A stretch of DNA of 64,000 nucleotides from Actinomycetota bacterium (GTDB lineage Bacteria; Actinomycetota; UBA4738; HRBIN12), in assembly GCA_035640355.1 (NCBI GenBank), contig DASQWI010000009.1, forward strand, positions 124,001 through 188,000, in the 5' to 3' direction. Positions 1 through 64,000 of the stretch are shown here, piece by piece (position 1 is the stretch's first letter; each line of letters begins with the position of its first letter). The notes under the pieces were generated by a model. It was not told where the DNA came from and did not search any database. It saw only the letters and a program-made list of their open reading frames with translations. The position numbers and the translations under genes were made by a program.

Positions 1-303
1 ACGGCTCGCGCGAAGGGGGTACCGGAGCGCCACGTTCTCAACCGGCACGCGGTCCGCAACGCGCTCCTGCCGACCGTCACGCTCGTCGCCCTGTCGTTCG
101 GCTATGTCATCGGAGGCGCAATCACCGTCGAGGTCGTCTTCTCCTACCAGGGAGTCGGCCTGCTGACGTACACGGCGATCGTCGCGAAGGACTATTGGTT
201 GCTCCAGTCGCTATTCCTGTTACTGACACTCGCCGTGATCGTGTTCAATCTCATCTCCGATCTCGTGTACGCCTATCTGGACCCGAGGGTCCGGGAAGCC
301 TAG
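1..303 (+). CDS. ABC transporter permease, DppB-like (3' part only)
   Basis: This is the C-terminal 100 residues of an inner-membrane permease for a peptide/nickel-type ABC importer; the gene begins left of the window. The frame is open from base 1 to TAG at 301-303. The start of the fragment (TARAKGVPERHVLNRHAVRN) carries the EAA-loop pattern that contacts the ATPase, and ALLPTVTL followed by two hydrophobic segments is typical of DppB/OppB ends. The protein finishes with YAYLDPRVRE, the usual last helix plus short basic tail. The next permease starts 4 bases after the stop, so this is the upstream partner in a dpp/opp operon. The substrate (peptide, nickel or sugar oligomer) cannot be told from this fragment. 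Confidence 0.9.
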   Translation, partial: TARAKGVPERHVLNRHAVRNALLPTVTLVALSFGYVIGGAITVEVVFSYQGVGLLTYTAIVAKDYWLLQSLFLLLTLAVIVFNLISDLVYAYLDPRVREA

Positions 304-307
304 TCCG

Positions 308-1267
308 ATGCAGACTCCACCGCTCCACGTCGGTGCCGAGGCACCGGTCGCGCCCGAGGAGGAGATCGGCCGGCCGCCGATCGGCTCACCCCGCCGCATC
401 AAGTGGGACCGGCGCCGCCGATCGTTCCGCAGGTTCTGGAAGGCGTATCGGCGCGACCGGATGGGATTGGCTGGCCTCTTCATCCTCGGATTCTTCGTCG
501 CTGTCGCGACCTTCGCGATCTTCGCGAACGACAGCGGGACGCGCATCACTGAGGCGACCGGACCCCGACTAGCATCTCCGAGCGCGGACTATCCGCTCGG
601 TACGGACGACCAAGGGCGCTCGGTTCTTACGCTGACCATCCACGGCGCCCAGGTGTCCTTGCTCGTCGGCCTGACCGCCACCGCTATCACCATGGTGATC
701 GGATCGGCGATCGGGCTCGTCGCGGGTTTCCGCGGCGGGTGGGTCGATCAGCTCCTCATGCGGATCACCGACTGGGGCTTGGTCATCCCTTGGTTGGTGT
801 TGGCCATCTCGCTTGCGTCGATCTTTGGGCAATCGCTCTTCGTCATCATTCTGGTGATCGGTTTGACGACGTGGCCGAGCACCGCACGCCTCGTTCGCTC
901 GCAAACGCTCTCTGTGAAGGAGCGGCCATACGTCGAACGAGCCCGCGCGCTCGGCGCGAGCAGCTGGCACCTCGTCACTCGCCACATCCTGCCGAACGTG
1001 ATGCCGGTCATCATGGCGAACACGGTTCTGATCGTGGCGATCGCGATCCTGTCCGAAACGGCGCTGTCCTTTCTCGGCCTGGGAGATCCCTTCAGCATCT
1101 CGTGGGGTCAGATCCTCGAACAGGCGTCGAACGGCGGCGCCGCCACGCAGGGCGCGTGGTGGTGGTTGGGCGCGCCGGGCGTTTGCATCGTCCTCGTGGT
1201 CTTGGCGTTCACGATGATCGGGTTCGCGCTCGACGAAATCATCAACCCAAAGATCCGCGAGCGATGA
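308..1267 (+). CDS. ABC transporter permease, DppC-like
   Basis: 319-residue second permease of the peptide-type importer. The N-terminal cytoplasmic stretch is followed by a first helix around residues 54-76, a periplasmic segment with the family pattern [13 protein letters not shown], and about five further helices. The EAA loop is visible as [23 protein letters not shown]. Length and order (long first loop, LSFLGLGDP near the end) fit DppC/OppC. The ATG is 4 bases after the upstream permease stop. The TGA overlaps an ATG (ATGA at 1264-1267) that opens a 7-codon reading frame before the real ATPase start. The substrate is unknown because no binding protein lies in the window. Confidence 0.93.
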
Positions 1268-1303
1268 GCGTTCTCGAAGCTCGATGAGCGTTCTCGAGGT
1301 CCG
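1264..1303 (+). repeat. 20-bp tandem duplication at the DppD-like gene start
   Basis: Bases 1264-1283 and 1284-1303 are adjacent copies of ATGAGCGTTCTCGA plus six bases, with small differences in the last bases (AGCTCG against GGTCCG). The first copy's ATG overlaps the permease stop. Its frame reads MSVLEAR and ends in TGA at 1285-1287, overlapping the ATG of the second copy, which opens the full ATPase gene. The duplication has therefore turned one coupled start into two ATGA junctions in series. I infer a recent slippage event. Confidence 0.85.
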
Positions 1304-2273
1304 CGACCTCCACGTCACGTACCGGACGCAGGGCGGGGACGTCCCCGCCGTGCGGGGGGTCGACCTCGACGTCGCGCGCGGCGAGGTGCTCGGGCTGGCC
1401 GGCGAATCGGGGTGCGGAAAAACGACGATCGCCGGCGCGATTCTCCGCTTGCTCCCGAAGCGAACGAAGACCGAAGGGACGATCTCGCTCGATGGCGAGA
1501 ACGTCCTCGAGATGAAGGCCAAGCGCCTTCGAGCGGTCCGATGGACAGGTGCGTCGATCATCTTCCAGGGGGCGATGCACGCGCTGAACCCGGTCCGGCG
1601 CGTGGGCGACCAGATCGCGGAGGCGATCGTCATGCACCAGCAGTCGAGCGAGCAGGACGCGATCGTCCGCGTCGGGTCGCTCCTCGAGGAGGTGGGACTG
1701 CCGCCCAGGAGGCTGCGCGACTATCCGCACGAGCTGTCGGGGGGTCAGCGTCAACGCGTGATGATCGCCATGGCCCTCGCGTGCGGCCCGAACCTCGTCA
1801 TCGCCGATGAGCCGACGACGGCGCTCGACGTGATGGTGCAGGCCCAGGTCCTGGCGTTGCTCAAGAATCTCCAGCGAGAGCTCGGCCTGGCGATGCTGTT
1901 CATCACGCACGACCTGTCGGTCCTCGTCGAGGTTTCCGACCGTCTAGCGGTCATGTATGCGGGCAAGGTCGTCGAGCAGGGACCGTCGCGAGCGGTATTC
2001 CATGATCCGGCCCACCCGTACACCCGGGCGCTTTCCGCGGCGTTCCCCACGATCGGTGACGCGCGGTTCCGCCGGAACCCGTCGGGGCTCGGCGGGGATC
2101 CACCGGACCCGCAGGCGATCCCATCCGGGTGCCCGTTCCACCCGCGCTGTCCCGTGGCGTTCGATGCCTGCCCGACGATCGTTCCGGACCTCTACCCAGC
2201 CGGCGAGGGGCGGCGGGCGGCGTGCCTGCTCGTCGAGGGCGCGCTCGTCGACGCGCCCGGAGCAGTGGAATGA
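1284..2273 (+). CDS. Peptide-type ABC transporter ATP-binding protein, DppD-like
   Basis: 329-residue cytoplasmic ATPase. Visible motifs are Walker A GESGCGKT near residue 45, signature LSGGQRQRV, Walker [13 protein letters not shown] and switch HDLS. The C-terminal oligopeptide-transporter extension has [16 protein letters not shown], the Cys-rich region typical of DppD/OppD. The ATG at 1284 was chosen because it gives the family N-terminus ([12 protein letters not shown]). An earlier out-of-frame ATG at 1264 only encodes seven residues. The TGA overlaps the next ATG (ATGA at 2270-2273), so translation of the two ATPases is probably coupled. Confidence 0.95.
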
Positions 2274-3355
2274 GCGTCGTCAAGGAGACTGGGACTATCG
2301 AGGGCGTCGTCCTGGAGATCCGCGACCTCGCGGTCACCTTCCAGGGCCGCGTCGGTGTCATCGGCGGCCTCTTCGGCAAGAAGGGGAGCGACGCGCGTGC
2401 CGTCGACGGCGTGAGCTTCGACCTTCGCAGAGGCGAGGTGCTCGCGCTCGCCGGCGAGTCCGGCTGCGGGAAGACGACGACGGCCCGGGCAATCATGGGT
2501 CTTCTCACGCCACAGCGCGGCCAGATCCTGTTCGAGGGCAAGCCCGTTCGAAACGTCCGGAAGTTCCGACGGCGCGTGCAGATGGTGTTCCAGGATCCGA
2601 TGGGGTCGCTCAATCCGCGTCAAACCATCTACGAGATCGTCGCCGAGGCTCTGCGCATCCACGGGATCCATCGCGGATCTGGGGGCGAGTCCGAGGAGGA
2701 ACTGGTGGCCCGCGCGCTCTCCCGCGCGGGGATGCGGCCGCCCGAGCGGTTCTTCCTGCTCTACCCGCACGAGCTGTCGGGTGGGCAGCGCCAACGTGTG
2801 GTGATCGCCGGTGCGCTGGTTCTGGAACCCGAAATCATCGTCGCGGACGAGCCCGTCTCCAACCTCGACGCGTCCGTGCGCGGCGAGATCCTGAGCCTGC
2901 TGATGCGGCTCCGCGAACGCGACCGCATCTCGATCATCGTCGTCACGCACGACCTCGGGCTCGCGTGGACGGTCGCCGACCGCGTCGCGGTGATGTACCT
3001 CGGGCGGATCGTGGAGATCGGCCCAGCCGAAGACGTGCTGACGAAACCGTTGCACCCGTACACACAGGCGCTGCTGAACGTCGTACCGGAGGCCGAAGGG
3101 ATCGACCGGCCGATCCTGGCCGGTGAGCCGCCCGACCCGACGCGCATCCCACCGGGGTGCCGATTCCACCCACGGTGTCCGGAGCTAACGTCTGGAAGAT
3201 CGGCGCAGCTCGGCGTGGAGCACAAATGCAGGGCTGACGATCTGGGGCTTCTCGAGCTACGGCCGGGTCACGCCGCCGCCTGTCACGTCGCGAACGTGAT
3301 CCACGCGGGAACCGCTGTTCCGGCGCCGCCGCCGACCGCGGCACCAGCGCGTTAG
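2270..3355 (+). CDS. Peptide-type ABC transporter ATP-binding protein, DppF-like
   Basis: 361-residue second ATPase of the importer. Walker A is GESGCGKT, signature LSGGQRQRV, Walker [13 protein letters not shown], switch HDLG. The C-terminal extension carries [11 protein letters not shown] and ends in an Ala/Pro-rich tail. The start is ATG at 2270, overlapping the upstream stop; the frame is open further upstream, but that part is antisense-like and out of family. It forms a heterodimer with the DppD-like subunit under the two permeases. The stop overlaps by four bases the stop of the convergent minus-strand gene, and no clear terminator hairpin separates them. Confidence 0.95.
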
Positions 3356-4071
3356 AACGCCCGTTCAGAGTCCCCCGTCGCCGGTACGGCCTCGTCGTGT
3401 TCGGGTCGCTCCGGCGATCGAGCGCTCTCGCCGCTATCGCTGGGGGGTTCGCCTCCGCCCTTGAGAACGCCGAGGATGGCCTCCATCTCGGTGTCGCCGA
3501 CCGGAGCGTCGCGGCTGGCGCCTTTCGCCGCCGTGAGAAGCGTTCGAAGGTTGCTCTCGGCCATCTCGGCGCGGGCCTCGAGCTCCTTGACCCGCGAGGC
3601 CAGCGTCGAAGCGCGCCGTTCAGCGCCGTCGCGGGCGGCCTGCGCGTCTCGTGCCTCCTCGCGGGCGGTTCGGACCGCGCCTCGAAGCGTCCCTACCTCC
3701 CGCCCCAGCTCGACAAGGCGCTCGACCGTCTCCCTACCGATATCCGAGTAGGTCGTCCGCCTGGACGTGGACGGCTCTGCAGTGGTGCCGGCACGGGGCC
3801 GCCCCCGCTTGATCCGGCGCGGCCGCGGGACCTGCTCCCGTTCGCCCACCTCGATCGGGCGTGGGTCGAGCAGCCGGTACCTGCCGTCGACCGCCTCGAG
3901 ACGCCGGCGCGCCAACAGCGCGCGGATCGCCCTCGCCGCGGCCAGCGGCTCGTTCACGCCGATCTCACGCCCCAGCTCGGCCGGCGAGAGGTCGATCAGG
4001 TCACCTTCGCCCGCGCGAGACGCGACGGCCGCAAGGAACGCGTTCGCCCGCTCCAGGCTCTCCTGGTTCAT
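3352..4071 (-). CDS. Hypothetical coiled-coil protein with possible N-terminal winged helix
   Basis: 239 residues, not assigned to a named family. Residues 1-70 look like a small helical DNA-binding fold: LSPAELGREIGVNEPLAAARAIRALLARRRLEAVDGRYRLLD reads as a winged helix with a recognition helix and a short wing. A basic linker follows (RRIKRGRPRA). Residues 110-185 form a long heptad-patterned helix rich in Ala, Arg and Glu (coiled coil). The last 40 residues are acidic and probably disordered. It is transcribed toward the end of the transporter operon and diverges from the CoA-transferase. A role as a small DNA-binding or nucleoid-associated regulator is only an inference. Confidence 0.7.
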   Translation of the reverse strand: MNQESLERANAFLAAVASRAGEGDLIDLSPAELGREIGVNEPLAAARAIRALLARRRLEAVDGRYRLLDPRPIEVGEREQVPRPRRIKRGRPRAGTTAEPSTSRRTTYSDIGRETVERLVELGREVGTLRGAVRTAREEARDAQAARDGAERRASTLASRVKELEARAEMAESNLRTLLTAAKGASRDAPVGDTEMEAILGVLKGGGEPPSDSGESARSPERPEHDEAVPATGDSERAF

Positions 4072-4111
4072 GCCTCCCTATCGTGCTGTATCCGGCGATC
4101 CATTGCCACCC

Positions 4112-4125
4112 GACGTGTACACGTC
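4112..4125. promoter_or_regulatory. Perfect 14-bp palindrome in a divergent intergenic region
   Basis: GACGTGTACACGTC is its own reverse complement. It sits 41 bases upstream of the coiled-coil gene's ATG (4071, minus) and about 145 bases upstream of the CoA-transferase start (plus), so it could be a dimeric repressor or activator site serving one or both. No bound regulator can be named from sequence alone. Confidence 0.45.
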
Positions 4126-4201
4126 CAGTTGCGTCGGCGGGAAAGAGCCACAAGACGCCGCTTCCGATTTGACCGCTCGGCCGCGATGGTGTTGGATGCT
4201 C

Positions 4202-4241
4202 AGTGGCGCCGCTGGAACCCTCGGGTTCTGGCGGCGCCGCT
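4202..4241 (+). promoter_or_regulatory. Long hairpin in the 5' leader of the CoA-transferase gene
   Basis: Two 19-base arms (4202-4220 and 4223-4241) are complementary except for three positions, two of which can be G-U pairs in RNA; the loop is two to four bases. It is followed by CTTTCAC rather than a U run, and the Shine-Dalgarno of the next gene starts 15 bases later. Such a stem in a leader could pause or terminate transcription or control access to the ribosome site. It is not at the end of any plus-strand gene. Confidence 0.5.
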
Positions 4242-4256
4242 CTTTCACGTCACCGT

Positions 4257-4263
4257 GGGGAGG
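4257..4263 (+). promoter_or_regulatory. Ribosome binding site fixing a CTG start
   Basis: GGGGAGG followed by a six-base spacer and CTG at 4270. The only in-frame standard start nearby, GTG at 4255, is followed two codons later by TAG (4264-4266), and the first in-frame ATG (4384) would delete the conserved N-terminus. The strong Shine-Dalgarno therefore points to initiation at CTG. Confidence 0.65.
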
Positions 4264-4269
4264 TAGCGG

Positions 4270-5448
4270 CTGGGCGGCCCATCCACGTCGAGGGAGCGGG
4301 TCGAACCCGAACCGACGGGTCTCCCCCTCGCCGGTATCCGAATCGCGGACTTTTCCCGCGTCCTCGCCGGACCGCTTGCGACGATGCTCCTCGCCGATCT
4401 CGGCGCCGACGTCGTCAAGTTGGAGCGCCCCGGCACCGGAGACGACACCCGCGGTTGGGGCCCGCCGTTCGTCGGCAGCGACGCCGCGTACTTCCTCTCG
4501 TTGAACCGGAACAAGCGGTCGGTTGTCGTCGACCTCGCGACGGACGAAGGCCGTGGCGTCGCACGGCGTCTCGCGCTCTCGTCGGACGTCGTCGTCGAGA
4601 ACTTCCGGCCCGGGTTGATGGAGACGTTCGGACTCGACCACGCATCGCTCGTAGCGGCGCGCCCGGAACTCGTTTACTGCTCGCTCACGACGTTTCGTGA
4701 CGAGGCGGATCGGCGACCGGGCTACGACATCATCGTGCAGGCGCTGTCGGGCCTGATGAGCTTCACCGGCCATCCCGGACGCGAGCCGACCAAGGTCGGC
4801 GTCGCGCTGCTCGACGTGATCTGCGGGTTGTACGCCGCGAACGCGATCCAATCGGCGCTCATTGCGCGGGCAGAGACGGGACGAGGCTCGCGTGTTTCGA
4901 TCTCGCTGTTCGACGCGAGCGTCGCCGCCCTCGTGAATCAGGCGGCGAACTACCTGATCGGCGGCGTCGTTCCCCAACCACTGGGGAACGCGCACCCGAA
5001 CATCGTCCCGTACCAGCTGTTCCACGCGTCGGATCGACCGTTCATCCTCGCGGCGGGCAACGACCGTCTCTTCCTTCGAACGTGCGAGACCCTCGGTCGC
5101 CGGGAGCTCGCGACCGACGACCGGTTCGCGACGAACGCGGCACGCGTTCGCAACCGGGACGTCATCGTCGCGGAGCTCGGCGAGGCCTTCGCCACGCGAA
5201 CCGCCGCGCAATGGATCGCCGCGCTCGAGGCTGCGGGGGTGCCCTGCGCGCCGGTCCGAGCGCTCGACGAGGTGTTCGCTTCGGCGGAAGGTGCATCCGC
5301 GATCCAGACCGTCGACGATCCCCAACGCGGCGCGCTGCGTCTCGTCGTGTCGCCCATCCGGATCAACGGGGTGACGCCGTCGGTTCGGCGGCCGCCGCCG
5401 CTGCTCGGAGAGCACACTGAAGAGATCCTTCGCGAGCTGGAGCGGTGA
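4270..5448 (+). CDS. Class III (CaiB/BaiF family) CoA-transferase, CTG start
   Basis: 392 residues if translation begins at CTG 4270, the usual length for the family. Beginning at the first ATG (4384) would remove the conserved opening strand and CoA-site motif LPLAGIRIADFSRVLAGPLA. Other family marks are LGADVVKLERPG, the VVENFRPG motif, and SLFDAS near residue 220, which holds the catalytic aspartate. The family moves CoA between carboxylic acids through a mixed-anhydride intermediate; the acid substrate is unknown. The stop overlaps the GTG of a methyltransferase, so the two form an operon. The leader has a long hairpin and a palindrome upstream. Confidence 0.9.
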   Translation: MGGPSTSRERVEPEPTGLPLAGIRIADFSRVLAGPLATMLLADLGADVVKLERPGTGDDTRGWGPPFVGSDAAYFLSLNRNKRSVVVDLATDEGRGVARRLALSSDVVVENFRPGLMETFGLDHASLVAARPELVYCSLTTFRDEADRRPGYDIIVQALSGLMSFTGHPGREPTKVGVALLDVICGLYAANAIQSALIARAETGRGSRVSISLFDASVAALVNQAANYLIGGVVPQPLGNAHPNIVPYQLFHASDRPFILAAGNDRLFLRTCETLGRRELATDDRFATNAARVRNRDVIVAELGEAFATRTAAQWIAALEAAGVPCAPVRALDEVFASAEGASAIQTVDDPQRGALRLVVSPIRINGVTPSVRRPPPLLGEHTEEILRELER

Positions 5449-6281
5449 GCTCGTCGCAGCCGGACCACCTGTTCGAGCGGTGGAGGCGTGAGCTCGACGG
5501 CTGGGGCATCCCCGCCGAGATCTTGGCTATGGCGCCCGAGTCGCCTTGGAGCTTCCCCGTCGAGCTCTTCCGCGTGCGAGAGGGGACCGCCGGGGAGGGG
5601 GAAACGTCGCCGTCGACGGCACGGGCGCGCGAGGCACTCCCGAAAGGCGGCTCCGTGCTCGACGTCGGCGTCGGCGGTGGCGCCGCGTCGTTACCGCTTG
5701 CCGACGGGGCGGGCCTCATCGTGGGGGTGGACCGCTCCGAGGAGATGCTCGCGTCGTTCCGCGATGCCGCGCTCGAGCGCGGCATCGCGGCCGAACAGAT
5801 ACTCGGCGGGTGGCCGGACGTCGAAGCGGATACGCCGGCCTGCGACGTCGTCGTGTGTCACCACGTCCTCTATAACGGGACCGATCTGGAACGCTTCGTG
5901 CCTCCTCTCGACGCGCACGCGGGCCGTCGGGTCGTCATCGAGATGACGCCGACACATCCGCTCGTGTGGATGGCCGACCTGTGGCTACGGTTCCACGGGC
6001 TCGAGCGGCCATCGGGGCCGACGGCCGATGACGCGCTGGAAGGGATCCGCTTGCTCGGATTCGACGCGGATCGCCAGGACCACGAAGTCGAAACGACAAC
6101 CGGGTTCGCGCGCCGAGAGGACGCGATCGCGCTCGTCCGCCGACGCTTGTGCCTGCCGAAAGAGCGCGACAACGAGATCGCGGAGGCGATCGGCGGCCGG
6201 CTCGTCGAGCGCGACGGTCTGTGGTCGACGGGTCCTCCGCGAGAGACGCTCGTGACGATCTGGTGGAACGCCGCGCGATGA
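5445..6281 (+). CDS. Class I SAM-dependent methyltransferase-like protein
   Basis: 278 residues from a GTG that overlaps the CoA-transferase stop (GTGA). Residues 65-85 give motif I, GGSVLDVGVGGGAASLPLA, and VGVDRSEEML is the acidic end of strand 2 that binds the SAM ribose. After the Rossmann core comes a helical region around residues 165-230 and a final strand TLVTIWW. It is predicted to be cytoplasmic. The substrate is not recognisable; co-translation with a CoA-transferase suggests the same small-molecule pathway, but this is inference. Confidence 0.82.
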   Translation: MSSSQPDHLFERWRRELDGWGIPAEILAMAPESPWSFPVELFRVREGTAGEGETSPSTARAREALPKGGSVLDVGVGGGAASLPLADGAGLIVGVDRSEEMLASFRDAALERGIAAEQILGGWPDVEADTPACDVVVCHHVLYNGTDLERFVPPLDAHAGRRVVIEMTPTHPLVWMADLWLRFHGLERPSGPTADDALEGIRLLGFDADRQDHEVETTTGFARREDAIALVRRRLCLPKERDNEIAEAIGGRLVERDGLWSTGPPRETLVTIWWNAAR

Positions 6282-6288
6282 AGTTCGG

Positions 6289-8220
6289 TCAGCGCGGCCG
6301 CCGCGCGACGTAGTCGCGCAAGACGAAGTCCCCGATCTCGCGATCGTCCATCAGGAAGATCCGTCCCGCGGTGAGCTCCGCGAGCCGCTCCATGAACCGG
6401 ATCAACCCCGGAGAGTCCTCGAGCATGAAGACGTTCAGCGTCACATCGCTCTTCGCGAGCTTCATCGCCTCGGCCAGCGTGAGGCGGATCGTCTCCGGAA
6501 CGGGCGGCCAACTGAACTGCGCGTGCTCGCCTTCGAGATGCGCGGTCGGCTCGCCGTCGGTGACCATGATGACCTGCCGGGTCGAGCGCGGGTGCTGGGA
6601 CAGGAGCCTCCCCGCCAGGTTGAACGCGTGCTGCATGTTCGTCCCGTAGACGCGCTCCCATCCGGCGGCCGTGAGGTCCTGCGGCTCCATGCGGCGGGCG
6701 TAATCGCTGAACCCGATCATGTACAGCCGGTCGTGGGGATATCGGCCCTCGATCAGCGCGTGCAACGCGAGGGCCATGCGCTTCGCGTGAACGAAATGTC
6801 CACGAAGCGGCATCGAGAACGACAGGTCGAGCAAGAGCGCCGTCGCCGTCTCCGTTCGCTGTTCCGCTTCGACCAGCTCGAAATCGTCGGGTCGCAGCCG
6901 AACGGCCTGCCCAGGCTCGCCTCTGACGACGGCGTTGAATACGGTGCGCTGCACGGCGATCTGACCGGCGTCTCCGAACCGCCACGGGCGCGTCGCGCCT
7001 GTCGGCTCGGCGAGTCCTCCGGCGTCGCGAGCGTCGTGCGCTCCCTCCCGGTCGCGTCGGAGCTCCTCGAACACCCGGACCAGCGCGCGCTCGCCGAGCT
7101 TTCGCGCGCCCTTCGGGGTCACGTCGAGGCGTCCGTCGCGACGCGAGACGAGACCGGCCTCCTCGAGCATGCGCTCGATCTGCTTCAGACGACGGAGATC
7201 GCGGACGGCGTCCTCACCGAGCGTATTCCGCAACGCCTCCTCGTCGACGTCGTCGATCGATGCGCCGGCGTAGTCGCCGCGGAGCGACCGGTCGAGCTCC
7301 TCGTAGTCGTGAAGTCGCTCCATCGCGTCGACGGTCGCCGACAGCGGCATGGCGTCCTCGCCGCCGGCGAGCGCCGGCTCACCCCACGGCATCTCGGGAA
7401 ACATCGAGGAGAGGTTCGAGCCCAACCGATCGACCTCGAACGCGAGATCCATGTCCTGCATGACCTGCTCGGCCAGCGCCTGGAGCTCGGCGCGCTGCTC
7501 CGCCGACATCGAGGCGAGCAGGCGCGACATCGCAGCCATGCGCCGGGCCATCTGCTCGAGCAGCTCGTCCAGCGTTCGCGGCCGTTCCGGGAAGAAGTCG
7601 CCGTACCGGTCCATGAATCCGTCGAAGTCGTACGGCCCGCCGCGGTCGCGGCGCTCGATCATGTCGTTCAGCTCCGCGAGCATGTCGCGGAAGCGGGCCA
7701 GCTCCTCGCCGGACAGGCTCCGCATGCCCTGCGCCACGTTCCGGAAGTACGCGCCCATGACCTCCTCGCGCAGGCGATCCATCAAGGCGTCGAAGTCCTG
7801 CTGCGCGCGCCCGTCGACGAACCGATAGTCCGTGAGCTCCTTGACCTTGCCGGGCACGTCCGGAGGGAGCGCATCGAGGAACGTTTCACGCATCCGTGCG
7901 TCGTCGCCCGGCTCGAACGAGAGCGTGGTGCGTTCGCGCTCGATGATCTCCTCGAGCTGCTCCCGGATCTCTTCGAGCGGCCCCTGGAGGTTCAATGCGC
8001 CCTGCTCGCGGCGACGGCGTTCGCGAAGCCTCGCCCGGAGTGAGTCGAGCCCACTGAACCGTCCCTGCATTCCGCGGCGCATCAGTCTCGAAAGCGCGCC
8101 CTCCGCCCCCGCGCCGGAAAGGATGTCGTCAGAAAGCTCCTCGAGCAGCTCGGCTGCAGGGACGTCGGCGCCGAACGGATCCTGCGTGTCGTCCCAGCGC
8201 GAGTAGCGGAACCGCCGCAT
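6289..8220 (-). CDS. VWA-domain protein, partner of the MoxR-like ATPase
   Basis: 643 residues. The C-terminal third is a von Willebrand A domain: MIDAS DLSFS at 465-469, a Gly/Thr loop YGTNMQHAF, and MVTDGEPTAH for the third metal-site strand. The first 430 residues are helical and charged, with many Arg/Glu stretches and no membrane segment. It is the last gene of a minus-strand run after a small membrane protein and a MoxR-like AAA+ ATPase. MoxR-VWA pairs are generally chaperone-like systems that insert metals or mature complexes, and mycobacteria have a comparable ATPase/VWA pair. The client here is unknown. Confidence 0.88.
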   Translation of the reverse strand: MRRFRYSRWDDTQDPFGADVPAAELLEELSDDILSGAGAEGALSRLMRRGMQGRFSGLDSLRARLRERRRREQGALNLQGPLEEIREQLEEIIERERTTLSFEPGDDARMRETFLDALPPDVPGKVKELTDYRFVDGRAQQDFDALMDRLREEVMGAYFRNVAQGMRSLSGEELARFRDMLAELNDMIERRDRGGPYDFDGFMDRYGDFFPERPRTLDELLEQMARRMAAMSRLLASMSAEQRAELQALAEQVMQDMDLAFEVDRLGSNLSSMFPEMPWGEPALAGGEDAMPLSATVDAMERLHDYEELDRSLRGDYAGASIDDVDEEALRNTLGEDAVRDLRRLKQIERMLEEAGLVSRRDGRLDVTPKGARKLGERALVRVFEELRRDREGAHDARDAGGLAEPTGATRPWRFGDAGQIAVQRTVFNAVVRGEPGQAVRLRPDDFELVEAEQRTETATALLLDLSFSMPLRGHFVHAKRMALALHALIEGRYPHDRLYMIGFSDYARRMEPQDLTAAGWERVYGTNMQHAFNLAGRLLSQHPRSTRQVIMVTDGEPTAHLEGEHAQFSWPPVPETIRLTLAEAMKLAKSDVTLNVFMLEDSPGLIRFMERLAELTAGRIFLMDDREIGDFVLRDYVARRPR

Positions 8221-8262
8221 CGACTCAGCGTACGCGCCTCGCGACGAAAGACCGCGGGCGGG

Positions 8263-8682
8263 CTACCCGACGCCGAGGCCGGTCATGAGGGCGCGCAGGG
8301 TGAGTCCGAACGAGATGAACGACGCCCACGCGAACGGAACCCACGGCGCGATGCGACGCTCGGCCGCGAACCCGAGCATCGATGCGTTCCCCGCCCTGGC
8401 GATCACGTGCGCGACCACGAACAACAGGATCGGGAGCAGCCCGTAGACGTAGTGCAGGACGCCACCGAGCGCCCCGTCGGCTTCGACCGTCCGGCCGAGC
8501 AGCAAGAGAATGATCCCGAACACCGCCTGCAGCCCGGCGACGACCTGCGCCACAGGGAGCCACACCGCCCAGTACGCGTTGCCGGGGCCGCGGCGGGCGA
8601 TCCACGCCCCGAGACCCCACAGCCATCCGATGGCAAAAATGCCGACGACGGCGAATCCGACGTAACCGTGGAGTTCGGACAC
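8263..8682 (-). CDS. Small four-helix membrane protein
   Basis: 139 residues starting at GTG with an AAGGGG Shine-Dalgarno. Four hydrophobic segments lie at about residues 7-27, 44-63, 80-97 and 113-133. No enzymatic motif is visible. The gene lies between the MoxR-like ATPase (gap 3 bases) and the VWA gene (gap 42 bases), so it is almost certainly co-transcribed with both. It may tether that system to the membrane or be its substrate, which is inference from position only. Confidence 0.75.
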   Translation of the reverse strand: MSELHGYVGFAVVGIFAIGWLWGLGAWIARRGPGNAYWAVWLPVAQVVAGLQAVFGIILLLLGRTVEADGALGGVLHYVYGLLPILLFVVAHVIARAGNASMLGFAAERRIAPWVPFAWASFISFGLTLRALMTGLGVG

Positions 8683-8685
8683 CCC

Positions 8686-10095
8686 TTACGGGGCGGCGCC
8701 GCGATACCGGTACGCGCCGGTGCGACCGGTCTCGTCCTTGTTCAGCCGACGCGACAGGTGAAGCCCGTCGAGCGCGAACTCGACGGCCGACGCCGCGGCG
8801 CCCGGACTCTCTTCCTCGACGCCGAGCCGCTCGAGGAGCTTCGACAGCCCGGGCAACTCCCCGAACTGCGCGAGCAGCGCTGACGCCGGCATCAGGTCGG
8901 ACGTCTCCGCCTCGAATCCCTCGGCGAACCGCGACAGGATCGGCTGGAAGTCGTAGCCGGAGAGCCGGCGGCGGAACACCTCGAGCTCGGCGGTCTTCGC
9001 GGCGCGGGCCAGGATCTCCTCCTCGCGACCTTCCTCGATCGTGTCGAACTCCACGCGTCCGAGGCTCGACGCCAAGACGGCTGGCAAGTCGCACACCCGC
9101 GGAACGGCCTCCGGCTCGCCTGTCCGCACCGAGCGACGAACCGCAGCCGCGGCCAGCGTCTCGAGGTTCCCGATCGAGTAGCGGACGCTGACGCCGCTGC
9201 GATGGTTCACGTGAGGCGACCGACGGAGCTCCGCGGTGAGCGCCGCGAGCAGCTCCTTCATGTACACCGGCACTCGGAGCGGAACGTCGCCCGCGGCGGA
9301 GCGCGCCTCCTGTTCCATGATCGCGATCTCGTCTGCGAGCGTTTCCGGATAGTGCGTTCGAACCTGCGTCCCGAATCGGTCCTTCAGCGGAGACACGATC
9401 CGGCCTCGATGCGTGTAATCGTCCGGGTTCGCCGTGACGACCAGCAGCAAGTCGAGTGGCAGACGGATGCGGTAGCCGCGGATCTGCACGTCGCGTTCCT
9501 CGAGGATGTTGAACAGCGCGACCTGGATCCGCTCGGGCAGGTCGGGCAGCTCGTTGATGGCGACGACCCCTCGGTTCGTCCGCGGGATGAGGCCGTAATG
9601 GATCGTAAGCTCATCGCCCAGATACCGGCCCTCGGCGACTCGGATCGGATCGACGTCCCCGATGAGGTCCGCGACGCTCGTATCGGGCGTCGCGAGCTTC
9701 TCCGCGTACCGCTCGTCTCGATCGATCCAGCGGATCGGCACGGCATCTCCGTCGTCGGCCACGAGCGCCCGGCACCTGGCGCAGATCGGTCGGTAGGGGT
9801 GATCGTTCACCTCGCACCCGGCGATCACCGGCGTCGTCTCGTCGAGGAGGTCCACGACACGACGGATCAGCCGGGTCTTCGCTTGTCCCCGTTCGCCGAG
9901 CAGGATGAGGTCGTGACCGGCCAGGATGCCGCGCTCGAGGCTCGGAAGCACGGTGTCGTCGAAGCCGACGATCGTGTCGAACAGCGCCTCGCGGCGTCCG
10001 AGCTTGGCGAGGAGGTTCGCTCGCAGCTCCTCCTTCACCGTGAGGTCGGGATATCGCGCGGCGTGAAGCTCGCCGATCGTGGTGGGCGCCGTCAC
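8686..10095 (-). CDS. MoxR/magnesium-chelatase-like AAA+ ATPase
   Basis: 469 residues from a GTG at 10095 (VTAPTTIGEL); the frame remains open far upstream, but that part is antisense to the permeases. Walker A is GERGQAKT (68-74), Walker B VVAINEL (about 177-183), sensor-1 TANPDD (221-226), and LKDRFGTQVRTHYPE is the arginine-finger region. An insertion after Walker A carries Cys 94, 105 and 108 (ICARCRAL), possibly a metal site. The C-terminal half is helical. Related actinobacterial proteins are annotated as magnesium chelatase subunits, but no chlorophyll genes are present, and the VWA partner two genes on supports a MoxR-VWA remodelling role. Confidence 0.9.
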   Translation of the reverse strand: MTAPTTIGELHAARYPDLTVKEELRANLLAKLGRREALFDTIVGFDDTVLPSLERGILAGHDLILLGERGQAKTRLIRRVVDLLDETTPVIAGCEVNDHPYRPICARCRALVADDGDAVPIRWIDRDERYAEKLATPDTSVADLIGDVDPIRVAEGRYLGDELTIHYGLIPRTNRGVVAINELPDLPERIQVALFNILEERDVQIRGYRIRLPLDLLLVVTANPDDYTHRGRIVSPLKDRFGTQVRTHYPETLADEIAIMEQEARSAAGDVPLRVPVYMKELLAALTAELRRSPHVNHRSGVSVRYSIGNLETLAAAAVRRSVRTGEPEAVPRVCDLPAVLASSLGRVEFDTIEEGREEEILARAAKTAELEVFRRRLSGYDFQPILSRFAEGFEAETSDLMPASALLAQFGELPGLSKLLERLGVEEESPGAAASAVEFALDGLHLSRRLNKDETGRTGAYRYRGAAP

Positions 10096-10127
10096 GCGCT
10101 CAAGACTATCGAGGTTCTCGGATACGC

Positions 10128-10985
10128 CTATGCCAGGCCGCGCGACGCGAACGCCTCGCCGTAGCGGCTGGCGGTCACGCGGCGGGTGATCTCGGCCGTC
10201 AACACCAAAAGCAGCGAGGCGAAGAAGATCACCGAGGAGACCGCGACGAGCTGCGGCAGCTGGCTCGGCACGCGGAGCTGACCGAACAGGAACACCGGCC
10301 AGGTGGCCTGCGTACCGGCGAGGAACGAGGCGATCGCGTACTCGTCGAACGACAACGTGAACGCGATCAGGAACGACGAGAACAGCGCGGGCGTCAGCAG
10401 CGGAAGCGTGACCCGCCGGAACTTGTCCCACGGCCCCGCGCCGAGGTCCTGTGCCGCCTCCTCCAGGGAGATCGAAAGCCGTTCGAGCAGCGGGATGATC
10501 GTCAGCGCCGTATAGGGGAGTGACACCACGACGTGGCCGATCACGACCGCATGCAGCCCGAGACCGATCACGTAACCCGTCGAGTCGGCGAGGAACCGGT
10601 CGAACGCGGTCAGGAGCACCAGCAACGAGATCCCGAACACGAGATAGGGAACGACGAGCGGTGAGAAGAACAGCGCGGACGCGACCGACTTGCCGACGAA
10701 TCGCCGCCGGACCAGCGCGAACGCCACCAACGTACCGAGCGCGACGGCGATCGCGCTCGACGTCGTCGCCACGATCGCGCTCCGCCGAAGGGCCGCGAGC
10801 AACGACGGGTTCGACAGGGACCGTGAGTACCACTCGGTCGTGAACCCCTGCAGGGGGAACGTGACGTCCCCGTCGTTGAACGAGAGAACCGCGAGGATCG
10901 CGATGGGAAGGTAGAGGAACAGCGCGAGGAACAAGAAGAACACGGTGAGGGCTCGGCGGGCGGAGGTGGAAGTGGCGACCTCCAT
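10128..10985 (-). CDS. potC: Spermidine/putrescine-type ABC permease, PotC-like
   Basis: 285 residues with six predicted helices. The first periplasmic loop has VLSFNDGDVTFPLQGFTTEWYSR, a PotC-type pattern, and LEEAAQDLGAGPWDKFRRVTLPLL is the EAA loop. It starts 6 bases after the PotB-like permease, both reading leftward. No PotA-type ATPase follows: the next gene, 32 bases on, is the MoxR-like ATPase. The importer must therefore borrow an ATPase coded elsewhere. The substrate is inferred to be a polyamine from PotD similarity and has not been shown. Confidence 0.92.
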   Translation of the reverse strand: MEVATSTSARRALTVFFLFLALFLYLPIAILAVLSFNDGDVTFPLQGFTTEWYSRSLSNPSLLAALRRSAIVATTSSAIAVALGTLVAFALVRRRFVGKSVASALFFSPLVVPYLVFGISLLVLLTAFDRFLADSTGYVIGLGLHAVVIGHVVVSLPYTALTIIPLLERLSISLEEAAQDLGAGPWDKFRRVTLPLLTPALFSSFLIAFTLSFDEYAIASFLAGTQATWPVFLFGQLRVPSQLPQLVAVSSVIFFASLLLVLTAEITRRVTASRYGEAFASRGLA

Positions 10986-10991
10986 GGCGCC

Positions 10992-11903
10992 TCAGCCGGC
11001 CGCGACGTTGCGGACCTGCAGGAATCGACCGAACAGCGCCATCAACCCGGCGACGACGGTCAGCATGAACAGGGCAAGCACGGATCCCGTCTGCCAGTCG
11101 AGCGCCCCCGTGAACAGGTTGTTGATCGCGTTCCCGAACATGTAGCCGCTCGGCCCGCCGACCAGGAGCGGCGTGACGAACTCGCCGATCGTGGGGATGA
11201 ACACGAACAGGAACGCGGCCAACACTCCCGGAAGGCTGAGGGGCAACGTCACTCGGACGAACGTGCGCCAGCGGCTCGCGCCGAGATCGCCGGCGGCCTC
11301 GAGGACGCTGCGGTCGAGGTTCTCCAGACTGACGAAGATCGGCAGGGCGACGAACGGAACCCAGACGTACGCGAGCACCAACATCACCGCGAACTGCCCG
11401 TATAGCAGCCACGTTATGGGATCGTCCGGGCTACGCACGTGCGACCACGACAGGAACGAGTTCAAGACGCCCTGCTCGCCGAGGATCACCTTCCACGCGA
11501 GAACGCGGAGAAGGAAGCTCGTCAGGAACGGGGCGATGATCAGGAGCAGCAGCACGTACTTCCGTCGCCCGACGCACAGCGCAAGGTAGTACCCGACGGG
11601 GTACGCCAGCAGCACGACGACGAGCGACACAGTGAGGGAGATCCGGATCGACTTCCAGAACAGCCCCATGTAGATCGACCCTCCCCCGAGGAAATGCCCC
11701 CACTCCTGCAGGGAGAGCACGCCGCTGTCGGTGGGGAAGAGCGACACGGCGCCGACGCTGTACGCCGCGATGAACCCGACGGGGATGACGAAGAACAGCA
11801 CCAGCCACACGAGCGGCCCCGACAGCAGCCCGAGCGTCGCGCGGCCGTCGCCACGGCGCGCGCGGACGGCGACCGGGCTGCCGGCCCCCTCCAGGGTGGC
11901 CAC
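10992..11903 (-). CDS. potB: Spermidine/putrescine-type ABC permease, PotB-like
   Basis: 303 residues from GTG at 11903 (VATLEGAGSP). A short cytoplasmic tail precedes a first helix near residues 24-48. A long periplasmic loop and five more helices follow, with the EAA loop LEAAGDLGASRWRTFVRVTLPLSLPGV. It lies 24 bases after the PotD stop and 6 bases before the PotC start. With PotC it forms the membrane channel of a polyamine-type importer. Confidence 0.92.
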   Translation of the reverse strand: MATLEGAGSPVAVRARRGDGRATLGLLSGPLVWLVLFFVIPVGFIAAYSVGAVSLFPTDSGVLSLQEWGHFLGGGSIYMGLFWKSIRISLTVSLVVVLLAYPVGYYLALCVGRRKYVLLLLIIAPFLTSFLLRVLAWKVILGEQGVLNSFLSWSHVRSPDDPITWLLYGQFAVMLVLAYVWVPFVALPIFVSLENLDRSVLEAAGDLGASRWRTFVRVTLPLSLPGVLAAFLFVFIPTIGEFVTPLLVGGPSGYMFGNAINNLFTGALDWQTGSVLALFMLTVVAGLMALFGRFLQVRNVAAG

Positions 11904-11927
11904 GGATCTAGTCAGCCGCCGGACGGA

Positions 11928-13091
11928 TCAGGCGGCCAACACCTCCTGCCAGTACTGGTCGTAGACGTCCCGCCTGGGGATGTACGACTCGGGGATCGAC
12001 CGCGGTGGCTCGAGGATGGACGGGTCGTCGAGGTACAGCGCCTCGACGACGCCCTCGGGCAGCTTCGACAGATCGATCTCCTCGTTCGTGTGGCCGTAGT
12101 AGTAGTAGGCCATCAGGAACTCTGCCGCCTTCTCGCTCGCCCACGAGTCCACGTACGCGTGCGAGTGGTGGTAGTTCTGCGTGTCGGCCGCGAGTCCCAT
12201 GCCGCAGACCCACGTCACGAGCCCTTCCTTCGGCTCCATGTAGAGATAGTTCATGCCGCGGTTGGCCGCGTAGCCCACGGTGTCCGGCCACGCGTAGCCG
12301 ATCCACACCTCTTCGGACTTGAAGGCCTGCCAGAAGTCGAACGATTGGTTCCACATGAACCGCACGAGGGGCTTCTTCGCGATGAGGAAGTCTCGCATCT
12401 CCCCGAGCTCGTCGTCGGTCATGTCGAACGGATCGGATACCTGGTGGTAGATCCCCGCGATGTAGAGCATGTTGACCGTATCGACCCACGAGATGCGACC
12501 GCCATACCGCTCGTCGAACAGGATCCCGAAGGACTGCTCGTTCGGCTCGACGTGATCGAGGTTCACCAGCGGCGCGATGAACCCCCAGTCCACCGGGACG
12601 AAGTATTGCTGACCGTCGACGACTCCCTGCTCCATGAGACTGGGGTTCAGCGCCGAGAAGTTTGGGATCAGCGAGGTGTCGAACGGCTGCACTAGCCCAG
12701 CGTCGACCCAATCCCGGTAGCGGTAGCCACACGGGTGGACGACATCGAACGACGTCCCCGAGACGGCCTTGGTGAACCCGGCGCTGTCGTTCTCGAACAG
12801 GATGAACTCGGGCGTGTCGCCCGTCTCGCGCTGGTACTGACTCCACAGGAACTGCTTCTCTTCCCGGGGGTAGTAGTCGCCGTTGCCGTAACCCGACCAG
12901 TCGAAGACCTGGAGGTTGCCCGGCTCTTCCTCGATCGAGGGACGCTCTCCGCCGGTGGCCCTTGGGCCGCCAGCGTCCTCCGCACGACGGCACGCGGCAA
13001 GAAGCGCAGCGCCCACGCCGCTCGCACCGGCAAGGCGGATGAACCCCCGGCGATTGAACCGTTCGGCCAACAGGCGATCCAAGTCCTGCAT
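11928..13091 (-). CDS. potD: Polyamine-binding lipoprotein, PotD-like
   Basis: 387 residues from ATG at 13091, preceded by CAGGGGGGAG seven bases upstream, which fixes the start. The N-terminus has a twin-arginine-like motif (NRRGFIRLAG) and lipobox LLAAC, so the protein is probably an exported, lipid-anchored solute receptor. The mature part begins with a Pro/Glu linker, then LQVFDWSGYGNGDYYP, the first strand of a class D binding protein. WGFIAPLVN and IGYAWPDTVGY match PotD-type pocket strands. It is the first gene of the minus-strand transporter run. A divergent lipoprotein gene lies just upstream, so 13092-13136 is a shared promoter region. Confidence 0.93.
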   Translation of the reverse strand: MQDLDRLLAERFNRRGFIRLAGASGVGAALLAACRRAEDAGGPRATGGERPSIEEEPGNLQVFDWSGYGNGDYYPREEKQFLWSQYQRETGDTPEFILFENDSAGFTKAVSGTSFDVVHPCGYRYRDWVDAGLVQPFDTSLIPNFSALNPSLMEQGVVDGQQYFVPVDWGFIAPLVNLDHVEPNEQSFGILFDERYGGRISWVDTVNMLYIAGIYHQVSDPFDMTDDELGEMRDFLIAKKPLVRFMWNQSFDFWQAFKSEEVWIGYAWPDTVGYAANRGMNYLYMEPKEGLVTWVCGMGLAADTQNYHHSHAYVDSWASEKAAEFLMAYYYYGHTNEEIDLSKLPEGVVEALYLDDPSILEPPRSIPESYIPRRDVYDQYWQEVLAA

Positions 13092-13136
13092 GCGCTCCCC
13101 CCTGACCAGCGGAATCGATCTCGAAGCCGCCGTATT

Positions 13137-13745
13137 ATGCGCTGCGCGCCGCGACTCCGAAAGGTACGGGGAGGCACAACGCTCAGGGCACGCCTGGTGT
13201 ACGGGGCGATCGTTCTGACACTGGCCGGGTGCGCCGGCTCGTCGCTGACACCTCCCGCCGAGCCGCCCTCCAACGTCGGGGGCCTGACGCCGACGACGAC
13301 GACGCTCGTCACCGCCGAGGACGTGGCGGCGGAGGCCGTGGACGCGCAGGCGCTCTCCGGCATCCTTGACGTCGCCGGCTTCCAGGCCGGAGTCCGGCGC
13401 GCGTACGCCGGTGATGGTCGGGCGATCCGCCGCATAGACGTCGGTGTCTTCAGCTTCGACTCGAACGAGGGCGCGTCCACCTACCTCGCGTGGCTCCGAG
13501 CGAACGTCGCCGACCTCATCGGTGAGGTGCGGGGCCCGGACAAGACCCTCTTCGGCGACGTTCCGCTGGTCGTGCACCTACCCGACGGCTGCTGTCCTCG
13601 CGAACCGGCGGTCGCACTCGCGGCGTGGAGCCGGGGGCCGCAGGTCGTCCGCGTCCTGGTCGCCGGCGCGGCGGCGGACGGCCGGAAGGCGATTCGTCTT
13701 ATTCGTGAGGTCCACAGCTCGACGTTTCCGAAATCCGATGCTTGA
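13137..13745 (+). CDS. Small exported lipoprotein of unknown function
   Basis: 202 residues from ATG 13137; possible shorter starts are ACG 13179 (with a GGGGAGG site) or GTG 13197. Hydrophobic LVYGAIVLTLAGC ends in a lipobox with Cys 32, followed by a Ser/Pro/Thr-rich linker (PPSNVGGLTPTTTTLV). The globular part, residues 60-200, has alternating strands (IDVGVFSFDS, VPLVVHLPDGCCP, QVVRVLVAG) and two adjacent cysteines. I do not recognise the family. It overlaps the next gene's ATG by eight bases and diverges from potD. It is likely anchored on the outer face of the membrane. Confidence 0.65.
   Translation: MRCAPRLRKVRGGTTLRARLVYGAIVLTLAGCAGSSLTPPAEPPSNVGGLTPTTTTLVTAEDVAAEAVDAQALSGILDVAGFQAGVRRAYAGDGRAIRRIDVGVFSFDSNEGASTYLAWLRANVADLIGEVRGPDKTLFGDVPLVVHLPDGCCPREPAVALAAWSRGPQVVRVLVAGAAADGRKAIRLIREVHSSTFPKSDA
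13168..13174 (+). promoter_or_regulatory. Shine-Dalgarno inside the 5' end of the lipoprotein frame
   Basis: GGGGAGG with ACG four bases downstream (13179). Initiation there would give the compact signal peptide MLRARLVYGAIVLTLAGC. A TATTAT sequence at 13133-13138 resembles a -10 box, which would place the transcript start beyond the upstream ATG (13137). No ATG, GTG or TTG lies at normal distance from this site. Confidence 0.4.
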
Positions 13746-14570
13746 AGCGTTCGTGACCATCGCGACCGACCTCGACCATCCCGAATGTGTGGCCCTTGGG
13801 CCCGACGGCGCCCTCTACGCAGGTGGCGAAGCCGGCCAGATCTAAGGATCGACGGCGACGGGTCCGTGCGCGAGCTCGCCTCCACCGGCGGCTTCATCTA
13901 CGGCGTGACGCTCGACCGCTCGGGGAACGTCTACGCGTGCGACTACGGAAACGCATCCGTGAAACGCATCTCGCCGAACGGAGACGTGACGACGTACACA
14001 CCGGGAACGCCCGACCGGCCCATGCGGGTCCCGAACTTCGCAGCCTTCGACGATGCCGGATGGCTCTACGTCACGGACTCGGGCGAATGGGGAGACGACG
14101 ACGGGGTCATCTATCGCGTGGCCCCCGGCGGTTCGACGACGTTGTGGACGGACCTCGCGCCGCGGTTTCCGAACGGCTGCTGCCTCGATCGAGACGGCTC
14201 CGCGCTCCTCGTCGTCGAGTCGCACGGCCGAGTGATCGTTCGGATCCCCATCGAGGACGACGGCGCGGCCGGTAAGCCGGTCGATATCGCGGACCTCACC
14301 GGCTCACAGCCGGACGGGCTCGCGCTCGCCGAGGACGGATCGATGTTCGTCGGCTGTTACCGGCCCGATCGCATCTACCGCGTGCAGCCCGACGGCAGCG
14401 CTGACGTCATCGCCGAGGATCCCGATGGAGTGGTCCTCAACCAGCCGACGAACCTCGCCTTTGCAGGCGACGATCTCCAGCGGCTGGTCGTCTCGAGTCT
14501 CGGGGGCTGGAGCCTCGTCGCGGCGAACGCCGGCATACGGGGGCTTCCCCTCCGCTACCCGACCACCTGA
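13738..14570 (+). pseudogene. SMP-30/gluconolactonase-like beta-propeller, frameshifted
   Basis: Two frames together encode one propeller. The first, from ATG 13738, reads up to GGEAGQI and stops at TAA 13843-13845. The second continues as RIDGDGSVREL and runs to 14570. Adding one base (TA to TAC after GGCCAGATC) would give GGEAGQIYRIDGDG, a normal blade junction, so a single base is missing. The downstream part keeps repeated motifs (LDRSGNVYACD, FDDAGWLYVTDSG, NGCCLDRDGSALL, QPDGLALAEDGS). Family members hydrolyse sugar lactones or act as metal-dependent esterases. It is either a young pseudogene or a sequencing error, and the rest is intact. Confidence 0.85.
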
Positions 14571-14950
14571 GACAGAGGCCGTTCGGCCATGAGGGCCAGG
14601 TTGTTCCCCTCTGGATCCGTGAAGAACGCCATCCAGAGCTCGGACGATTCCGTCTTGTTGATCAGGTGCGGCGCCCCCCGGAACGAGACACCTCGCTCGC
14701 GAAGCTCTGCGTATGCGGCGTCGATATCTTCGACGCTGAAATAGATCGTCGATCTCGAGCGGAACTCCTCGCTCTCCGGCACGCCGAGGTACAGGCGAAC
14801 GCCGTCGCAGTCGAAGAAGGCCATCTGCTGGCCCGGAACGGCAAACAGGAACGAGACTCCCAGAACGTCTCGGTAGAAGGTGACCGAGCGGTCGACGTCG
14901 GCCACGCTGAGATGGATCTGTCCGATCTTGCCGAGGCCCTTGAACGCCAC
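14555..14950 (-). CDS. Glyoxalase/VOC-fold protein
   Basis: 131 residues from GTG 14950, preceded by GAGGGGGG. The single vicinal-oxygen-chelate module has two beta-alpha-beta-beta-beta units: GQIHLSVADVDRSVTFYRDVLGVSF, then IYFSVEDIDAAYAELRERGVSF and FFTDPEGNNLALM. The first-unit His in QIHLSV and Glu/Asn positions in the last strand match usual metal-ligand places. It is cytoplasmic, and family members act as dioxygenases, isomerases or resistance proteins. Its end overlaps the end of the propeller gene by 16 bases on opposite strands. The substrate is unknown. Confidence 0.85.
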   Translation of the reverse strand: MAFKGLGKIGQIHLSVADVDRSVTFYRDVLGVSFLFAVPGQQMAFFDCDGVRLYLGVPESEEFRSRSTIYFSVEDIDAAYAELRERGVSFRGAPHLINKTESSELWMAFFTDPEGNNLALMAERPLSQVVG

Positions 14951-14964
14951 TGCAATCCCCCCTC

Positions 14965-15699
14965 TTAGGACAGGCGGGCGACGACGAGCGCGGTCGCAAT
15001 AAGGGGCATCGCGAGCGAAAGCCACCGCAACGCTCGCTCGGGCGCGTCACGGATGGCCGACGCGTCGATCCGCTCGCGCGTGCCGTCGTTGAGCTCGACC
15101 TCGCCGCTGACGCCGACGACGTTCCGTCGAAGGCGACGAACGGGCGTCGACAGCGTTCGTTGCGCCGCCGAGATCGCTGCACACGACGCGGCCGCCAGCA
15201 CCGCTTCGACACGGACCACCGCCGTTTGCGCGAAGTAGGCGGTTAGCACCGGGAACGCGCCCCAGGCCAGCGCGAACCACAGGTCCGAGTGGACCACTCC
15301 CCCGAACAGCTCCATGTTGTACGCGACGACGAGGAACGCGCCGGCCGCGATGAACGCCCACAGCCACGGCGAGACCTCGATCACTCCATGCACACCGAAC
15401 GCGATCGCCCCACCCAGGCCGACGACGGCGATGGCGATCAGGACGCCGCCGGGGATGCGGGTTCGAAGCGGCCGCCCGTTGAGCTCGTCCAGGGCGTGGG
15501 CTGCCAGGCCCATCGCCAAGAAGAAGGCTGCGAGCGTCTCCAGGAGCCACCCGACGTGGAGGTCGGGAGCCAGCGCGGCCCCGATCGCGACGTACGAAAG
15601 GTGCCACACCGTGTACGGCGGATGCAGGAGCGACCAATAGTCGCGCCACCCGCCTGAGGGGAGCACGTAGAACGCGGGGCGTTGTCGAACATCAGTCAT
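14965..15699 (-). CDS. UbiA-prenyltransferase-like polytopic membrane protein
   Basis: 244 residues with about seven hydrophobic segments. HALDELNGRPLRTRIP after the second helix resembles the Asp/Asn motif that binds prenyl diphosphate in UbiA enzymes, although the full NDxxDxxxD pattern is not present. The C-terminal 60 residues have a soluble stretch (VGVSGEVELNDGTRERIDA) and a last helix. Its ATG overlaps the end of the UbiE/MenG-type methyltransferase by eight bases, which fits a quinone or lipid prenylation context. The match is by pattern, so a divergent or non-enzymatic member remains possible. Confidence 0.65.
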   Translation of the reverse strand: MTDVRQRPAFYVLPSGGWRDYWSLLHPPYTVWHLSYVAIGAALAPDLHVGWLLETLAAFFLAMGLAAHALDELNGRPLRTRIPGGVLIAIAVVGLGGAIAFGVHGVIEVSPWLWAFIAAGAFLVVAYNMELFGGVVHSDLWFALAWGAFPVLTAYFAQTAVVRVEAVLAAASCAAISAAQRTLSTPVRRLRRNVVGVSGEVELNDGTRERIDASAIRDAPERALRWLSLAMPLIATALVVARLS

Positions 15700-16420
15700 C
15701 GGTGAGCGGGTTGGCCTTGATCCCCCACGTTACGATGGCCGATCCCAGCGTCAGCTGCTTCGTTCGAACGCGCCGGATCCCGGCCTCCTGCCACATCCGC
15801 ACCTGAACCGGAACCGGATAGCGCCGGTAGAACTCGCTGATGCTCGGGCCGAGGAACCGTCCCGTCCGATACCACGCGTTCGATACCGCGCCGCCGATCA
15901 GCGGGAGCGCGCCGCGCGTGTACGCGAACCAACCCGCCTGCACCCAGGAGTCCTGCGGCACGTGGAACTCGAGCGAGGCCATCACACTTCCCGGTCGGAG
16001 GACGCGGGCGAGCTCGCGAAGGGTCGCGGCCGGGTCATCGACGTAGCGGAGCAGGTACGTGAACGTGAGCGCGTCGAACGTCTCGTCCGGGAACGGCAGG
16101 GTCTGCGCCTGTGCCAGCACGAACCGAATGCGTTCGGCGAGGCCGTCACGTCGAACCGCGGCTTGGCCGCGCCTGAGCATCGCCGGGCTTTGATCGGCTC
16201 CCACGACACGGACGTTCCTCGCCGCGAGCTCGCGCGCGACGAGTCCGGTTCCCGTCGCCACGTCGAGCACCCATGAGCCCGGGATCGCGTTCACCCGCGA
16301 GACGAGAAACCGGCGCCATGAGGGATCTCGTCCGAAGGACAACACCGAGCCCATGCGGTCGTACTCGGGCGCGATGCCGGCGAAGAGCGCTCGCGCATGG
16401 CGCGTGCGTTCCGGGTCCAT
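15692..16420 (-). CDS. UbiE/MenG-type methyltransferase
   Basis: 242 residues. RALFAGIAPEYDRMGSVLSFGRDPSWRR is the UbiE family opening, VLDVATGTGLVARELA is SAM motif I, and FDALTFTYLLRYVDDPAATLRELARVLRPGS is the following core, with LEFHVPQ after it. Enzymes of this type methylate the ring of demethylmenaquinone or ubiquinone precursors at the membrane. The gene leads a two-gene overlap with a UbiA-like membrane protein. The rest of the men pathway is not in the window, so the assignment to menaquinone is inference. Confidence 0.88.
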   Translation of the reverse strand: MDPERTRHARALFAGIAPEYDRMGSVLSFGRDPSWRRFLVSRVNAIPGSWVLDVATGTGLVARELAARNVRVVGADQSPAMLRRGQAAVRRDGLAERIRFVLAQAQTLPFPDETFDALTFTYLLRYVDDPAATLRELARVLRPGSVMASLEFHVPQDSWVQAGWFAYTRGALPLIGGAVSNAWYRTGRFLGPSISEFYRRYPVPVQVRMWQEAGIRRVRTKQLTLGSAIVTWGIKANPLTDD

Positions 16421-16441
16421 GAGGCGACGAGCCTACGACGT

Positions 16442-17473
16442 TCACGTGAGCGGGAACGGTGACTGCCACCACCAGGGCGTAGAGCTCACCTCGATGCGCT
16501 CGACCCACTTCACCCACCAGAACCCACGGCGCCCCGGCGCCACGAGTCGCAGTGGATGGCCGTGGCCCGGCGAGAGCATCTCATCGCCAACTCGCGTGGC
16601 CAGCCACATGTCGTGAACGTCTGCGATCGGGAAACGACGCGCGTATCCGGTAGCGGAGACCACGAGCACGCTGCGAACCTCCTCATGGGTCCCCTCGATC
16701 AGACGGTCGATACGGACGCCGGACCAGATCTGTTCGGCGAACCACCCTCCCGTGCAGTCGAGCGTGGTCCGTACCCGATCGTCGAACGCGTCGAGCTCCT
16801 CGAACGACAACGCGCTGCCCACGCCGTCGTTCTCGACGGCGCGAACGGCGAGCCGCCACGTCGACGAATCGATGACCGGAACCTCGTCGTCGAGCCACTG
16901 GGTCACGGGCATCTCGTCGGGCTCGAACGATCCACGCTCGTACGAACCGGTGAACCGCCGCTCCGAACCCCGCAGACCGGCAATCCGCACCAGGCCCTCC
17001 ATGGCGCCGAGCGTCGCCACCGAACCGCCAGCAAGCGCCGCTCCCCGGATGAGCGCCCGCCGCGACAGGTCAGTTCGTCGCGGCCGGACCGGACGGGCAA
17101 CGACGTGCCACACGATCAGCGGGATCGAGACCAGGGCGGAGCCCACATGGACCTGCATCGCGAGCGTGCCCGTCCACACTCCCGCCGAGTGCGCCACGCC
17201 GGATGCGACGACCACGATGACCAGACCTGCGAGCGAGACGGACGCGGCGGCTCCTGAGCGTTCCCTGCGTAGGCCGCGAGCCGAGATCGCCGCCTTCCAC
17301 GGCGACAGGAGCACGAACGCGAGACCGGCCGCGCCGTGAGCGGCGAAGGCCCACCAGGCCCATGCGGAGCCGATGGCGAACGCGAGCGCGCCGGTCCCGA
17401 TCGCGAAGACCAGAACAACCAGGAGCGCGAGGTTCGTCTTTCGACCGGCCCGAACGCGTTCGAGAGGGGCCAC
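16442..17473 (-). CDS. Membrane-anchored sulfite-oxidase-type molybdopterin protein
   Basis: 343 residues from GTG 17473. Residues 13-130 carry four hydrophobic helices with histidines, cytochrome b561-like in outline. A twin-arginine-like stretch (SRRALIRGAALAGG) then leads into a soluble domain, residues 170-343, of the oxidoreductase molybdopterin-binding family. TLDCTGGWF gives the conserved cysteine that ligates molybdenum, and SATGYARRFP and GHGHPLRLVAPGRRGFWWVKWV are cofactor-binding strands. It probably acts outside the membrane, passing electrons through its own membrane part. The substrate is unknown. Topology is predicted by eye only. Confidence 0.87.
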   Translation of the reverse strand: MAPLERVRAGRKTNLALLVVLVFAIGTGALAFAIGSAWAWWAFAAHGAAGLAFVLLSPWKAAISARGLRRERSGAAASVSLAGLVIVVVASGVAHSAGVWTGTLAMQVHVGSALVSIPLIVWHVVARPVRPRRTDLSRRALIRGAALAGGSVATLGAMEGLVRIAGLRGSERRFTGSYERGSFEPDEMPVTQWLDDEVPVIDSSTWRLAVRAVENDGVGSALSFEELDAFDDRVRTTLDCTGGWFAEQIWSGVRIDRLIEGTHEEVRSVLVVSATGYARRFPIADVHDMWLATRVGDEMLSPGHGHPLRLVAPGRRGFWWVKWVERIEVSSTPWWWQSPFPLT

Positions 17474-17505
17474 CCACCGAGCCTATGCCCGGCGCCCTCG
17501 AAGGG

Positions 17506-18285
17506 TTAGCTACTCGGCGCGATGAGATCCAGAACGCGCGCGATCGAGTCGATCGTGAAGTCGGGCTTGCGATCCGACCGATCGAGCACGTCCTGCCGGA
17601 ACTTTCCCGACCTGACGAGCACGCCGATCAAGCCGGCATCCTGCGCGCCGATGACGTCACTCTCGAGATCATCGCCGACCATCGCCGTTCGCTCGGCCGA
17701 CGCTCCGAGCCCGTCGAGCGCCGACATGAAGTACTCCCGCGCCGGCTTGCCACACACGACGGCGCGCGATCCCGTCGCGGCCTCGAGCGCGGCGACGTAC
17801 GCACCGCCGTCGAGCTGCAACCCTTCGTTCGTTCGCCAGTACATGTTCCGATGCATCGCGACGAGCGATGCGCCGTCCGTGAGCATTCGGAACACGCGAT
17901 TCATCGTCGAGTAGTCGAACCCTTCATACGCGCCTCCGAGCACCACGACATCCGCCTCGTCATCGACCACGTCGACCCCTTCGAGATCGGAGCGCGCGTC
18001 GCCGTCGGAGAGCACGAACACGCGGGCCCCGGGATGCGCCATCCGCAGATACGAGCCAGTCGCCACCACTGCAGTGACGATCTCGTTCGCCGAGACCGCG
18101 ATCCCCGCGTCGGCGAGCGTCTTCGCGAGCGCCCCTCGCGTGTGCGTCGTCGTGTTCGTGATGAGCCGGAACGGAACGTCGTTCTTCCGGAGCCAAGAGA
18201 TCGTCTCGACGGCGCCGGGCAACGGCTCCCAGGAAGTGACGAGCACGCCGTCGATGTCGAGGAGGACTGCCTCGACGTTCTGCAT
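17506..18285 (-). CDS. HAD-IIA family sugar-phosphatase (NagD-like)
   Basis: 259 residues. Catalytic motif DIDGV is at 10-14 (Asp 10 and 12). The Thr motif is LITNTTTH near residue 41, the conserved lysine is GKPAREYF, and motif IV is MVGDDLESDVIGAQDAG. A cap domain sits between motifs II and III, as in NagD/Gph-like proteins. It is expected to dephosphorylate small phosphates such as nucleotide monophosphates, glycerol phosphate or phosphoglycolate. It follows the MpaB-like gene by 7 bases in the same direction. Confidence 0.9.
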   Translation of the reverse strand: MQNVEAVLLDIDGVLVTSWEPLPGAVETISWLRKNDVPFRLITNTTTHTRGALAKTLADAGIAVSANEIVTAVVATGSYLRMAHPGARVFVLSDGDARSDLEGVDVVDDEADVVVLGGAYEGFDYSTMNRVFRMLTDGASLVAMHRNMYWRTNEGLQLDGGAYVAALEAATGSRAVVCGKPAREYFMSALDGLGASAERTAMVGDDLESDVIGAQDAGLIGVLVRSGKFRQDVLDRSDRKPDFTIDSIARVLDLIAPSS

Positions 18286-18292
18286 CGCAGAC

Positions 18293-19177
18293 CTAACCCC
18301 GGAGGCTTCTCGTCCGGTCGAGGCGGATCCCGGCGCGCTCGCGTGAACGAGCTACGAGGCTCGGTTCCAGCCCTCGGCGCCGCAGCAGCCACTCCTGATA
18401 CGGCGCGATGTACCGGAACTTCGGAGGGAGCAGGGGCCGCACCGCTCGCATCGCAGGGAAAGCGACGCGCATCGCCGCGCGGCGTGCCACCGTCAGCTCG
18501 ATCCCGTACATCGTGCGTACTGTCGGCGGGAGCGTGCCGAACGCGAGTCTCGAGACGAGCCTCAGCACCGGGCGCCATTCCGCCTCCCTGGGAGGGTCGT
18601 GGAACAGGGCTGCGACGCGTTCGGCAGCGTCGGTCACGCGAAGGGTGCCCGACGCTTCGACCTCGCGAAGGTATTCGCGGAGCTCCGGCACGGTACGGGG
18701 AATCGCCTCGCGTGGGACGAGGAGCATCTCCGCGGCCAACATCTGCTCTTCGTGGAATCGCTGCCTTCCTTCGTCGTCGAGGCTGCCGACCGTCAGCCGT
18801 TCGTATAGCAAGGCGCTCTCGACCAGCGACGCATGGACATAGATCAGGAGCTGCGGGTCGAGGGCGTCGTACGGGCGACCCGTGACCTCGTCGACGCCCT
18901 TGACGCGTGAGTGAACCTCGTTGATCGCGTCGGCGGCGGCCTTGGCTTCGGCCTTCGTGCCGAACGTGATCGTGTAGGTGAGCAGCAGCGTGCGCTCCAG
19001 CCGACGCCACGGGTTCCGTTCATAGAATCGCGACTCGCGAGCTCCGGCGATGACCAGCGGGTGCGCCGCTTGCATCAGCAGAGCTCGCGCCCCGCCGAAC
19101 AGCACGGTGACCTCACGGTGAACCTGCCACGAGACGGAATCTGGACCGAAGTACCCGAGGTCGTTTGATCCGCCCAT
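18293..19177 (-). CDS. MpaB-like oxygenase (DUF2236)
   Basis: 294 residues, all-helical. HREVTVLFGGARALLMQAAHPLVIAG is the family opening with conserved histidines, then FYERNPWRRLERTLLLTYTITFG, and YDALDPQLLIYVHASLVESAL, another conserved His-containing helix. Members include rubber oxygenase and MpaB oxygenases, where such histidines bind heme; many are uncharacterised. Its ATG is at 19177, divergent from the DUF5317 gene, and it leads the minus-strand series ending at 14555. The function in this organism is unknown. Confidence 0.85.
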   Translation of the reverse strand: MGGSNDLGYFGPDSVSWQVHREVTVLFGGARALLMQAAHPLVIAGARESRFYERNPWRRLERTLLLTYTITFGTKAEAKAAADAINEVHSRVKGVDEVTGRPYDALDPQLLIYVHASLVESALLYERLTVGSLDDEGRQRFHEEQMLAAEMLLVPREAIPRTVPELREYLREVEASGTLRVTDAAERVAALFHDPPREAEWRPVLRLVSRLAFGTLPPTVRTMYGIELTVARRAAMRVAFPAMRAVRPLLPPKFRYIAPYQEWLLRRRGLEPSLVARSRERAGIRLDRTRSLRG

Positions 19178-19266
19178 CGGCCCACGGTAGCAGCGGTGTG
19201 CAGGTTGCTGGACACGCTGGGCGCGCTCGTGCGACGATCGGCCGCCCTCCGGGAGCCCTTCAACAG

Positions 19267-19941
19267 ATGATTCTTTTCGTCGTCGTCGTCGGCTTGGCAG
19301 TTGTTCTCGGGTACCTCCTTGGCGGGCGCCTGAGCGCCTTCGAGAACCTCCGATTGCGATGGTGGGGACTGATCGTCGTCGGCCTGGCCATCCAGTTCAT
19401 GCCATTGCCGGAAGGTGATGGCGGAACCGATCTCGTCGTGCGGACTGCAGCCCTCGCCGTCTCGTACACGCTGATCGTGGCGTTCGCGATCGCAAACGTT
19501 CGAGTGCCGGGGATGCCGCTCATCCTGATCGGGGTCGCCGCGAACTTCGCGGTCATCGTCGCCAATGGTGGGATGCCGGTGAGCGAGTCGGCTCTGATCA
19601 ACTCGGGGCACGGGAACGACGTCGGTCAACTGCAACAGGAGGGCTTGGAAAAGCATCACCTGATGGACGACGACGACGTGCTCACGTTCCTGGCGGACGT
19701 CATCGGAATACCGAATCCGATCGGTCAGGCCATCAGCATCGGCGACGTGTTCGTGTATCTCGGGGTGACGTGGCTGACTGTCGCGGCTATGCGGGGACGG
19801 ACTCCGTCGACCCCGAAGGAGCGGGGACCGTATCGGGGGCGGCACCGTCGCGGCTCGGCGCGGGTGGTTGATCTTGAGGTTGAGCACCCGGGCCCTGTGG
19901 AGCGTCTGGCTGGAGCCACAGGGTCGGGAACCGGACCTTGA
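19267..19941 (+). CDS. DUF5317 membrane protein
   Basis: 224 residues from ATG 19267, with GGGAG upstream. The family pattern is clear: GGRLSAFENLRLRWWGLI near the N-terminus, four hydrophobic segments to about residue 110, VANGGMPVSESA, and a final helix ISIGDVFVYLGVTWLTVAAM at about 158-177. The function of the family is unknown. The last ~48 residues (basic, Gly/Pro-rich) are read across the 3' end of the convergent histidine kinase, a 155-bp overlap. This tail may be a read-through extension past the natural end of the family domain. Confidence 0.82.
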   Translation: MILFVVVVGLAVVLGYLLGGRLSAFENLRLRWWGLIVVGLAIQFMPLPEGDGGTDLVVRTAALAVSYTLIVAFAIANVRVPGMPLILIGVAANFAVIVANGGMPVSESALINSGHGNDVGQLQQEGLEKHHLMDDDDVLTFLADVIGIPNPIGQAISIGDVFVYLGVTWLTVAAMRGRTPSTPKERGPYRGRHRRGSARVVDLEVEHPGPVERLAGATGSGTGP

Positions 19942-21367
19942 TGGTCGCGCCCTCGCCGGGCGCGCTCGACATCTCGAACGTTCCACCACCGACGGTGGCT
20001 CGCTCGCGCATCATCGTCAGGCCGAAATGCCCTTCGGGTTCAGGAGCGTCGACGTCGAAGCCGCCCCCGTCGTCACGGAGAAGCATCTCGACCTCGTCTC
20101 CGTGCTGCCTGACGGTGATCCACATGTTGTTGGCATGGGCGTGTTTCAGCGAGTTCATGACCGCCTCGCGTCCGATGTGATACATGAGCAGGGCGATCGG
20201 CGCCGGGAGCTCCACCTCGTCGATGTCGGCCGCGTGGAACCGAACGTCGGAGTTGTCGCCACTCACCTCCGCGATGAAGCTCCGGAGCGCTTCCGCCAGA
20301 CCAGCGCGACCGAGCGGAGAACGGTGCAGGTCTCGAATCAGCGCGCGGATTCGGTCGGATGTACGGTTCTTGGTGTCCTTGATTTCTGCGAGCTGCTTCT
20401 CGACCTCGTCGATCTTGCCGCTCGAAACGTGACGCCGCGCCACGTCCACCTGGATCGATAGTCGGAATAGGAGCTGGGCGAGATCGTCGTGTAGGTACGA
20501 CGCGATCTGCATCCTCTCGTCTTGGCGTTCCTCGGCCATCCGGTTCGACAGCGCGCGAAGGACGTGTTCTCGGTCTTGGAGCTCCTTGTGCGCTTCCTCG
20601 AGCGCTTTGCTGCGGAAGAACATCTGCCGCGCGAGAAGCAGAGGGATCACGAGAGCTGGAAGACTCCAGAAGACGATCTCTTCAACTATAAGAATCCTAG
20701 CCAAGATAACGCCGAACACAGACAGAAATAGGTAGCTGATGACGAATTCGCTCAAACGCCCTACGCGCAGCTCTCGAACTACTCGCAGCGGAGGCATCCG
20801 ATAAAGGAAGCTCGCACCAAGTGTGACGAGCGAAGCATTCACGACATAGTCGGCAACCGCGGCTACCCCCGCAGCGCCAAGAAGGGCGAACGCGTTCGAA
20901 TACGCCACGCCGTCTGCGATGAGTGCATGGAACGTCAGGCTAGCGGCGCCTACAGCCAGGGCGACTTGAGAACGATTGAACAGCGCATGTAGAAAATCGA
21001 CTTCGCGGCGCAACTCTCGCGGATCCGACGCGGCGATGAATGCTGCAGCTGCTGCGACTGGAGGGTGGAACAGGAAGGCCACGACCATTAACAGAGGAAA
21101 GCCCATGGCTATGTGGGTTCCGCGCCACATCGGAACCGGAATCAACTCGACGAGAGCGACAATGAGGACTAAGGCGACCAGCTTCGCCCACTCGTCTGGT
21201 TTGAGGTCTGGCGGCTCCTGCAAGAGTGCGAGGCTCAATAAGGCAACGGTCGGAGTGACGACCCCAACGTAGAAAGCAATAAGTCCCCATGCCGTCGGAG
21301 CGGAGGCCGCCCCTTGTCTCGCTTGCGACAACCCTCGCCTCCCCACAGAACGTTTTGCTGCCGTCAC
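19787..21367 (-). CDS. Membrane sensor histidine kinase (HisKA_3 type), paralogue A
   Basis: 526 residues from GTG 21367, with AGAAGGG eight bases upstream. Residues 25-250 are six to seven membrane helices holding DPRELRREVDFLHALFNRSQVAL, an integral sensor domain shared with paralogue B. A coiled coil (residues 251-285) leads to the H box IASYLHDDLAQLLF with His 293. The ATPase part has the N box GREAVMNSLKHA, then RDDGGGFD and GHFGLTMMRER. A disordered Pro/Gln-rich tail ends the protein and overlaps DUF5317. Kinases of this kind normally phosphorylate NarL-type regulators, but none is adjacent. It is transcribed away from the small peptide gene. Confidence 0.92.
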   Translation of the reverse strand: MTAAKRSVGRRGLSQARQGAASAPTAWGLIAFYVGVVTPTVALLSLALLQEPPDLKPDEWAKLVALVLIVALVELIPVPMWRGTHIAMGFPLLMVVAFLFHPPVAAAAAFIAASDPRELRREVDFLHALFNRSQVALAVGAASLTFHALIADGVAYSNAFALLGAAGVAAVADYVVNASLVTLGASFLYRMPPLRVVRELRVGRLSEFVISYLFLSVFGVILARILIVEEIVFWSLPALVIPLLLARQMFFRSKALEEAHKELQDREHVLRALSNRMAEERQDERMQIASYLHDDLAQLLFRLSIQVDVARRHVSSGKIDEVEKQLAEIKDTKNRTSDRIRALIRDLHRSPLGRAGLAEALRSFIAEVSGDNSDVRFHAADIDEVELPAPIALLMYHIGREAVMNSLKHAHANNMWITVRQHGDEVEMLLRDDGGGFDVDAPEPEGHFGLTMMRERATVGGGTFEMSSAPGEGATIKVRFPTLWLQPDAPQGPGAQPQDQPPAPSRDGAAPDTVPAPSGSTESVPA

Positions 21368-21420
21368 ATATTGACCCTTCTTGTCGCGCCGGCAACCACC
21401 ACCTGGCCTGGTCGAATGCC

Positions 21421-21567
21421 GCTCAGATTCCTACAACGAATCCTGTAGGTAGCACGGAGGGCTTGTCGGCCACATGGGGTCCCCCGATAGTTCATGCGGC
21501 GTCCCCCGATCGGGGTGGCGCCGTGAGTTGGGGGTAGGTCAGGGGTCTCGGCTCCGCGAGGGGGTGG
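21421..21567 (+). promoter_or_regulatory. Structured leader upstream of a small peptide gene
   Basis: Part of the 342-base gap between the two kinases. It holds a possible stem CCTACA/TGTAGG at 21430-21450. A direct repeat GTCCCCCGAT lies at 21479-21488 and 21501-21510. A nested stem runs CGGCG-T-CCCCC...GGGG-TGG-CGCCG (21498-21523), and GGGGG at 21530-21534 could pair with the first C run. The frame of the 29-codon peptide follows directly. I could not match it to a riboswitch or to 6C RNA. Bases 21368-21420 show only the kinase A start region. Confidence 0.4.
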
Positions 21568-21657
21568 ATGGGGATGAAGCTGATCAAGCGGCTCGCGATC
21601 GCGATCGGCTCGCTAGCGGCGCTTGCGCTGGCTGGCGGCGCCCACATGCGCCTCTAG
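21568..21657 (+). CDS. 29-residue hydrophobic peptide between two kinases
   Basis: The frame reads MGMKLIKRLAIAIGSLAALA followed by LAGGAHMRL and TAG at 21655-21657. GAGGGGGTGG precedes the ATG at 21568; ATG 21574 is an alternative giving 27 residues. The N-terminus is basic (KLIKR), followed by an 18-residue hydrophobic run, so it looks like a signal peptide or single-helix membrane peptide with a very short tail. A strong terminator follows 25 bases after the stop. It lies on the plus strand between two minus-strand sensor kinases that share a membrane sensing domain. A role as a secreted signal or kinase-modulating peptide is inference. Confidence 0.5.
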   Translation: MGMKLIKRLAIAIGSLAALALAGGAHMRL

Positions 21658-21682
21658 CCCCGATCGCAAGGAATCGGGCTTC

Positions 21683-21718
21683 CGTAGGCTCCGAGCATTG
21701 GCTCGGAGCCTACGTTTT
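21683..21718 (+). terminator. Rho-independent terminator
   Basis: Perfect 14-bp stem (21683-21696 with 21701-21714), four-base loop ATTG, then TTTTCGT. The U run lies on the plus-strand side, so it ends the small peptide transcript. The right arm covers the last codons and stop of kinase B on the minus strand; in that direction no U run follows. Confidence 0.9.
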
Positions 21719-22984
21719 CGTATCGGCTGAAGGGAGCCGCACAGAAATCCGCGTCCCCATCCCGACTGCGCTATCAACCTGAAGAGCTCCACCGGCGAGC
21801 TCAATGCGTTCGCGAATCAACGCAAGACCAAAGTGCCGACTTGCGTCCACCAGGTGCGGCGAAAAGCCCGACCCGTTGTCATCAACGTCCAGTCGGATGT
21901 CGTCGCCATCCTGCCGTAGCGCGACCTTGATTCGCGAGGCGCCCGAGTACCTCATCGCGTTTCTTAAGGCCTCACGTGCAATTTGGTAGACGAGAAGCTC
22001 AACGACGGGCTTGCCTCTAACCTCCTCGATCTCGGTCTCAAACGAAACGGTAGATCTGCCTTCAAAGTCGCGCACCAACAGCTGAAGTGTGTGAGCAAGT
22101 CCTCCAGCGCCGAGCGGTGAATGACGAAGGTCTCGAATCACCGATCGCACTGTGTTGCTGGCGTCATCGGTAGCCCGAAGCAATTCGGGGAGGTCATCCT
22201 CCATCGCAAGAAGTTGGCCAGTCGACATCTCTTGCCTAAGGACTTGACCTAGTAGGTGAACCTTGAAAAGCGGAGGGAGGACGTCGTCATGTAGGCCTGA
22301 CGCGACGGCAAGTCGCTCATCGCGCCTCTCGTCAGCGATTCGGTCGGTCGCTTCCTGAAGTGCGCGGCCTTGAATGCCCAGCCTCCTCTCCGCGCTATAC
22401 AGACTCTGTCCTTGCTGGAAAGCCTCTCTGGCGAGAAGGATTGGCATGGCAAACAGGGCCAGGCCCCACGGTCCAACCGCGATGTACACCTCGGCAAGCA
22501 AGAGACTCTGAAAGCCAAACGCTGCATAGGCCATGACAGGGCCGAGGCGGAGCCTCGAAAGTGACGTCGAAGGCGTCACGTGATCATTCAGTGCCATTAC
22601 AGCCGTTACAAGCCCCAAATTGATAACACTGTCGACAGCCACAGCAAGCAATGCTCCCGCGGCCGCGAGGGGCAACGCATTCAAATCGGGACTGACAAAT
22701 GAGAAAACAGCTGTGGATGCCATGACACTGAGCGAAATCTGCGCCCGGTTGAACAAAGCTCGCTCAATAGAGATCTCGCCTCGAAATTCCCGGACGTCGA
22801 CGTAACCGGCGAAAGCAACTATGCCTGCCGCGACGGGACCAAATATGTATCCGGCGGCCAAAACGACAAGATCAACTGCGGTGACTGCTAGCATCGCAAG
22901 ACGCAACTCCAGTGAATGACTGGGCCTCTGCGATCGGCGGGGAAGTCTCTTTCGGGCGCCTGCGGAGCTCGTCGTAACAGACAC
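21710..22984 (-). CDS. Membrane sensor histidine kinase (HisKA_3 type), paralogue B
   Basis: 424 residues from GTG 22984, preceded by GAGAGGGGG six bases upstream; ATG 23017 would add eleven residues but has no such site. The membrane part (residues 30-185) contains YVDVREFRGEISIERALFNR, clearly homologous to paralogue A. H box VASGLHDDVLPPLF has His 232, N box AREALRNAMRYSGA, then VDDNGSGFSPH and HFGLALIRERI. Base composition is visibly less GC-rich than flanking genes, with codons such as AAA, ATA and TCA, suggesting a different history. No response regulator of the NarL type is adjacent. Confidence 0.9.
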   Translation of the reverse strand: MSVTTSSAGARKRLPRRSQRPSHSLELRLAMLAVTAVDLVVLAAGYIFGPVAAGIVAFAGYVDVREFRGEISIERALFNRAQISLSVMASTAVFSFVSPDLNALPLAAAGALLAVAVDSVINLGLVTAVMALNDHVTPSTSLSRLRLGPVMAYAAFGFQSLLLAEVYIAVGPWGLALFAMPILLAREAFQQGQSLYSAERRLGIQGRALQEATDRIADERRDERLAVASGLHDDVLPPLFKVHLLGQVLRQEMSTGQLLAMEDDLPELLRATDDASNTVRSVIRDLRHSPLGAGGLAHTLQLLVRDFEGRSTVSFETEIEEVRGKPVVELLVYQIAREALRNAMRYSGASRIKVALRQDGDDIRLDVDDNGSGFSPHLVDASRHFGLALIRERIELAGGALQVDSAVGMGTRISVRLPSADTKT

Positions 22985-23071
22985 GCAAGACCCCCTCTCG
23001 GAAACCTGGCGAATCATGGTGAGGGCTGATACCGACGGTCAAGACAGACAAAACGGCCATAGCATCGGTTC

Positions 23072-23758
23072 GTGAAGCTGCGCATCCTCGTCGTCGAAGA
23101 CGAGAAGTCGATATCCGAGCCGCTCGCTGAAGGTCTCGGGCGCGAGGGGTTCGACACGGAGGTCGCCGCGACCCTCGAGTCGGCCAGGCAGGGGTGGCGA
23201 CGCGCCCCCGATCTGATCCTGCTCGACGTCATGCTTCCCGACGGCGACGGCCGCGACCTCGCACGCGAGATCCGACGGGAGTCGGACGTGCCCATCATCA
23301 TCCTCACCGCTCGCGGCGAGGAGATCGATCGCGTCGTCGGCCTCGAGCTCGGAGCGGACGATTACGTCGTCAAGCCGTTCTCCATGCGCGAGCTCACCGC
23401 TCGGATCCGAGCGATCCTGCGCCGCGGCCGGTCATCCGAACCACGCACACCGATCCAGATCGGCGAGATCCGACTCGACCCGGCGTCTCGAACGGTGACC
23501 AAGGATGGCCAACCGGTCGAGCTCGCCGCGAAGGAGTTCGATCTGCTCCAGATGCTGATGGCGAACGCGGGCCACGTTTTGCGCCGCGAGCAGATCATGG
23601 ACGAGGTGTGGGACCCCCACTGGTTCGGCCCGACCAAGACGCTCGACGTGCACGTCTCGTGGCTGCGAAAGAAGATCGAGGACGATCCGGCGGTCCCGCG
23701 TTACATCACTACGGTTCGAGGCGTCGGCTTCCGGTTCCTGTCGCCGGAAGACTCGTAG
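23072..23758 (+). CDS. OmpR/PhoB-family response regulator
   Basis: 228 residues from GTG 23072. The receiver domain has acidic pair EDE at 9-11, phosphoacceptor Asp 52 (LLDVMLPDG), the LTAR switch threonine and VVKPFS lysine. The C-terminal winged helix (residues 130-225) includes ELAAKEFDLLQMLMANAGHVLRREQ and RYITTVRGVGFRF. It binds DNA once phosphorylated. The cognate kinase follows 12 bases after the stop. The region upstream (22985-23071) is shared with divergent kinase B. Confidence 0.95.
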   Translation: MKLRILVVEDEKSISEPLAEGLGREGFDTEVAATLESARQGWRRAPDLILLDVMLPDGDGRDLAREIRRESDVPIIILTARGEEIDRVVGLELGADDYVVKPFSMRELTARIRAILRRGRSSEPRTPIQIGEIRLDPASRTVTKDGQPVELAAKEFDLLQMLMANAGHVLRREQIMDEVWDPHWFGPTKTLDVHVSWLRKKIEDDPAVPRYITTVRGVGFRFLSPEDS

Positions 23759-23762
23759 GAGG
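23757..23762 (+). promoter_or_regulatory. Ribosome binding site fixing an ACG start
   Basis: AGGAGG (AGGAGGT with the next base) overlaps the response-regulator stop and stands eight bases before ACG 23771. The next standard in-frame start is GTG 23852, which would remove the kinase's first membrane helix. No ATG, GTG or TTG lies at ribosome-compatible distance in the kinase frame. Confidence 0.65.
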
Positions 23763-23770
23763 TACGAACC

Positions 23771-25147
23771 ACGAGGGTCCGAACGCGTCTGGTCCTCGCC
23801 TTCGCCTACATCCTCATCGTCGTCATCATCGGCCTCGGAGTCCCGCTCACCGTGAACCTTCAGCGACGCGCCGCTGCCGAGCTCGAGACGAACGCGCTCG
23901 TCACCGCGCAAGGCATAGCCGCGGCAATCGACCCGAGCCGGATCGATCGGACGGACGAGATGACCGAGCTCGTGCGCGACGCTGCGGCCAGGGCCAATGT
24001 TCGCGTGATCGTCGTCGACTCCGCCGGCATCGTGAGCGGCGACTCCGATGGCATCGCGGTCGGCGAGATGTACGCGGAACGCGGACGTCCGGAGATTCTT
24101 CGAGCGCTCGACGGGCAGCCGGAGTCGATCATCCGGATGAGCCAGGACCTGGGCCGAGACATCATGGCTACTGCCGTTCCCGTCGTCGACGAGGACGAGC
24201 AGCGGGTCGTCGGCGCGGTGCGGATCACGCAAGACGTCCAACAGGTGAGCGACAATGTTCGGCGGACGACGCTTGGCTTGCTCGCAATCGGCGCCGCTGG
24301 CCTGGTTGCCGGATTGATCCTCGCGTTCGGCCTGGCCGGTTCGCTGTCACGACCGCTGACCAAGCTCGCGGGAGCCGCTCGGAGGCTTGGATCGGGCGAC
24401 CTCAGTGCGAGGACGGAGCTCGCGGGCGGCGCGAGCGAGATCGAAGAGTTGGCGCGGGCCTTCGACGAGATGGCGGACCGGCTCGAGCGAACCGTTCGCG
24501 CGCAGCGCGAGTTCGTGGCGAACGCGTCGCATCAGCTCAGGACGCCGCTCACCGGGATGAAGCTTCGTCTCGAGTCCGCCATCGCCGAGGCCGAGGACGA
24601 CGCCGTCAAGAGGCGACTTCAAGCGGCAGAACGCGAGGTCGACCGGCTCTCCAAGATCGTCGCGCGACTCCTGGTGACGGCAGCGGCCGTCGAGGAGGGG
24701 CGGCCAACGCGCGTCGACCTGGACGACGCGATCGAGCGCGCCGTGGCCCGATGGGAGGAACGGGCGACGCGAGCGAGTGCGACGCTCGCCGCGACCGGCA
24801 ACGCGGGCAGCGCGGAAGGGAACCCATCGGATGTCGACCAGATCCTCGACAACCTGCTCGACAACGCGATCTCATATGCGCCGGGAGACGTGATGATCGA
24901 GGCTGGACACCACAACACGTCCGCGTTCGTCGCCGTCGAGGACCGGGGTCCGGGTATCCGCGCGGAAGACGTCGCTCGGGTGACAGAGCGTTTCTACCGA
25001 GGGGGAGACGCTCCGCGCGGCGGTTCCGGACTGGGGCTGGCGATCGCAAGCGATCTAGCGGAGAAGTGGGGCGGTTCGATCGAGGTGACGAGTGAGGTCG
25101 GCCGGGGCACGCGCGTAGAGGTACGCCTCCGATCGCTGAAGACCTGA
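23771..25147 (+). CDS. Two-component sensor histidine kinase, ACG start
   Basis: 458 residues counted from ACG 23771. Starting there gives a typical first helix, RVRTRLVLAFAYILIVVIIG plus LGVPLTV. An extracellular domain follows (residues 30-170), then a second helix (GLLAIGAAGLVAGLILAFGLA), a HAMP linker ending GSGDLSARTEL, and H box FVANASHQLRTPLTG with His 254. The ATPase domain shows QILDNLLDNAISYA, VEDRGPGI and GGSGLGLAIA. It pairs with the upstream OmpR-type regulator. The stimulus is unknown; two Asp/Ser/Gly-rich surface proteins downstream could be targets. Confidence 0.92.
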   Translation, partial: TRVRTRLVLAFAYILIVVIIGLGVPLTVNLQRRAAAELETNALVTAQGIAAAIDPSRIDRTDEMTELVRDAAARANVRVIVVDSAGIVSGDSDGIAVGEMYAERGRPEILRALDGQPESIIRMSQDLGRDIMATAVPVVDEDEQRVVGAVRITQDVQQVSDNVRRTTLGLLAIGAAGLVAGLILAFGLAGSLSRPLTKLAGAARRLGSGDLSARTELAGGASEIEELARAFDEMADRLERTVRAQREFVANASHQLRTPLTGMKLRLESAIAEAEDDAVKRRLQAAEREVDRLSKIVARLLVTAAAVEEGRPTRVDLDDAIERAVARWEERATRASATLAATGNAGSAEGNPSDVDQILDNLLDNAISYAPGDVMIEAGHHNTSAFVAVEDRGPGIRAEDVARVTERFYRGGDAPRGGSGLGLAIASDLAEKWGGSIEVTSEVGRGTRVEVRLRSLKT

Positions 25148-25183
25148 CCCGCTTTACCTGGTCTTATCCAGCGCGTCGGTACC

Positions 25184-25591
25184 GTGGGGATCGTGAACAA
25201 GCGGATCCTCGTGTCCGTCGCCTGGGCCGTCGCCGGATTTGCGGTTGCAGTCGGAGTGATGGCCTGGGCGTTCGCGCTCGCGGGACAAGAAATCTCCGAA
25301 CCGGCGACGCCGTCCCTCTTCTCGCTCTCCCCGACGCCGGACGAAGGGATTGACCGGTCGCCCTCGCCGACGCCCGACACGCCGACGCCTACGCCGTCTG
25401 AGCGCGACGACGACAACTCGGGGCCAGGCGCGGGTTCCGACGACAACTCGGGCCCGGGGTCGGACGACTCGGCTTTGGACAATTCCGGTCCCGGCTCCGA
25501 CAACTCCGGACCCGGATCCGACAACTCGGGCTCGGGGTCGAGCAGTTCCGGTTCCGGTTCGAGTGGTTCGAGCGATCGCGACGACGACTAA
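25184..25591 (+). CDS. Membrane-anchored low-complexity protein (DNSGPGS repeats)
   Basis: 135 residues from GTG 25184; GTG 25193 is an equally good start. One helix (about residues 9-33) is followed by a Ser/Pro/Thr linker (LSPTPDEG, PSPTPDTPTPTP) and a tail of imperfect DNSGPGSD repeats ending in SSGSSDRDDD. No enzymatic domain is present. The tail probably extends outside the cell and may be glycosylated or bind cations. It follows the kinase by 36 bases and shares its repeat with the next gene, so both may belong to the regulon of the OmpR-type pair; this is inference from position. Confidence 0.75.
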   Translation: MGIVNKRILVSVAWAVAGFAVAVGVMAWAFALAGQEISEPATPSLFSLSPTPDEGIDRSPSPTPDTPTPTPSERDDDNSGPGAGSDDNSGPGSDDSALDNSGPGSDNSGPGSDNSGSGSSSSGSGSSGSSDRDDD

Positions 25592-25693
25592 CCCGAATCC
25601 TTCACCTCTCCTTATCTCTCCTCTGGCCCGCCGGTAACGCTCTGCTTCCTACCGTTGAGACGTCGATCTGACGACCGACCAAAGGAGGTAGAG

Positions 25694-26206
25694 ATGAGGA
25701 ACGCGTTCCGGATCGCGTTGGTGATTGGCGCGATCGTGATCGTTGCCGCACTCGGGCTGACGGCGTTCGCCAGCGGCTCGAGCCCCACGCTGAGCTCGAC
25801 TCCCACCTCGACGACGTCGCCCTCGGACGACGGTCCGTTCGACATCTCGGGGAACTGCGACGAACCTGAGCACTTCAACGACCCCGAGTGCGAGGGCATC
25901 ACGCCCGGAGTAGGGAATGATGCGGACGACGATCGTGCCGACGACGATGTGGATGGGGTCGTCGCCGACGACGTGAACGACGACGACGCCGACGTGGATG
26001 GCATCGGAGATGACGACGCCGATGACGATGGCGATGTCGACGACAACTCCGGTCCGAGCGCGAACTCCGGACCTGGGAGTGTCGACGATGACGACGCCGA
26101 CGTGGACAACTCTGGGCGTGGAAACGGCGATGACGACGCTGGCGCCGACGATTCCGGCTCGGGCAACGGAGACCATGACAACTCTGGTTCCGGCGGCGAC
26201 GACTGA
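25694..26206 (+). CDS. Exported acidic Asp-rich protein
   Basis: 170 residues from ATG 25694, preceded by a full AAAGGAGGT. One N-terminal helix (about residues 6-25) ends in TAFASG, which could be a cleaved signal or an anchor. After a short motif with two cysteines (GNCDEPEHFNDPECEG), the rest is dominated by Asp with Val, Gly and Ser. DADDDGDVDDN-like runs resemble calcium-binding thrombospondin-type repeats, and NSGPGS units are shared with the preceding gene. Cation binding at the cell surface is inference. A 12-bp stem terminator follows. Confidence 0.78.
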   Translation: MRNAFRIALVIGAIVIVAALGLTAFASGSSPTLSSTPTSTTSPSDDGPFDISGNCDEPEHFNDPECEGITPGVGNDADDDRADDDVDGVVADDVNDDDADVDGIGDDDADDDGDVDDNSGPSANSGPGSVDDDDADVDNSGRGNGDDDAGADDSGSGNGDHDNSGSGGDD

Positions 26207-26230
26207 CGCCGCTGAGCGTTGATGCAGTCG

Positions 26231-26258
26231 TGCGGCCGCGCCGTTCGGCGCGGCCGCA
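26231..26258 (+). terminator. GC-rich stem-loop terminator
   Basis: Perfect 12-bp stem TGCGGCCGCGCC/GGCGCGGCCGCA with loop GTTC, 24 bases after the stop of the Asp-rich protein gene. There is no U run, as is common for actinobacterial terminators. Confidence 0.7.
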
Positions 26259-26292
26259 TCACTTCGTACGAGCTCGCCAGTAGCATGGCTCC

Positions 26293-26595
26293 ATGCCGCG
26301 GATCGCGCAATGGGTGTGGTTCCCGTTCGACGTAACGATCCGGTTCATCGCACGGAACGGCAAGCGGATCGCGGTCAGCGTCGTCGGGCTCCTCTTGCTC
26401 GCCGTCGGCCTCGCGTTGCTCGTCCTTCCCGGTCCAGGTCTCCTGCTGATCATCGCCGGGCTAGCCGTATTGGCGACGGAGTACGTCTGGGCGCAGCGCG
26501 CGCTCAACTACGCGAAACAGCGAGCCGAGCAGACGAAGAACAAGGTCCTACGGAGGAAACCGTCGCCCGACGCGACCATCGTCGGCGACGAGTAA
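26293..26595 (+). CDS. PGPGW-family membrane protein
   Basis: 100 residues. Two closely spaced hydrophobic segments flank LLVLPGPGLLLIIAGLAVLATEYVWA, which carries the PGPG motif naming this family. A basic C-terminal helix follows (ALNYAKQRAEQTKNKVLRRK). The family is found mostly in actinobacteria and has no known function. DUF72 starts 10 bases after the stop, so the two are probably co-transcribed. Confidence 0.88.
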   Translation: MPRIAQWVWFPFDVTIRFIARNGKRIAVSVVGLLLLAVGLALLVLPGPGLLLIIAGLAVLATEYVWAQRALNYAKQRAEQTKNKVLRRKPSPDATIVGDE

Positions 26596-26605
26596 CGTCA
26601 GTCCT

Positions 26606-27505
26606 ATGGGTCGGATCCTCATCGGAACGGCGAGTTGGACGGACCGAACCCTGATCAAGGATGGCCACTTCTACCCGTCCGAAGTCAGGAGCGCCGAGGC
26701 GCGGCTTCGTTACTATGCCGAGCAGTTCCCCATCGTGGAGGTTGACTCCACCTACTACTTCCCGCCCAGCGAGAAGAACTCGGTGCTGTGGATCGAGCGG
26801 ACGCCGAAGGACTTCACGTTCAACGTCAAGGCGTACTCCCTGCTCACGAACCACCCCACCAGGCCCGACTCGCTGTATAAGGATCTCGAGCTGCCGGAGG
26901 AACTCGCGGACAAGAAGAACCTCTATCGCGAGCAACTCCCCGACACGGTCGTCGACGAGGTGTGGCAGCGGTTCCGTGACGCGCTGATGCCACTCCACTC
27001 CGCGGGCAAGCTCGGCGCGGTCCTGTTCCAGTACCCGCAATGGTTCGTGATCGGGCGCAAGAACAAGGACTACATCCTCGAGTGCGCCGAGCGCCTGAAG
27101 GAGTTCCGCATCGCCGTCGAATTCCGTCACAAGACCTGGCTCGAGGAGCGCAACGTCGACGAGACGCTGTCCTTCCTTTCCGATCACGACCTGCCGTACG
27201 TCTCCGTCGACATGCCGCAGGGGTTCGACTCGAGCCTGCCGCCGATCGCCGCGGCGACCGCCGATGACATGGCGATGGTCCGATTCCACGGCCGCGATCG
27301 GAAGGCATGGGCCAAGAAGAACGTCAGCGCGTCCGAGCGCTTCCGCTACGAGTACTCGGAGGCCGAGTTGAACGAGTGGGTCCCGAAGATCAAGGACGTC
27401 TCTGGGCAGGTGCGCGAGACGCACGTATTGATGAACAACTGCTACCGCGACTTCGCGGTCAACAACGCGCGCCAGCTGGGCGATCTGCTCGACCTCGAGG
27501 AGTAG
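26606..27505 (+). CDS. DUF72 family protein
   Basis: 299 residues. GTASWTDRTLIKDGHFYP opens the TIM-barrel-like DUF72 fold. Family markers are FPIVEVDSTYYFPPS, FTFNVKAYSLLTNH, LGAVLFQYPQWF, AVEFRHKTWL and MVRFHGRD. Its end has the pattern VLMNNCYRDFAVNNARQL seen across the family. The biochemical role is unknown. An extensive inverted repeat lies directly after the stop. Confidence 0.93.
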   Translation: MGRILIGTASWTDRTLIKDGHFYPSEVRSAEARLRYYAEQFPIVEVDSTYYFPPSEKNSVLWIERTPKDFTFNVKAYSLLTNHPTRPDSLYKDLELPEELADKKNLYREQLPDTVVDEVWQRFRDALMPLHSAGKLGAVLFQYPQWFVIGRKNKDYILECAERLKEFRIAVEFRHKTWLEERNVDETLSFLSDHDLPYVSVDMPQGFDSSLPPIAAATADDMAMVRFHGRDRKAWAKKNVSASERFRYEYSEAELNEWVPKIKDVSGQVRETHVLMNNCYRDFAVNNARQLGDLLDLEE

Positions 27506-27562
27506 GTCCGGCCCGGCCCCGCGGGCGCGCCCGCGTGGAAGGGAGGGTAGGCCGGGCCGGAC
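27506..27562. terminator. Compound inverted repeat between convergent genes
   Basis: Outer 13-bp perfect arms (27506-27518 with 27550-27562) enclose a second stem, CGCGGG/CCCGCG, at 27520-27535. It begins at the last base-pair after DUF72's TAG and is oriented between two convergent genes, so it may stop transcription from both sides. There is no U run. Bases 27563-27628 show nothing recognisable. Confidence 0.65.
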
Positions 27563-27628
27563 GATCGCGACCGGAGTGCCTCCGGGTCTACGAACCAGGG
27601 TAACAGCGGACGGTTCTTAGGCCGCCGC

Positions 27629-29128
27629 CTAGGACGGCGACGTCGTCGCGGTCGTTCCGCCCGTCGGCACGGTATCCCCGGTCGCGCCGGTCACCGGCGC
27701 CGGCGTCGGCGTCAACACGAGCTCGCCGTACTCCTCCGACACGGTGATCCGCTGCACGGTGAGGCTTGCCGACTCCGGGTCCTGCTCTATGACGTCGTAC
27801 GCGATGAGCTCGGGCGATACACCGCGGGAGAAATAGAGAACCTCGGCGCTGAACGGGACGTCGGCGAGGTCACGGAAGACACCCGCGCCCGACGCGCCCG
27901 TCGTCCCGACGCGCAGATAGAGCGTTCCGTTCACGACGAGAGCGCGCGTCTCGTGGAAGTGCCCTGAGACGACCACCGGGACGAGTCCTGCGACTGTCTC
28001 CGCCATCCGGTCGTCGTGGACGGCGACGACCTCTACCGGGTCGGTCGCCGCCTCCACGTCCGTGGCGATCCGCGGGCCGACGGATCGCGCGAGCGCCGCA
28101 AACTCCTCGGCGTCGACGGGGATGCCACGCGCCGGCGTGAACGCCGGGTGCCCGAGCCCATAGATCGTCAGCCCCTCGATGGTCACGGCGCGCCCGTCGA
28201 GCACGAAGGCGTTCTGAAGGCGCGCGATCGCCGTCTGTAGGCCGATCGAGTCATGATTCCCGCGAACGAACAGGTACGGCCGCCCGAACTCCGGGATCCG
28301 AGACACGATGAGGTTCTCGACGGGGGTCGCGAACGACGTGATGTCGCCCGTGTCGAGCACTAGGTCCACGTCGAACCCGAGGGCGACCTCGCGCGCGAAG
28401 TCCATTCCGAGCGGCGACGCGTGGATGTCGGAGATGTGAAGCACGCGGATCGCGTCCTCGCCGACGGGCGTCTCCTGCAGCGTCGAGTAGGCCCGAACTG
28501 TTCCGTCGACGATCTGCTCGAGCCCGGCACGAAGGTCCTCGATCCTGTCGGTCGCCTGGCGCACCGGACCGATCAGGCGCGGCGCGAGCGCGAGCGTTCC
28601 CGAGTACGTCGGCTCGGTGAACGCCGCGGGTCGGAACGTCACGAGGAGGAGTACCTCGCACGCCGCCACACTGAGCACTGCCGAGATCAGTGCCGTCGTC
28701 ACGAGCCGCCATTTCGTGCGGAACACGAGGCCACCTACGACGGCCGCTCCGACCCCAGACAGCACAAGCAAGCGCCACACGAGCGTTTGCACGCGGTCCA
28801 GGGCGTCGCGTTGGATCTGCGTGACGAGTCCGTCGATGCCCACGTCGTTCACGACGCGAGTGAGGCGCTCGACGCCGACATCGCTGAGCGTCGCAGTGAT
28901 CGAGATCGGAGATGTGTGTGTGTCGGCGGTCAGTGCGCCGAATGGCGGCAGCTCGAGTCTCGTCACTCCGAAACCGAACCCGCCGTCGAGGGCGACGCGG
29001 AACGGTCCCATCGGCACCGTCGTTCGCGCCAGGAGCGCCATCCCGATCCACGCCCCGATCAGGCCGACCGCCGCGGCGCCCGCGATCGCGCCGATACGAT
29101 GGATGCGACGCCGGCGCCGTTCGTTCAT
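27629..29128 (-). CDS. Membrane metallophosphoesterase
   Basis: 499 residues from ATG 29128 (MNERRRRRIHR). It has a first helix at 12-36, an outside segment, two more helices around 130-185, then a calcineurin-like phosphoesterase domain. Metal-site motifs are HISDIH, DTGDI, RGNHDS, VVAVHDDR and SGHFHE, so all expected ligands are there. A Thr/Pro-rich tail ends the protein. The catalytic part probably faces outside. The substrate is unknown. It is divergent from the site-2-type protease with 49 bases between the starts. Confidence 0.9.
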   Translation of the reverse strand: MNERRRRRIHRIGAIAGAAAVGLIGAWIGMALLARTTVPMGPFRVALDGGFGFGVTRLELPPFGALTADTHTSPISITATLSDVGVERLTRVVNDVGIDGLVTQIQRDALDRVQTLVWRLLVLSGVGAAVVGGLVFRTKWRLVTTALISAVLSVAACEVLLLVTFRPAAFTEPTYSGTLALAPRLIGPVRQATDRIEDLRAGLEQIVDGTVRAYSTLQETPVGEDAIRVLHISDIHASPLGMDFAREVALGFDVDLVLDTGDITSFATPVENLIVSRIPEFGRPYLFVRGNHDSIGLQTAIARLQNAFVLDGRAVTIEGLTIYGLGHPAFTPARGIPVDAEEFAALARSVGPRIATDVEAATDPVEVVAVHDDRMAETVAGLVPVVVSGHFHETRALVVNGTLYLRVGTTGASGAGVFRDLADVPFSAEVLYFSRGVSPELIAYDVIEQDPESASLTVQRITVSEEYGELVLTPTPAPVTGATGDTVPTGGTTATTSPS

Positions 29129-29177
29129 CCGGGACACTGTCGCACAGCGTTTGCGCGTGCTCGGGTACCCTCGGTGG

Positions 29178-30287
29178 ATGTTCGGACGTTCGTTCCGCAT
29201 CGCCACGATCGGCGGCATCCCCGTCAACGTGGACTCGTCGTGGATCTGGATCGCGGTCATCGCCGTGTACTCGCTGTGGACCCGATTCGAGCGCAGTTAC
29301 CCCGGGCTCGGCGACGGTCAGGCGATCGCGTACGCGCTCGTCGCGGCGGCGCTGTTCTTCGGGTCGGTCTTCCTGCACGAGGTCGCGCACGCCGTGACCG
29401 CCCGCCTCGCGGGCATCCGCGTCGAGGGCATCACGCTCGTTTTCTTCGGTGGGTTCACCGCCGCGCGTTCGGAGGAGCGCGGCCCCGGCCCAGCTTTCGC
29501 GATCGCGCTCCTCGGGCCCCTGACGAGTCTCACGCTCGGCGGTCTGTTCTGGGCCGCGTCGAGTGCCGACGACGGGGGCGGTCCGCTCTCGACCATGTTC
29601 GGGTACGTCGGCTACATCAACCTGTTCATGGCGATCTTCAACGTCCTTCCTGGATTGCCCCTCGACGGCGGACGCGTCCTGCAGGCCGTGGTGTGGGGCG
29701 CCACGCGGAACCGAGCGACCGGCACGCGCATCGCCGCGAAGGCCGGGCTAGGTGTCGGAATCCTCTTGTTCGTCGCCGCGGCCTATGAGATCTCGCGACA
29801 GAACGTCTTCTCCGCGATCTGGCTCGGGCTGATCGGGCTGTTCATCTTCCAAGGCGCACGTGCGTCGGAGCAGCAGGCCGGGGTGGCGGATCGGCTCGCC
29901 GCGGCGACCGTCGCCGACGCGATGGATCCGCCGCCGCCCGCCGTTCCTGCGGACATGACGCTGTCGGAGACGCTCGATCGGTTCCTGCGCGGCCGCGAGG
30001 GCGACGTCTTCCCCGTCATCGAAGTAGGTGGACGAGTGATCGGCGTCATCTCGTTCGATTCGGCGCGCGCGATCGGCTCGGTCGACCCGCTCAGGCCCGC
30101 GCGCGATGCCGTGGTGCCGCTCGAGCACGTCGCAGTCCTCGGACCCGATGAGCGCCTCGACCAGGCCGCATCACGCCTCGGCTCGACGAATTCCGCACTG
30201 GTGCTGCGCGACGGGACGCTCGTCGGTTCCCTCACCGGCGGGGCGGTGTACCGCTGGGTTCGATCGCACGCCCGCTCGACGTCGTAG
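29178..30287 (+). CDS. Site-2-protease-like M50 metalloprotease with CBS domains
   Basis: 369 residues from ATG 29178. The active-site helix carries HEVAH at 67-71, and NVLPGLPLDGGR is the second zinc-binding motif. Six helices span about residues 20-235. Two short CBS motifs follow (VADAMDPPPPAVPADMTLSETLDRF, and VFPVIEVGGRVIGVISFD with a second partial repeat), a regulatory part typical of group III site-2 proteases. It would cut membrane-embedded regulatory proteins and may sense nucleotides through the CBS pair. The natural substrate is unknown. Confidence 0.92.
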   Translation: MFGRSFRIATIGGIPVNVDSSWIWIAVIAVYSLWTRFERSYPGLGDGQAIAYALVAAALFFGSVFLHEVAHAVTARLAGIRVEGITLVFFGGFTAARSEERGPGPAFAIALLGPLTSLTLGGLFWAASSADDGGGPLSTMFGYVGYINLFMAIFNVLPGLPLDGGRVLQAVVWGATRNRATGTRIAAKAGLGVGILLFVAAAYEISRQNVFSAIWLGLIGLFIFQGARASEQQAGVADRLAAATVADAMDPPPPAVPADMTLSETLDRFLRGREGDVFPVIEVGGRVIGVISFDSARAIGSVDPLRPARDAVVPLEHVAVLGPDERLDQAASRLGSTNSALVLRDGTLVGSLTGGAVYRWVRSHARSTS

Positions 30288-30348
30288 TTCGCCAATACCA
30301 GCCGATCGCGGAAAGGCTGTCGGTGACCGGCGGTACCATCGCGCCGCG

Positions 30349-33237
30349 ATGGCCCCCTACTCGCCAGATGCCCAGCAGCAGTGCGTCCTCGAACACGCCT
30401 CAGGACCGCTGCTCGTCACAGGTGGGTTCGGCTGCGGCAAGACGTGGGTCCTTCGCGAACGGTTCCTGAACCTGATCGCGCGCGGCGCGGATCCTGACCG
30501 TGTCGCGCTCGTCGTCGGATCCCGCCACGCGCGAGACGAAGCCCGTCGCGAGCTGTTGTCACGACTACCGGGATCGCTTCCCAGCCTGCGCGTCGTCACC
30601 GTCCACGGGCTCGCCTATCAGGTCGCGAGCGAGCGCTACCGGGACCTCAAATACGAGACGCCGCCGACGATCCTCGCCGCGGCCGAACAATTCGGGAAGG
30701 TCCAGGAGTTGCTCGCAGGTGAGGACCCCGCCGAGTGGCCGGCGTACGGCCGCCTGCTCCAACTGCGCGGCTTCGCCGACGAGGTTCGCCAGTTCGTCCT
30801 CCGCGCTCAGGAAGCGCTCCTCGGTCCGGACGAGATCGAGGCCGCTGCCGCCGAGCGTTCGCTCGGCGGATGGCCGGAGCTCGCGCGCTTTCTTCGTCGC
30901 TACCTGCACCAGCTCGACGTCGAATCGGCCGTCGACTTCGCCGGACTCGTCGAGCAGGCGGCCGTCGCGGCCGAGATCGGCGACTCGTTGTTCGACCACG
31001 TCCTCGTCGATGACTACCAGGACGCGACGTTCGCGGCCGAACGGCTCCTCGTGGCGCTCCGCCCGGCGAGCATCGTCGTCGCCGGGAACGCCGGCGCGCA
31101 CGTCTTCTCGTTCCAGGGAACGAGCGTCGTGCCGCTCGAGCGATTCCACGAACGATTCCCGAACGCGGTCCGCGTGGAGTTGTCGACCGATCACCGTGGT
31201 CGCGGCATGGTTCGCGAAGCGTGGTTCGCCGCGCACACGTCCGAAGAGCACGAGTCGGTGGCCCGCGAGCTCCGTCGGATCCACGTCGACGACGGCGTTC
31301 CGTGGCGTGAGCTGTGCGTCGTCGTACGCCGTCAGAGCACGCGTCTCGGCGCGCTGCTCCGCGCCCTCGACGACGCGGGCGTGCCGAGGCACGTCCCCGA
31401 GAGCGGACTTGCCCTTGCCGCGGAGCCCGCGACGGTTCCGTTCGCGCTCGCGCTGCGGTGGATCGCCCGGCCGGCCGAGCGCGACGTGTTGGTCGAACCC
31501 GTACTGACGTCGGAGCTCGGAGGGCTCTCACCCGCTGAGGCCCGAATGGTCCTTCGCGCCACCCGCGCGTCGGCACGTCCGCCCGCCGAGGCACTCTCGT
31601 TCGCGGCGACCTTGGAGGAACCCGAGCGGACGAATCTCGAGCACGCACGGTCGGTTCTCGCGGATGCCGAACGTGCCGCCTCGTCCGTGATCGAGGCGTT
31701 CAGGATCTTGTGGGAACGGCTTCCGTACTCGCGCCGGCTCGTCGACGACGGCGACGACCGTGCGCGACGCCACCTCGACGCAGTCGTCGCCTTCGCCAAG
31801 GCGATCGAACGCATCGGTGGGTCGGCCGACGCATCCGTCGCGGCGTTCGTCGACCTTCTCGACGCCGGCGAGGGCGGACCCGGGCTCGCGGGGATCGGCG
31901 ATCCGCACGCCGACGCCGTCCAGGTGCTCACCGCGCACGGAACGACCGGGGCGGAGTTCGACACGGTCGTCGTGGTCGGAGCGGTCGAGGGCGACTTCCC
32001 GAGCGCCTCTCGACCCGAGCCGATGTTCGACCTCACGTCGCTCGAACGGACGTGGACGAGGTCGGAACGCATGCGCGCCCGCCTCGCCGACGAACGCCGG
32101 CTGTTCCGATCCGTCGTCGGTCGAGCCGGGCGCCGTGTCCTTCTCACCGCAAGCGATCCGGCAGCCGGCCAGGAGGGTGCGAGGTCACGCTTCGTCGTGG
32201 AAGCGGGCATCGAGTGGTCGCCGGCGCCGGCCGTCGCGCGTGAGCCCGTCTCGGTTCGAGAGGCAACGGCCGTGTGGCGCCGAACGCTCGGGGACATGAC
32301 GGCTCCGGGAATCGAGCGCCTGGCGGCGCTCGACGGCCTCCTCGCCCTCGGAGTGGACCCGACTCGCTGGTGGTTCCAGCGCGACTGGACCGATACCGGC
32401 CGTCCCCTCCACGAAACGCTCCGCCTGTCGTTCTCCCGTCTGGAGAAGCTCGAGAACTGCGACCTGCAGTTCGTCCTGGGCGAAGAGCTCGGTCTATCGC
32501 GGCGTGGCGGACATCATGCCTGGGTAGGCAAGCTCGTCCACCAGCTGATCGAGCAGTGCGAGAAGGGGGAGATCGAGCGGAACCTCGAGGCGCTCGTCGC
32601 CGAGCTCGACCGGCGGTGGGACGAGAGCCGGTTCCCGTCGAAAGCGGTGAGCGCGGCGTTCCGCAAGCTCGCCGTGGAACGCATGCTGCCGAACTGGGTC
32701 GACAACTACGGCCGCCTCGCTGCCGACGCGACCGAGGTCGAGTTCACCTTCGGGTTCGAAGATGCCGTCCTGAAGGGCAAGATCGACCGCATCGGCCCAC
32801 ACGAGCAGGGGTACCGCATCACCGACTTCAAGACCGGCAAGCCCGAGAAGGCGCCCAAGGCTGCCGAGAGCCTCCAGCTCGGCATCTATTACCTCGGCGT
32901 GATGCTCTCGCCGGAGCTCGAGCGGTACCGGCCCGTTCGCGCCGTGGACCTCTCCTTCCTCCGCGGCGACTGGCGAAGCGGCCAGATACCGCCGCACGCG
33001 TGGCCGGTGTCGCCGGCAGGCGAAGACGAGTACCAGGCACGGATGCGCGAACGCCTCTCGGAGCTCATCACCCGCATCCGGGAGCTCGACGACTCGGGCA
33101 CGTACCGTCCGAACCCCGCGGCCGACTGCTTCTTCTGCGACTTCAAGTCGCTGTGCTCGCTGTACCCGGAAGGTCAACCCGTCTTTCCGGTTCCCGAAAC
33201 GGAACGCGCTCCCGCGCAAGGAGTCGCGACGACGTGA
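30349..33237 (+). CDS. adnA: AdnA-like helicase-nuclease subunit
   Basis: 962 residues. It has a UvrD-like motor followed by a RecB-type nuclease. Walker A is GGFGCGKT (25-32). Motif II reads LVDDYQDA instead of DEYQ, and motif VI is degenerate (FRSVVGRAGRR), suggesting a weak motor. The nuclease centre is YRITDFKTGK near residue 826. Cys near 704 plus CFFCDFKSLC form the iron-sulfur cluster. In mycobacteria AdnA-AdnB resects double-strand breaks, and AdnB is the main motor. ATG 30349 was chosen as the family N-terminus (PDAQQQCVLEHASGPLLVTG). The stop overlaps adnB's GTG. Confidence 0.9.
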   Translation: MAPYSPDAQQQCVLEHASGPLLVTGGFGCGKTWVLRERFLNLIARGADPDRVALVVGSRHARDEARRELLSRLPGSLPSLRVVTVHGLAYQVASERYRDLKYETPPTILAAAEQFGKVQELLAGEDPAEWPAYGRLLQLRGFADEVRQFVLRAQEALLGPDEIEAAAAERSLGGWPELARFLRRYLHQLDVESAVDFAGLVEQAAVAAEIGDSLFDHVLVDDYQDATFAAERLLVALRPASIVVAGNAGAHVFSFQGTSVVPLERFHERFPNAVRVELSTDHRGRGMVREAWFAAHTSEEHESVARELRRIHVDDGVPWRELCVVVRRQSTRLGALLRALDDAGVPRHVPESGLALAAEPATVPFALALRWIARPAERDVLVEPVLTSELGGLSPAEARMVLRATRASARPPAEALSFAATLEEPERTNLEHARSVLADAERAASSVIEAFRILWERLPYSRRLVDDGDDRARRHLDAVVAFAKAIERIGGSADASVAAFVDLLDAGEGGPGLAGIGDPHADAVQVLTAHGTTGAEFDTVVVVGAVEGDFPSASRPEPMFDLTSLERTWTRSERMRARLADERRLFRSVVGRAGRRVLLTASDPAAGQEGARSRFVVEAGIEWSPAPAVAREPVSVREATAVWRRTLGDMTAPGIERLAALDGLLALGVDPTRWWFQRDWTDTGRPLHETLRLSFSRLEKLENCDLQFVLGEELGLSRRGGHHAWVGKLVHQLIEQCEKGEIERNLEALVAELDRRWDESRFPSKAVSAAFRKLAVERMLPNWVDNYGRLAADATEVEFTFGFEDAVLKGKIDRIGPHEQGYRITDFKTGKPEKAPKAAESLQLGIYYLGVMLSPELERYRPVRAVDLSFLRGDWRSGQIPPHAWPVSPAGEDEYQARMRERLSELITRIRELDDSGTYRPNPAADCFFCDFKSLCSLYPEGQPVFPVPETERAPAQGVATT

Positions 33238-36200
33238 CACGCACGGAACACGACCTGATCCCGCGCGAGATCGTCGAGTTCATCGGCGCGGAGCCGACGC
33301 ACGAACAGTGGCGCGCCATCTCGTGGCCGCTCGAGCCGTGCGTCGTCGTTGCCGGCGCCGGTTCGGGCAAGACGTCGGTGATGGCCGCGCGCGTGATCTG
33401 GCTCGCGCTCCGGTACGCCGAGAGCGACGGAACCGATGGGGCACTCCCCGGCAACGTGCTGTGCCTCACGTTCACGAACAAGGCCACGGAGAACCTCGTC
33501 TTCCGGATCCGCAAGGCGCTCTCGACGCTGCAGCTGGAGGAGGGTGAGGAACCCGAGGTCACCAACTACCACGGGTTCGCTCAGCAGCTGCTCGAACGCT
33601 ACGGCATGCTCGACGGCATCGAGCCGGGCCAGCGCGTGCTGACGCCGGCACAGCGAGTCGAGCTGTGCTCGCGTGTGCTCGATCTATTGCCGTTCGAACA
33701 CTTGTCGAGCGAGTGGCAGCCCACGATCGTCGGCAACATCCTCGACCTGGCCGACCAGGCGCAGAATCACCTTGTCGAGCCCCACGAGATCGTCGAGTTC
33801 AACGAGGAACGGCTCGAAGCACTGTCCCAGCACCGTTCCGATCGCGCCTACCGGGCGGCGCAGGAACGCGTCGAGCTCGCGAACGCCGTCGAGCGGTTCC
33901 AGGAACTGAAGCGGGAGCTCGGCGTGATCGATTTCGGAGACCAGATCGCGCTCGCCGCCGGCGTCGTCCGGAACCATCCCGAGGTCGGCGAGGAGTACCG
34001 GCGGCGCTTCTCGGCCGTTCTGCTCGACGAGTACCAGGACACGAATGTCGCGCAGGCACGACTGCTCGAAGGTGTCTTCTCGGCGGGGCACCCGGTCACG
34101 GCGGTCGGTGACCCCGACCAGAACATCTACGCGTGGCGCGGTGCCAGCCTCTACAACCTGCTCGAGTTCCCCACTCGCTTCCGAAAGGCCGACGGCGCCC
34201 CCGCGGAGAAGCTGCCGCTGTACACGAACTTCCGGTCCGGTCGCCGGATCCTGGAGACGGCAGACACGCTGATCGCGCCGCTTCCGCATCACCAGCGACC
34301 CGACCCGGGGAAGCGACTCGACCCGTGGCCGGAGAACGGAGACGGGCGCGTCGAGATCACTCGCCATCGCGACGAGGTGACGGAGGCGCACGCGATCGCC
34401 GGCCGGATCCTCGAGCTCCACGACGCGGGGGTTGCGTGGCGTCAGTTCGCGATCCTGTGTCGTTCGTCGCGGCTGTTCCCCACGATGCAGCGGGTTCTCT
34501 CCGAAGCCGGGGTGCAGTTCGAGATCGTGGGGCTCGCGGGTCTGCTCCGGACCCCCGAGGTCGTCGAGGTGCTCGCGTACGCGCGCGCGGTGGCCAGTCC
34601 GCTCGGGAGCGTCGCGCTCGGGCGGGTCCTGCTCGGACCTCGGTACCGAGTGGGGTTTCGAGACCTGGCCCGCGTCGCCGCGTGGGCCAAGGGGAAGACT
34701 TACGAGCTCCGCGACGAGGACGAGGACCTCTCGGAGGACATCCCGTTCCTCGTCTCCGAGGCGCTGGATCACCTGGACGAGGTCACGGAGCTGTCCAACG
34801 AGGGGCGTTCCAGGTTGGAGGAGTTCCGGGACGAGTTGGCGACGCTCCGGGTTGAGGCACGACGCCCGGTCGGCGAGTTCCTCGCCGAGGTGATCCGCCG
34901 GATCGGCCTGCTCCAGGAGCTCGACGCGTCGCCGGACGTGGCGATGGCGACGTCTCGCAGACGGAACCTCGCCGCGTTCCTCGACGAGGTGCATGCGTTC
35001 TCACCCCTCGAGGGCGAGCTGACGTTGCAACGCCTCCTCGACTACGTCGAGACGGTCGAAGCGGGTGAGCGAGAGGAGTGGTCTCCGGTTCAGCCCTCGG
35101 ACGACGACTCGGTGAAGGTCATGACGATCCACGTCGCGAAGGGCCTGGAGTTCGACACGGTGTTCGTGCCGGGACTGGCGAAGGGAATGCTTCCGAACGA
35201 CCGGATCCAGCACAACCCGGCCGAGCGCGCCAGGTCGCTCGACTTCGAGCTCCGTGGCGACTCGATCATCCTGCCGCGCTACGACGGCAATCTGTCGAAG
35301 TTCAAGGAAGAGCTGCGCCGGCAAGAGACGATCGAGGAACGGCGCACGTGCTACGTCGCGCTGACGCGTGCGCGCCGGAACCTGTTCGTTTCCGGCGCGC
35401 ACTGGTACGGCGAGACGCAGAAGCCGAAGGAGCCCGGAGCCTTCCTCGAGGAGCTGTGCGACTGGGGCGAACTGTCGGGGATCGCGTCGGTGGATCGAGG
35501 ACCCCACGTCGACGACGAGAACCCGCTCGCCGGCTATCGGCAGGCGTTCGTGCGGGACTGGCCGGGCACTGCTCGCCCACAGCCGGCGGAGCCGCTTTTT
35601 GCCGATGGATGGCGCCGCGCCGCGATCGACGCAGCGGAGGTCGGTTCGGTGCCGCCATCGCTGCTCGACGCGCTCCATCCCGACGAGCGGGGACGGTTCG
35701 CCGAGCTCTCAGCGGAACGGCGTAGCCTCGCATCGCACCTCGTCGAGATGGAGGCCCGCGTGCAGGTGGAACGGCCGCTCCCGGCGACGATCTCGGTCGG
35801 TGGGATCGTCGACTACGGGCGGTGCCCGAAGCGCTACTACTGGAGCAGCGTTCGGCCGCTCCCTCGGTTCGCCGGCCCGGCCGCGCGCATCGGAAGCGAG
35901 ATCCATCGGTGGATCGAACTCCACTCGCACGGTCAAGGATCGCTCCTCGAGGACGATGACGGCCCCGACCTGACCGTGGAGGAGCTCGCGGGCCGGCCGG
36001 GACGCATCGAGGACCTTCGCCGAGCGTTCCTGTCGAGCAGGTTCGCGTCGATGGTGCCGCGGTTCGTGGAGCGTTCGTTCCTGCTCCCGATCACCGGGTT
36101 CGTCGTCGCGGGACGGATCGACGCGATCTACGGCGCGGACGACGACGGGCCGTGGGAGGTCGTCGACTACAAGACGGGCAAGCGTCCGCGCGACGACGAT

Positions 36201-36488
36201 CCACTCGCGCGTGTGCAGCTCGACGTGTACGCCCTCGCCTGCATCGACGTGTGGCGCAAGCGCCCGGAAGATCTTCGGCTCACGTACCTGTACCTGTCGA
36301 GCGGCGAGGAGGCGTCGTACGTCGTCGACGACATCGTCGGCGTCCGCGACCGCGTGCGCGCGTGGTTGGGCGGGATCGCCGAAGGGCAGTTCGAGCCGAC
36401 GCCGGGCGAGCAGTGCCGGTGGTGCGACTTCCAGACGTTCTGCGACCCGGGCACGGCGTGGGTCGCGGCGAACGCGAGCGACGACTAG
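33234..36488 (+). CDS. adnB: AdnB-like helicase-nuclease subunit
   Basis: 1084 residues from GTG 33234, overlapping adnA's TGA, so the two are made together. Motor motifs are complete: AGAGSGKT (about 40-46), LLDEYQDTNVAQ (about 263), VMTIHVAKGLEFD, CYVALTRARRN (about 706). The nuclease has VAGRIDAIYG and VVDYKTGKRP (about 977). The cluster cysteines are GRCPKRYYW (about 864) and CRWCDFQTFC at the end. The pair unwinds and digests DNA ends during recombination repair, standing in for RecBCD/AddAB. Confidence 0.93.
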   Translation: MTRTEHDLIPREIVEFIGAEPTHEQWRAISWPLEPCVVVAGAGSGKTSVMAARVIWLALRYAESDGTDGALPGNVLCLTFTNKATENLVFRIRKALSTLQLEEGEEPEVTNYHGFAQQLLERYGMLDGIEPGQRVLTPAQRVELCSRVLDLLPFEHLSSEWQPTIVGNILDLADQAQNHLVEPHEIVEFNEERLEALSQHRSDRAYRAAQERVELANAVERFQELKRELGVIDFGDQIALAAGVVRNHPEVGEEYRRRFSAVLLDEYQDTNVAQARLLEGVFSAGHPVTAVGDPDQNIYAWRGASLYNLLEFPTRFRKADGAPAEKLPLYTNFRSGRRILETADTLIAPLPHHQRPDPGKRLDPWPENGDGRVEITRHRDEVTEAHAIAGRILELHDAGVAWRQFAILCRSSRLFPTMQRVLSEAGVQFEIVGLAGLLRTPEVVEVLAYARAVASPLGSVALGRVLLGPRYRVGFRDLARVAAWAKGKTYELRDEDEDLSEDIPFLVSEALDHLDEVTELSNEGRSRLEEFRDELATLRVEARRPVGEFLAEVIRRIGLLQELDASPDVAMATSRRRNLAAFLDEVHAFSPLEGELTLQRLLDYVETVEAGEREEWSPVQPSDDDSVKVMTIHVAKGLEFDTVFVPGLAKGMLPNDRIQHNPAERARSLDFELRGDSIILPRYDGNLSKFKEELRRQETIEERRTCYVALTRARRNLFVSGAHWYGETQKPKEPGAFLEELCDWGELSGIASVDRGPHVDDENPLAGYRQAFVRDWPGTARPQPAEPLFADGWRRAAIDAAEVGSVPPSLLDALHPDERGRFAELSAERRSLASHLVEMEARVQVERPLPATISVGGIVDYGRCPKRYYWSSVRPLPRFAGPAARIGSEIHRWIELHSHGQGSLLEDDDGPDLTVEELAGRPGRIEDLRRAFLSSRFASMVPRFVERSFLLPITGFVVAGRIDAIYGADDDGPWEVVDYKTGKRPRDDDPLARVQLDVYALACIDVWRKRPEDLRLTYLYLSSGEEASYVVDDIVGVRDRVRAWLGGIAEGQFEPTPGEQCRWCDFQTFCDPGTAWVAANASDD

Positions 36489-36841
36489 GAAGACGCCAGG
36501 CGCTCGGCCTGCTCGCGGAACCGCCGGTAGTTCGCTGCTGGATCCCAGCCGTTACGAACATCCTCAGCGACGAACCGCACGGATAGCCCGAGCGCCTCGA
36601 CCCGAGCGATCATCGCCGCGCGGAACCACTCGAGCGAGTCGGGCTGAAGAACGGACTCGCCACTCGACCCCTGCGGGAGTAGCGACGGATCTCGAGCCAC
36701 GACCGGCGTTCGACGCAGCAGTTCGTCGAGCCCCCCGACGTCGGTGGCCGCGACGTCGAGCGTCGATCCACCACCGCGCGACCAGCGCCCCGTGGCAAGC
36801 ACGCGGTCCACTTCATCCGGGCGGTAGATCTCGGCGCGCAC
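36485..36841 (-). CDS. Small hypothetical protein
   Basis: 118 residues from GTG 36841. No membrane segment or known motif is visible. The middle has mixed strands, and the C-terminal 45 residues are helical (LEWFRAAMIARVEALGLSVRFVAEDV, then NYRRFREQAERLASS). Its end overlaps adnB's stop by four bases on opposite strands, and it follows the cyclic-nucleotide-domain gene by 8 bases in the same direction, so those two are probably one operon. I do not recognise a family. Confidence 0.6.
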   Translation of the reverse strand: MRAEIYRPDEVDRVLATGRWSRGGGSTLDVAATDVGGLDELLRRTPVVARDPSLLPQGSSGESVLQPDSLEWFRAAMIARVEALGLSVRFVAEDVRNGWDPAANYRRFREQAERLASS

Positions 36842-36849
36842 GGAGAAGC

Positions 36850-37272
36850 TCAGCCCGCGGCGGGGCGTTCGAGACGGCGAAGCATCGACGCCGCGTGGTT
36901 CAGGAGCCGAACTGCGACCGCGGGTTCGCCCCGAACGGTCTTCAGGAACGAGCTACGTGAGAGCGTGAGCGTGGTCAGGTGCGTCTCGGCCACGACGGTC
37001 GCCGTGCGCGGTCCGCCGTCGAGGAGGGAGATCTCGCCGAAGTACTCGCCCGGCAACAGGCGACTGAGCACGCGGCCGCTCGGTCCGAGGACCTTCGCCT
37101 CGCCTTCCAGGATCACGAAGAAGGCGTCGCCGGAGTCGCCCTGCCGGACGACCTTCGCGCCCTCCATGAAGCGGCGCTCCTCGGTGAGGTCACTGAGGCG
37201 CTTCAGGTGCCTGGGCGGAAGTCCCGCGAAGAGCGGCACCTGCGCGAGCGCGTCGCGTTCTCGCCTCCCCAC
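36850..37272 (-). CDS. Stand-alone cyclic-nucleotide-binding domain protein
   Basis: 140 residues from GTG 37272, with GGGGAGGAGG upstream. The whole protein is one CNB beta-roll: LAQVPLFAGLPPRHLKRLSDL, FMEGAKVVRQGDSGDAFFVILEGEAKV, and LLPGEYFGEISLLDGGPRTATVVA, which is the phosphate-binding cassette (FGEISLLDGGPRTA with conserved Glu and Arg). It lacks a DNA-binding domain. The family pattern suggests cAMP or cGMP binding with an effector supplied by another protein. It is divergent from the CRP-like regulator. Confidence 0.88.
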   Translation of the reverse strand: MGRRERDALAQVPLFAGLPPRHLKRLSDLTEERRFMEGAKVVRQGDSGDAFFVILEGEAKVLGPSGRVLSRLLPGEYFGEISLLDGGPRTATVVAETHLTTLTLSRSSFLKTVRGEPAVAVRLLNHAASMLRRLERPAAG

Positions 37273-37365
37273 TTCGCCTCCTCCCCTCGACCGGGAGCCT
37301 ACCGCGACCAGGCGTTCGGACGCTGGGGCCCTGGAATGTCGGTGGCACGGGATAGCGTCCCGGCG

Positions 37366-38013
37366 ATGACGTTTCGCGACGATATTCGCGGTGCTTCGTG
37401 GGCCGGCCGTCCCTGGCGCCTGGAACACGGCCACGTGATCACGCGCCAGGGGGACATCGGCGAGACGCTCTACCTGGTCACGGCGGGCGCGGTTCGGCTG
37501 GCGTCCGTGACGGCTGACGGCCGCGAGGTCGTTGTGGCGCTGCTTGGCACGGGCGACATGTTCGGCGAGGGTGCGCTGCTCGAACGGCCCTCGCCAGTCG
37601 AGGCCCGCGCGGTCGGGCTGGCCGACGTCGTGGCGATCCCCGTGCCGTTGCTCGGCGAGATCGTCGAGCACCGTCCCGCAATCGCACAGCAACTGTTGCG
37701 GCTCGCCGCGTCGCGGCTGCACCGGACGTCCCGTGCGCTCGAGCAGGCTCTCGTCGAGGACGTCCCGACGCGGGTATCGCGGCGTCTGCGCGATCTTGCG
37801 GAGGAACACGGAACCCGCGGCGACAACGGCGTCACGATCGGCGTCCCGTTGACGCAGGAAGAGCTGGGCAGGATGGTTGGCGCATCGCGTGAGACGGTGA
37901 ACCGGACGCTCCGAGGGCTGACCGCGCGCGGTCTGATTCGAACGTACGAGCACACAGTCGTCATCCCGGATCCGAAAGCGCTCGAACCCGAACCTGAGCC
38001 CGTATCGTCCTGA
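37366..38013 (+). CDS. Crp/Fnr-family transcription regulator
   Basis: 215 residues from ATG 37366; ATG 37336 would add ten residues. The N-terminal CNB roll has GHVITRQGDIGETLYLVTAGAVRLA and GTGDMFGEGALLERPSPVEARAV; the Arg of the binding cassette is at ARAV but the segment differs from classical CRP. A long dimer helix and a winged helix follow (TQEELGRMVGASRETVNRTLRGLTARGLI, the recognition motif). No cysteine cluster is present, so it is not an Fnr oxygen sensor. It is 94 bases from the divergent CNB-only gene, suggesting shared control. Confidence 0.92.
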   Translation: MTFRDDIRGASWAGRPWRLEHGHVITRQGDIGETLYLVTAGAVRLASVTADGREVVVALLGTGDMFGEGALLERPSPVEARAVGLADVVAIPVPLLGEIVEHRPAIAQQLLRLAASRLHRTSRALEQALVEDVPTRVSRRLRDLAEEHGTRGDNGVTIGVPLTQEELGRMVGASRETVNRTLRGLTARGLIRTYEHTVVIPDPKALEPEPEPVSS

Positions 38014-38056
38014 CGGCTCGCTTGACACGCGCGCGCCTCGCACGGTCAGCTTGCGC

Positions 38057-38812
38057 ATGGACGACTACGGCCCATCCACCTACGGCGAGCGCATCGCTGA
38101 GGCGTACGACGACAGGTACGGCGAACTTGCGTTCGGCGGTGATCTGCCAACGACCGTCGCGTTTCTGAAGGAGCTTGCTGGAGGCGGCGCGGCACTCGAG
38201 CTCGGGATCGGTACAGGCCGCGTGGCGCTCCCGCTCAGTGCGACCGGAGTGCGTGTGCACGGCATCGACGCGTCACAGGCGATGGTGGCCCGGCTTCGCG
38301 CCAAGCCCGGCGGCTCGGAGATCGCCGTGACGATGGGCGACTTCCGCGATTTCATCGTTCCCGAGCGCTTCTACCTGATCTACGTCGTGTTCAACACGTT
38401 CTTCGGCCTGCTCGAGCAGGACGACCAGATCTCCTGCTTTCGGGCGGTCGCGCGGCACCTCACGGACGACGGGGTGTTCGCGATGGAGGCGTTCGTCCCG
38501 GATGCGACGCGATGGGACCGCGGTCAACGCGTCTCGGCGACACGCGTCGAGCTCGACGAGGTGGAGATCGAGGTGTCCCAGCACGACGCGCTCGCGCAGC
38601 GCACGCATTCGCACCACCTCATCGTGCGAGGGGACGGCATCAAGCTGTTTCCCGTGCGGATCCGTTACGCGTACCCGTCCGAGCTCGACCTCATGGCCCG
38701 CCTCGCCGGGATGCGCCTGCGCGAGCGGTGGGCCGACTGGGATCGGTCTCCGATCGCGGCGACGAGCCAGAAGCACATCTCGGTGTGGGAGCTCGATCGC
38801 GCCGGCACTTGA
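38057..38812 (+). CDS. Class I SAM-dependent methyltransferase
   Basis: 251 residues from ATG 38057. YGERIAEAYDDRYGEL is a common opening, GAALELGIGTGRVALPLS is motif I, and VHGIDASQAMVARLRAK motif II. After the Rossmann core (IYVVFNTFFGLLEQDDQISCFRAVARHL) the C-terminal part is beta-rich and carries a His-rich stretch (QHDALAQRTHSHHLI). It is cytoplasmic. The substrate cannot be told. It is encoded 43 bases after the Crp-like regulator. Confidence 0.85.
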   Translation: MDDYGPSTYGERIAEAYDDRYGELAFGGDLPTTVAFLKELAGGGAALELGIGTGRVALPLSATGVRVHGIDASQAMVARLRAKPGGSEIAVTMGDFRDFIVPERFYLIYVVFNTFFGLLEQDDQISCFRAVARHLTDDGVFAMEAFVPDATRWDRGQRVSATRVELDEVEIEVSQHDALAQRTHSHHLIVRGDGIKLFPVRIRYAYPSELDLMARLAGMRLRERWADWDRSPIAATSQKHISVWELDRAGT

Positions 38813-38834
38813 TCGAGGCGATGTCGCTCGTCGT

Positions 38835-39701
38835 TCAGCCGGATTCCTGGAGCGCTTCGACCGTGCACTTACTGCACAGGGGGCCCTTGCCGCGAACCGG
38901 ACGACCGCATCGCGCACACGCTCTTGGCTCGATCGAACGGTACGTCGTGCCGTCGCCGCGCGTGACGCGTTCGACGCGCCCCTCGGCGTGAAGCTTCAAC
39001 AGGTGTGCGGTCACCGATCGTGCCGCCAGCTCGTGGACGTCCGCCGGGTACTCGCTGTAGATGGTCTGAACGAGCTCCTTGACCGACCGCGCCCCTTCTG
39101 CGAGCGCCGCGAGGATCTCGCGCTCGCGCATCGCTCGATGCTCGATGTACTCGTCGAGCTTGCGCGCCGGGTCGAACACGATCGGCCCGTGTCCCGGATA
39201 GATCGTCCGCGGATCGAGCTCCTTCATCCGGTTGAGGGAACGCAGATACGCGACGAGGTCGCCCTCTGGCGGGTCGATCAGGCTCGTTCCGCGACCGAGC
39301 ACCGCGTCGCCGGTGAACAGGGCTCGAACGGTCGCGTTCCAGAACGCGACGTGATCCGGGGTGTGACCGGGGGTCGCGATAGCAGTCAGCGACACGCCGT
39401 CGCACGAGACGGCGTCGCCGTCGCGTAGCCGCGAGCCGCCCGTGGGCGGTCGGAACGCATGGATCGTCGCCCCGGTGAGCGCGGCGAGGCGAACGGCACC
39501 GGGCGCGTGATCGGGATGGTCGTGTGTGAGCACGATCGCCCCGACGCGGGCGGCACTCCCTCGGACCTCCTCGAGATGACTCTCGTCGTCCGGTCCGGGA
39601 TCGACGACGATGGCCGAGGTCTCGCCCACCACGTACGTGTTGGTTCCTTCGAGCTCACGAACCCCCGGATTCGGCGCAAGCACGCGGGCGACGCGGAGCA
39701 A
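38835..39701 (-). CDS. Metallo-beta-lactamase hydrolase with winged helix and zinc ribbon
   Basis: 288 residues from TTG 39701, with CAGGA eight bases upstream; the start is six bases beyond the Nudix stop. The hydrolase has LTHDHPDHAPGAVRLA (zinc motif HxHxDH), GHTPDHVAFW, FTGDAVLGRG and YPGHGPIV. A C-terminal winged helix (ARSVTAHLLKLHAEGRVERV) is followed by a four-Cys zinc ribbon, CARCGRPVRGKGPLCSKC. The core with a wing resembles LACTB2-like endoribonucleases or hydrolases. The ribbon is an addition. The function is inferred only. Confidence 0.88.
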   Translation of the reverse strand: MLRVARVLAPNPGVRELEGTNTYVVGETSAIVVDPGPDDESHLEEVRGSAARVGAIVLTHDHPDHAPGAVRLAALTGATIHAFRPPTGGSRLRDGDAVSCDGVSLTAIATPGHTPDHVAFWNATVRALFTGDAVLGRGTSLIDPPEGDLVAYLRSLNRMKELDPRTIYPGHGPIVFDPARKLDEYIEHRAMREREILAALAEGARSVKELVQTIYSEYPADVHELAARSVTAHLLKLHAEGRVERVTRGDGTTYRSIEPRACARCGRPVRGKGPLCSKCTVEALQESG

Positions 39702-39705
39702 CTGA

Positions 39706-40344
39706 TCAGTCCTGCCAGAAGACGGACCGAGGCAGACGTTCGAGCTCGTCCGCGTCGGGCTCCCGCGTGGCGATGCGGAGCTCGAGCAGTTGCTCGACGC
39801 TGGCGCACGCCGAAATGGCAACCACCGTGTAGTACGTCGGCCAGTAGAGCTTCCGGCGACCCGTCCGCCACTCCTCGAGGAGACTGCGCGGCGACACCCA
39901 CCAAACGTCCGAGGCCTCGACGCCGTCGGCAACGGGGCGCAGCGCGTGGTCCGCGCGCGCTGCGAAGAATCGCGCGTCGAACCGCGTGGGGACCTGCGGC
40001 GGTGCGACCCAGTGCGCGACCTCGCGGAGCTGTTCCGCCTTCGGCGGAGAGGACGAGATGATTTCGAGGCCGAGTCCGTTCGCTTCCCGAAGGCCGCTCG
40101 AGGTCAGGGCGAGGCCGACCTCCTCGAGCAGCTCACGAACCGCGCACGCGCGGTCGACCTCGTCCGTCGATCCGAACCAGTCGTGCGACAGGCGGGCGTC
40201 GACGTCGTCGGTGGAGCCGCCGGGGAACGCGACGTATCCGGCGAGAAAACGGCTGCTCGAGCCGCGCTCGAGGACGAGCACCTCGAGCTCGCCGTCGCCG
40301 TCGCGCGCGACGATCGCCGATGCGGCCTTGCGCAAGGGTTTCAC
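39706..40344 (-). CDS. Nudix hydrolase
   Basis: 212 residues from GTG 40344, with GAGGA seven bases upstream; ATG 40368 would give 220. The Nudix box is spread over GGSTDDVDARLSHDWFGSTD and AVRELLEEVGL (REL-LEE-VGL present, with a longer loop than usual before it). The N-terminal strand AASAIVARDGDGELEVLVLERG fits the fold, and VWWVSPRSLLEEWRTG continues it. It probably cleaves a nucleoside-diphosphate or CoA derivative. It overlaps no gene but is six bases before the MBL start, so they are co-expressed. Confidence 0.85.
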   Translation of the reverse strand: MKPLRKAASAIVARDGDGELEVLVLERGSSSRFLAGYVAFPGGSTDDVDARLSHDWFGSTDEVDRACAVRELLEEVGLALTSSGLREANGLGLEIISSSPPKAEQLREVAHWVAPPQVPTRFDARFFAARADHALRPVADGVEASDVWWVSPRSLLEEWRTGRRKLYWPTYYTVVAISACASVEQLLELRIATREPDADELERLPRSVFWQD

Positions 40345-40451
40345 GCACGAATCCTCGCACGCGGTCATCCGGCCGACACCTCATCGTTCGGGCCCGCACA
40401 CCGGCCACATCGCTCGCTGCGCACCCCGCGCCCCCCGTACGCTTGGTGGCG

Positions 40452-41555
40452 ATGAGCAGCGACGTCGCCGAACGCATCCGCCGCCGCATCCTGGCCGACG
40501 GACCGATCACGTTCGCCGAGTTCATGGAGGAGGCCCTCTACGGCCGAGGCGGGTTCTACGATGCGACACCGATCGGGTCGAGCGGCCACTTCGTGACGAG
40601 CCCGCACGTGCATCCGGTCTTCTCGCGACTCGTCGGTGCGGCCCTCGAGCAGATCTGGGTGAACCTCGATCGGCCGATCCCTCTCCGCGTGGTCGAGGTA
40701 GGGGCTGGAGACGGAACCATGGCGCGAGAGATCGTCACCGGGTTCGAACGCGCCGCCATCGAGATCTCGTACGAGGCGGTCGAGGCGAGCACCGCCGCGC
40801 GGGAGGCCCTCTCCGCGATCACGCCGCACGTGGCCGGATCGATCGTGGAGATCGAGCCGCTCGATCCTGGTCTCGTCGTCGCAAACGAGTTGCTCGACAA
40901 CCTCCCGTTCCGTCGGATCCGCCAGCGGGGCGGTACGCCCGTCGAGATCCGAATCGCCGCCGACGGCGACGGGTTCGTCGAGGTCGAACAGCCGGTCGAG
41001 GACGAGCAGCTCAACGGGTTGTCACTCGGCGACGGCGAAGAAGCCGTCATCCCCACCGGAGCGCTCGGGTTCGTCGACGCGCTCGGAAGAACCATCCAAC
41101 GCGGCTACGCGCTGCTGATCGATTACGCCTCGACGGACACGGGAACGGAACGGGTTCACGGCTACCGAGATCATCGGGTTGTCGCCGACGTCCTCGACGC
41201 TCCCGGCTCTGCCGACATCACCGCCGGAGTCGACCTCGACGCGATATCACGGCGCGCTCGCGAGACGGGGCTCGTCGCGTTCGAGACGGTCTCACAGCGC
41301 GACGCGCTCACGGCGCTGGGCCTCGCCGACTGGCTCGGCGAGGAGCGCCGCTACCAGCAGGAGATGCTGGACTCGTCGAGCGGCGACGAAGCCGTTCGCG
41401 CGTGGGGAAGCCGAAGCCGCGCGCAACTGCTCGCAGATCCCGCCGGGCTCGGCCGCCTTCGCTGGCTGGTGATCGGGACCGCCGGTCTGGCCGAACCACC
41501 GTGGCTCTCACGAGCTCGGGAGAGCGGCGGGTCGCGATCCGACCCCGCTGTGTAG
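40452..41555 (+). CDS. MidA/NDUFAF7-type SAM-dependent methyltransferase
   Basis: 367 residues from ATG 40452. The family begins with a helix and the pattern ITFAEFMEEALYGRGGFYD, then IGSSGHFVTSPHVHPVFSRLVG, SAM motif VVEVGAGDGTMAREI, and VVANELLDNLPFRRI. In mitochondria NDUFAF7 methylates an arginine on the complex I 49-kDa subunit, whose bacterial equivalent is NuoD. A nuoD gene lies 540 bases downstream on the other strand, so the same target is a reasonable inference here. It is cytoplasmic. Confidence 0.88.
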   Translation: MSSDVAERIRRRILADGPITFAEFMEEALYGRGGFYDATPIGSSGHFVTSPHVHPVFSRLVGAALEQIWVNLDRPIPLRVVEVGAGDGTMAREIVTGFERAAIEISYEAVEASTAAREALSAITPHVAGSIVEIEPLDPGLVVANELLDNLPFRRIRQRGGTPVEIRIAADGDGFVEVEQPVEDEQLNGLSLGDGEEAVIPTGALGFVDALGRTIQRGYALLIDYASTDTGTERVHGYRDHRVVADVLDAPGSADITAGVDLDAISRRARETGLVAFETVSQRDALTALGLADWLGEERRYQQEMLDSSSGDEAVRAWGSRSRAQLLADPAGLGRLRWLVIGTAGLAEPPWLSRARESGGSRSDPAV

Positions 41556-41581
41556 ACCGCAGCGGAGCGGTCCCGGGAGGT

Positions 41582-42013
41582 TCAGCCGCGAGCCGTGGAC
41601 CGCTTCGAACGTGGGGAGGTCGCTCGCCTACGCGTGCGCTTTTCGCCGCTCGGACGCCGCTGCGGTCGCGCGGCTTGCTGGTCCAAGAAGCGCTCGATGA
41701 GGCCGCGAACGACGCCCGCCATCGAGAATCCCGCATCCGTCGACCATTGGCGGAGCCGTTCGTGCAGTTCGGGTGGGAGCCGAACCGGAAACATGGCCAC
41801 CGGCCCGGTCATCTCGATCGGGGGCGTCCCATGCGAGAACACCACGTCCGCCGGGATCGACGGCCCGGGGAGGCTTCGCGTAAAGGTGCCCGGCGGCGCG
41901 AACTCCGTCCCCTCCGGAACGCAGCGGAACAGCGCGATCAGAACCTGATCCTGCTCACGTTGGGGAAGCGATCGAACCGCCTTCAACAGAAGTTTCGCGG
42001 CGCGCTCCTCCAC
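41582..42013 (-). CDS. Ribbon-helix-helix-like small protein
   Basis: 143 residues from GTG 42013. Residues 75-115 read FPVRLPPELHERLRQWSTDA followed by GFSMAGVVRGLIERFLDQQ, which is a strand-helix-helix typical of CopG-like DNA-binding proteins. The front part contains an acidic-Pro linker and the end is very basic (RRPSGEKRTRRRATSPRSKRS). A regulatory role is likely; no toxin-like partner is next to it. It follows nuoD by 79 bases in the same direction. Confidence 0.75.
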   Translation of the reverse strand: MEERAAKLLLKAVRSLPQREQDQVLIALFRCVPEGTEFAPPGTFTRSLPGPSIPADVVFSHGTPPIEMTGPVAMFPVRLPPELHERLRQWSTDAGFSMAGVVRGLIERFLDQQAARPQRRPSGEKRTRRRATSPRSKRSTARG

Positions 42014-42092
42014 GGCGACCTCCTCGGCGAGATACCGGTGCGATATCGGTGAGCGATATCGTCCACGGGACGAGCCCCGAGTGCAAGAGGCG

Positions 42093-43283
42093 TCAGCGGT
42101 CGATGTCGCCGACGACGAAGAAGACCGAGCCGAGGATGGCGATCAGGTCGGGAACAAGGGTCCCGGGGAGCATCGCCGGCAGGACGGACACGTTCGAGAA
42201 CGATGCGGTACGCATCTTCAGGCGGTACGGCTCCACCTTTCCGTTCCCGACCATGTAGTACGCCATCATGCCGAGCGGGTTCTCCGTGCGGACGTACACC
42301 TCACCGTCGAGCTTCAGCGTCTTGGGGAGCTTCGCCGCCCGGAACTCGCCGGCGGGTAGCTTCTCCATGCACTGCTCGATGATGTTGCAGGACTGCCGCA
42401 TGCGCTGGGCCAGGACCCACAGACGGTCGTACGAGTCGCCGTTCCGGCCGATCGGGATGTCGAACTCGACCTCGTCGTACTTCTCGTACGGCTCGTCCTT
42501 GCGCGGGTCCATCGGCACGCCGGATGCCTGGAGCACGGGACCCGAGCAGCCGTAGGCGATCGCGACGTCCGGCGATAGCACGCCGATCCCCTTCGTCCTG
42601 GCGAAGACGATCTCGTTGCCCATGACGAGGTTGTCGAACTCGTCAAGCTTCTTCCGCACGTGCTTGAGCACCTCGGCCGACTGCTTCAGCCACCCGCGCG
42701 GAAGGTCGTCCTTCAGCCCGCCCGGTCGCACGAAGGAGAAGTGCATGCGCGCGCCTGTCGCGCTCTCCATCAACGCCTGGATCATCTCGCGCTCGATGAA
42801 CGCGTAGAAGATCGGCGTCATCGCGCCGAGCTCGAGCGGGTACGACCCCATGAACATCAGGTGGCTCAGGATGCGGTTCCACTCGGCGAGCATGGTGCGG
42901 ATCCACTTGGCACGGTCAGGAACCTCGACGCCAGCGAGCTTCTCGACCGCCATGATGAAGCCGAGCTCGTTGTTGAACGCCGACAGCCAGTCGTGCCGGT
43001 TCATCAGGACGAGCGTCTGCCGCGAATCGCGGTGCTCCGCGAGCTTCTCAGCGGCCCGGTGCATGTAGCCGATGACCGGCTCTGCTCGCGTGATCACCTC
43101 GCCGTCGAGCTCCAGGACGAGGCGCAGGACCCCGTGCGTGGCCGGGTGCTGCGGCCCGATGTTGAGGATCATCTCCTCGGTCCGAAGCCCGCCGGGCCCC
43201 ACGACTTCGATGTCGATGCCGCCGCCGCGGACCATCCAGTGTTCGCCGGCGGCGGTGAAGTGCGCGCGCTCTTCGGTGTCCAC
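42093..43283 (-). CDS. nuoD: NADH-quinone oxidoreductase subunit D
   Basis: 396 residues. It is the 49-kDa/NuoD subunit that helps form the quinone site: MILNIGPQHPATHGVLRLVLELDGE, HRAAEKLAEHRDSRQTLVLMNRHDWLSAFNNE, VRPGGLKDDLPRGW, YGCSGPVLQASGVPMDPRKD, EYVRTENPLG-like VYVRTENPLGMMAYY and final LIAILGSVFFVVGDIDR. No [NiFe]-hydrogenase cysteines are visible. None of the other complex I genes is adjacent, although they normally form one operon. GTG/ATG 43283 fits the family N-terminus. Confidence 0.92.
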   Translation of the reverse strand: MDTEERAHFTAAGEHWMVRGGGIDIEVVGPGGLRTEEMILNIGPQHPATHGVLRLVLELDGEVITRAEPVIGYMHRAAEKLAEHRDSRQTLVLMNRHDWLSAFNNELGFIMAVEKLAGVEVPDRAKWIRTMLAEWNRILSHLMFMGSYPLELGAMTPIFYAFIEREMIQALMESATGARMHFSFVRPGGLKDDLPRGWLKQSAEVLKHVRKKLDEFDNLVMGNEIVFARTKGIGVLSPDVAIAYGCSGPVLQASGVPMDPRKDEPYEKYDEVEFDIPIGRNGDSYDRLWVLAQRMRQSCNIIEQCMEKLPAGEFRAAKLPKTLKLDGEVYVRTENPLGMMAYYMVGNGKVEPYRLKMRTASFSNVSVLPAMLPGTLVPDLIAILGSVFFVVGDIDR

Positions 43284-43380
43284 CGCAGGCCATCCTACCG
43301 TCGCGTCGCGGAGCGTCGGCCGGGCATCGACGGGCCCGGCCTCGCGCAGGGGCTACGCTGAGGGAGACATGGCGAGGGCG

Positions 43381-43495
43381 GGGGTGCGGGGGCTCGAGAA
43401 GTGAGCGAGCGCCAGCGAGCGAACGTAGCCTCCGCGATAAGCGGGGTGCGGGGACTCGAGAAGTGAGCGAGCGCCAGCGAGCGAACGTAGCCCCC
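43381..43495 (+). repeat. 62-bp tandem direct repeat before selA
   Basis: GGGGTGCGGGGnCTCGAGAAGTGAGCG and the following ~27 bases occur at 43381-43433 and again at 43443-43495 with two mismatches, one unit apart (62 bases). Each copy contains GTGAGCGAGCGCCAGCGAGCG. The GTG in the second copy (43463) is in the selA frame; the first copy's GTG is not. The 43284-43498 gap otherwise shows no gene. Confidence 0.85.
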
Positions 43496-43498
43496 GTA

Positions 43499-44887
43499 AT
43501 GAGAGGCTCCGAGCCGCGACGGCGCATCCCGTCGGTCGACACGCTGCTCCGATCCGATCCGGCGCGACGCGCCAGCGAGTTGTTCGGCCGGGCAGTCGTG
43601 AAGCGTACGTTGACCCGGACGCTCGACGACGTCCGCGGCTCAGCCGAACGCGGTCTGCCCGTCCCGAGCGACGACGTGATCCTTGCGCGGGCGATCGGCC
43701 TTGCGTCGTTCGCGGCGAACGGCCTGTCGCCCGTGATCAACGCCACCGGCGTCGTCCTCCACACGGGGCTGGGTCGCTCGCCGCTGCCGGGGCCCGCGGC
43801 CAAGACGGCCGCGAAGGTCGCGACGGGGTACTCGGACCTCGAGCTCGATCGCGAAACGGGTGCGCGCGGACGCCGGAGCGGGAGAGCGGAGATCCTACTG
43901 ACCGCGCTGACGCGGGCCGAGGACGCGCTCGTCGTGAACAACGGCGCCGCCGCGATGTTGCTCGCGCTCTCCGCTCTTGCGCGGGGACGGCACGTGCTCG
44001 TCTCACGCGGCGAGCTGATCGAGATCGGCGGCGAGTTCCGGATCCCGGAGATCGTCGCAGCGTCGGGCGCGCGGATGGTCGAGGTGGGAACGACCAATCG
44101 AACGCGCGTGGACGACTTTCGCGCCGCGCTCTCCGACAAGACGGCGGCGATCCTCAAGGTCCATCCGAGCAACTACCGGGTGATCGGGTTCACGGCCGAG
44201 CCGACGGCGGGCGAGCTCGCGACACTCGCTCGAAAGGCCGAATTGCCGTTCGTGTACGACCTCGGATCGGGACTGCTCGAGGGCGTCCACGGGATTCCCC
44301 CGGGGGAGCCCAACGCCGTCGACGCGTTACGCGACGGCGCCGATCTCGTCCTTTTCTCCGGCGACAAGCTCCTCGGTGGTCCGCAGGCCGGCATCGTGCT
44401 CGGTCGGCCAGACCTCGTGACGAGGCTTCGCCGACATCCCATCGCGCGCGCGGTGCGCGTGGACAAGATGCAGGTCTCGGCGCTCGAGTCGGTGCTCGCG
44501 ATGTACGCGACCGAGCGTCGAGCGGACCTCCCACTGTGGAAGATGCTGCGAGAGCCCGCGGAGGCCATTCACCGCCGTGCCGAGAAGCTGGCACGCGCGC
44601 TCGACGGCGAGCTCTCCGGTGCGCACGTCACATCGTGTACCTCGGCGGTCGGCGGTGGGTCGCTTCCGGGATTCGCGATTCCGTCGTACGGCGTCGAGGT
44701 CCGCTCTCGCGACCCGAACGCGATGGCGGCACGGCTCCGAACGGGATCGCCTCCTGTGTTCTGCCGGGTCACGGAACGCGGCGTACTGTGCGACCTGCGG
44801 ACGGTCGACGACGAGCAGCTCCCAGATCTCGCGCGGGCGATCCAGTACGCGCGCGAGGGCGACGAGTTCGTCGACGACGACGGCTGA
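43499..44887 (+). CDS. selA: L-seryl-tRNA(Sec) selenium transferase
   Basis: 462 residues from ATG 43499, chosen because the upstream in-frame GTG 43463 lies inside a tandem repeat. IPSVDTLLRSDPARR is the family N-terminus. PVINATGVVLHTGLGRSPLP, VVNNGAAAMLLALSALA and GGEFRIPEIVAASGARMVEVGTTNRT are typical SelA blocks. Lys 290 in LVLFSGDKLLGGPQAG binds pyridoxal phosphate. The enzyme turns seryl-tRNA(Sec) into selenocysteyl-tRNA(Sec) using selenophosphate. SelB follows 36 bases on. SelD and tRNA-Sec are not in the window. Confidence 0.95.
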   Translation: MRGSEPRRRIPSVDTLLRSDPARRASELFGRAVVKRTLTRTLDDVRGSAERGLPVPSDDVILARAIGLASFAANGLSPVINATGVVLHTGLGRSPLPGPAAKTAAKVATGYSDLELDRETGARGRRSGRAEILLTALTRAEDALVVNNGAAAMLLALSALARGRHVLVSRGELIEIGGEFRIPEIVAASGARMVEVGTTNRTRVDDFRAALSDKTAAILKVHPSNYRVIGFTAEPTAGELATLARKAELPFVYDLGSGLLEGVHGIPPGEPNAVDALRDGADLVLFSGDKLLGGPQAGIVLGRPDLVTRLRRHPIARAVRVDKMQVSALESVLAMYATERRADLPLWKMLREPAEAIHRRAEKLARALDGELSGAHVTSCTSAVGGGSLPGFAIPSYGVEVRSRDPNAMAARLRTGSPPVFCRVTERGVLCDLRTVDDEQLPDLARAIQYAREGDEFVDDDG

Positions 44888-44923
44888 GCGATCGAAGCTC
44901 GGTTCGAGAGCGAGCAGCGCGCG

Positions 44924-46786
44924 ATGATCGATCGGGTCGAACCCCTCCAGGTCGTGGCGACCGCCGGGCACGTCGATCACGGCAAGTCGAGCCTCATCAC
45001 ACGCCTCACCGGTATCGACCCCGACCGGCTGGCCGAGGAGAAACGGCGGGGTCTCACGATCGATCTCGGTTTCGCCTGGGCCACGTTGCCTTCCGGCCGC
45101 GAGGTCGGCTTTGTCGACGTACCGGGGCACGAGCGGTTCGTGCGCACGATGCTCGCCGGCGTCGGCCCGGTTCGGCTGGTGCTGTTCGTTGTCGCCGCCG
45201 ACGAGGGTTGGCGACGACAGACCGAGGAGCACCTCGCCATCATCGACGTGCTCGGGGTCACGGGCGCGGTCGTGGCGCTGACCAAACGCGACCTCGTCGA
45301 CGCGGATCGCCTCGAGGACGCACGGATGGAAGTCATCGAACGCGTTCGCGGCTCGGCGCTCGAGGGCGCGACGGTCGTGTCGTGCTCGTCCGAAACCGGC
45401 GAGGGCGTGAACGAGCTCGTCGGCGCGCTCGACGACATGGTCGCGAACGCGTCAGCTCCGCCGACGGACGGGCGGACACGCCTGTTCGTCGATCGCGTCT
45501 TCCCGGTCGCCGGTGCGGGGACCGTCGTCACCGGAACGCTGACCGGCGGACCGCTGGCCGTCGGCGACGAGGCTGAGGTGTTGCCGACCGGTGTTCGCGC
45601 GCGTATCCGATCGCTGCAGACGCACAAGAGGCAGATCGAGGTGGCGAGGCCCGTTTCCCGCGTTGCGGTAAACCTGGCGGGGGTCGACCGCTCGCGGCTG
45701 ACGCGCGGCGACGTGCTGGCGCATCCCGAACGGTGGCACCCGACGAGCCTGATCGAGGCGAAGATCCGACCCGTGCGAGGCCTCGCGCACGAGCTCACCT
45801 CCCGAGGCGCGTTCTCGTTCCACGCCGGAGCTGCCGACCGTGACGCGAAACTGCATCTGTACGCCGTGAGGTCCGTACCAGACGACGGCGCGTTCGTGCG
45901 GATCTACCTGTCGGCGGCGGTGGTCCTGGACGTGCACGACCGGTTCGTTCTTCGCGAGTCGGGACGAAGCGAGACCGTGGCCGGCGGTGTCGTCCTCGAC
46001 ACGTTCCCGCCGCGCCGCGCCGGCGCCACGGCGATCGATCGCCTCACCGTTCGGGAGCAGGCGACGCGCGACGAGCTTGCCGAACTGCTCGTGTCCGAAC
46101 GCGGCGCGGTGCCGGTTGCCGATGTCCGCATCGTCGCCGGAACCGACCCGTCGGATATCGCGAACGCCCGTCGGGCCCGAGACTGGTGGGTGCACGATCG
46201 CGTCGCCCACGTCGTTCGCGACGGCGTGACGGCGGCGCTCACGGCGTTCCACGACGCGTCGCCCCACGCCGAGGGTCACGAGATGGCCGCCGTGCGACGC
46301 GACATCGTCGCCGCGCTGCGCCGCGCCGGTGCGCCGAGCGACGCGGAGCTCGCCGACGCGCTCCTCGCCCGTCTCGTCGACGACGGCACGATCGAACGAG
46401 CGGGTTCGCTGTTCCGTCTCCCCGGACGAACCTCAGGTATCGCGACGGAGGAGGTCGAAGCGGTGGCGCGCGCCGTCGCGGACGCCGAGCCGACGCCGCC
46501 GACGGTTGCCGAGCTTCAACAGCGGGGTTTTTCCAGCGACGCGATCGACGCCGCGGTTCGCCAGGGCGTGCTGGTCCGGATCGCGCCGGACCTCGTCCTC
46601 ACACGATCGATGGTGGACCGCGCGATCGAAGTCGTTCGCGAAGCCGGCGCCGAAGGTTCGACCGTGAGCAAGGTGCGCGAGCGCCTCGGCACGTCGCGCC
46701 GGTACGCCGTTCCGCTGATGGAGCATCTCGACAGGACGGGAGCCACGCGCCGATCCGGCGACCTGCGATTCGCGCGCGGGACGTAG
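44924..46786 (+). CDS. selB: Selenocysteine-specific elongation factor
   Basis: 620 residues. GTPase motifs are GHVDHGKSS (15-23), DVPGHERF and TKRDL. An EF-Tu-like domain 2/3 follows (GRTRLFVDRVFPVAGAGTVVTGTLTGG). The C-terminal 250 residues contain winged-helix repeats (ATRDELAELL, PSDAELADALLARLVDDGTIE, EGSTVSKVRERLGTSRRYAVPLMEHLD) that hold the SECIS hairpin. SelB delivers Sec-tRNA to in-frame UGA codons. It is in an operon with selA. Confidence 0.95.
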   Translation: MIDRVEPLQVVATAGHVDHGKSSLITRLTGIDPDRLAEEKRRGLTIDLGFAWATLPSGREVGFVDVPGHERFVRTMLAGVGPVRLVLFVVAADEGWRRQTEEHLAIIDVLGVTGAVVALTKRDLVDADRLEDARMEVIERVRGSALEGATVVSCSSETGEGVNELVGALDDMVANASAPPTDGRTRLFVDRVFPVAGAGTVVTGTLTGGPLAVGDEAEVLPTGVRARIRSLQTHKRQIEVARPVSRVAVNLAGVDRSRLTRGDVLAHPERWHPTSLIEAKIRPVRGLAHELTSRGAFSFHAGAADRDAKLHLYAVRSVPDDGAFVRIYLSAAVVLDVHDRFVLRESGRSETVAGGVVLDTFPPRRAGATAIDRLTVREQATRDELAELLVSERGAVPVADVRIVAGTDPSDIANARRARDWWVHDRVAHVVRDGVTAALTAFHDASPHAEGHEMAAVRRDIVAALRRAGAPSDAELADALLARLVDDGTIERAGSLFRLPGRTSGIATEEVEAVARAVADAEPTPPTVAELQQRGFSSDAIDAAVRQGVLVRIAPDLVLTRSMVDRAIEVVREAGAEGSTVSKVRERLGTSRRYAVPLMEHLDRTGATRRSGDLRFARGT

Positions 46787-46826
46787 CCTTTCGCTGCGCC
46801 GCACAACGCTCGCTTCGCTCGCTGTG

Positions 46827-47294
46827 CTACCCCCGTCCCCCCGCGACGCGTGCGATCAACGCGACCTCGACGGACGCCCCGAGCGGAAGCTCCGCCACAC
46901 CGACCGCCGCGCGAGCGTGCTTTCCGTCCTCGCCAAAGATCTCGACGAGCAGGTCGCTCGCCCCGTTCGCCACCTTCGGCTGATCGCCGAAGCCCGGGGC
47001 GGACGCGACGAACACGTCGAGCTTCACGATGCCCTTCACTCGATCGAGCGAACCGAGCTCCTGGCGCAACATGGCAAGCGCCTGGAGCGCGCACCGACGG
47101 GCCGCTTCCTGCCCCTGCTCGATGGACACCTCGGCTCCGAGCTTGCCGGTCGAGAGCACCTTGCCGTCCTCCATCGGGATCTGACCGGAGACGAACGCTT
47201 GGTCCCCCGACACCCGAACGGGGATGTACGACGCGAGAGGAGCGACAGGCGCCGGCAGCCGGATACCGAGGTTCGCCAAGAGCTCCTCGACCAC
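46827..47294 (-). CDS. RidA/YjgF-family protein
   Basis: 155 residues from GTG 47294. VRVSGDQAFVSGQIPMEDGKVLSTGKLGAEVS is the RidA opening; ALQALAMLRQELGSLDRVKGIVKLDVFVAS and LPLGASVEVALIARV follow. The usual Arg of active RidA enzymes (near the PRS motif) is not clearly present, so deaminase activity is uncertain. It is expected to be a cytoplasmic trimer. The stop overlaps a short GC repeat (46803-46836) after selB. Confidence 0.88.
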   Translation of the reverse strand: MVEELLANLGIRLPAPVAPLASYIPVRVSGDQAFVSGQIPMEDGKVLSTGKLGAEVSIEQGQEAARRCALQALAMLRQELGSLDRVKGIVKLDVFVASAPGFGDQPKVANGASDLLVEIFGEDGKHARAAVGVAELPLGASVEVALIARVAGGRG

Positions 47295-47398
47295 GGTTAC
47301 GAACGGCCCTCCGCGAACCTCACGTACGCCATCCTCGCAGAGCGCTCACCGATGCGCTCGCCTCGCGTCGGAGAGGTGACTGTCCGGACTTCGATGCC

Positions 47399-47677
47399 TC
47401 AGCCGGCGAGCGCGCGCCGCCTCACCAATTGTCTGCGTTCGAATTCGTTCAGGCCGCCCCAGATCCCGTGTGTCTCGCGGATCCGGATCGCGTACTCCAG
47501 GCAGACGTCGCGAACGGAGCACCGCGCGCAGATGGCCTTCGCCTTCGCCTCGCGCCCATCCTTCTCGTCGCGTTTCTCGAAGTAGTTCGGGGCGAAGAAC
47601 AGCGAGGCGTCCTCGCCACGGCACGCGGCGGCGAACTGCCATCCCCACGTCCAGTCCGCGTACATCCGTTCGGCCAC
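47399..47677 (-). CDS. WhiB-family iron-sulfur regulator
   Basis: 92 residues from GTG 47677, with AGGGGGAG upstream. The four cluster cysteines are Cys 19, 50, 53 and 59 (CRGEDASLF, CARCSVRDVC). RETHGIWGGLNEFER is the conserved Gly-Trp turn followed by a basic C-terminal end (RRQLVRRRALAG), which contacts DNA or the sigma factor. WhiB proteins occur only in actinobacteria and their phages. It binds the housekeeping sigma factor and controls transcription. Confidence 0.95.
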   Translation of the reverse strand: MAERMYADWTWGWQFAAACRGEDASLFFAPNYFEKRDEKDGREAKAKAICARCSVRDVCLEYAIRIRETHGIWGGLNEFERRQLVRRRALAG

Positions 47678-47786
47678 GCGGGCACTCCCCCTGGAGCGGG
47701 ACCTCGCGTCCCTCGAAAGATGGTTCGTATCTGGACGGCAACGGGATTCAGCAGCCCGGATGTTTCCGCCGCGTTGCGCCGAAACG

Positions 47787-49097
47787 TCACGGCTCGTCGT
47801 GCTCGGGATTCGCCTCGACCTCGGGCTGAACGCGCAGGGTGAGCCCGTCGACGCCCCGAACACGAACGCGCGTGCCGGCCGGGATCGGACCGTCGACGCC
47901 CCGAGCGCGCCACAGCGTTCCCTTCACGTGGACCGGCCCCTCCGGACGAAGCTCCCCCTTCGTCTCGCCCACCAGCCCGACCAGCGCCGTCTGCGTTGCC
48001 GTCATCCGATCCCGCGACTGCGTGGCCACGGTCAGCCCGAACGCCCAGTACAGGAGCGCCGCCACCGTGGCCGACCCGATCAACCACGGAGACAGGTCGA
48101 TCTCGTCGGAGACAGCGGAGAACAGGAGGATCGATCCCCCGACGAACCCGCCGAGTCCGACTAACGTCGGAGCGCCGAGCGACCGCGCTCGCACTTCGAA
48201 CGTCATCAGCGCCACGCCGCCGAGCAGCAGAGCGAGGCCGAGCCACGAAAACGGCACGACGGTCAGTCCGTAAACCGCGAGTGCCAACATCAGGACGCTC
48301 GCGATTCCCGCGAAGCCCAGCCCCGACTGCGTAAGCTCGAACGCCAGCCCCGCCAACCCGAGCACCATCAACACGTAGATCCACGTCGGCGATGCGGCCG
48401 CGTGGAGGGTCCGGTCCCACGGGCCGAGGTCGACGAACCGGACGTCGACTGGATCCTCGCTCTCCTCGCGCGCGATCCTGGTCTGCAACGTCTCGTCGCC
48501 GGTGGCGGTGGAGACGGTCCTCTCGTCGATCTCCTCGAGGAGCTCGACCACCGAGACGGCGGCCACGTCCGCGATCCCACGATCGAGCGCCTGCTGCGCG
48601 GGAAGGGGCTCCGCCGGGAACGGCTCGGTGACGGAGCGGCCACGTTCGGTCGTCCACGTGTCGATGAGGTCGACCAGCTCGGCGCGCGTCGGGTCCGCGC
48701 GATCAGCCAGGTCGAGGGGCGTGAGTGGTCCGGCTCCTGCACCGGGGGCCATGGCGCCGAGGCTCGCGGCGTACATGAACAGGAGTGCGGCGCCGCGGGC
48801 CTTGGCAGGCGCCGGACCGATCCACACGATTACCGGCACGGACGCTTCGTGGATCCTCTCGGCGAGCCCGACGGCGTCTTCGTCGAGCGTGCCCGCGCTG
48901 TCGAGCTGCAGCACGAGGGTCGCGCCGTTCGTCTCGGCCTCGGCGATCACGTCACCGAGGTAGTCGGCGACGGTCCGGTCCATCGACCCGTCCACCTCGG
49001 CCACGACCACCGACGCCCCGTCGGCCTCCTGCGCCGTGGCCGTCGCGACGGGCGCCAAGAGGGCGACGGCAAACAGGACGAACACGGCGCGACGCAT
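47787..49097 (-). CDS. NfeD-family membrane protein with ClpP-like domain
   Basis: 436 residues with an N-terminal signal (VFVLFAVALLAPVATATAQ). A ClpP-like segment follows (residues 28-175), then four to five helices (residues 235-365) and an OB-fold NfeD end (ALVGLVGETKGELRPEGPVHVKGTLWRARGVDG). In active NfeD1b proteases a serine precedes AG in the ARAASAG-type motif; here the matching region reads KARGAALLFMYAASLGAMAPG, with Gly in that place, and PGG is replaced by SAG. It may therefore be an inactive scaffold. The OB fold usually partners a stomatin, none of which is nearby. Confidence 0.88.
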   Translation of the reverse strand: MRRAVFVLFAVALLAPVATATAQEADGASVVVAEVDGSMDRTVADYLGDVIAEAETNGATLVLQLDSAGTLDEDAVGLAERIHEASVPVIVWIGPAPAKARGAALLFMYAASLGAMAPGAGAGPLTPLDLADRADPTRAELVDLIDTWTTERGRSVTEPFPAEPLPAQQALDRGIADVAAVSVVELLEEIDERTVSTATGDETLQTRIAREESEDPVDVRFVDLGPWDRTLHAAASPTWIYVLMVLGLAGLAFELTQSGLGFAGIASVLMLALAVYGLTVVPFSWLGLALLLGGVALMTFEVRARSLGAPTLVGLGGFVGGSILLFSAVSDEIDLSPWLIGSATVAALLYWAFGLTVATQSRDRMTATQTALVGLVGETKGELRPEGPVHVKGTLWRARGVDGPIPAGTRVRVRGVDGLTLRVQPEVEANPEHDEP

Positions 49098-49161
49098 GGA
49101 TCGGCCATGCTACCTGCGGGTTCTGCGCCGTGGACGCGGGATATCCTTCGCCCGAACGCGA

Positions 49162-51723
49162 ATGCAGACCAGAGAGCGAAGGCCGCGGACCGGGGCCGCG
49201 CCCGCCGAGCCAGCCCTCCGGCCCAGACGACAGGTGGCGCCCGAGACGCCGCTCGTCCTGGTGCTCGTCCTGGCGGTCGGTTCGGTCCTCGTGGCCCTCC
49301 TCCTGCTTCCCCTGTTCGCCGGGGCGGACGCCGGCGTGAACGCGTTCCGAGAGCGGCTAGACACGGCGGGCATCGGCAAGGTCAAGATCCCGCGGTTCCC
49401 GGAGCGTTCGGTGATCTACGCCGCCGACGGCTCGATCCTCGCCAAGGTCTTCCTCGACGAGAACCGGCGGGTCGTGAAGCTCGAGAACGTCTCGCCGGTC
49501 GCGCGAGACGCGGTCCTGGCGATCGAGGACGCACGCTTTTACGAACATGGCGCGCTCGACTTCACCTCGCTCCTGCGCGCGGCGATCACGAACGTCGCGT
49601 CGGGCGAGATCGAACAGGGCGGCTCGACGCTGACGCAGCAGCTCGTGAAGAACGTACTGATCGATGCGCCGGCGCAGACGTTTGCGCGGAAGTTCCAGGA
49701 GGCGGCCCTCGCGATCCGTCTGGAGAACAAGTACACGAAGAACGAGATCTTGGAGCTGTACGTGAACGAGGTCTACTTCGGCAACGGCGCGTACGGCATC
49801 GGCACGGCGTCGGAGACGTATTTCCGCAAGCCGCCGGGTCAGCTGAGACTGGCCGAGGCAGCGCTGCTCGCCGGTTTGATCCGCGCGCCCGGGCTGTACG
49901 ACCCGATCGCGAACGAACGCAGCGCGATCGCGCGACGCAACCTCGTTCTCGACCGCATGGCCGAGGTCGGCTTCATCTCGCTCCACCGCGCCGAACGCGC
50001 CAAGGATCGGCCGATCCGATTGGCGGAGGATGTGGGACCGCCGGAGCACAAGGTCGAGCCGTTCTTCGTCCACTACATCCGCGAGCTGATCCTCGACAAC
50101 GAAAGCGGTGAGTTCGACGCGTTCGGTGAGCGCTATGCCGGCCGCGTGCGCATGCTCTACCAGGGCGGCCTGCGGATCTATACGACGCTCGATCCGCAGT
50201 GGCAGGAATACGCGCAGGACGCCGTCGATTCGAGCCCGCACATCGACCCGCGCAAGGGTCCGGACGTTTCGCTCGTCTCGGTCGAAGCCGGCACCGGACG
50301 GATCAAGGCCATGCTCTCCGGCAAGAACTACCGGCGCGACCAATACGACCTCGCGTGGCAGGGCGCTCGGCAGACGGGTTCCGCGTTCAAGCCATTCACG
50401 CTCGTCGCCGCGTTCGAGGACGGGTTCCCGGCGGGGAAGGTGTACTCGTCGGCGTCGCCGAACTGCTCGCTGCCGGGGTGGATCAGCGAGTCGGGCTGCG
50501 TGAGCAACGCCGAGGGCGGGGGTGACGCTGGGTACATCGACCTGTGGACGGCCACCGAGAACTCGGTGAACGTCGTGTTCGCGCAGCTCGCGCTCGATGT
50601 CACCCCCGAGCGCATCGCCGAAGCCGCCCACGAGATGGGCATCACCTCCCGGCTCGACGCGGTACCGTCGATCACGCTCGGCGTCGAGGAGGTCTCGACG
50701 CTCGACATGGCGTCGTCCTTCGGGACGCTGGCGAACGACGGCCAGCACTGCGAGCCGTTCGCCGTCGCGCGTGTCGAACAGCCGCGGGAGGAAGGCGGCG
50801 GGTACGAGATTCTTTACCGACACCGGCGCGCCTGCGATCAGGTCGTCGACACCGACATTGCTCATCTCGTCACCGCAATGCTCCAACGAGTGATCTCGTC
50901 GGGGACAGGTACGGCCGCGAACATCGGCCGGCCGGCTGCCGGCAAGACCGGCACCGCTCAGGACTACACGAACGTCTACTTCGCCGGCTACACGCCGCAG
51001 GTCTCCACCGCTGTGTGGGTCGGTTTCCCATCCGGACAGATAGCTATGGACTCGTACTACGGCGGTTCGGTATACGGCGGCACCGTGGCCGCGCCGATCT
51101 GGCGAGCGTTCATGGTGCGCGCCGTGCAGGGATATCCGGCCGAGGGCTTCGAAGCGGCCCCGCCGCCCGAACGCGGACGTGTTCCCGACGTCGCCGGCCT
51201 CCGCTCCGTCGAGGCACAACAGATCCTGGTCGACGCGAACTTCACGCCGATCGTCAGGAAGGTCCCGTCTGCGGCGCCGGTCAATACGGTTCTCGGACAG
51301 GCGCCCACTGGTGACACGCGCGCGGTGCTCGGCACAGGTGTGACGATCGAGGTCGGCGACGGCAAGGGCCACATGGTCGACGTGCCGCGCGTCGTCGGAC
51401 TTACCGAAGAGCGGGCGCTGGACGAGATCGAGAACGCGGGCCTCATCGCAGGGGTGGAGCATGCGTCGGTCGACACGGCGGCACTCGACGGGGTCGTCGT
51501 CGATCAGTCGCCGAACGGCAGCGCTGGCTTGACGGTCGGCCCGGGTACGACGGTCACGATCGTCGTTGGCCAGCTCGTGGATCGCGGTGGCAGCGGGAGC
51601 GGCGACGGCGACGGGAGCGGGGATGGCACCGGTCACGGCAACGGGGGGAACGGAAAACCGGGCGGGAAGGATGGCGACGGCGGCCCGGCGAGACTCGGCC
51701 GACCCGGGCGACTTCGGACCTAG
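49162..51723 (+). CDS. Bifunctional penicillin-binding protein (class A) with PASTA domains
   Basis: 853 residues. One N-terminal helix (residues 31-56) anchors it outside. The glycosyltransferase (GT51) domain has AIEDARFYEHGALD, GGSTLTQQLVKN and RKFQEAALAIRLE. The transpeptidase has SAFK (about 407), ENSVN and GKTGTA (594-599). Two PASTA modules follow (RVPDVAGLRSVEAQQILVDA, DVPRVVGLTEERALDEIENA), then a Gly/Asp-rich tail ending RLGRPGRLRT. It builds peptidoglycan. It is divergent from the NfeD gene (64 bases between starts) and convergent with YqeY. Confidence 0.95.
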   Translation: MQTRERRPRTGAAPAEPALRPRRQVAPETPLVLVLVLAVGSVLVALLLLPLFAGADAGVNAFRERLDTAGIGKVKIPRFPERSVIYAADGSILAKVFLDENRRVVKLENVSPVARDAVLAIEDARFYEHGALDFTSLLRAAITNVASGEIEQGGSTLTQQLVKNVLIDAPAQTFARKFQEAALAIRLENKYTKNEILELYVNEVYFGNGAYGIGTASETYFRKPPGQLRLAEAALLAGLIRAPGLYDPIANERSAIARRNLVLDRMAEVGFISLHRAERAKDRPIRLAEDVGPPEHKVEPFFVHYIRELILDNESGEFDAFGERYAGRVRMLYQGGLRIYTTLDPQWQEYAQDAVDSSPHIDPRKGPDVSLVSVEAGTGRIKAMLSGKNYRRDQYDLAWQGARQTGSAFKPFTLVAAFEDGFPAGKVYSSASPNCSLPGWISESGCVSNAEGGGDAGYIDLWTATENSVNVVFAQLALDVTPERIAEAAHEMGITSRLDAVPSITLGVEEVSTLDMASSFGTLANDGQHCEPFAVARVEQPREEGGGYEILYRHRRACDQVVDTDIAHLVTAMLQRVISSGTGTAANIGRPAAGKTGTAQDYTNVYFAGYTPQVSTAVWVGFPSGQIAMDSYYGGSVYGGTVAAPIWRAFMVRAVQGYPAEGFEAAPPPERGRVPDVAGLRSVEAQQILVDANFTPIVRKVPSAAPVNTVLGQAPTGDTRAVLGTGVTIEVGDGKGHMVDVPRVVGLTEERALDEIENAGLIAGVEHASVDTAALDGVVVDQSPNGSAGLTVGPGTTVTIVVGQLVDRGGSGSGDGDGSGDGTGHGNGGNGKPGGKDGDGGPARLGRPGRLRT

Positions 51724-52205
51724 GCGCCGAGCCGCTCGCGCACCCTGCGTTGCACCTCGGTGCCGTCGACCTTCCCTTTGGCCTTGGCCATGACCTGGCC
51801 CATGACCTTGCCCATCTGCTTGATCGAGGTCGCGCCGGTCGTCGCGATCGCCTCATCGACGAGCGCGTCGATCGCCGCGTCGTCGAGCTGTTCGGGCGCG
51901 TAGTCGCGGAGAACCTCCCGTTCGGCGCGTTCGCGCTCGGCGAGCTCCACTCGTCCAGCAGCATCGAACGCCTCGATCGATTCGCTCCGCTTCTTGACCT
52001 CTTTGCCGGCGACCTCGCGGATCTCATCGTCGGTCAGAGACCGGCGGAGCTCCTTCTCACGGTTCGTGATCGCGGCGACCAGGAGTCGGAGCGTTCCCAG
52101 CCGAATCTTGTCACCCGCCTTCATCGCCGCCGTCATCTGCTCACGAACGGCCGTCTCGAGCGGCGCACGAGGAGGTACCGGTTCGCCCTGCCCCTGTGAG
52201 GTCAT
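51720..52205 (-). CDS. YqeY/GatB-like protein
   Basis: 161 residues from ATG 52205. ETAVREQMTAAMKAGDKIRLGTLRLLVAAI is the family opening. The C-terminal end has IKQMGKVMGQVMAKAKGKVDGTEVQRRVRERL, the GatB-like helical YqeY domain. Its role is unclear, though it relates to the tRNA-binding region of amidotransferase GatB. It ends four bases inside the penicillin-binding protein stop, and its start overlaps by ten bases the start of the divergent phosphoesterase. Confidence 0.92.
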   Translation of the reverse strand: MTSQGQGEPVPPRAPLETAVREQMTAAMKAGDKIRLGTLRLLVAAITNREKELRRSLTDDEIREVAGKEVKKRSESIEAFDAAGRVELAERERAEREVLRDYAPEQLDDAAIDALVDEAIATTGATSIKQMGKVMGQVMAKAKGKVDGTEVQRRVRERLGA

Positions 52206-53098
52206 CCGTAGACTCCCCGATCGTGCTCGCGTGGGTCGCGTCATCGATCGCCGCCGCGGGCTTGGCGTGCGTCGCATACGGCGTCGCGATCGAACGGCAC
52301 GCGTACCGGCTCGTTCGACGCGAGATCGCCATCCTACCGGCCGACGGTCCGGCGACCCTATCGGTGCTTCACCTGTCTGACCTGCATTTCCCGGCCAAGG
52401 ACGAGCGCAAGACGCGGTTCCTCGCGTCGCTGCCGAAGGCCGACGTCACCGTCGTCACCGGCGACTTCCTGGCCGGTTCCGACGGTATCGAGGCCGCTGT
52501 TGCTGCGCTCCGCGCGAACCGCGGCCGGATCGCGTCGTGGTTCGTGCTGGGTTCGAACGACTACTTCGAGCCGCGATTCGTGAATCCGTTGCGGTACCTC
52601 GTTGCCGGCAGGGCGGATCGGCCGCGGCGCGCGCGCCGGGGCCGCCCCCGCGACCTCGTCTCGCGTCTTGAAGCCGACGGCTGGCGAGACCTGACGAATG
52701 TCCACGACGACGTGGATCTGGACGGCCTCCGCGTCGAGCTCCTCGGTCTGGACGACGCACACATCCGGCGCCACGATCTTCGCCTCGCGCCGCGCCGGTC
52801 GCCAAAGGAGTTCGGCATCGCCGTGATGCACTCGCCCGACTCGGCGCCCGAGGCCGTCGCGTGCGATTACCGGTTCGTCGTCGCCGGTCACACGCACGGC
52901 GGGCAGGTTCGACTCCCGATCGCGGGGGCGCTCGTGACGAACTCGGATCTGCCTCGCACGCTCGTCTCCGGACTGATCAGGATGGGCGACGCGTTCGTCC
53001 ACGTCTCGCCGGGGCTTGGCACCGGCAAGTACGCGCCGTTCCGGTTCCTCTGTCCCCCCGAGGCAACGCTGCTGGAGCTGCGGCGGGTTCAGCGCTGA
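52196..53098 (+). CDS. Metallophosphoesterase, membrane-anchored
   Basis: 300 residues from GTG 52196. One helix (about residues 10-28) is followed by the phosphoesterase domain: HLSDLHFP, VVTGDFLAG, VLGSNDYF (GSND in place of GNHD), VMHSPD and VAGHTHGGQVRLP. The family cuts phosphoesters such as UDP-sugars, lipids or cyclic nucleotides. The replaced His in the GNHD motif is a common variation. It is likely tethered to the membrane with the domain inside or out undecided. Confidence 0.9.
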   Translation: MRSSVDSPIVLAWVASSIAAAGLACVAYGVAIERHAYRLVRREIAILPADGPATLSVLHLSDLHFPAKDERKTRFLASLPKADVTVVTGDFLAGSDGIEAAVAALRANRGRIASWFVLGSNDYFEPRFVNPLRYLVAGRADRPRRARRGRPRDLVSRLEADGWRDLTNVHDDVDLDGLRVELLGLDDAHIRRHDLRLAPRRSPKEFGIAVMHSPDSAPEAVACDYRFVVAGHTHGGQVRLPIAGALVTNSDLPRTLVSGLIRMGDAFVHVSPGLGTGKYAPFRFLCPPEATLLELRRVQR

Positions 53099-53126
53099 GC
53101 CGGAGAACCTGGGTCGCTATGGGTCG

Positions 53127-54593
53127 CTACAGGTACTTGTCGCAGTAATAGCAGTAGCTCTCGGTATCGATCCCGTGCCACGGCGGCACGATCGCCTCAC
53201 GAGCACCGGGCTTGCCACGCAGCTTGATCAGCCGGTCTTCGACGTTGTTCGTCGTCGTCCCCTCGAGCAGCATCCCCGTCGGGTTCACCGTCGTGCGGAT
53301 GTAGTACCTGCCGTTCGGCAGGTTCGTGACGTCGAAGGCCTGGTCGAGCGAGAACTGCGCGTACGTGTCGCCCCACCCCACGTCGAGTATCTCGCGGATC
53401 CAGAGCGCCCCGGACCCTCCGCACATCGTGAACAGGTCGCCGCCGAGCGCGCCCCAGTTCGCGTTGTGGACGGACAGATCGATCGCGTCGGTGTTCGCCA
53501 GACACCATGACTGCTTGCCCGATACCTGGACCTGCGTCCTCGTCCCGTCGAGCAGCGTGTATCGCGTGAACTCGTCGAAATGCCAGTGCTGATGAGTGGC
53601 GTGGAACTCGAGCTGTCCGACCGGGGCGCGACCCATTGGCTCCCCACCGACAAGGAAATACTGGAACGCGTCCATGCGGTCCTCATCAACCCCGCGGAAT
53701 CCCTCGACGACGAGCGTTCCGGGCCCAGCGTTCCACTCCGTCGCGTTGAACCCGAGGATGTCGCGTCCCCTGCGACTGTCGATCGAGATGCTCCACGCCG
53801 GTAGCGCCATGAGGTCTGGCAGGCTCTGCGGATCGGGGGTCGTCACGTTCGGGACGCGGGGACCCGGTTGCGCCGACGTCGTTGCCGGAGCCGTCCGCGA
53901 GCTCCGGAGCGATCTACGCGGCACGACCGTGATCCGGACGTCCGCCCTGCCGTTCTCGGGCGCGATGCCGAGCGCGGCCATCCACGCCGGGTCGATCTGG
54001 ACCCGCATCCGGTAGTGACGGCGGGGAGCCCGGAACTCGATGCCGAAGTCGGAGAACGCGGAGACGGCCCACTGCGCGTCGATCCCCCAGACCGTGCCCC
54101 GTGTGAATGGGCTACCGCCGCAGATGTAGGGATAGACGGAGTTCAGCGGTCCTTCGTCCGACAACCGCGCTCGGTAATACGTGTTGGGGCAGAACGGAAG
54201 ATCTTCGGATAGCACGACGGTGCCGTCCGGTTCGCGCACCCGTAGATGGACGAAATCGCGAAGGCCTCCCCATCCGTCGAGCATCCCGGACGGCAACGTG
54301 CGAAGTATCGAGCCCGTACTGGCATCGGTCTGCACGAGCGACGGCGGAGTGTCGTAGTCCGGACGTGATGCCCTAAGCTCGAACGCCCCACCCACGGACG
54401 CGACCCAGATGCCCGGGTCGACGAAGATGACATCGTTCTTGCCGCGCTCCGCCCTGACCTGCGTCGTAGCGGCGAAGAGCCGAACGGTGGGCGGGTCCGC
54501 CGCGGTCGCCGGCTGGACGAGCGACAGTGCCAACGAAGCGATGACGGTCAGGAGCAGCGCGATCCGTCGGGTCGCGCGAGGCGTGGGTGACAC
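53127..54593 (-). CDS. Secreted lysyl-oxidase-like copper protein
   Basis: 488 residues with a signal sequence (RRIALLLTVIASLALSLVQPATA). The first 240 residues hold a strand-rich region with Cys pairs (DLPFCPNTYYRA, YPYICGGSP). The C-terminal half is a lysyl-oxidase domain: LEFHATHQHWHFDEFTRYTLLD contains the HxHxH copper ligands, SWCLANTDAIDL and ILDVGWGDTYAQFSLDQAFDVTNLPNGRYYIR follow. It ends DTESYCYYCDKYL. Such enzymes oxidise amines, often to cross-link proteins or sugars. It is exported. Confidence 0.9.
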   Translation of the reverse strand: MSPTPRATRRIALLLTVIASLALSLVQPATAADPPTVRLFAATTQVRAERGKNDVIFVDPGIWVASVGGAFELRASRPDYDTPPSLVQTDASTGSILRTLPSGMLDGWGGLRDFVHLRVREPDGTVVLSEDLPFCPNTYYRARLSDEGPLNSVYPYICGGSPFTRGTVWGIDAQWAVSAFSDFGIEFRAPRRHYRMRVQIDPAWMAALGIAPENGRADVRITVVPRRSLRSSRTAPATTSAQPGPRVPNVTTPDPQSLPDLMALPAWSISIDSRRGRDILGFNATEWNAGPGTLVVEGFRGVDEDRMDAFQYFLVGGEPMGRAPVGQLEFHATHQHWHFDEFTRYTLLDGTRTQVQVSGKQSWCLANTDAIDLSVHNANWGALGGDLFTMCGGSGALWIREILDVGWGDTYAQFSLDQAFDVTNLPNGRYYIRTTVNPTGMLLEGTTTNNVEDRLIKLRGKPGAREAIVPPWHGIDTESYCYYCDKYL

Positions 54594-54694
54594 GGGAACC
54601 CCCCAAGAGGAAACGGCCGGCCGATGCTACCGGTCTGAGACGCGCGGACGTCCGGTCCGGTTCCATCCGCTCCCGTAAGCCACACCCGCGGTGA

Positions 54695-55729
54695 TCAGTG
54701 CTCGCCGCGAGCGATCGAGTACGCCTCCTCGTACCCGGAGACCATCGATTCCTTCGAGAACAGCCGAGCCACGCGGTCGCGACACCGGTAGGGGTCGATC
54801 TCGTGGAGGCGGGCGAGTCGCTCAGCCGCTTGGGCGGGATAGTCGTCGACGTCGACGACCCAGCCGGTGACGCCGTCCTCGATCACCTCCGGAACAGAGC
54901 CTCGAGGGGTCCCGATCACGGGCGTGCCGCAGGCCATCGCCTCGACCATCACCAGGCCGAACGGCTCCGGCCAGTCGATCGGGAACAAGACGGCCTTCGC
55001 ACGGCATAGCAGGTCCACCTTCTCCTGGTGCGAGATCTCGCCGAGAACCTCGAAGTCGGGCGGGAGGTTCGGCCGGATGTTCTCCTCCCACTCACGATGC
55101 TCTATCGGCTCGGCGATCTTCACCGCAGATATCAGGGGAGTTCCCAACAGGAGCGCCGTATCGACGGCCCTCCTCCAGCCCTTCTCGGGCGTGGCACGTC
55201 CGAGGAACAATAGGAAGTCGTCCTTCTTCTCGTTGACCTCGTATTCGTCGAGGTCGATCCCGTTGTGCACGACCCCCGCGTACCGCAATCGGGGCTGGAA
55301 CGTCCTCTGGGCCTGGCTGATCGCGACGAACCAGGCGCGATCCCCTACGTAGGAGTACAGGCGGCTCATCTCGGGCGTGAACGAGCCGTGAAGCGTATGA
55401 ACGGTCGGCACGCCGGTCTCGATCGCCGCGGCGAGGGCCGAGAACGGCGTGTGAACGTGCAGGACGTCGAAGCGCCCACGCACGTTCTGCATGGCGAACA
55501 GCGAGTGCGTCGTGTCGAGAACGATGTCGTTGATCTTGGTCGTGCCGAGCGCGACCTCGTACGCGAACTCGAGCCTGGCCTTCGTGCGGGAGTCGCCGGT
55601 CGCGAACAGCGTGACCTCGTGCCCCGCCTCGACCAGTCCATCCGCGAGCAACGCCGCGACCAACTCGATACCGCCGTAACCCTTGGGCGGGACGGCGAGC
55701 CACGGCGGGCAGACCTGGGCGATCCTCAC
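54695..55729 (-). CDS. Glycosyltransferase family 4 protein
   Basis: 344 residues from GTG 55729, with GGAGG five bases upstream. IAQVCPPWLAVPPKGYGGIELVAALLADGLVEAGHEVTLFA is the first Rossmann half, VLHVHTPFSALA and FVAISQAQRTFQ follow. The donor part has FLLFLGRATPEKGW and LLCRAKAVLFPIDWPEPFGLVMVEAMACGTPVIGTPRGSVPEVI, the EX7E motif. The sugar and acceptor are unknown. The tRNA-Pro gene lies 72 bases upstream on the other strand. Confidence 0.92.
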   Translation of the reverse strand: MRIAQVCPPWLAVPPKGYGGIELVAALLADGLVEAGHEVTLFATGDSRTKARLEFAYEVALGTTKINDIVLDTTHSLFAMQNVRGRFDVLHVHTPFSALAAAIETGVPTVHTLHGSFTPEMSRLYSYVGDRAWFVAISQAQRTFQPRLRYAGVVHNGIDLDEYEVNEKKDDFLLFLGRATPEKGWRRAVDTALLLGTPLISAVKIAEPIEHREWEENIRPNLPPDFEVLGEISHQEKVDLLCRAKAVLFPIDWPEPFGLVMVEAMACGTPVIGTPRGSVPEVIEDGVTGWVVDVDDYPAQAAERLARLHEIDPYRCRDRVARLFSKESMVSGYEEAYSIARGEH

Positions 55730-55801
55730 GGAACCTCCGAGACCGAGTGCGCGTGAATCTATCCGGTCGCCCAATGGATGGACCGCTAGACTTGCCAGGC
55801 A

Positions 55802-55875
55802 CGGGACGTGGCGCAGTTTGGTAGCGCGCAGCGTTCGGGACGCTGAGGTCGCGGGTTCAAATCCCGCCGTCCCGA
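55802..55875 (+). tRNA. tRNA-Pro (anticodon CGG)
   Basis: 74 bases form a full cloverleaf. The acceptor arm CGGGACG (55802-55808) pairs with CGTCCCG (55868-55874), and the discriminator is A 55875. The D arm holds GGCGCAGTTTGGTAGCGC, the anticodon loop is TTCGGGA with CGG at 55836-55838, and the T arm is GCGGGTTCAAATCCCGC. CCA is not encoded. It decodes CCG, the most frequent proline codon in this high-GC genome. Confidence 0.97.
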
Positions 55876-55949
55876 CCGAGTACCGGTCGGCACCCCATCG
55901 ATCGACCCGCCGGATTCGTTTCGGCGCAACGAAAATCGGCGCTAAAGGT

Positions 55950-55979
55950 TTGACTGGCGGGCGCCGACGTCGATAGCCT
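55950..55979 (+). promoter_or_regulatory. Likely promoter for the NlpC/P60 gene
   Basis: TTGACT at 55950-55955, an 18-base spacer, and TAGCCT at 55974-55979 match the -35/-10 pattern of housekeeping sigma promoters in actinobacteria. Transcription would start near 55986, just at the hairpin in the leader. Confidence 0.55.
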
Positions 55980-55985
55980 GCTCGT

Positions 55986-56007
55986 GGCTGTCGAGAGACA
56001 GCCTTTT
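55986..56007 (+). terminator. Hairpin with U run in the NlpC/P60 leader
   Basis: GGCTGTC-GAGA-GACAGCC followed by TTTTCCGTTTTT. It may end the upstream tRNA transcript, or, because it lies right after a promoter-like sequence, act in the leader of the peptidase gene, whose GGAGGG follows at 56017. Confidence 0.7.
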
Positions 56008-56024
56008 CCGTTTTTCGGAGGGTG

Positions 56025-57062
56025 ATGACCAGAGGCAGGCCTCGCGCCGCGGCACGGCTCGTGATCGCTGTGCTCATCACCTCTTCCGCCACGCTCGGCT
56101 CGTTCACCCTTTCCTCCGCGGCACCGTCGCAGGAGGAAGTGGCACGGGCGAAGGACCGTCTCGACGCGCTCGAACGCGAACTCACTCTGCGAGTCGAGGA
56201 GTACAACCAGGCGACGATCCGGCTGGCGGAAATGCAGGCGCGACTCGAATCCGTTCGGCACGAGGCCGAGCGCGCGAACGCCGAAGCCGAGCGGGCAATC
56301 GCGGACCTGAACGAAACGGCGGTCCGCGCGTATACGGAGGCCGGCACGCAGTTCGCAGTGCTCCTCGACGCCGGCTCGTTGAACGACTTCTCCGATCGTT
56401 TGGAGTTCATCGAGACGCTCACCGAAACCGATTCCGATGTCGCGACCGAGGCGGACGTCGCGATGCAACGCGCGCGATGGACGGCGGAGGACCTCGCCGA
56501 CGCGGTCGCCGACCGCCGCGACACGGTGCAGGAACTCGCCGAGCGACAAAGCCAGATCCGCGCGGGCGTCGCCGAGGCGCGCGAGCTCTATCAGGAGCTC
56601 GACCGCAGCTACCAATCGGCGCAGCAGGCCGCACAACAGCAGACGTCGACTACTTCCCAAAGCGTTGCCACCAGTGTGAGCGCGCCGATCCCTCCGCCCC
56701 CCGCGCCGAACGCCAACGTGCAGGCCGTGCTCGACGCGGCGTACTCGGTGATCGGAACGCCTTATCAGTGGGGCGGCTCGAGCCCGTCCACCGGGTTCGA
56801 CTGCTCCGGCTTCACGATGTGGGCGTGGTCGCACGCCGGCGTCTCGCTCCCCCATTCGTCGGCCGCGCAGTATTCCGCGCTGCCGCACGTAGCACAGGCG
56901 GATCTGCAGCCGGGCGATCTGCTCTTCTTCTACAGCCCCATCTCGCACGTGGGGATCTACGTCGGCGGCGGATCGATGATCCACTCCCCGCACTCGGGCG
57001 AGGCGGTCGAGGTCGTCGCCGTGTACTGGCAGTACTTCGCGGGCGCCGCCCGCCCCGGTTGA
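56025..57062 (+). CDS. Secreted NlpC/P60 peptidoglycan endopeptidase
   Basis: 345 residues from ATG 56025; GTG 56022 is one codon earlier. A signal sequence (LVIAVLITSSATLGSFTLSSAAPS) leads to a long coiled coil (residues 35-205, VARAKDRLDALERELTLRVEEY and following heptads) and a Pro/Ser linker. The NlpC/P60 domain then begins YSVIGTPYQWGGSSP and contains the catalytic Cys in DCSGFTMWAW, His in LLFFYSPISHVGIYV and a further His in MIHSPHSG. This layout is like mycobacterial RipA-type enzymes that split peptide bridges at division. Confidence 0.93.
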   Translation: MTRGRPRAAARLVIAVLITSSATLGSFTLSSAAPSQEEVARAKDRLDALERELTLRVEEYNQATIRLAEMQARLESVRHEAERANAEAERAIADLNETAVRAYTEAGTQFAVLLDAGSLNDFSDRLEFIETLTETDSDVATEADVAMQRARWTAEDLADAVADRRDTVQELAERQSQIRAGVAEARELYQELDRSYQSAQQAAQQQTSTTSQSVATSVSAPIPPPPAPNANVQAVLDAAYSVIGTPYQWGGSSPSTGFDCSGFTMWAWSHAGVSLPHSSAAQYSALPHVAQADLQPGDLLFFYSPISHVGIYVGGGSMIHSPHSGEAVEVVAVYWQYFAGAARPG

Positions 57063-57080
57063 TCCTCAACCTGTCGCCGG

Positions 57081-57284
57081 CTAGACCTGCTCCAGGTCGG
57101 CGAGCCTCGTATCGGCTTGCCGCACGAGCGCGTCGTTGCCGATCTCGACCGCTGCGGCTCGCGCCTGCTCGAGGATCTCGCGCGCCTGGTGTCTTCTTAC
57201 GTCCTGCTTGCCCGTGGTGGCGTACTTCAGCTTCTCGTCGGCCTTGACTATCAGCTCGAAGATCTCGTTCGGCTCCAACTTCAC
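57081..57284 (-). CDS. Small helical hypothetical protein
   Basis: 67 residues from ATG 57284. The whole sequence is amphipathic helix: LEPNEIFELIVKADEKLKYA, then VRRHQAREILEQARAAAVEI and LVRQADTRLADLEQV. There is no signal or membrane segment. I do not recognise a named family. It is transcribed on its own toward the endopeptidase gene; the 57285-57432 gap upstream shows nothing else clear. Confidence 0.7.
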   Translation of the reverse strand: MKLEPNEIFELIVKADEKLKYATTGKQDVRRHQAREILEQARAAAVEIGNDALVRQADTRLADLEQV

Positions 57285-57432
57285 CTCATCACATCATGTG
57301 GGCCGGCTTGGCTGCGACTCGAGGAACTGACGGATCCCGATCGCGCCTGCTCGGTTCGAGCGGGAGCGTGACACGTCGCTCGCCACGCCGCCACCGACCC
57401 AGCCGGCTCGGTCATCGGTCAGACTGGCGCGC

Positions 57433-58140
57433 GTGACGCACGACGTTCTCGTCGCCCCGTCGATCCTCGCCGCGGACTACGCTCGCCTCGCCGACGAGGT
57501 CGCCGTCGTTCGCCCGGCCGTCGACTGGCTACACGTCGACCTCATGGATGGGCACTTCGTTCCGAACCTGTCCATCGGCCCGCCGGTGGTCGCGTCGCTC
57601 CGACCGCACACGGACCTGTTCCTGGATTGCCACCTGATGGTCAGCGATCCGGGGATGTGGCTGGAACGACTCGCGGACGCCGGCGCGAACCTGTGCAGCG
57701 TGCACGTGGAGCTCGGCGATCCGACAACGCTTCTGGCCCGAACGCGCGAGCTCGGCATGCAGGCCGGCATCGTCGTCGACGGTCCCACGCCGTTCGAGGC
57801 CGTCGAGCCGTACCTCGACGAGCGCATCGACCTGCTCCTGGTCATGACGATCAAGGCGGGGTTCGGCGGACAGCAGTTCATCGCGGAGCACCTCGAGAAG
57901 GTCCGGATGGCCAACGAGATCCGCGAACGCACCGGCGGCTCGTTCCGCATCGAGGTGGACGGCGGGATCTCGCCCGCGAACGCCACCGACGCGGTTCGAG
58001 CCGGCGCGGACGTGCTCGTCGCGGGGAGCGCGATCTTCCACGCCTCCGATCCACTCGAGGCGGCGCGAGCGATCCGGACCGCCGCCGGTTCGGTCCGCGC
58101 AGGCGACCCCCCGGCTAGCTCGACCTCTGCTCAGACGTGA
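57433..58140 (+). CDS. rpe: Ribulose-phosphate 3-epimerase
   Basis: 235 residues from GTG 57433. VAPSILAADYARLADEV opens the barrel. WLHVDLMDGHFVPNLSIGP carries metal-binding His/Asp, DCHLMVSDPGMW the second set, LLVMTIKAGFGGQQFI the third and EVDGGISPANATDAVRAGADVLVAGSAIF the phosphate grip. It interconverts ribulose 5-phosphate and xylulose 5-phosphate in the pentose phosphate pathway. Pgi, gnd and glucan phosphorylase follow in the same direction. Confidence 0.96.
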   Translation: MTHDVLVAPSILAADYARLADEVAVVRPAVDWLHVDLMDGHFVPNLSIGPPVVASLRPHTDLFLDCHLMVSDPGMWLERLADAGANLCSVHVELGDPTTLLARTRELGMQAGIVVDGPTPFEAVEPYLDERIDLLLVMTIKAGFGGQQFIAEHLEKVRMANEIRERTGGSFRIEVDGGISPANATDAVRAGADVLVAGSAIFHASDPLEAARAIRTAAGSVRAGDPPASSTSAQT

Positions 58141-58209
58141 CCCATTCCCGCTTTCACACTTAGAGAGAGGTCAACGGTAACGAGCCGGTCGCCGGAGTAT
58201 GTTCGCTCG

Positions 58210-59736
58210 ATGAACCCTCTGAAGGAGTTTCCCGCGGTCTCCGAACGCCTTCGGCAAATGGACCAGGACGGGGTCGTCGAGCGCATCTGGCGCAAGGACC
58301 ACACCGTCTGGAAGGACGACCCGACCGAGATCACCAACCGGCTCGGCTGGCTGACCGTCACCGATCTCATGCAGGAGCGGATCGGGGAGCTCGAGGCGTA
58401 CGCACAGCAGTTGGCCGCCGACGGGCTGGAGACGGCGGTTCTGCTCGGGATGGGCGGCTCGTCGCTCGCGCCGGAGGTGTTCGCGACGACGTTCGGCCTC
58501 GCCGACGGAGCTCTCGAGCTGATCGTCCTCGACACGACCCACCCGGTCACGATCGAGCGCCTCACCTCGCAACTCGAGCTGTCGAGGACGCTGTTCATCG
58601 TCGCCAGCAAGTCGGGGACGACGACCGAGACCCTTTCCCACTTCGCCCACTTCTGGGAACGCGCGCCCCGGGGCGAGCAGTTCGTGGCGATCACGGACCC
58701 CGGGACGCCGCTCGAGAAGCTCGCGCACGACCACAGGTTCCGCGCGGTGTTCTCCAACCCCGACGACATAGGCGGTCGATACTCGGCGCTCTCGTACTTC
58801 GGCCTGGTGCCGGCCGCGCTGATCGGCTCGCCCCTGCACGAGATCCTCGAACGGGCCGCGGATATGGAGCGCGCGTCCGAGCGGCTCGTGCCCGCGTCGC
58901 AGATCCCCGCTGTAACGCTCGGAGCACTGATGGGCGAGGCCGCGAAGGCGGGCCGGGACAAGCTCACATTGATCCTCCCGCCGGAGATCGAGTCGTTCGG
59001 CAACTGGGTCGAGCAGCTGATCGCCGAGTCGACCGGCAAGGAGGGGAAGGGCATCGTTCCCGTCGTCGGTGAGCCGCTCGGCGAACCGGGGGTGTACGGC
59101 GAGGACCGAGTGTTCGCGGCGATCGGCGAACACGACGGCGTGGCCGCGCTCGAGAACCTCGGCCATCCGGTCGTCCGACTCGCGTACGAGGATCGCGAAC
59201 AGATCGGCGGCGAGTACTTCCGCTGGGAGATGGCCACAGCCGTCGCCGGGTACGTGCTGCAGATCAATCCGTTCGACCAGCCGAACGTGCAGGGAGCCAA
59301 GGACGCGACGAGCGAGATCCTGTCGGGCGGAACGATCGACGAACCGGGGTTCGACGACGTGAGCGCGCTGCTGAAAGAGGTGGGCTCGGGCGACTACGTC
59401 GGGATCCACGCGTACCTCGACCGCACGTCCAAGACGGAGGACACGTTGCAGCGAGCGAGAGTGGCGATCAGGGACCGCTACCGCGTCGCGACGACGGTGG
59501 GGTTCGGGCCGCGGTTCCTGCATTCGACGGGGCAGCTGCACAAGGGCGGCCCGAACAACGGCGTGTTCATCCAGGTCGTCGACGGGACGCGGTCGACGGA
59601 TCTCCCGATCCCCGGACGGCCCTACTCGTTCGGAACGCTGATCGACGCGCAGGCGCTCGGCGACCTGCGGTCGCTCCGGGAGCGCGGGCGACGCGTGGCG
59701 CGAGTGACGCTCGACGCGCTCATGGAGGCGATCTGA
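58210..59736 (+). CDS. pgi: Glucose-6-phosphate isomerase
   Basis: 508 residues from ATG 58210. [15 protein letters not shown] is the first SIS-fold grip. [21 protein letters not shown] holds the phosphate site; [21 protein letters not shown] includes the catalytic Glu region. The C-terminal half has [17 protein letters not shown], typical of the form found fused to transaldolase in some bacteria, but no transaldolase part is present here. It turns glucose 6-phosphate into fructose 6-phosphate. Confidence 0.92.
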
Positions 59737-59737
59737 G

Positions 59738-60754
59738 ATGCAACTGGGGATGGTCGGCCTGGGCCGGATGGGATCGAACCTCACGCGGCGCCTGATGCGC
59801 AACGGTCACGAGGTCGTTGCGTACGACGTGAACGCCGACTCGGTCAAGCAGCTTGAGAGCGAGGGTGCGATCGGCACCGGTTCACTCGAGGACTTCGTGA
59901 ACGAGCTCTCGAAGCCACGCGCCGCGTGGGTCATGGTTCCGGCCGCGTTCGCCGAGCAGACCACCGACGAGCTCGCCGAGCTCATGGAGGCCGACGACAT
60001 CGTCATCGACGGCGGCAACTCATACTACCGCGACGATATGGCACGAGCCGAGCGGTACGGCACAAAAGGCGTGCATTTCGTTGACGTCGGAACGAGTGGT
60101 GGTGTGTTCGGGCTCGAGCGGGGGTTCTGCCTGATGATCGGCGGCGAGAACGAGGTCGTGAAGCATCTCGATCCGATCTTCAGCGCGCTCGCGCCGGGGG
60201 TGGACGTCGCGCATCGAACACCCGGACGCACCGACGCGAACGCGACCACCGCCGAGCAGGGCTATCTGCACTGCGGTCCGGTGGGCGCCGGCCATTTCGT
60301 GAAGATGGTCCACAACGGGATCGAGTACGCGCTGATGGCCGCGTACGCGGAGGGTTTGAACGTGCTGAAGCACGCGAATGTCGGTGCCGAGACGCGCGAG
60401 TCCGACGCCGAGACGACACCGCTCCGCGATCCGCAGTACTACCGGTACGACCTGAACATCTCGGAGATCGCTGAGGTGTGGCGGCGAGGCAGTGTGGTCG
60501 CGTCGTGGCTGCTCGACCTCACGGCGGCCGCGACGTTCGAGGACCCAACGCTCGAGGCATTCTCGGGTCGAGTTTCGGACTCCGGCGAGGGACGGTGGAC
60601 CGCACTCGCCGCGATCGACGAAGGCGTTCCCGTGCACGTGCTCTCGGCGGCGCTATTCGACCGGTTCGAGTCACGCCACGAAGCGGACTTCGCGAACAAG
60701 ATCCTGTCCGCGCTGCGCCTGCAGTTTGGAGGCCACGCCGAGAACAAGGGGTAG
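59738..60754 (+). CDS. gnd: 6-phosphogluconate dehydrogenase (decarboxylating)
   Basis: 338 residues, starting one base after pgi's stop codon. [27 protein letters not shown] is the nucleotide-binding fold, [12 protein letters not shown] binds substrate, and [20 protein letters not shown] and [25 protein letters not shown] hold catalytic Lys, Asn and His. The short form (about 300-340 residues) is the NAD-favouring GndA-like type. It converts 6-phosphogluconate to ribulose 5-phosphate and feeds rpe. It is tightly coupled to pgi. Confidence 0.95.
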
Positions 60755-60871
60755 CCGACCCTTCGAGCGCGCTGAACAGGATCCGACGACGCCGAACGCG
60801 CCGCTCCTCTCGTGATGCGGCATCGCGCACGTCCGGTCAGGCGTTCTCTCCGCTCAATAGGATGGACGCCC

Positions 60872-62992
60872 GTGACAGCCGACGGCGCCCGCGACCTGGC
60901 GCGTGCGGTCCGCGACCTCGCCGATCGCCTTCCGGAGCGGCTGTGGCCGCTCGCCCGCGTCGCCTACAACTACCGGTGGTCGTGGGCTCCCGGGGGAGAG
61001 GAGCTGTTCCGCCGTATCGACCCGGTGCGGTTCGAGCGGGCGCGGGGGAATCCCGTCTCGTTCCTGTTCCGTCTGCCTGCCGACGTACTCGAGCGCGTCG
61101 CACACGACCATGAGGTCGTCTCGACCGCGGAACGGTTGCAGGAAGCGTGCGACGAGGAGCTCGCGGCACCCTCGATCTCGCGCGGCGAGGTGACGCCGGT
61201 TCGGCCCGTCGCGTTCGTGTGCGCCGAGTTCGGCATCCACCGTTCGCTCCCCATCTACCAGGGCGGCCTCGGCGTGCTCGCCGGGGACATCCTCAAGGGC
61301 TCCTCCGATCTGCGCATGCCGATGGTCGGCGTTGGCCTCCTGTACTCGAAAGGCAGCTTCCACCAGCGGATCGATCAGACCGGGTGGCAGCACGACTATT
61401 GGCTGGAGACCGAACCCGATCGTCTGCCGGCCGCGCTCGTCGCGAACGACGACGGGACACCGCTCGTCGTCGACGTCCCCGTCAGTGGACGAACCGTTCA
61501 CGTGCAGATATGGCGCGTGCAGGTCGGGCGCGTTCCGTTGTTCCTTCTCGACGCAAACCGCGAGGACAACGGAACCGCGCAGCGCTGGATCACCGCTCGG
61601 TTGTACGTGGGCAATCCCGTGGTTCGCCTGCAGCAGTACGCGATGCTCGGCGTCGGCGGGATCCGCGTGCTCCGCGCGATGGGGATCGAACCCTCCGTCG
61701 TGCACGTGAACGAGGGGCACGGTGCGTTCGCGCCGCTCGCGCTCGCCGCGCGCGAATCGAGAGGTCAGCCGTCGACCGCCGCGATCAGCAACGCGCGCGA
61801 GCGGACGATCTTCACGACGCACACACCGGTCGCGGCCGGGAACGAGACGTACGACCCGACGGCGGTGCTCGAGGTGCTCGGGCCGCTGATCGACGCGAAG
61901 CGGTTGACCGACTTCGGGAGCGTGGACGGCGGCGGCATCGGAATGACGTCGCTCGGTCTTCGGCTCGCTCGAGCATCGACCGCGGTCAGTCGCCGGCACG
62001 GCGAGGTGGCGCGAGCCATGTGGCGACCGCTGTTTACCTCAGCGAAGCGCGACGAGGACGTCCCCATCACACATGTCACGAACGGCGTGCACGTCCCGAC
62101 GTGGATGGCCGGGCCCATGCGCGAGCTGCTCGACCGGCACCTGGGTGACGAGTGGCACGCGCGCGAGGACGACCCTGCAACGTGGGCGTCGATCGAGAGC
62201 ATCCCCGACCAGGAGCTGTGGGCGACGCGATCGCGACTGCGCGCCGCGCTCGTCGACTACGTCCGCGAGGCAGACGCGGCGTCGCGCCTTGGCCGGTACG
62301 AGGACGCATCGGCAGTCGAGGACTCGGAACGAGCGTTCCTCCCGGACAGGTTGACGCTGGGGTTCGCCCGTCGGGTCGCCACGTACAAGCGCCTGCACCT
62401 TCTTCTTCGCGATCACGATCGGATCGAAACGCTTCTGGGCAAGGCCGACTCGATCCAGTTCGTCATCGCCGGGAAGGCGCACCCTCGCGATAGCGAAGCC
62501 AAGGAGCGCCTGGCGGAGTTCATCCAGACGCCCTGGGCCCCCGACGTCGCGCCGCGGATCGCGTTCATCGAGGACTACGACATGGACGTCGCCTCGCACC
62601 TCGTCGCCGGGTGCGATGTGTGGGTGAACGTGCCCCGCCCACCGCTCGAGGCGAGCGGGACGAGCGGGATGAAGGCGGCGCTGAACGGCGCGCTGAACCT
62701 CTCGGTGCTCGACGGCTGGTGGGCAGAGGCGTACGACGGCGAGAACGGCTGGGCGGTCGGCGACGCGGACCCGAACGGCGATGACGGAACGCAAGACGAC
62801 CGCGACGCGGAGGACCTCCTCGACAAGATCGAGCACGAGCTTCTGCCGATGTTCCAATCGCGGAACGAAGCGGGCGTACCCGTCGAGTGGGTTCGCCGCG
62901 TGAAGCGCTCGTTGATGACGGTCGGTCCGCGTTTCGGCGCGACACGAATGCTGCGCGAGTACCTCGAACAGATCTACGCCCCAGATGGATGA
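60872..62992 (+). CDS. glgP: Alpha-glucan phosphorylase (GT35)
   Basis: 706 residues from GTG 60872, with AGGATGG six bases upstream. The front (residues 1-100) is the DUF3417-like segment (LARVAYNYRWSW). Catalytic blocks are CAEFGIHRSLPIYQGGLGVLAGDILK, VVHVNEGHGAFAPL, FTTHTPVAAGNETYD, THVTNGVHVPTW and RRVATYKRLHL. The pyridoxal lysine lies in EASGTSGMKAALNGALNLSVLDGWW. It releases glucose 1-phosphate from glycogen or maltodextrin, feeding the sugar-phosphate genes just upstream. Confidence 0.93.
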   Translation: MTADGARDLARAVRDLADRLPERLWPLARVAYNYRWSWAPGGEELFRRIDPVRFERARGNPVSFLFRLPADVLERVAHDHEVVSTAERLQEACDEELAAPSISRGEVTPVRPVAFVCAEFGIHRSLPIYQGGLGVLAGDILKGSSDLRMPMVGVGLLYSKGSFHQRIDQTGWQHDYWLETEPDRLPAALVANDDGTPLVVDVPVSGRTVHVQIWRVQVGRVPLFLLDANREDNGTAQRWITARLYVGNPVVRLQQYAMLGVGGIRVLRAMGIEPSVVHVNEGHGAFAPLALAARESRGQPSTAAISNARERTIFTTHTPVAAGNETYDPTAVLEVLGPLIDAKRLTDFGSVDGGGIGMTSLGLRLARASTAVSRRHGEVARAMWRPLFTSAKRDEDVPITHVTNGVHVPTWMAGPMRELLDRHLGDEWHAREDDPATWASIESIPDQELWATRSRLRAALVDYVREADAASRLGRYEDASAVEDSERAFLPDRLTLGFARRVATYKRLHLLLRDHDRIETLLGKADSIQFVIAGKAHPRDSEAKERLAEFIQTPWAPDVAPRIAFIEDYDMDVASHLVAGCDVWVNVPRPPLEASGTSGMKAALNGALNLSVLDGWWAEAYDGENGWAVGDADPNGDDGTQDDRDAEDLLDKIEHELLPMFQSRNEAGVPVEWVRRVKRSLMTVGPRFGATRMLREYLEQIYAPDG

Positions 62993-63001
62993 GACCGAGG
63001 G

Positions 63002-63511
63002 ATGAGACCGATGGACGAGCCGATTGCCATCCCGCTGCCGTTGCCACGTGACTACGGCAAGGCCACGAAGCCGATGGCGTGGTTCGAGGCGGAACGCTTG
63101 CTGACCGAATCGCGGGTGTACTGGATCGCAACGACGCGGCCCGACGGGAGGCCGCACGTCGTACCGTCCGACGGTGTCTGGCTCGACGGAGCGCTCTACT
63201 TCGGCGGCGCCCCGGAGACGGTACATATGCGCAACGTCCGAACGACCGGCCACGCCGTTGCGCACGTCGGCGATGGACTTCGCGCCGCGGTGATGGCCGA
63301 AGGATCGGTCGAGGACGAGAAGCCTGAGCGCGAAGTCGCACAGCGGCTCGCCGATGCGAACAACACCAAATACGCGGACTACGGGTACAACATGACGGCC
63401 GAGAGCTACATCAAGAGTGGCGTAACGGCGTTACGCGCTCGGCGCGTGTTGGCGTGGACGAAGTTCCCCGAGAACGCCACGCGGTTCGTCTTCGGTTCGA
63501 ACGACGCCTAG
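63002..63511 (+). CDS. Pyridoxamine 5'-phosphate oxidase-like flavin protein
   Basis: 169 residues from ATG 63002, nine bases after the phosphorylase stop. VYWIATTRPDGRPHVVPSDGVWLDGALYFGG is the split-barrel flavin-binding fold; TVHMRNVRTTGHAVAHVGDG continues it. The final part has helix and strands, TALRARRVLAWTKFPENATRFVF. Proteins of this type often use F420 or FMN in actinobacteria. Substrate and cofactor are undecided. Confidence 0.88.
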   Translation: MRPMDEPIAIPLPLPRDYGKATKPMAWFEAERLLTESRVYWIATTRPDGRPHVVPSDGVWLDGALYFGGAPETVHMRNVRTTGHAVAHVGDGLRAAVMAEGSVEDEKPEREVAQRLADANNTKYADYGYNMTAESYIKSGVTALRARRVLAWTKFPENATRFVFGSNDA

Positions 63512-63566
63512 GTGCGAGCGTCGGCGACGCGCTCGGCGAGGGATTGATCGGTTGAACCAGGGGCGT

Positions 63567-64000
63567 TCAGTCGCCGGCCCGATGGACGACATGACCACCG
63601 ACCACCGTGTGCGTGACGCTGGTGTCGAGGATCTCGGGGGGATCCGCCGCAGCGAACAGATCCCGTGACAGCACCACGAGATCGGCGTACTTCCCCGGTG
63701 TGAGGCTGCCCCGGCTGCCCTCAGCGAAATTGGCGAACGCGCTCCCGATCGTGGCCGCTCGGAGCGCGGTGGCGAGGTCCACGCGCTCATCGAGGCTCCA
63801 TGCGCCGGTTCCGTCCGGGGCGGCGCGGGTCACCGCTGTATAAAGCCAGTACATCGGGTCCATCTCGGCGACGTTCCAGTCAGACGAGAACGCCAGCGTC
63901 GCGCCGCGATCGGAGAGCGAACGGAAGGGCCAGGCGTAACGTGACCGCCCGACTCCGACGTTCTCCCGCCACTCGGCCACGATGTCGGGCGCGCAGTGCC
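63567..64000 (-). CDS. YtcJ-like amidohydrolase (C-terminal part)
   Basis: The gene's beginning lies beyond the right edge; 144 residues are visible. LAFSSDWNVAEMDPMYWLYTAVTRA holds the metal-site Asp of amidohydrolases. ATIGSAFANFAEGSRGSLTPGKYADLVVLSRDLF is the typical final block, and HTVVGGHVVHRAGD ends it. The frame reads through the edge as HCAPDIVAEW, where YtcJ-like proteins have conserved His. The substrate is unknown. Confidence 0.88.
   Translation of the reverse strand, partial: HCAPDIVAEWRENVGVGRSRYAWPFRSLSDRGATLAFSSDWNVAEMDPMYWLYTAVTRAAPDGTGAWSLDERVDLATALRAATIGSAFANFAEGSRGSLTPGKYADLVVLSRDLFAAADPPEILDTSVTHTVVGGHVVHRAGD

Follow-up and report, generated by a model that had tools for sequence, protein, structure and literature searches.

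A conserved micropeptide gene paired with MASE9-like membrane sensors suggests an undescribed system of peptide signalling or peptide-regulated sensing in Actinomycetota

The ComQXPA system of Bacillus, in which ComX is the pheromone and ComP the kinase, is among the described systems closest to the locus analysed here, as a small peptide gene lies beside a multi-spanning HisKA_3-type kinase in both. ComX precursors are longer than the peptide described below. In ComX, a Trp near the C-terminus matters (PMC5331326, PMC4008528). The Agr system (AgrB/AgrD/AgrC) likewise joins a short precursor with a hydrophobic or amphipathic leader to an accessory protein and a histidine kinase, both of them in the membrane. 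Pheromone precursors of the Rgg/SHP and enterococcal iCF10/iAD1 types are about 22-30 residues long, with little beyond a signal-like sequence and a short tail, and the shp genes are often divergent from the gene of the receptor. Among kinase-regulating microproteins, very small membrane peptides that regulate a sensor kinase, MgrB has about 47 residues and a periplasmic domain and is specific for PhoQ.

The locus lies in a window of 64,000 nucleotides, the whole stretch of DNA that was analysed, from an Actinomycetota genome. Two homologous membrane kinases, here called A and B, flank a very short gene on the opposite strand (Table 1). Unlike ComQXPA, the locus has neither a ComQ-like isoprenyl transferase nor a linked ComA-type regulator, and its sensor domain is MASE9-like, a domain also used with non-kinase outputs. 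No ComQ-like gene is present among the listed frames around the locus. The remark in the initial annotation that no NarL-type regulator is nearby holds for the entire contig, which carries none of the 19 GerE domains of the genome (E <= 1e-6). Membership in ComQXPA was rejected for the lack of a ComQ homologue and of a NarL-type regulator on the contig (PMC4008528, PMC5331326). Agr differs in that the kinases here are of the HisKA_3 and not of the AgrC type; membership is ruled out, as AgrB is found in 0 of 27 genomes of the class of the source genome at E <= 0.01 and NCBIfam gives no match to an AgrD-type cyclic lactone precursor among eight representative peptides. The tiny precursors of the Rgg/SHP and iCF10/iAD1 types are similar in build to the peptide, but their receptors are cytoplasmic, whereas the partner here is an integral membrane sensor domain.

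Table 1. Features of the locus, given as positions in the window
Feature	Position	Strand	Description
DUF5317 membrane protein	19267..19941	+	PF17248, E 1.3e-30
Kinase A	19787..21367	-	MASE9-like membrane domain, HisKA_3 and HATPase_c
Imperfect dyad CCTACAACGAATCCTGTAGG	21430..21449		Candidate regulator site between the starts of kinase A and the peptide gene
Promoter-like element TTGTCG-17-GATAGT	21463..21491	+	For the peptide gene
Palindrome CCCCCGATCGGGG	21503..21515		Operator-like; directly after the promoter-like element
Shine-Dalgarno-like sequence GAGGGGGTGG	21558..21567	+	Purine-rich; read directly, just upstream of the peptide start
Peptide gene	21568..21657	+	29 codons from the first ATG, MGMKLIKRLAIAIGSLAALALAGGAHMRL; conserved start ATG at 21574
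Terminator	21683..21714	+	14-bp stem, 4-nt loop, T-rich tail
Kinase B	21710..23017	-	Paralogue of kinase A, same architecture

Both kinases proposed initially were found, with HisKA_3 and HATPase_c above the Pfam cut-offs (37.7 and 42.9 bits in kinase A, 24.6 and 58.9 bits in kinase B). They are 33-35% identical over the shared region and contain the membrane-domain motifs HALFNRSQVAL and RALFNRAQISL, as had been noted. Over the membrane part, MASE9 (PF20972) scores 20.2 bits in A and 20.0 bits in B, below the curated cut-off of 24.3, and relatives with the same membrane domain exceed it (e.g., L155 with 30.5 bits and L242 with 55.4 bits). The sensors and the accessory protein thus belong to or border the Pfam families MASE9 and DUF5317 (PF17248). 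A model of the kinase A membrane domain has a pLDDT of 93.3, and its best solved matches in Foldseek are ECF S-components, with TmRibU at the top (E 2.7e-3, probability 1.00; TM-score 0.62 by target length and 0.42 by query length); these matches are weak by E-value, none reaching E <= 0.001. ECF S-components are a ligand-binding membrane fold, and the sensor domain is predicted to have a fold of this kind.

The small frame opposite the kinases, with its Shine-Dalgarno sequence, is present as first described. In relatives, the start of the peptide aligns with the second ATG, so the product is probably a peptide of 27 residues, MKLIKRLAIAIGSLAALALAGGAHMRL. An AGGAGG-like sequence precedes the start in relatives, and every readable spacer of the class contains, after a ribosome site, an opposite-strand frame of 27-30 residues. 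Peptides in the same place follow the pattern MK..+R.AIALGSL.AL.LAGGAHWKV, with M1, R6, S13, A20, G21, and G22 invariant across 16 aligned relatives. Differences at codon positions 1/2/3 number 889/458/1493, pN is lower than pS in 104 of 105 pairs, and at three flanking control offsets the codon-position signal is flat. Conservation at the amino-acid level between the paired kinases, which had been suggested as a check, is thus seen in every genome of the class with a readable spacer; a frame not conserved in relatives, named beforehand as grounds for refutation, was looked for and not observed. Judged by this pattern of substitution, the frame is a real micropeptide gene, conserved and protein-coding. 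Its C-terminal tail reads HMRL in the window, without Trp, and HWKV or similar in most relatives. No Pfam or NCBIfam model matches the peptides, the NCBIfam search covering eight representatives.

Putative control elements of the peptide gene are also conserved, in alignments judged by eye. The TAC...GTA arms of the dyad, with 9 nt between them, are kept at this position in most aligned loci, and from its place between the two starts the dyad could serve both kinase A and the peptide gene. CCCGATAGT is kept at the -10-like position in 10 of 14 aligned loci, while a generic scan returned no match for the promoter-like element of the window. At the position of the palindrome, most aligned loci have CCCC(N3-5)GGGG. 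The 14-bp terminator noted at the outset was confirmed, and GC-rich hairpins lie 3' of the peptide in the relatives read. Since the stop codon of kinase B falls within the terminator, it is perhaps bidirectional.

The kinases recur across the class (27 genomes) in the same direction, B then A, with the spacer between them. A profile search with the peptide finds more distant copies elsewhere in the class, where other peptide types lie beside DUF5317 and the same membrane domain joined to another output. The sensors of type 2 peptides are HisKA kinases. Type 3 peptides go with GGDEF-EAL proteins and come as tandem pairs in which the two peptides differ. Type 4 peptides, at the remaining DUF5317 loci, end in LGAG(K/R)KW or similar. 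In the source genome, both other sensors of this kind that were found carry a peptide, namely one of type 4 at L190 and that of the third sensor at L037 (9312-9398). In genome G014, no sensor was found near the type 1 peptides of L153 and L154.

Beyond the class, DUF5317 is found by profile search in 105 of 397 Actinomycetota genomes. Among 40 DUF5317 loci read, many have a comparable peptide, frequently just ahead of a MASE9-like sensor whose output is HD-GYP, HisKA_3, GGDEF-EAL, or SpoIIE. The peptides of this family have 20-34 residues, a basic start, a short hydrophobic or amphipathic stretch, and a C-terminal Trp with basic residues. Some are only 20 residues long and have a Lys in the hydrophobic part (e.g., MAKFFKMVLKMVGFGSTVRW), and at several loci there are two tandem copies of identical protein sequence with 0-2 silent third-position differences in the DNA (L287, L294, L296, L303, L313). 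MASE9-like sensors beside such peptides have five outputs: HisKA_3, HisKA, GGDEF-EAL, HD-GYP, and SpoIIE.

A domain-first search with MASE9 alone, which avoids DUF5317 as an anchor, found matches in 64 of the 397 genomes, and the best 30 loci were read. The searches with MASE9 and DUF5317 also gave signals in Thermus and Thermotoga. For 22 MASE9 sensors the upstream side was long enough to be scored by one fixed rule, and 18 of them are preceded by a same-strand peptide ending in W; among control genes this holds for 3 of 99. Two of the three positive controls are themselves of the sensor type (L245 3351-4754, HD-GYP; L253 3894-5990, MASE9 GGDEF-EAL) and were missed by the MASE9 profile. Because the rule takes the longest frame as the sensor, a few loci are mislabelled (e.g., L286 and L299, both with peptides), and the count is a rough lower estimate from a rule shaped by earlier loci. 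Over related loci totalling 970,519 bases, a pattern scan gave 82 matches, one of them clearly unrelated (L257 3688-3792), and over 2.9 Mb of first-order Markov sequence it gave 0; as the pattern was written after family members had been seen, this count speaks to specificity and is not an independent discovery rate. In unrelated-looking control loci the only two matches are the peptides of the window and of L037, since these control loci overlap both. The domain-first test is the fairer control for chance. Across lineages, and whatever the output type, the peptide accompanies the sensor domain. As outputs vary beside paralogous peptides, the constant partner is the sensor domain rather than the output, and the peptide therefore most likely acts on the sensor domain.

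DUF5317 is usually near the sensor-peptide pairs and adjoins kinase A in relatives with enough sequence; in the window, its 3' end overlaps that of kinase A in opposite orientation. None lies near some pairs (L037, L104), and several genomes with a MASE9 match have no DUF5317 match. The protein was modelled with a pLDDT of 94.3, and its invariant residues include N77, N93, N100, D144, S157, and D160. The Asp pair D144/D160 prompted a comparison with LspA-like aspartic peptidases. Against solved structures (Foldseek, PDB), nothing matched at E <= 0.001 and LspA is absent from the matches listed, and this assignment was dropped, though a permuted relation to LspA may exist. On the other side of the locus, an OmpR-type pair at 23072-25147 adjoins kinase B in some relatives. 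It was not found in L095 and L097, which have enough sequence there, and was therefore rejected as a linked core regulator and kept out of the core.

One mark of a peptide pheromone-receptor system, the pairing of a conserved peptide gene with a membrane receptor, is found here. The likeness to a peptide-sensing locus drawn in the initial annotation is borne out as far as a functional link is concerned, which is backed by the conserved pairing with MASE9-like sensors, while secretion of the peptide and its binding to either kinase stay at the level of what we infer. We put the probability that the peptide is a dedicated ligand of the MASE9-like membrane domain of kinases A and B at about one half. 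The peptide would be made from its own regulated promoter, and its basic-hydrophobic leader would insert it in the membrane or pass it across; it is probably exported. In one or both kinases, the S-component-like membrane domain would then recognise the C-terminal tail of the peptide, and the kinases would pass phosphate to a NarL-type regulator encoded elsewhere, which may in turn act at the TAC...GTA dyad. The part proposed for DUF5317 is to mature, export, or present the peptide. For this scheme we infer that the peptide is translated in the cell, exported, processed, and bound, along with which regulator takes part, which sign the response has, and what DUF5317 does. The reading as a signal-like sequence does not hold throughout, as type 4 peptides have Leu at -3 of the supposed cleavage site and some 20-residue relatives in other families, with a Lys in the hydrophobic stretch, are unlike Sec signal peptides. 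Cleavage by signal peptidase I as a universal feature was consequently discarded, since neither group fits.

Several lines of comparison favour a ligand, namely the coding constraint, the conserved place between the two kinases wherever a pair of the class could be read, the pairing with MASE9-like sensors of varied output, seen also in the domain-first test and at the other two sensors of the source genome, the tandem peptides, and the modelled resemblance of the sensor domain to ligand-binding S-components. Against it count the lack of a known export or processing gene, a DUF5317 that has no solved homologue and is missing near some pairs, the non-uniform cleavage site, the window tail without Trp, the orphan peptides of G014, the weak S-component match (E 2.7e-3), and the lack of a linked cognate response regulator. 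The main rival to an exported ligand is a regulatory microprotein that stays in the membrane of the producing cell and packs, as a small subunit or inhibitor, on the membrane domain of the sensor, in the manner of MgrB and PhoQ. Pairing with the sensor whatever the output suits such a subunit as well as it suits a ligand, and conservation through the hydrophobic stretch (S13, A20, G21, and G22 invariant), the lack of a known exporter, and the violation of the usual -3 small-residue rule by type 4 peptides all favour it. Against it, the 20-residue members with an internal Lys lack the length and hydrophobicity to cross the membrane as a helix; tandem genes, be they identical copies or pairs of two peptides, fit a diffusible signal and would be uncommon for a subunit; and the gene in the window lies on the opposite strand with its own promoter-like element and terminator. 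We consider this rival, the strongest one, less likely than a ligand.

Less probable again is a peptide tied to the sensor through co-regulation only, be it toxic, membrane-active, or itself part of what the sensed response turns on. Its amphipathic and cationic-aromatic features recall membrane-active peptides and orphan copies (L153, L154) occur without a nearby sensor, but pairing with the sensor domain is near one-to-one across lineages and output types, no immunity-like partner is seen, and DUF5317 is absent near some pairs. It is very improbable that the frame is untranslated and that what is conserved is a regulatory RNA with the terminator at its end: the transcript folds better than shuffles (z -4.2) and has a strong terminator and conserved upstream DNA, yet the codon-position bias and low pN/pS vanish in the flanking controls, an Rfam search found no family, and the peptide pattern is common to other loci with unrelated DNA context.

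Overall, the pairing of peptide and sensor indicates an undescribed system in which the peptide either signals to the sensor or regulates it. We tentatively extend the ligand reading to a widespread form of peptide signalling in Actinomycetota, in which Trp-tailed ligands of 20-34 residues would be sensed by one MASE9-like, S-component-like domain joined to at least five outputs, with DUF5317 in maturation or export; if this is true, the window holds a version with two receptor kinases and one peptide. In open-access papers, we found no mention of DUF5317 and no discussion of MASE9 as a bacterial sensor domain, hence no ligand or function for either, though descriptions elsewhere are possible, and a search for peptide pheromones in Actinomycetota turned up little. 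The peptide genes are so short that annotation likely misses them, which would explain why the pairing has gone unnoticed. The paired peptide is a candidate signal for these sensors, whose outputs are of the two-component, cyclic-di-GMP, and phosphatase kinds.

Two further peptide-sensor systems are encoded in the genome from which the window comes. At the second (locus L190), the peptide MQNLLKRAWYSPALLVVLVYVLGAPRKWRPYAF immediately precedes a HisKA kinase carrying the sensor membrane domain MASE9, and a gene for the membrane protein family DUF5317 lies on the strand opposite to the peptide. At the third (L037), a related sensor is located close to the peptide MSKYRRLMVSLGWLAAFMMAVGNGWKNS, and DUF5317 was looked for at this locus and not found.

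Coordinates of the peptides and neighboring features
Feature	Location	Coordinates	Strand	Remark
OmpR-type response regulator and HisKA kinase	window	23072-25147		adjoining kinase B, divergent from it
Low-complexity frame	window	25184-25591		directly downstream of the OmpR-type regulator/HisKA pair
Low-complexity frame	window	25655-26206		as above
Second-system peptide	L190, own genome C24	6962-7063	+	
Third-system peptide	L037, own genome C4	9312-9398	+	
Type 1 peptide	L153, genome G014	7596-7682		
Type 1 peptide	L154, genome G014	4862-4948		

Within the window, kinase A shares its 3′ end (19787-19941) with that of the DUF5317 frame, which is read in the opposite orientation. The OmpR-type regulator/HisKA pair adjoins the kinase A/B pair in some of the relatives and was not found there in others. 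Both low-complexity frames contain Asp/Asn/Ser/Gly repeats of the DNSGPGS type, and a Pfam search returned no match for either frame.

In G014, neither a sensor nor DUF5317 was found in the 10 kb surrounding the type 1 peptides. Elsewhere, peptides of 20-23 residues ending in VRW occur as tandem copies of one another upstream of MASE9 sensors (L287, L294, L296, L298, L303, L305, and L313); the DUF5317 search of the checked genomes gave no match for several that carry such loci. These tandem arrangements are present in genomes of family f8 and in others.
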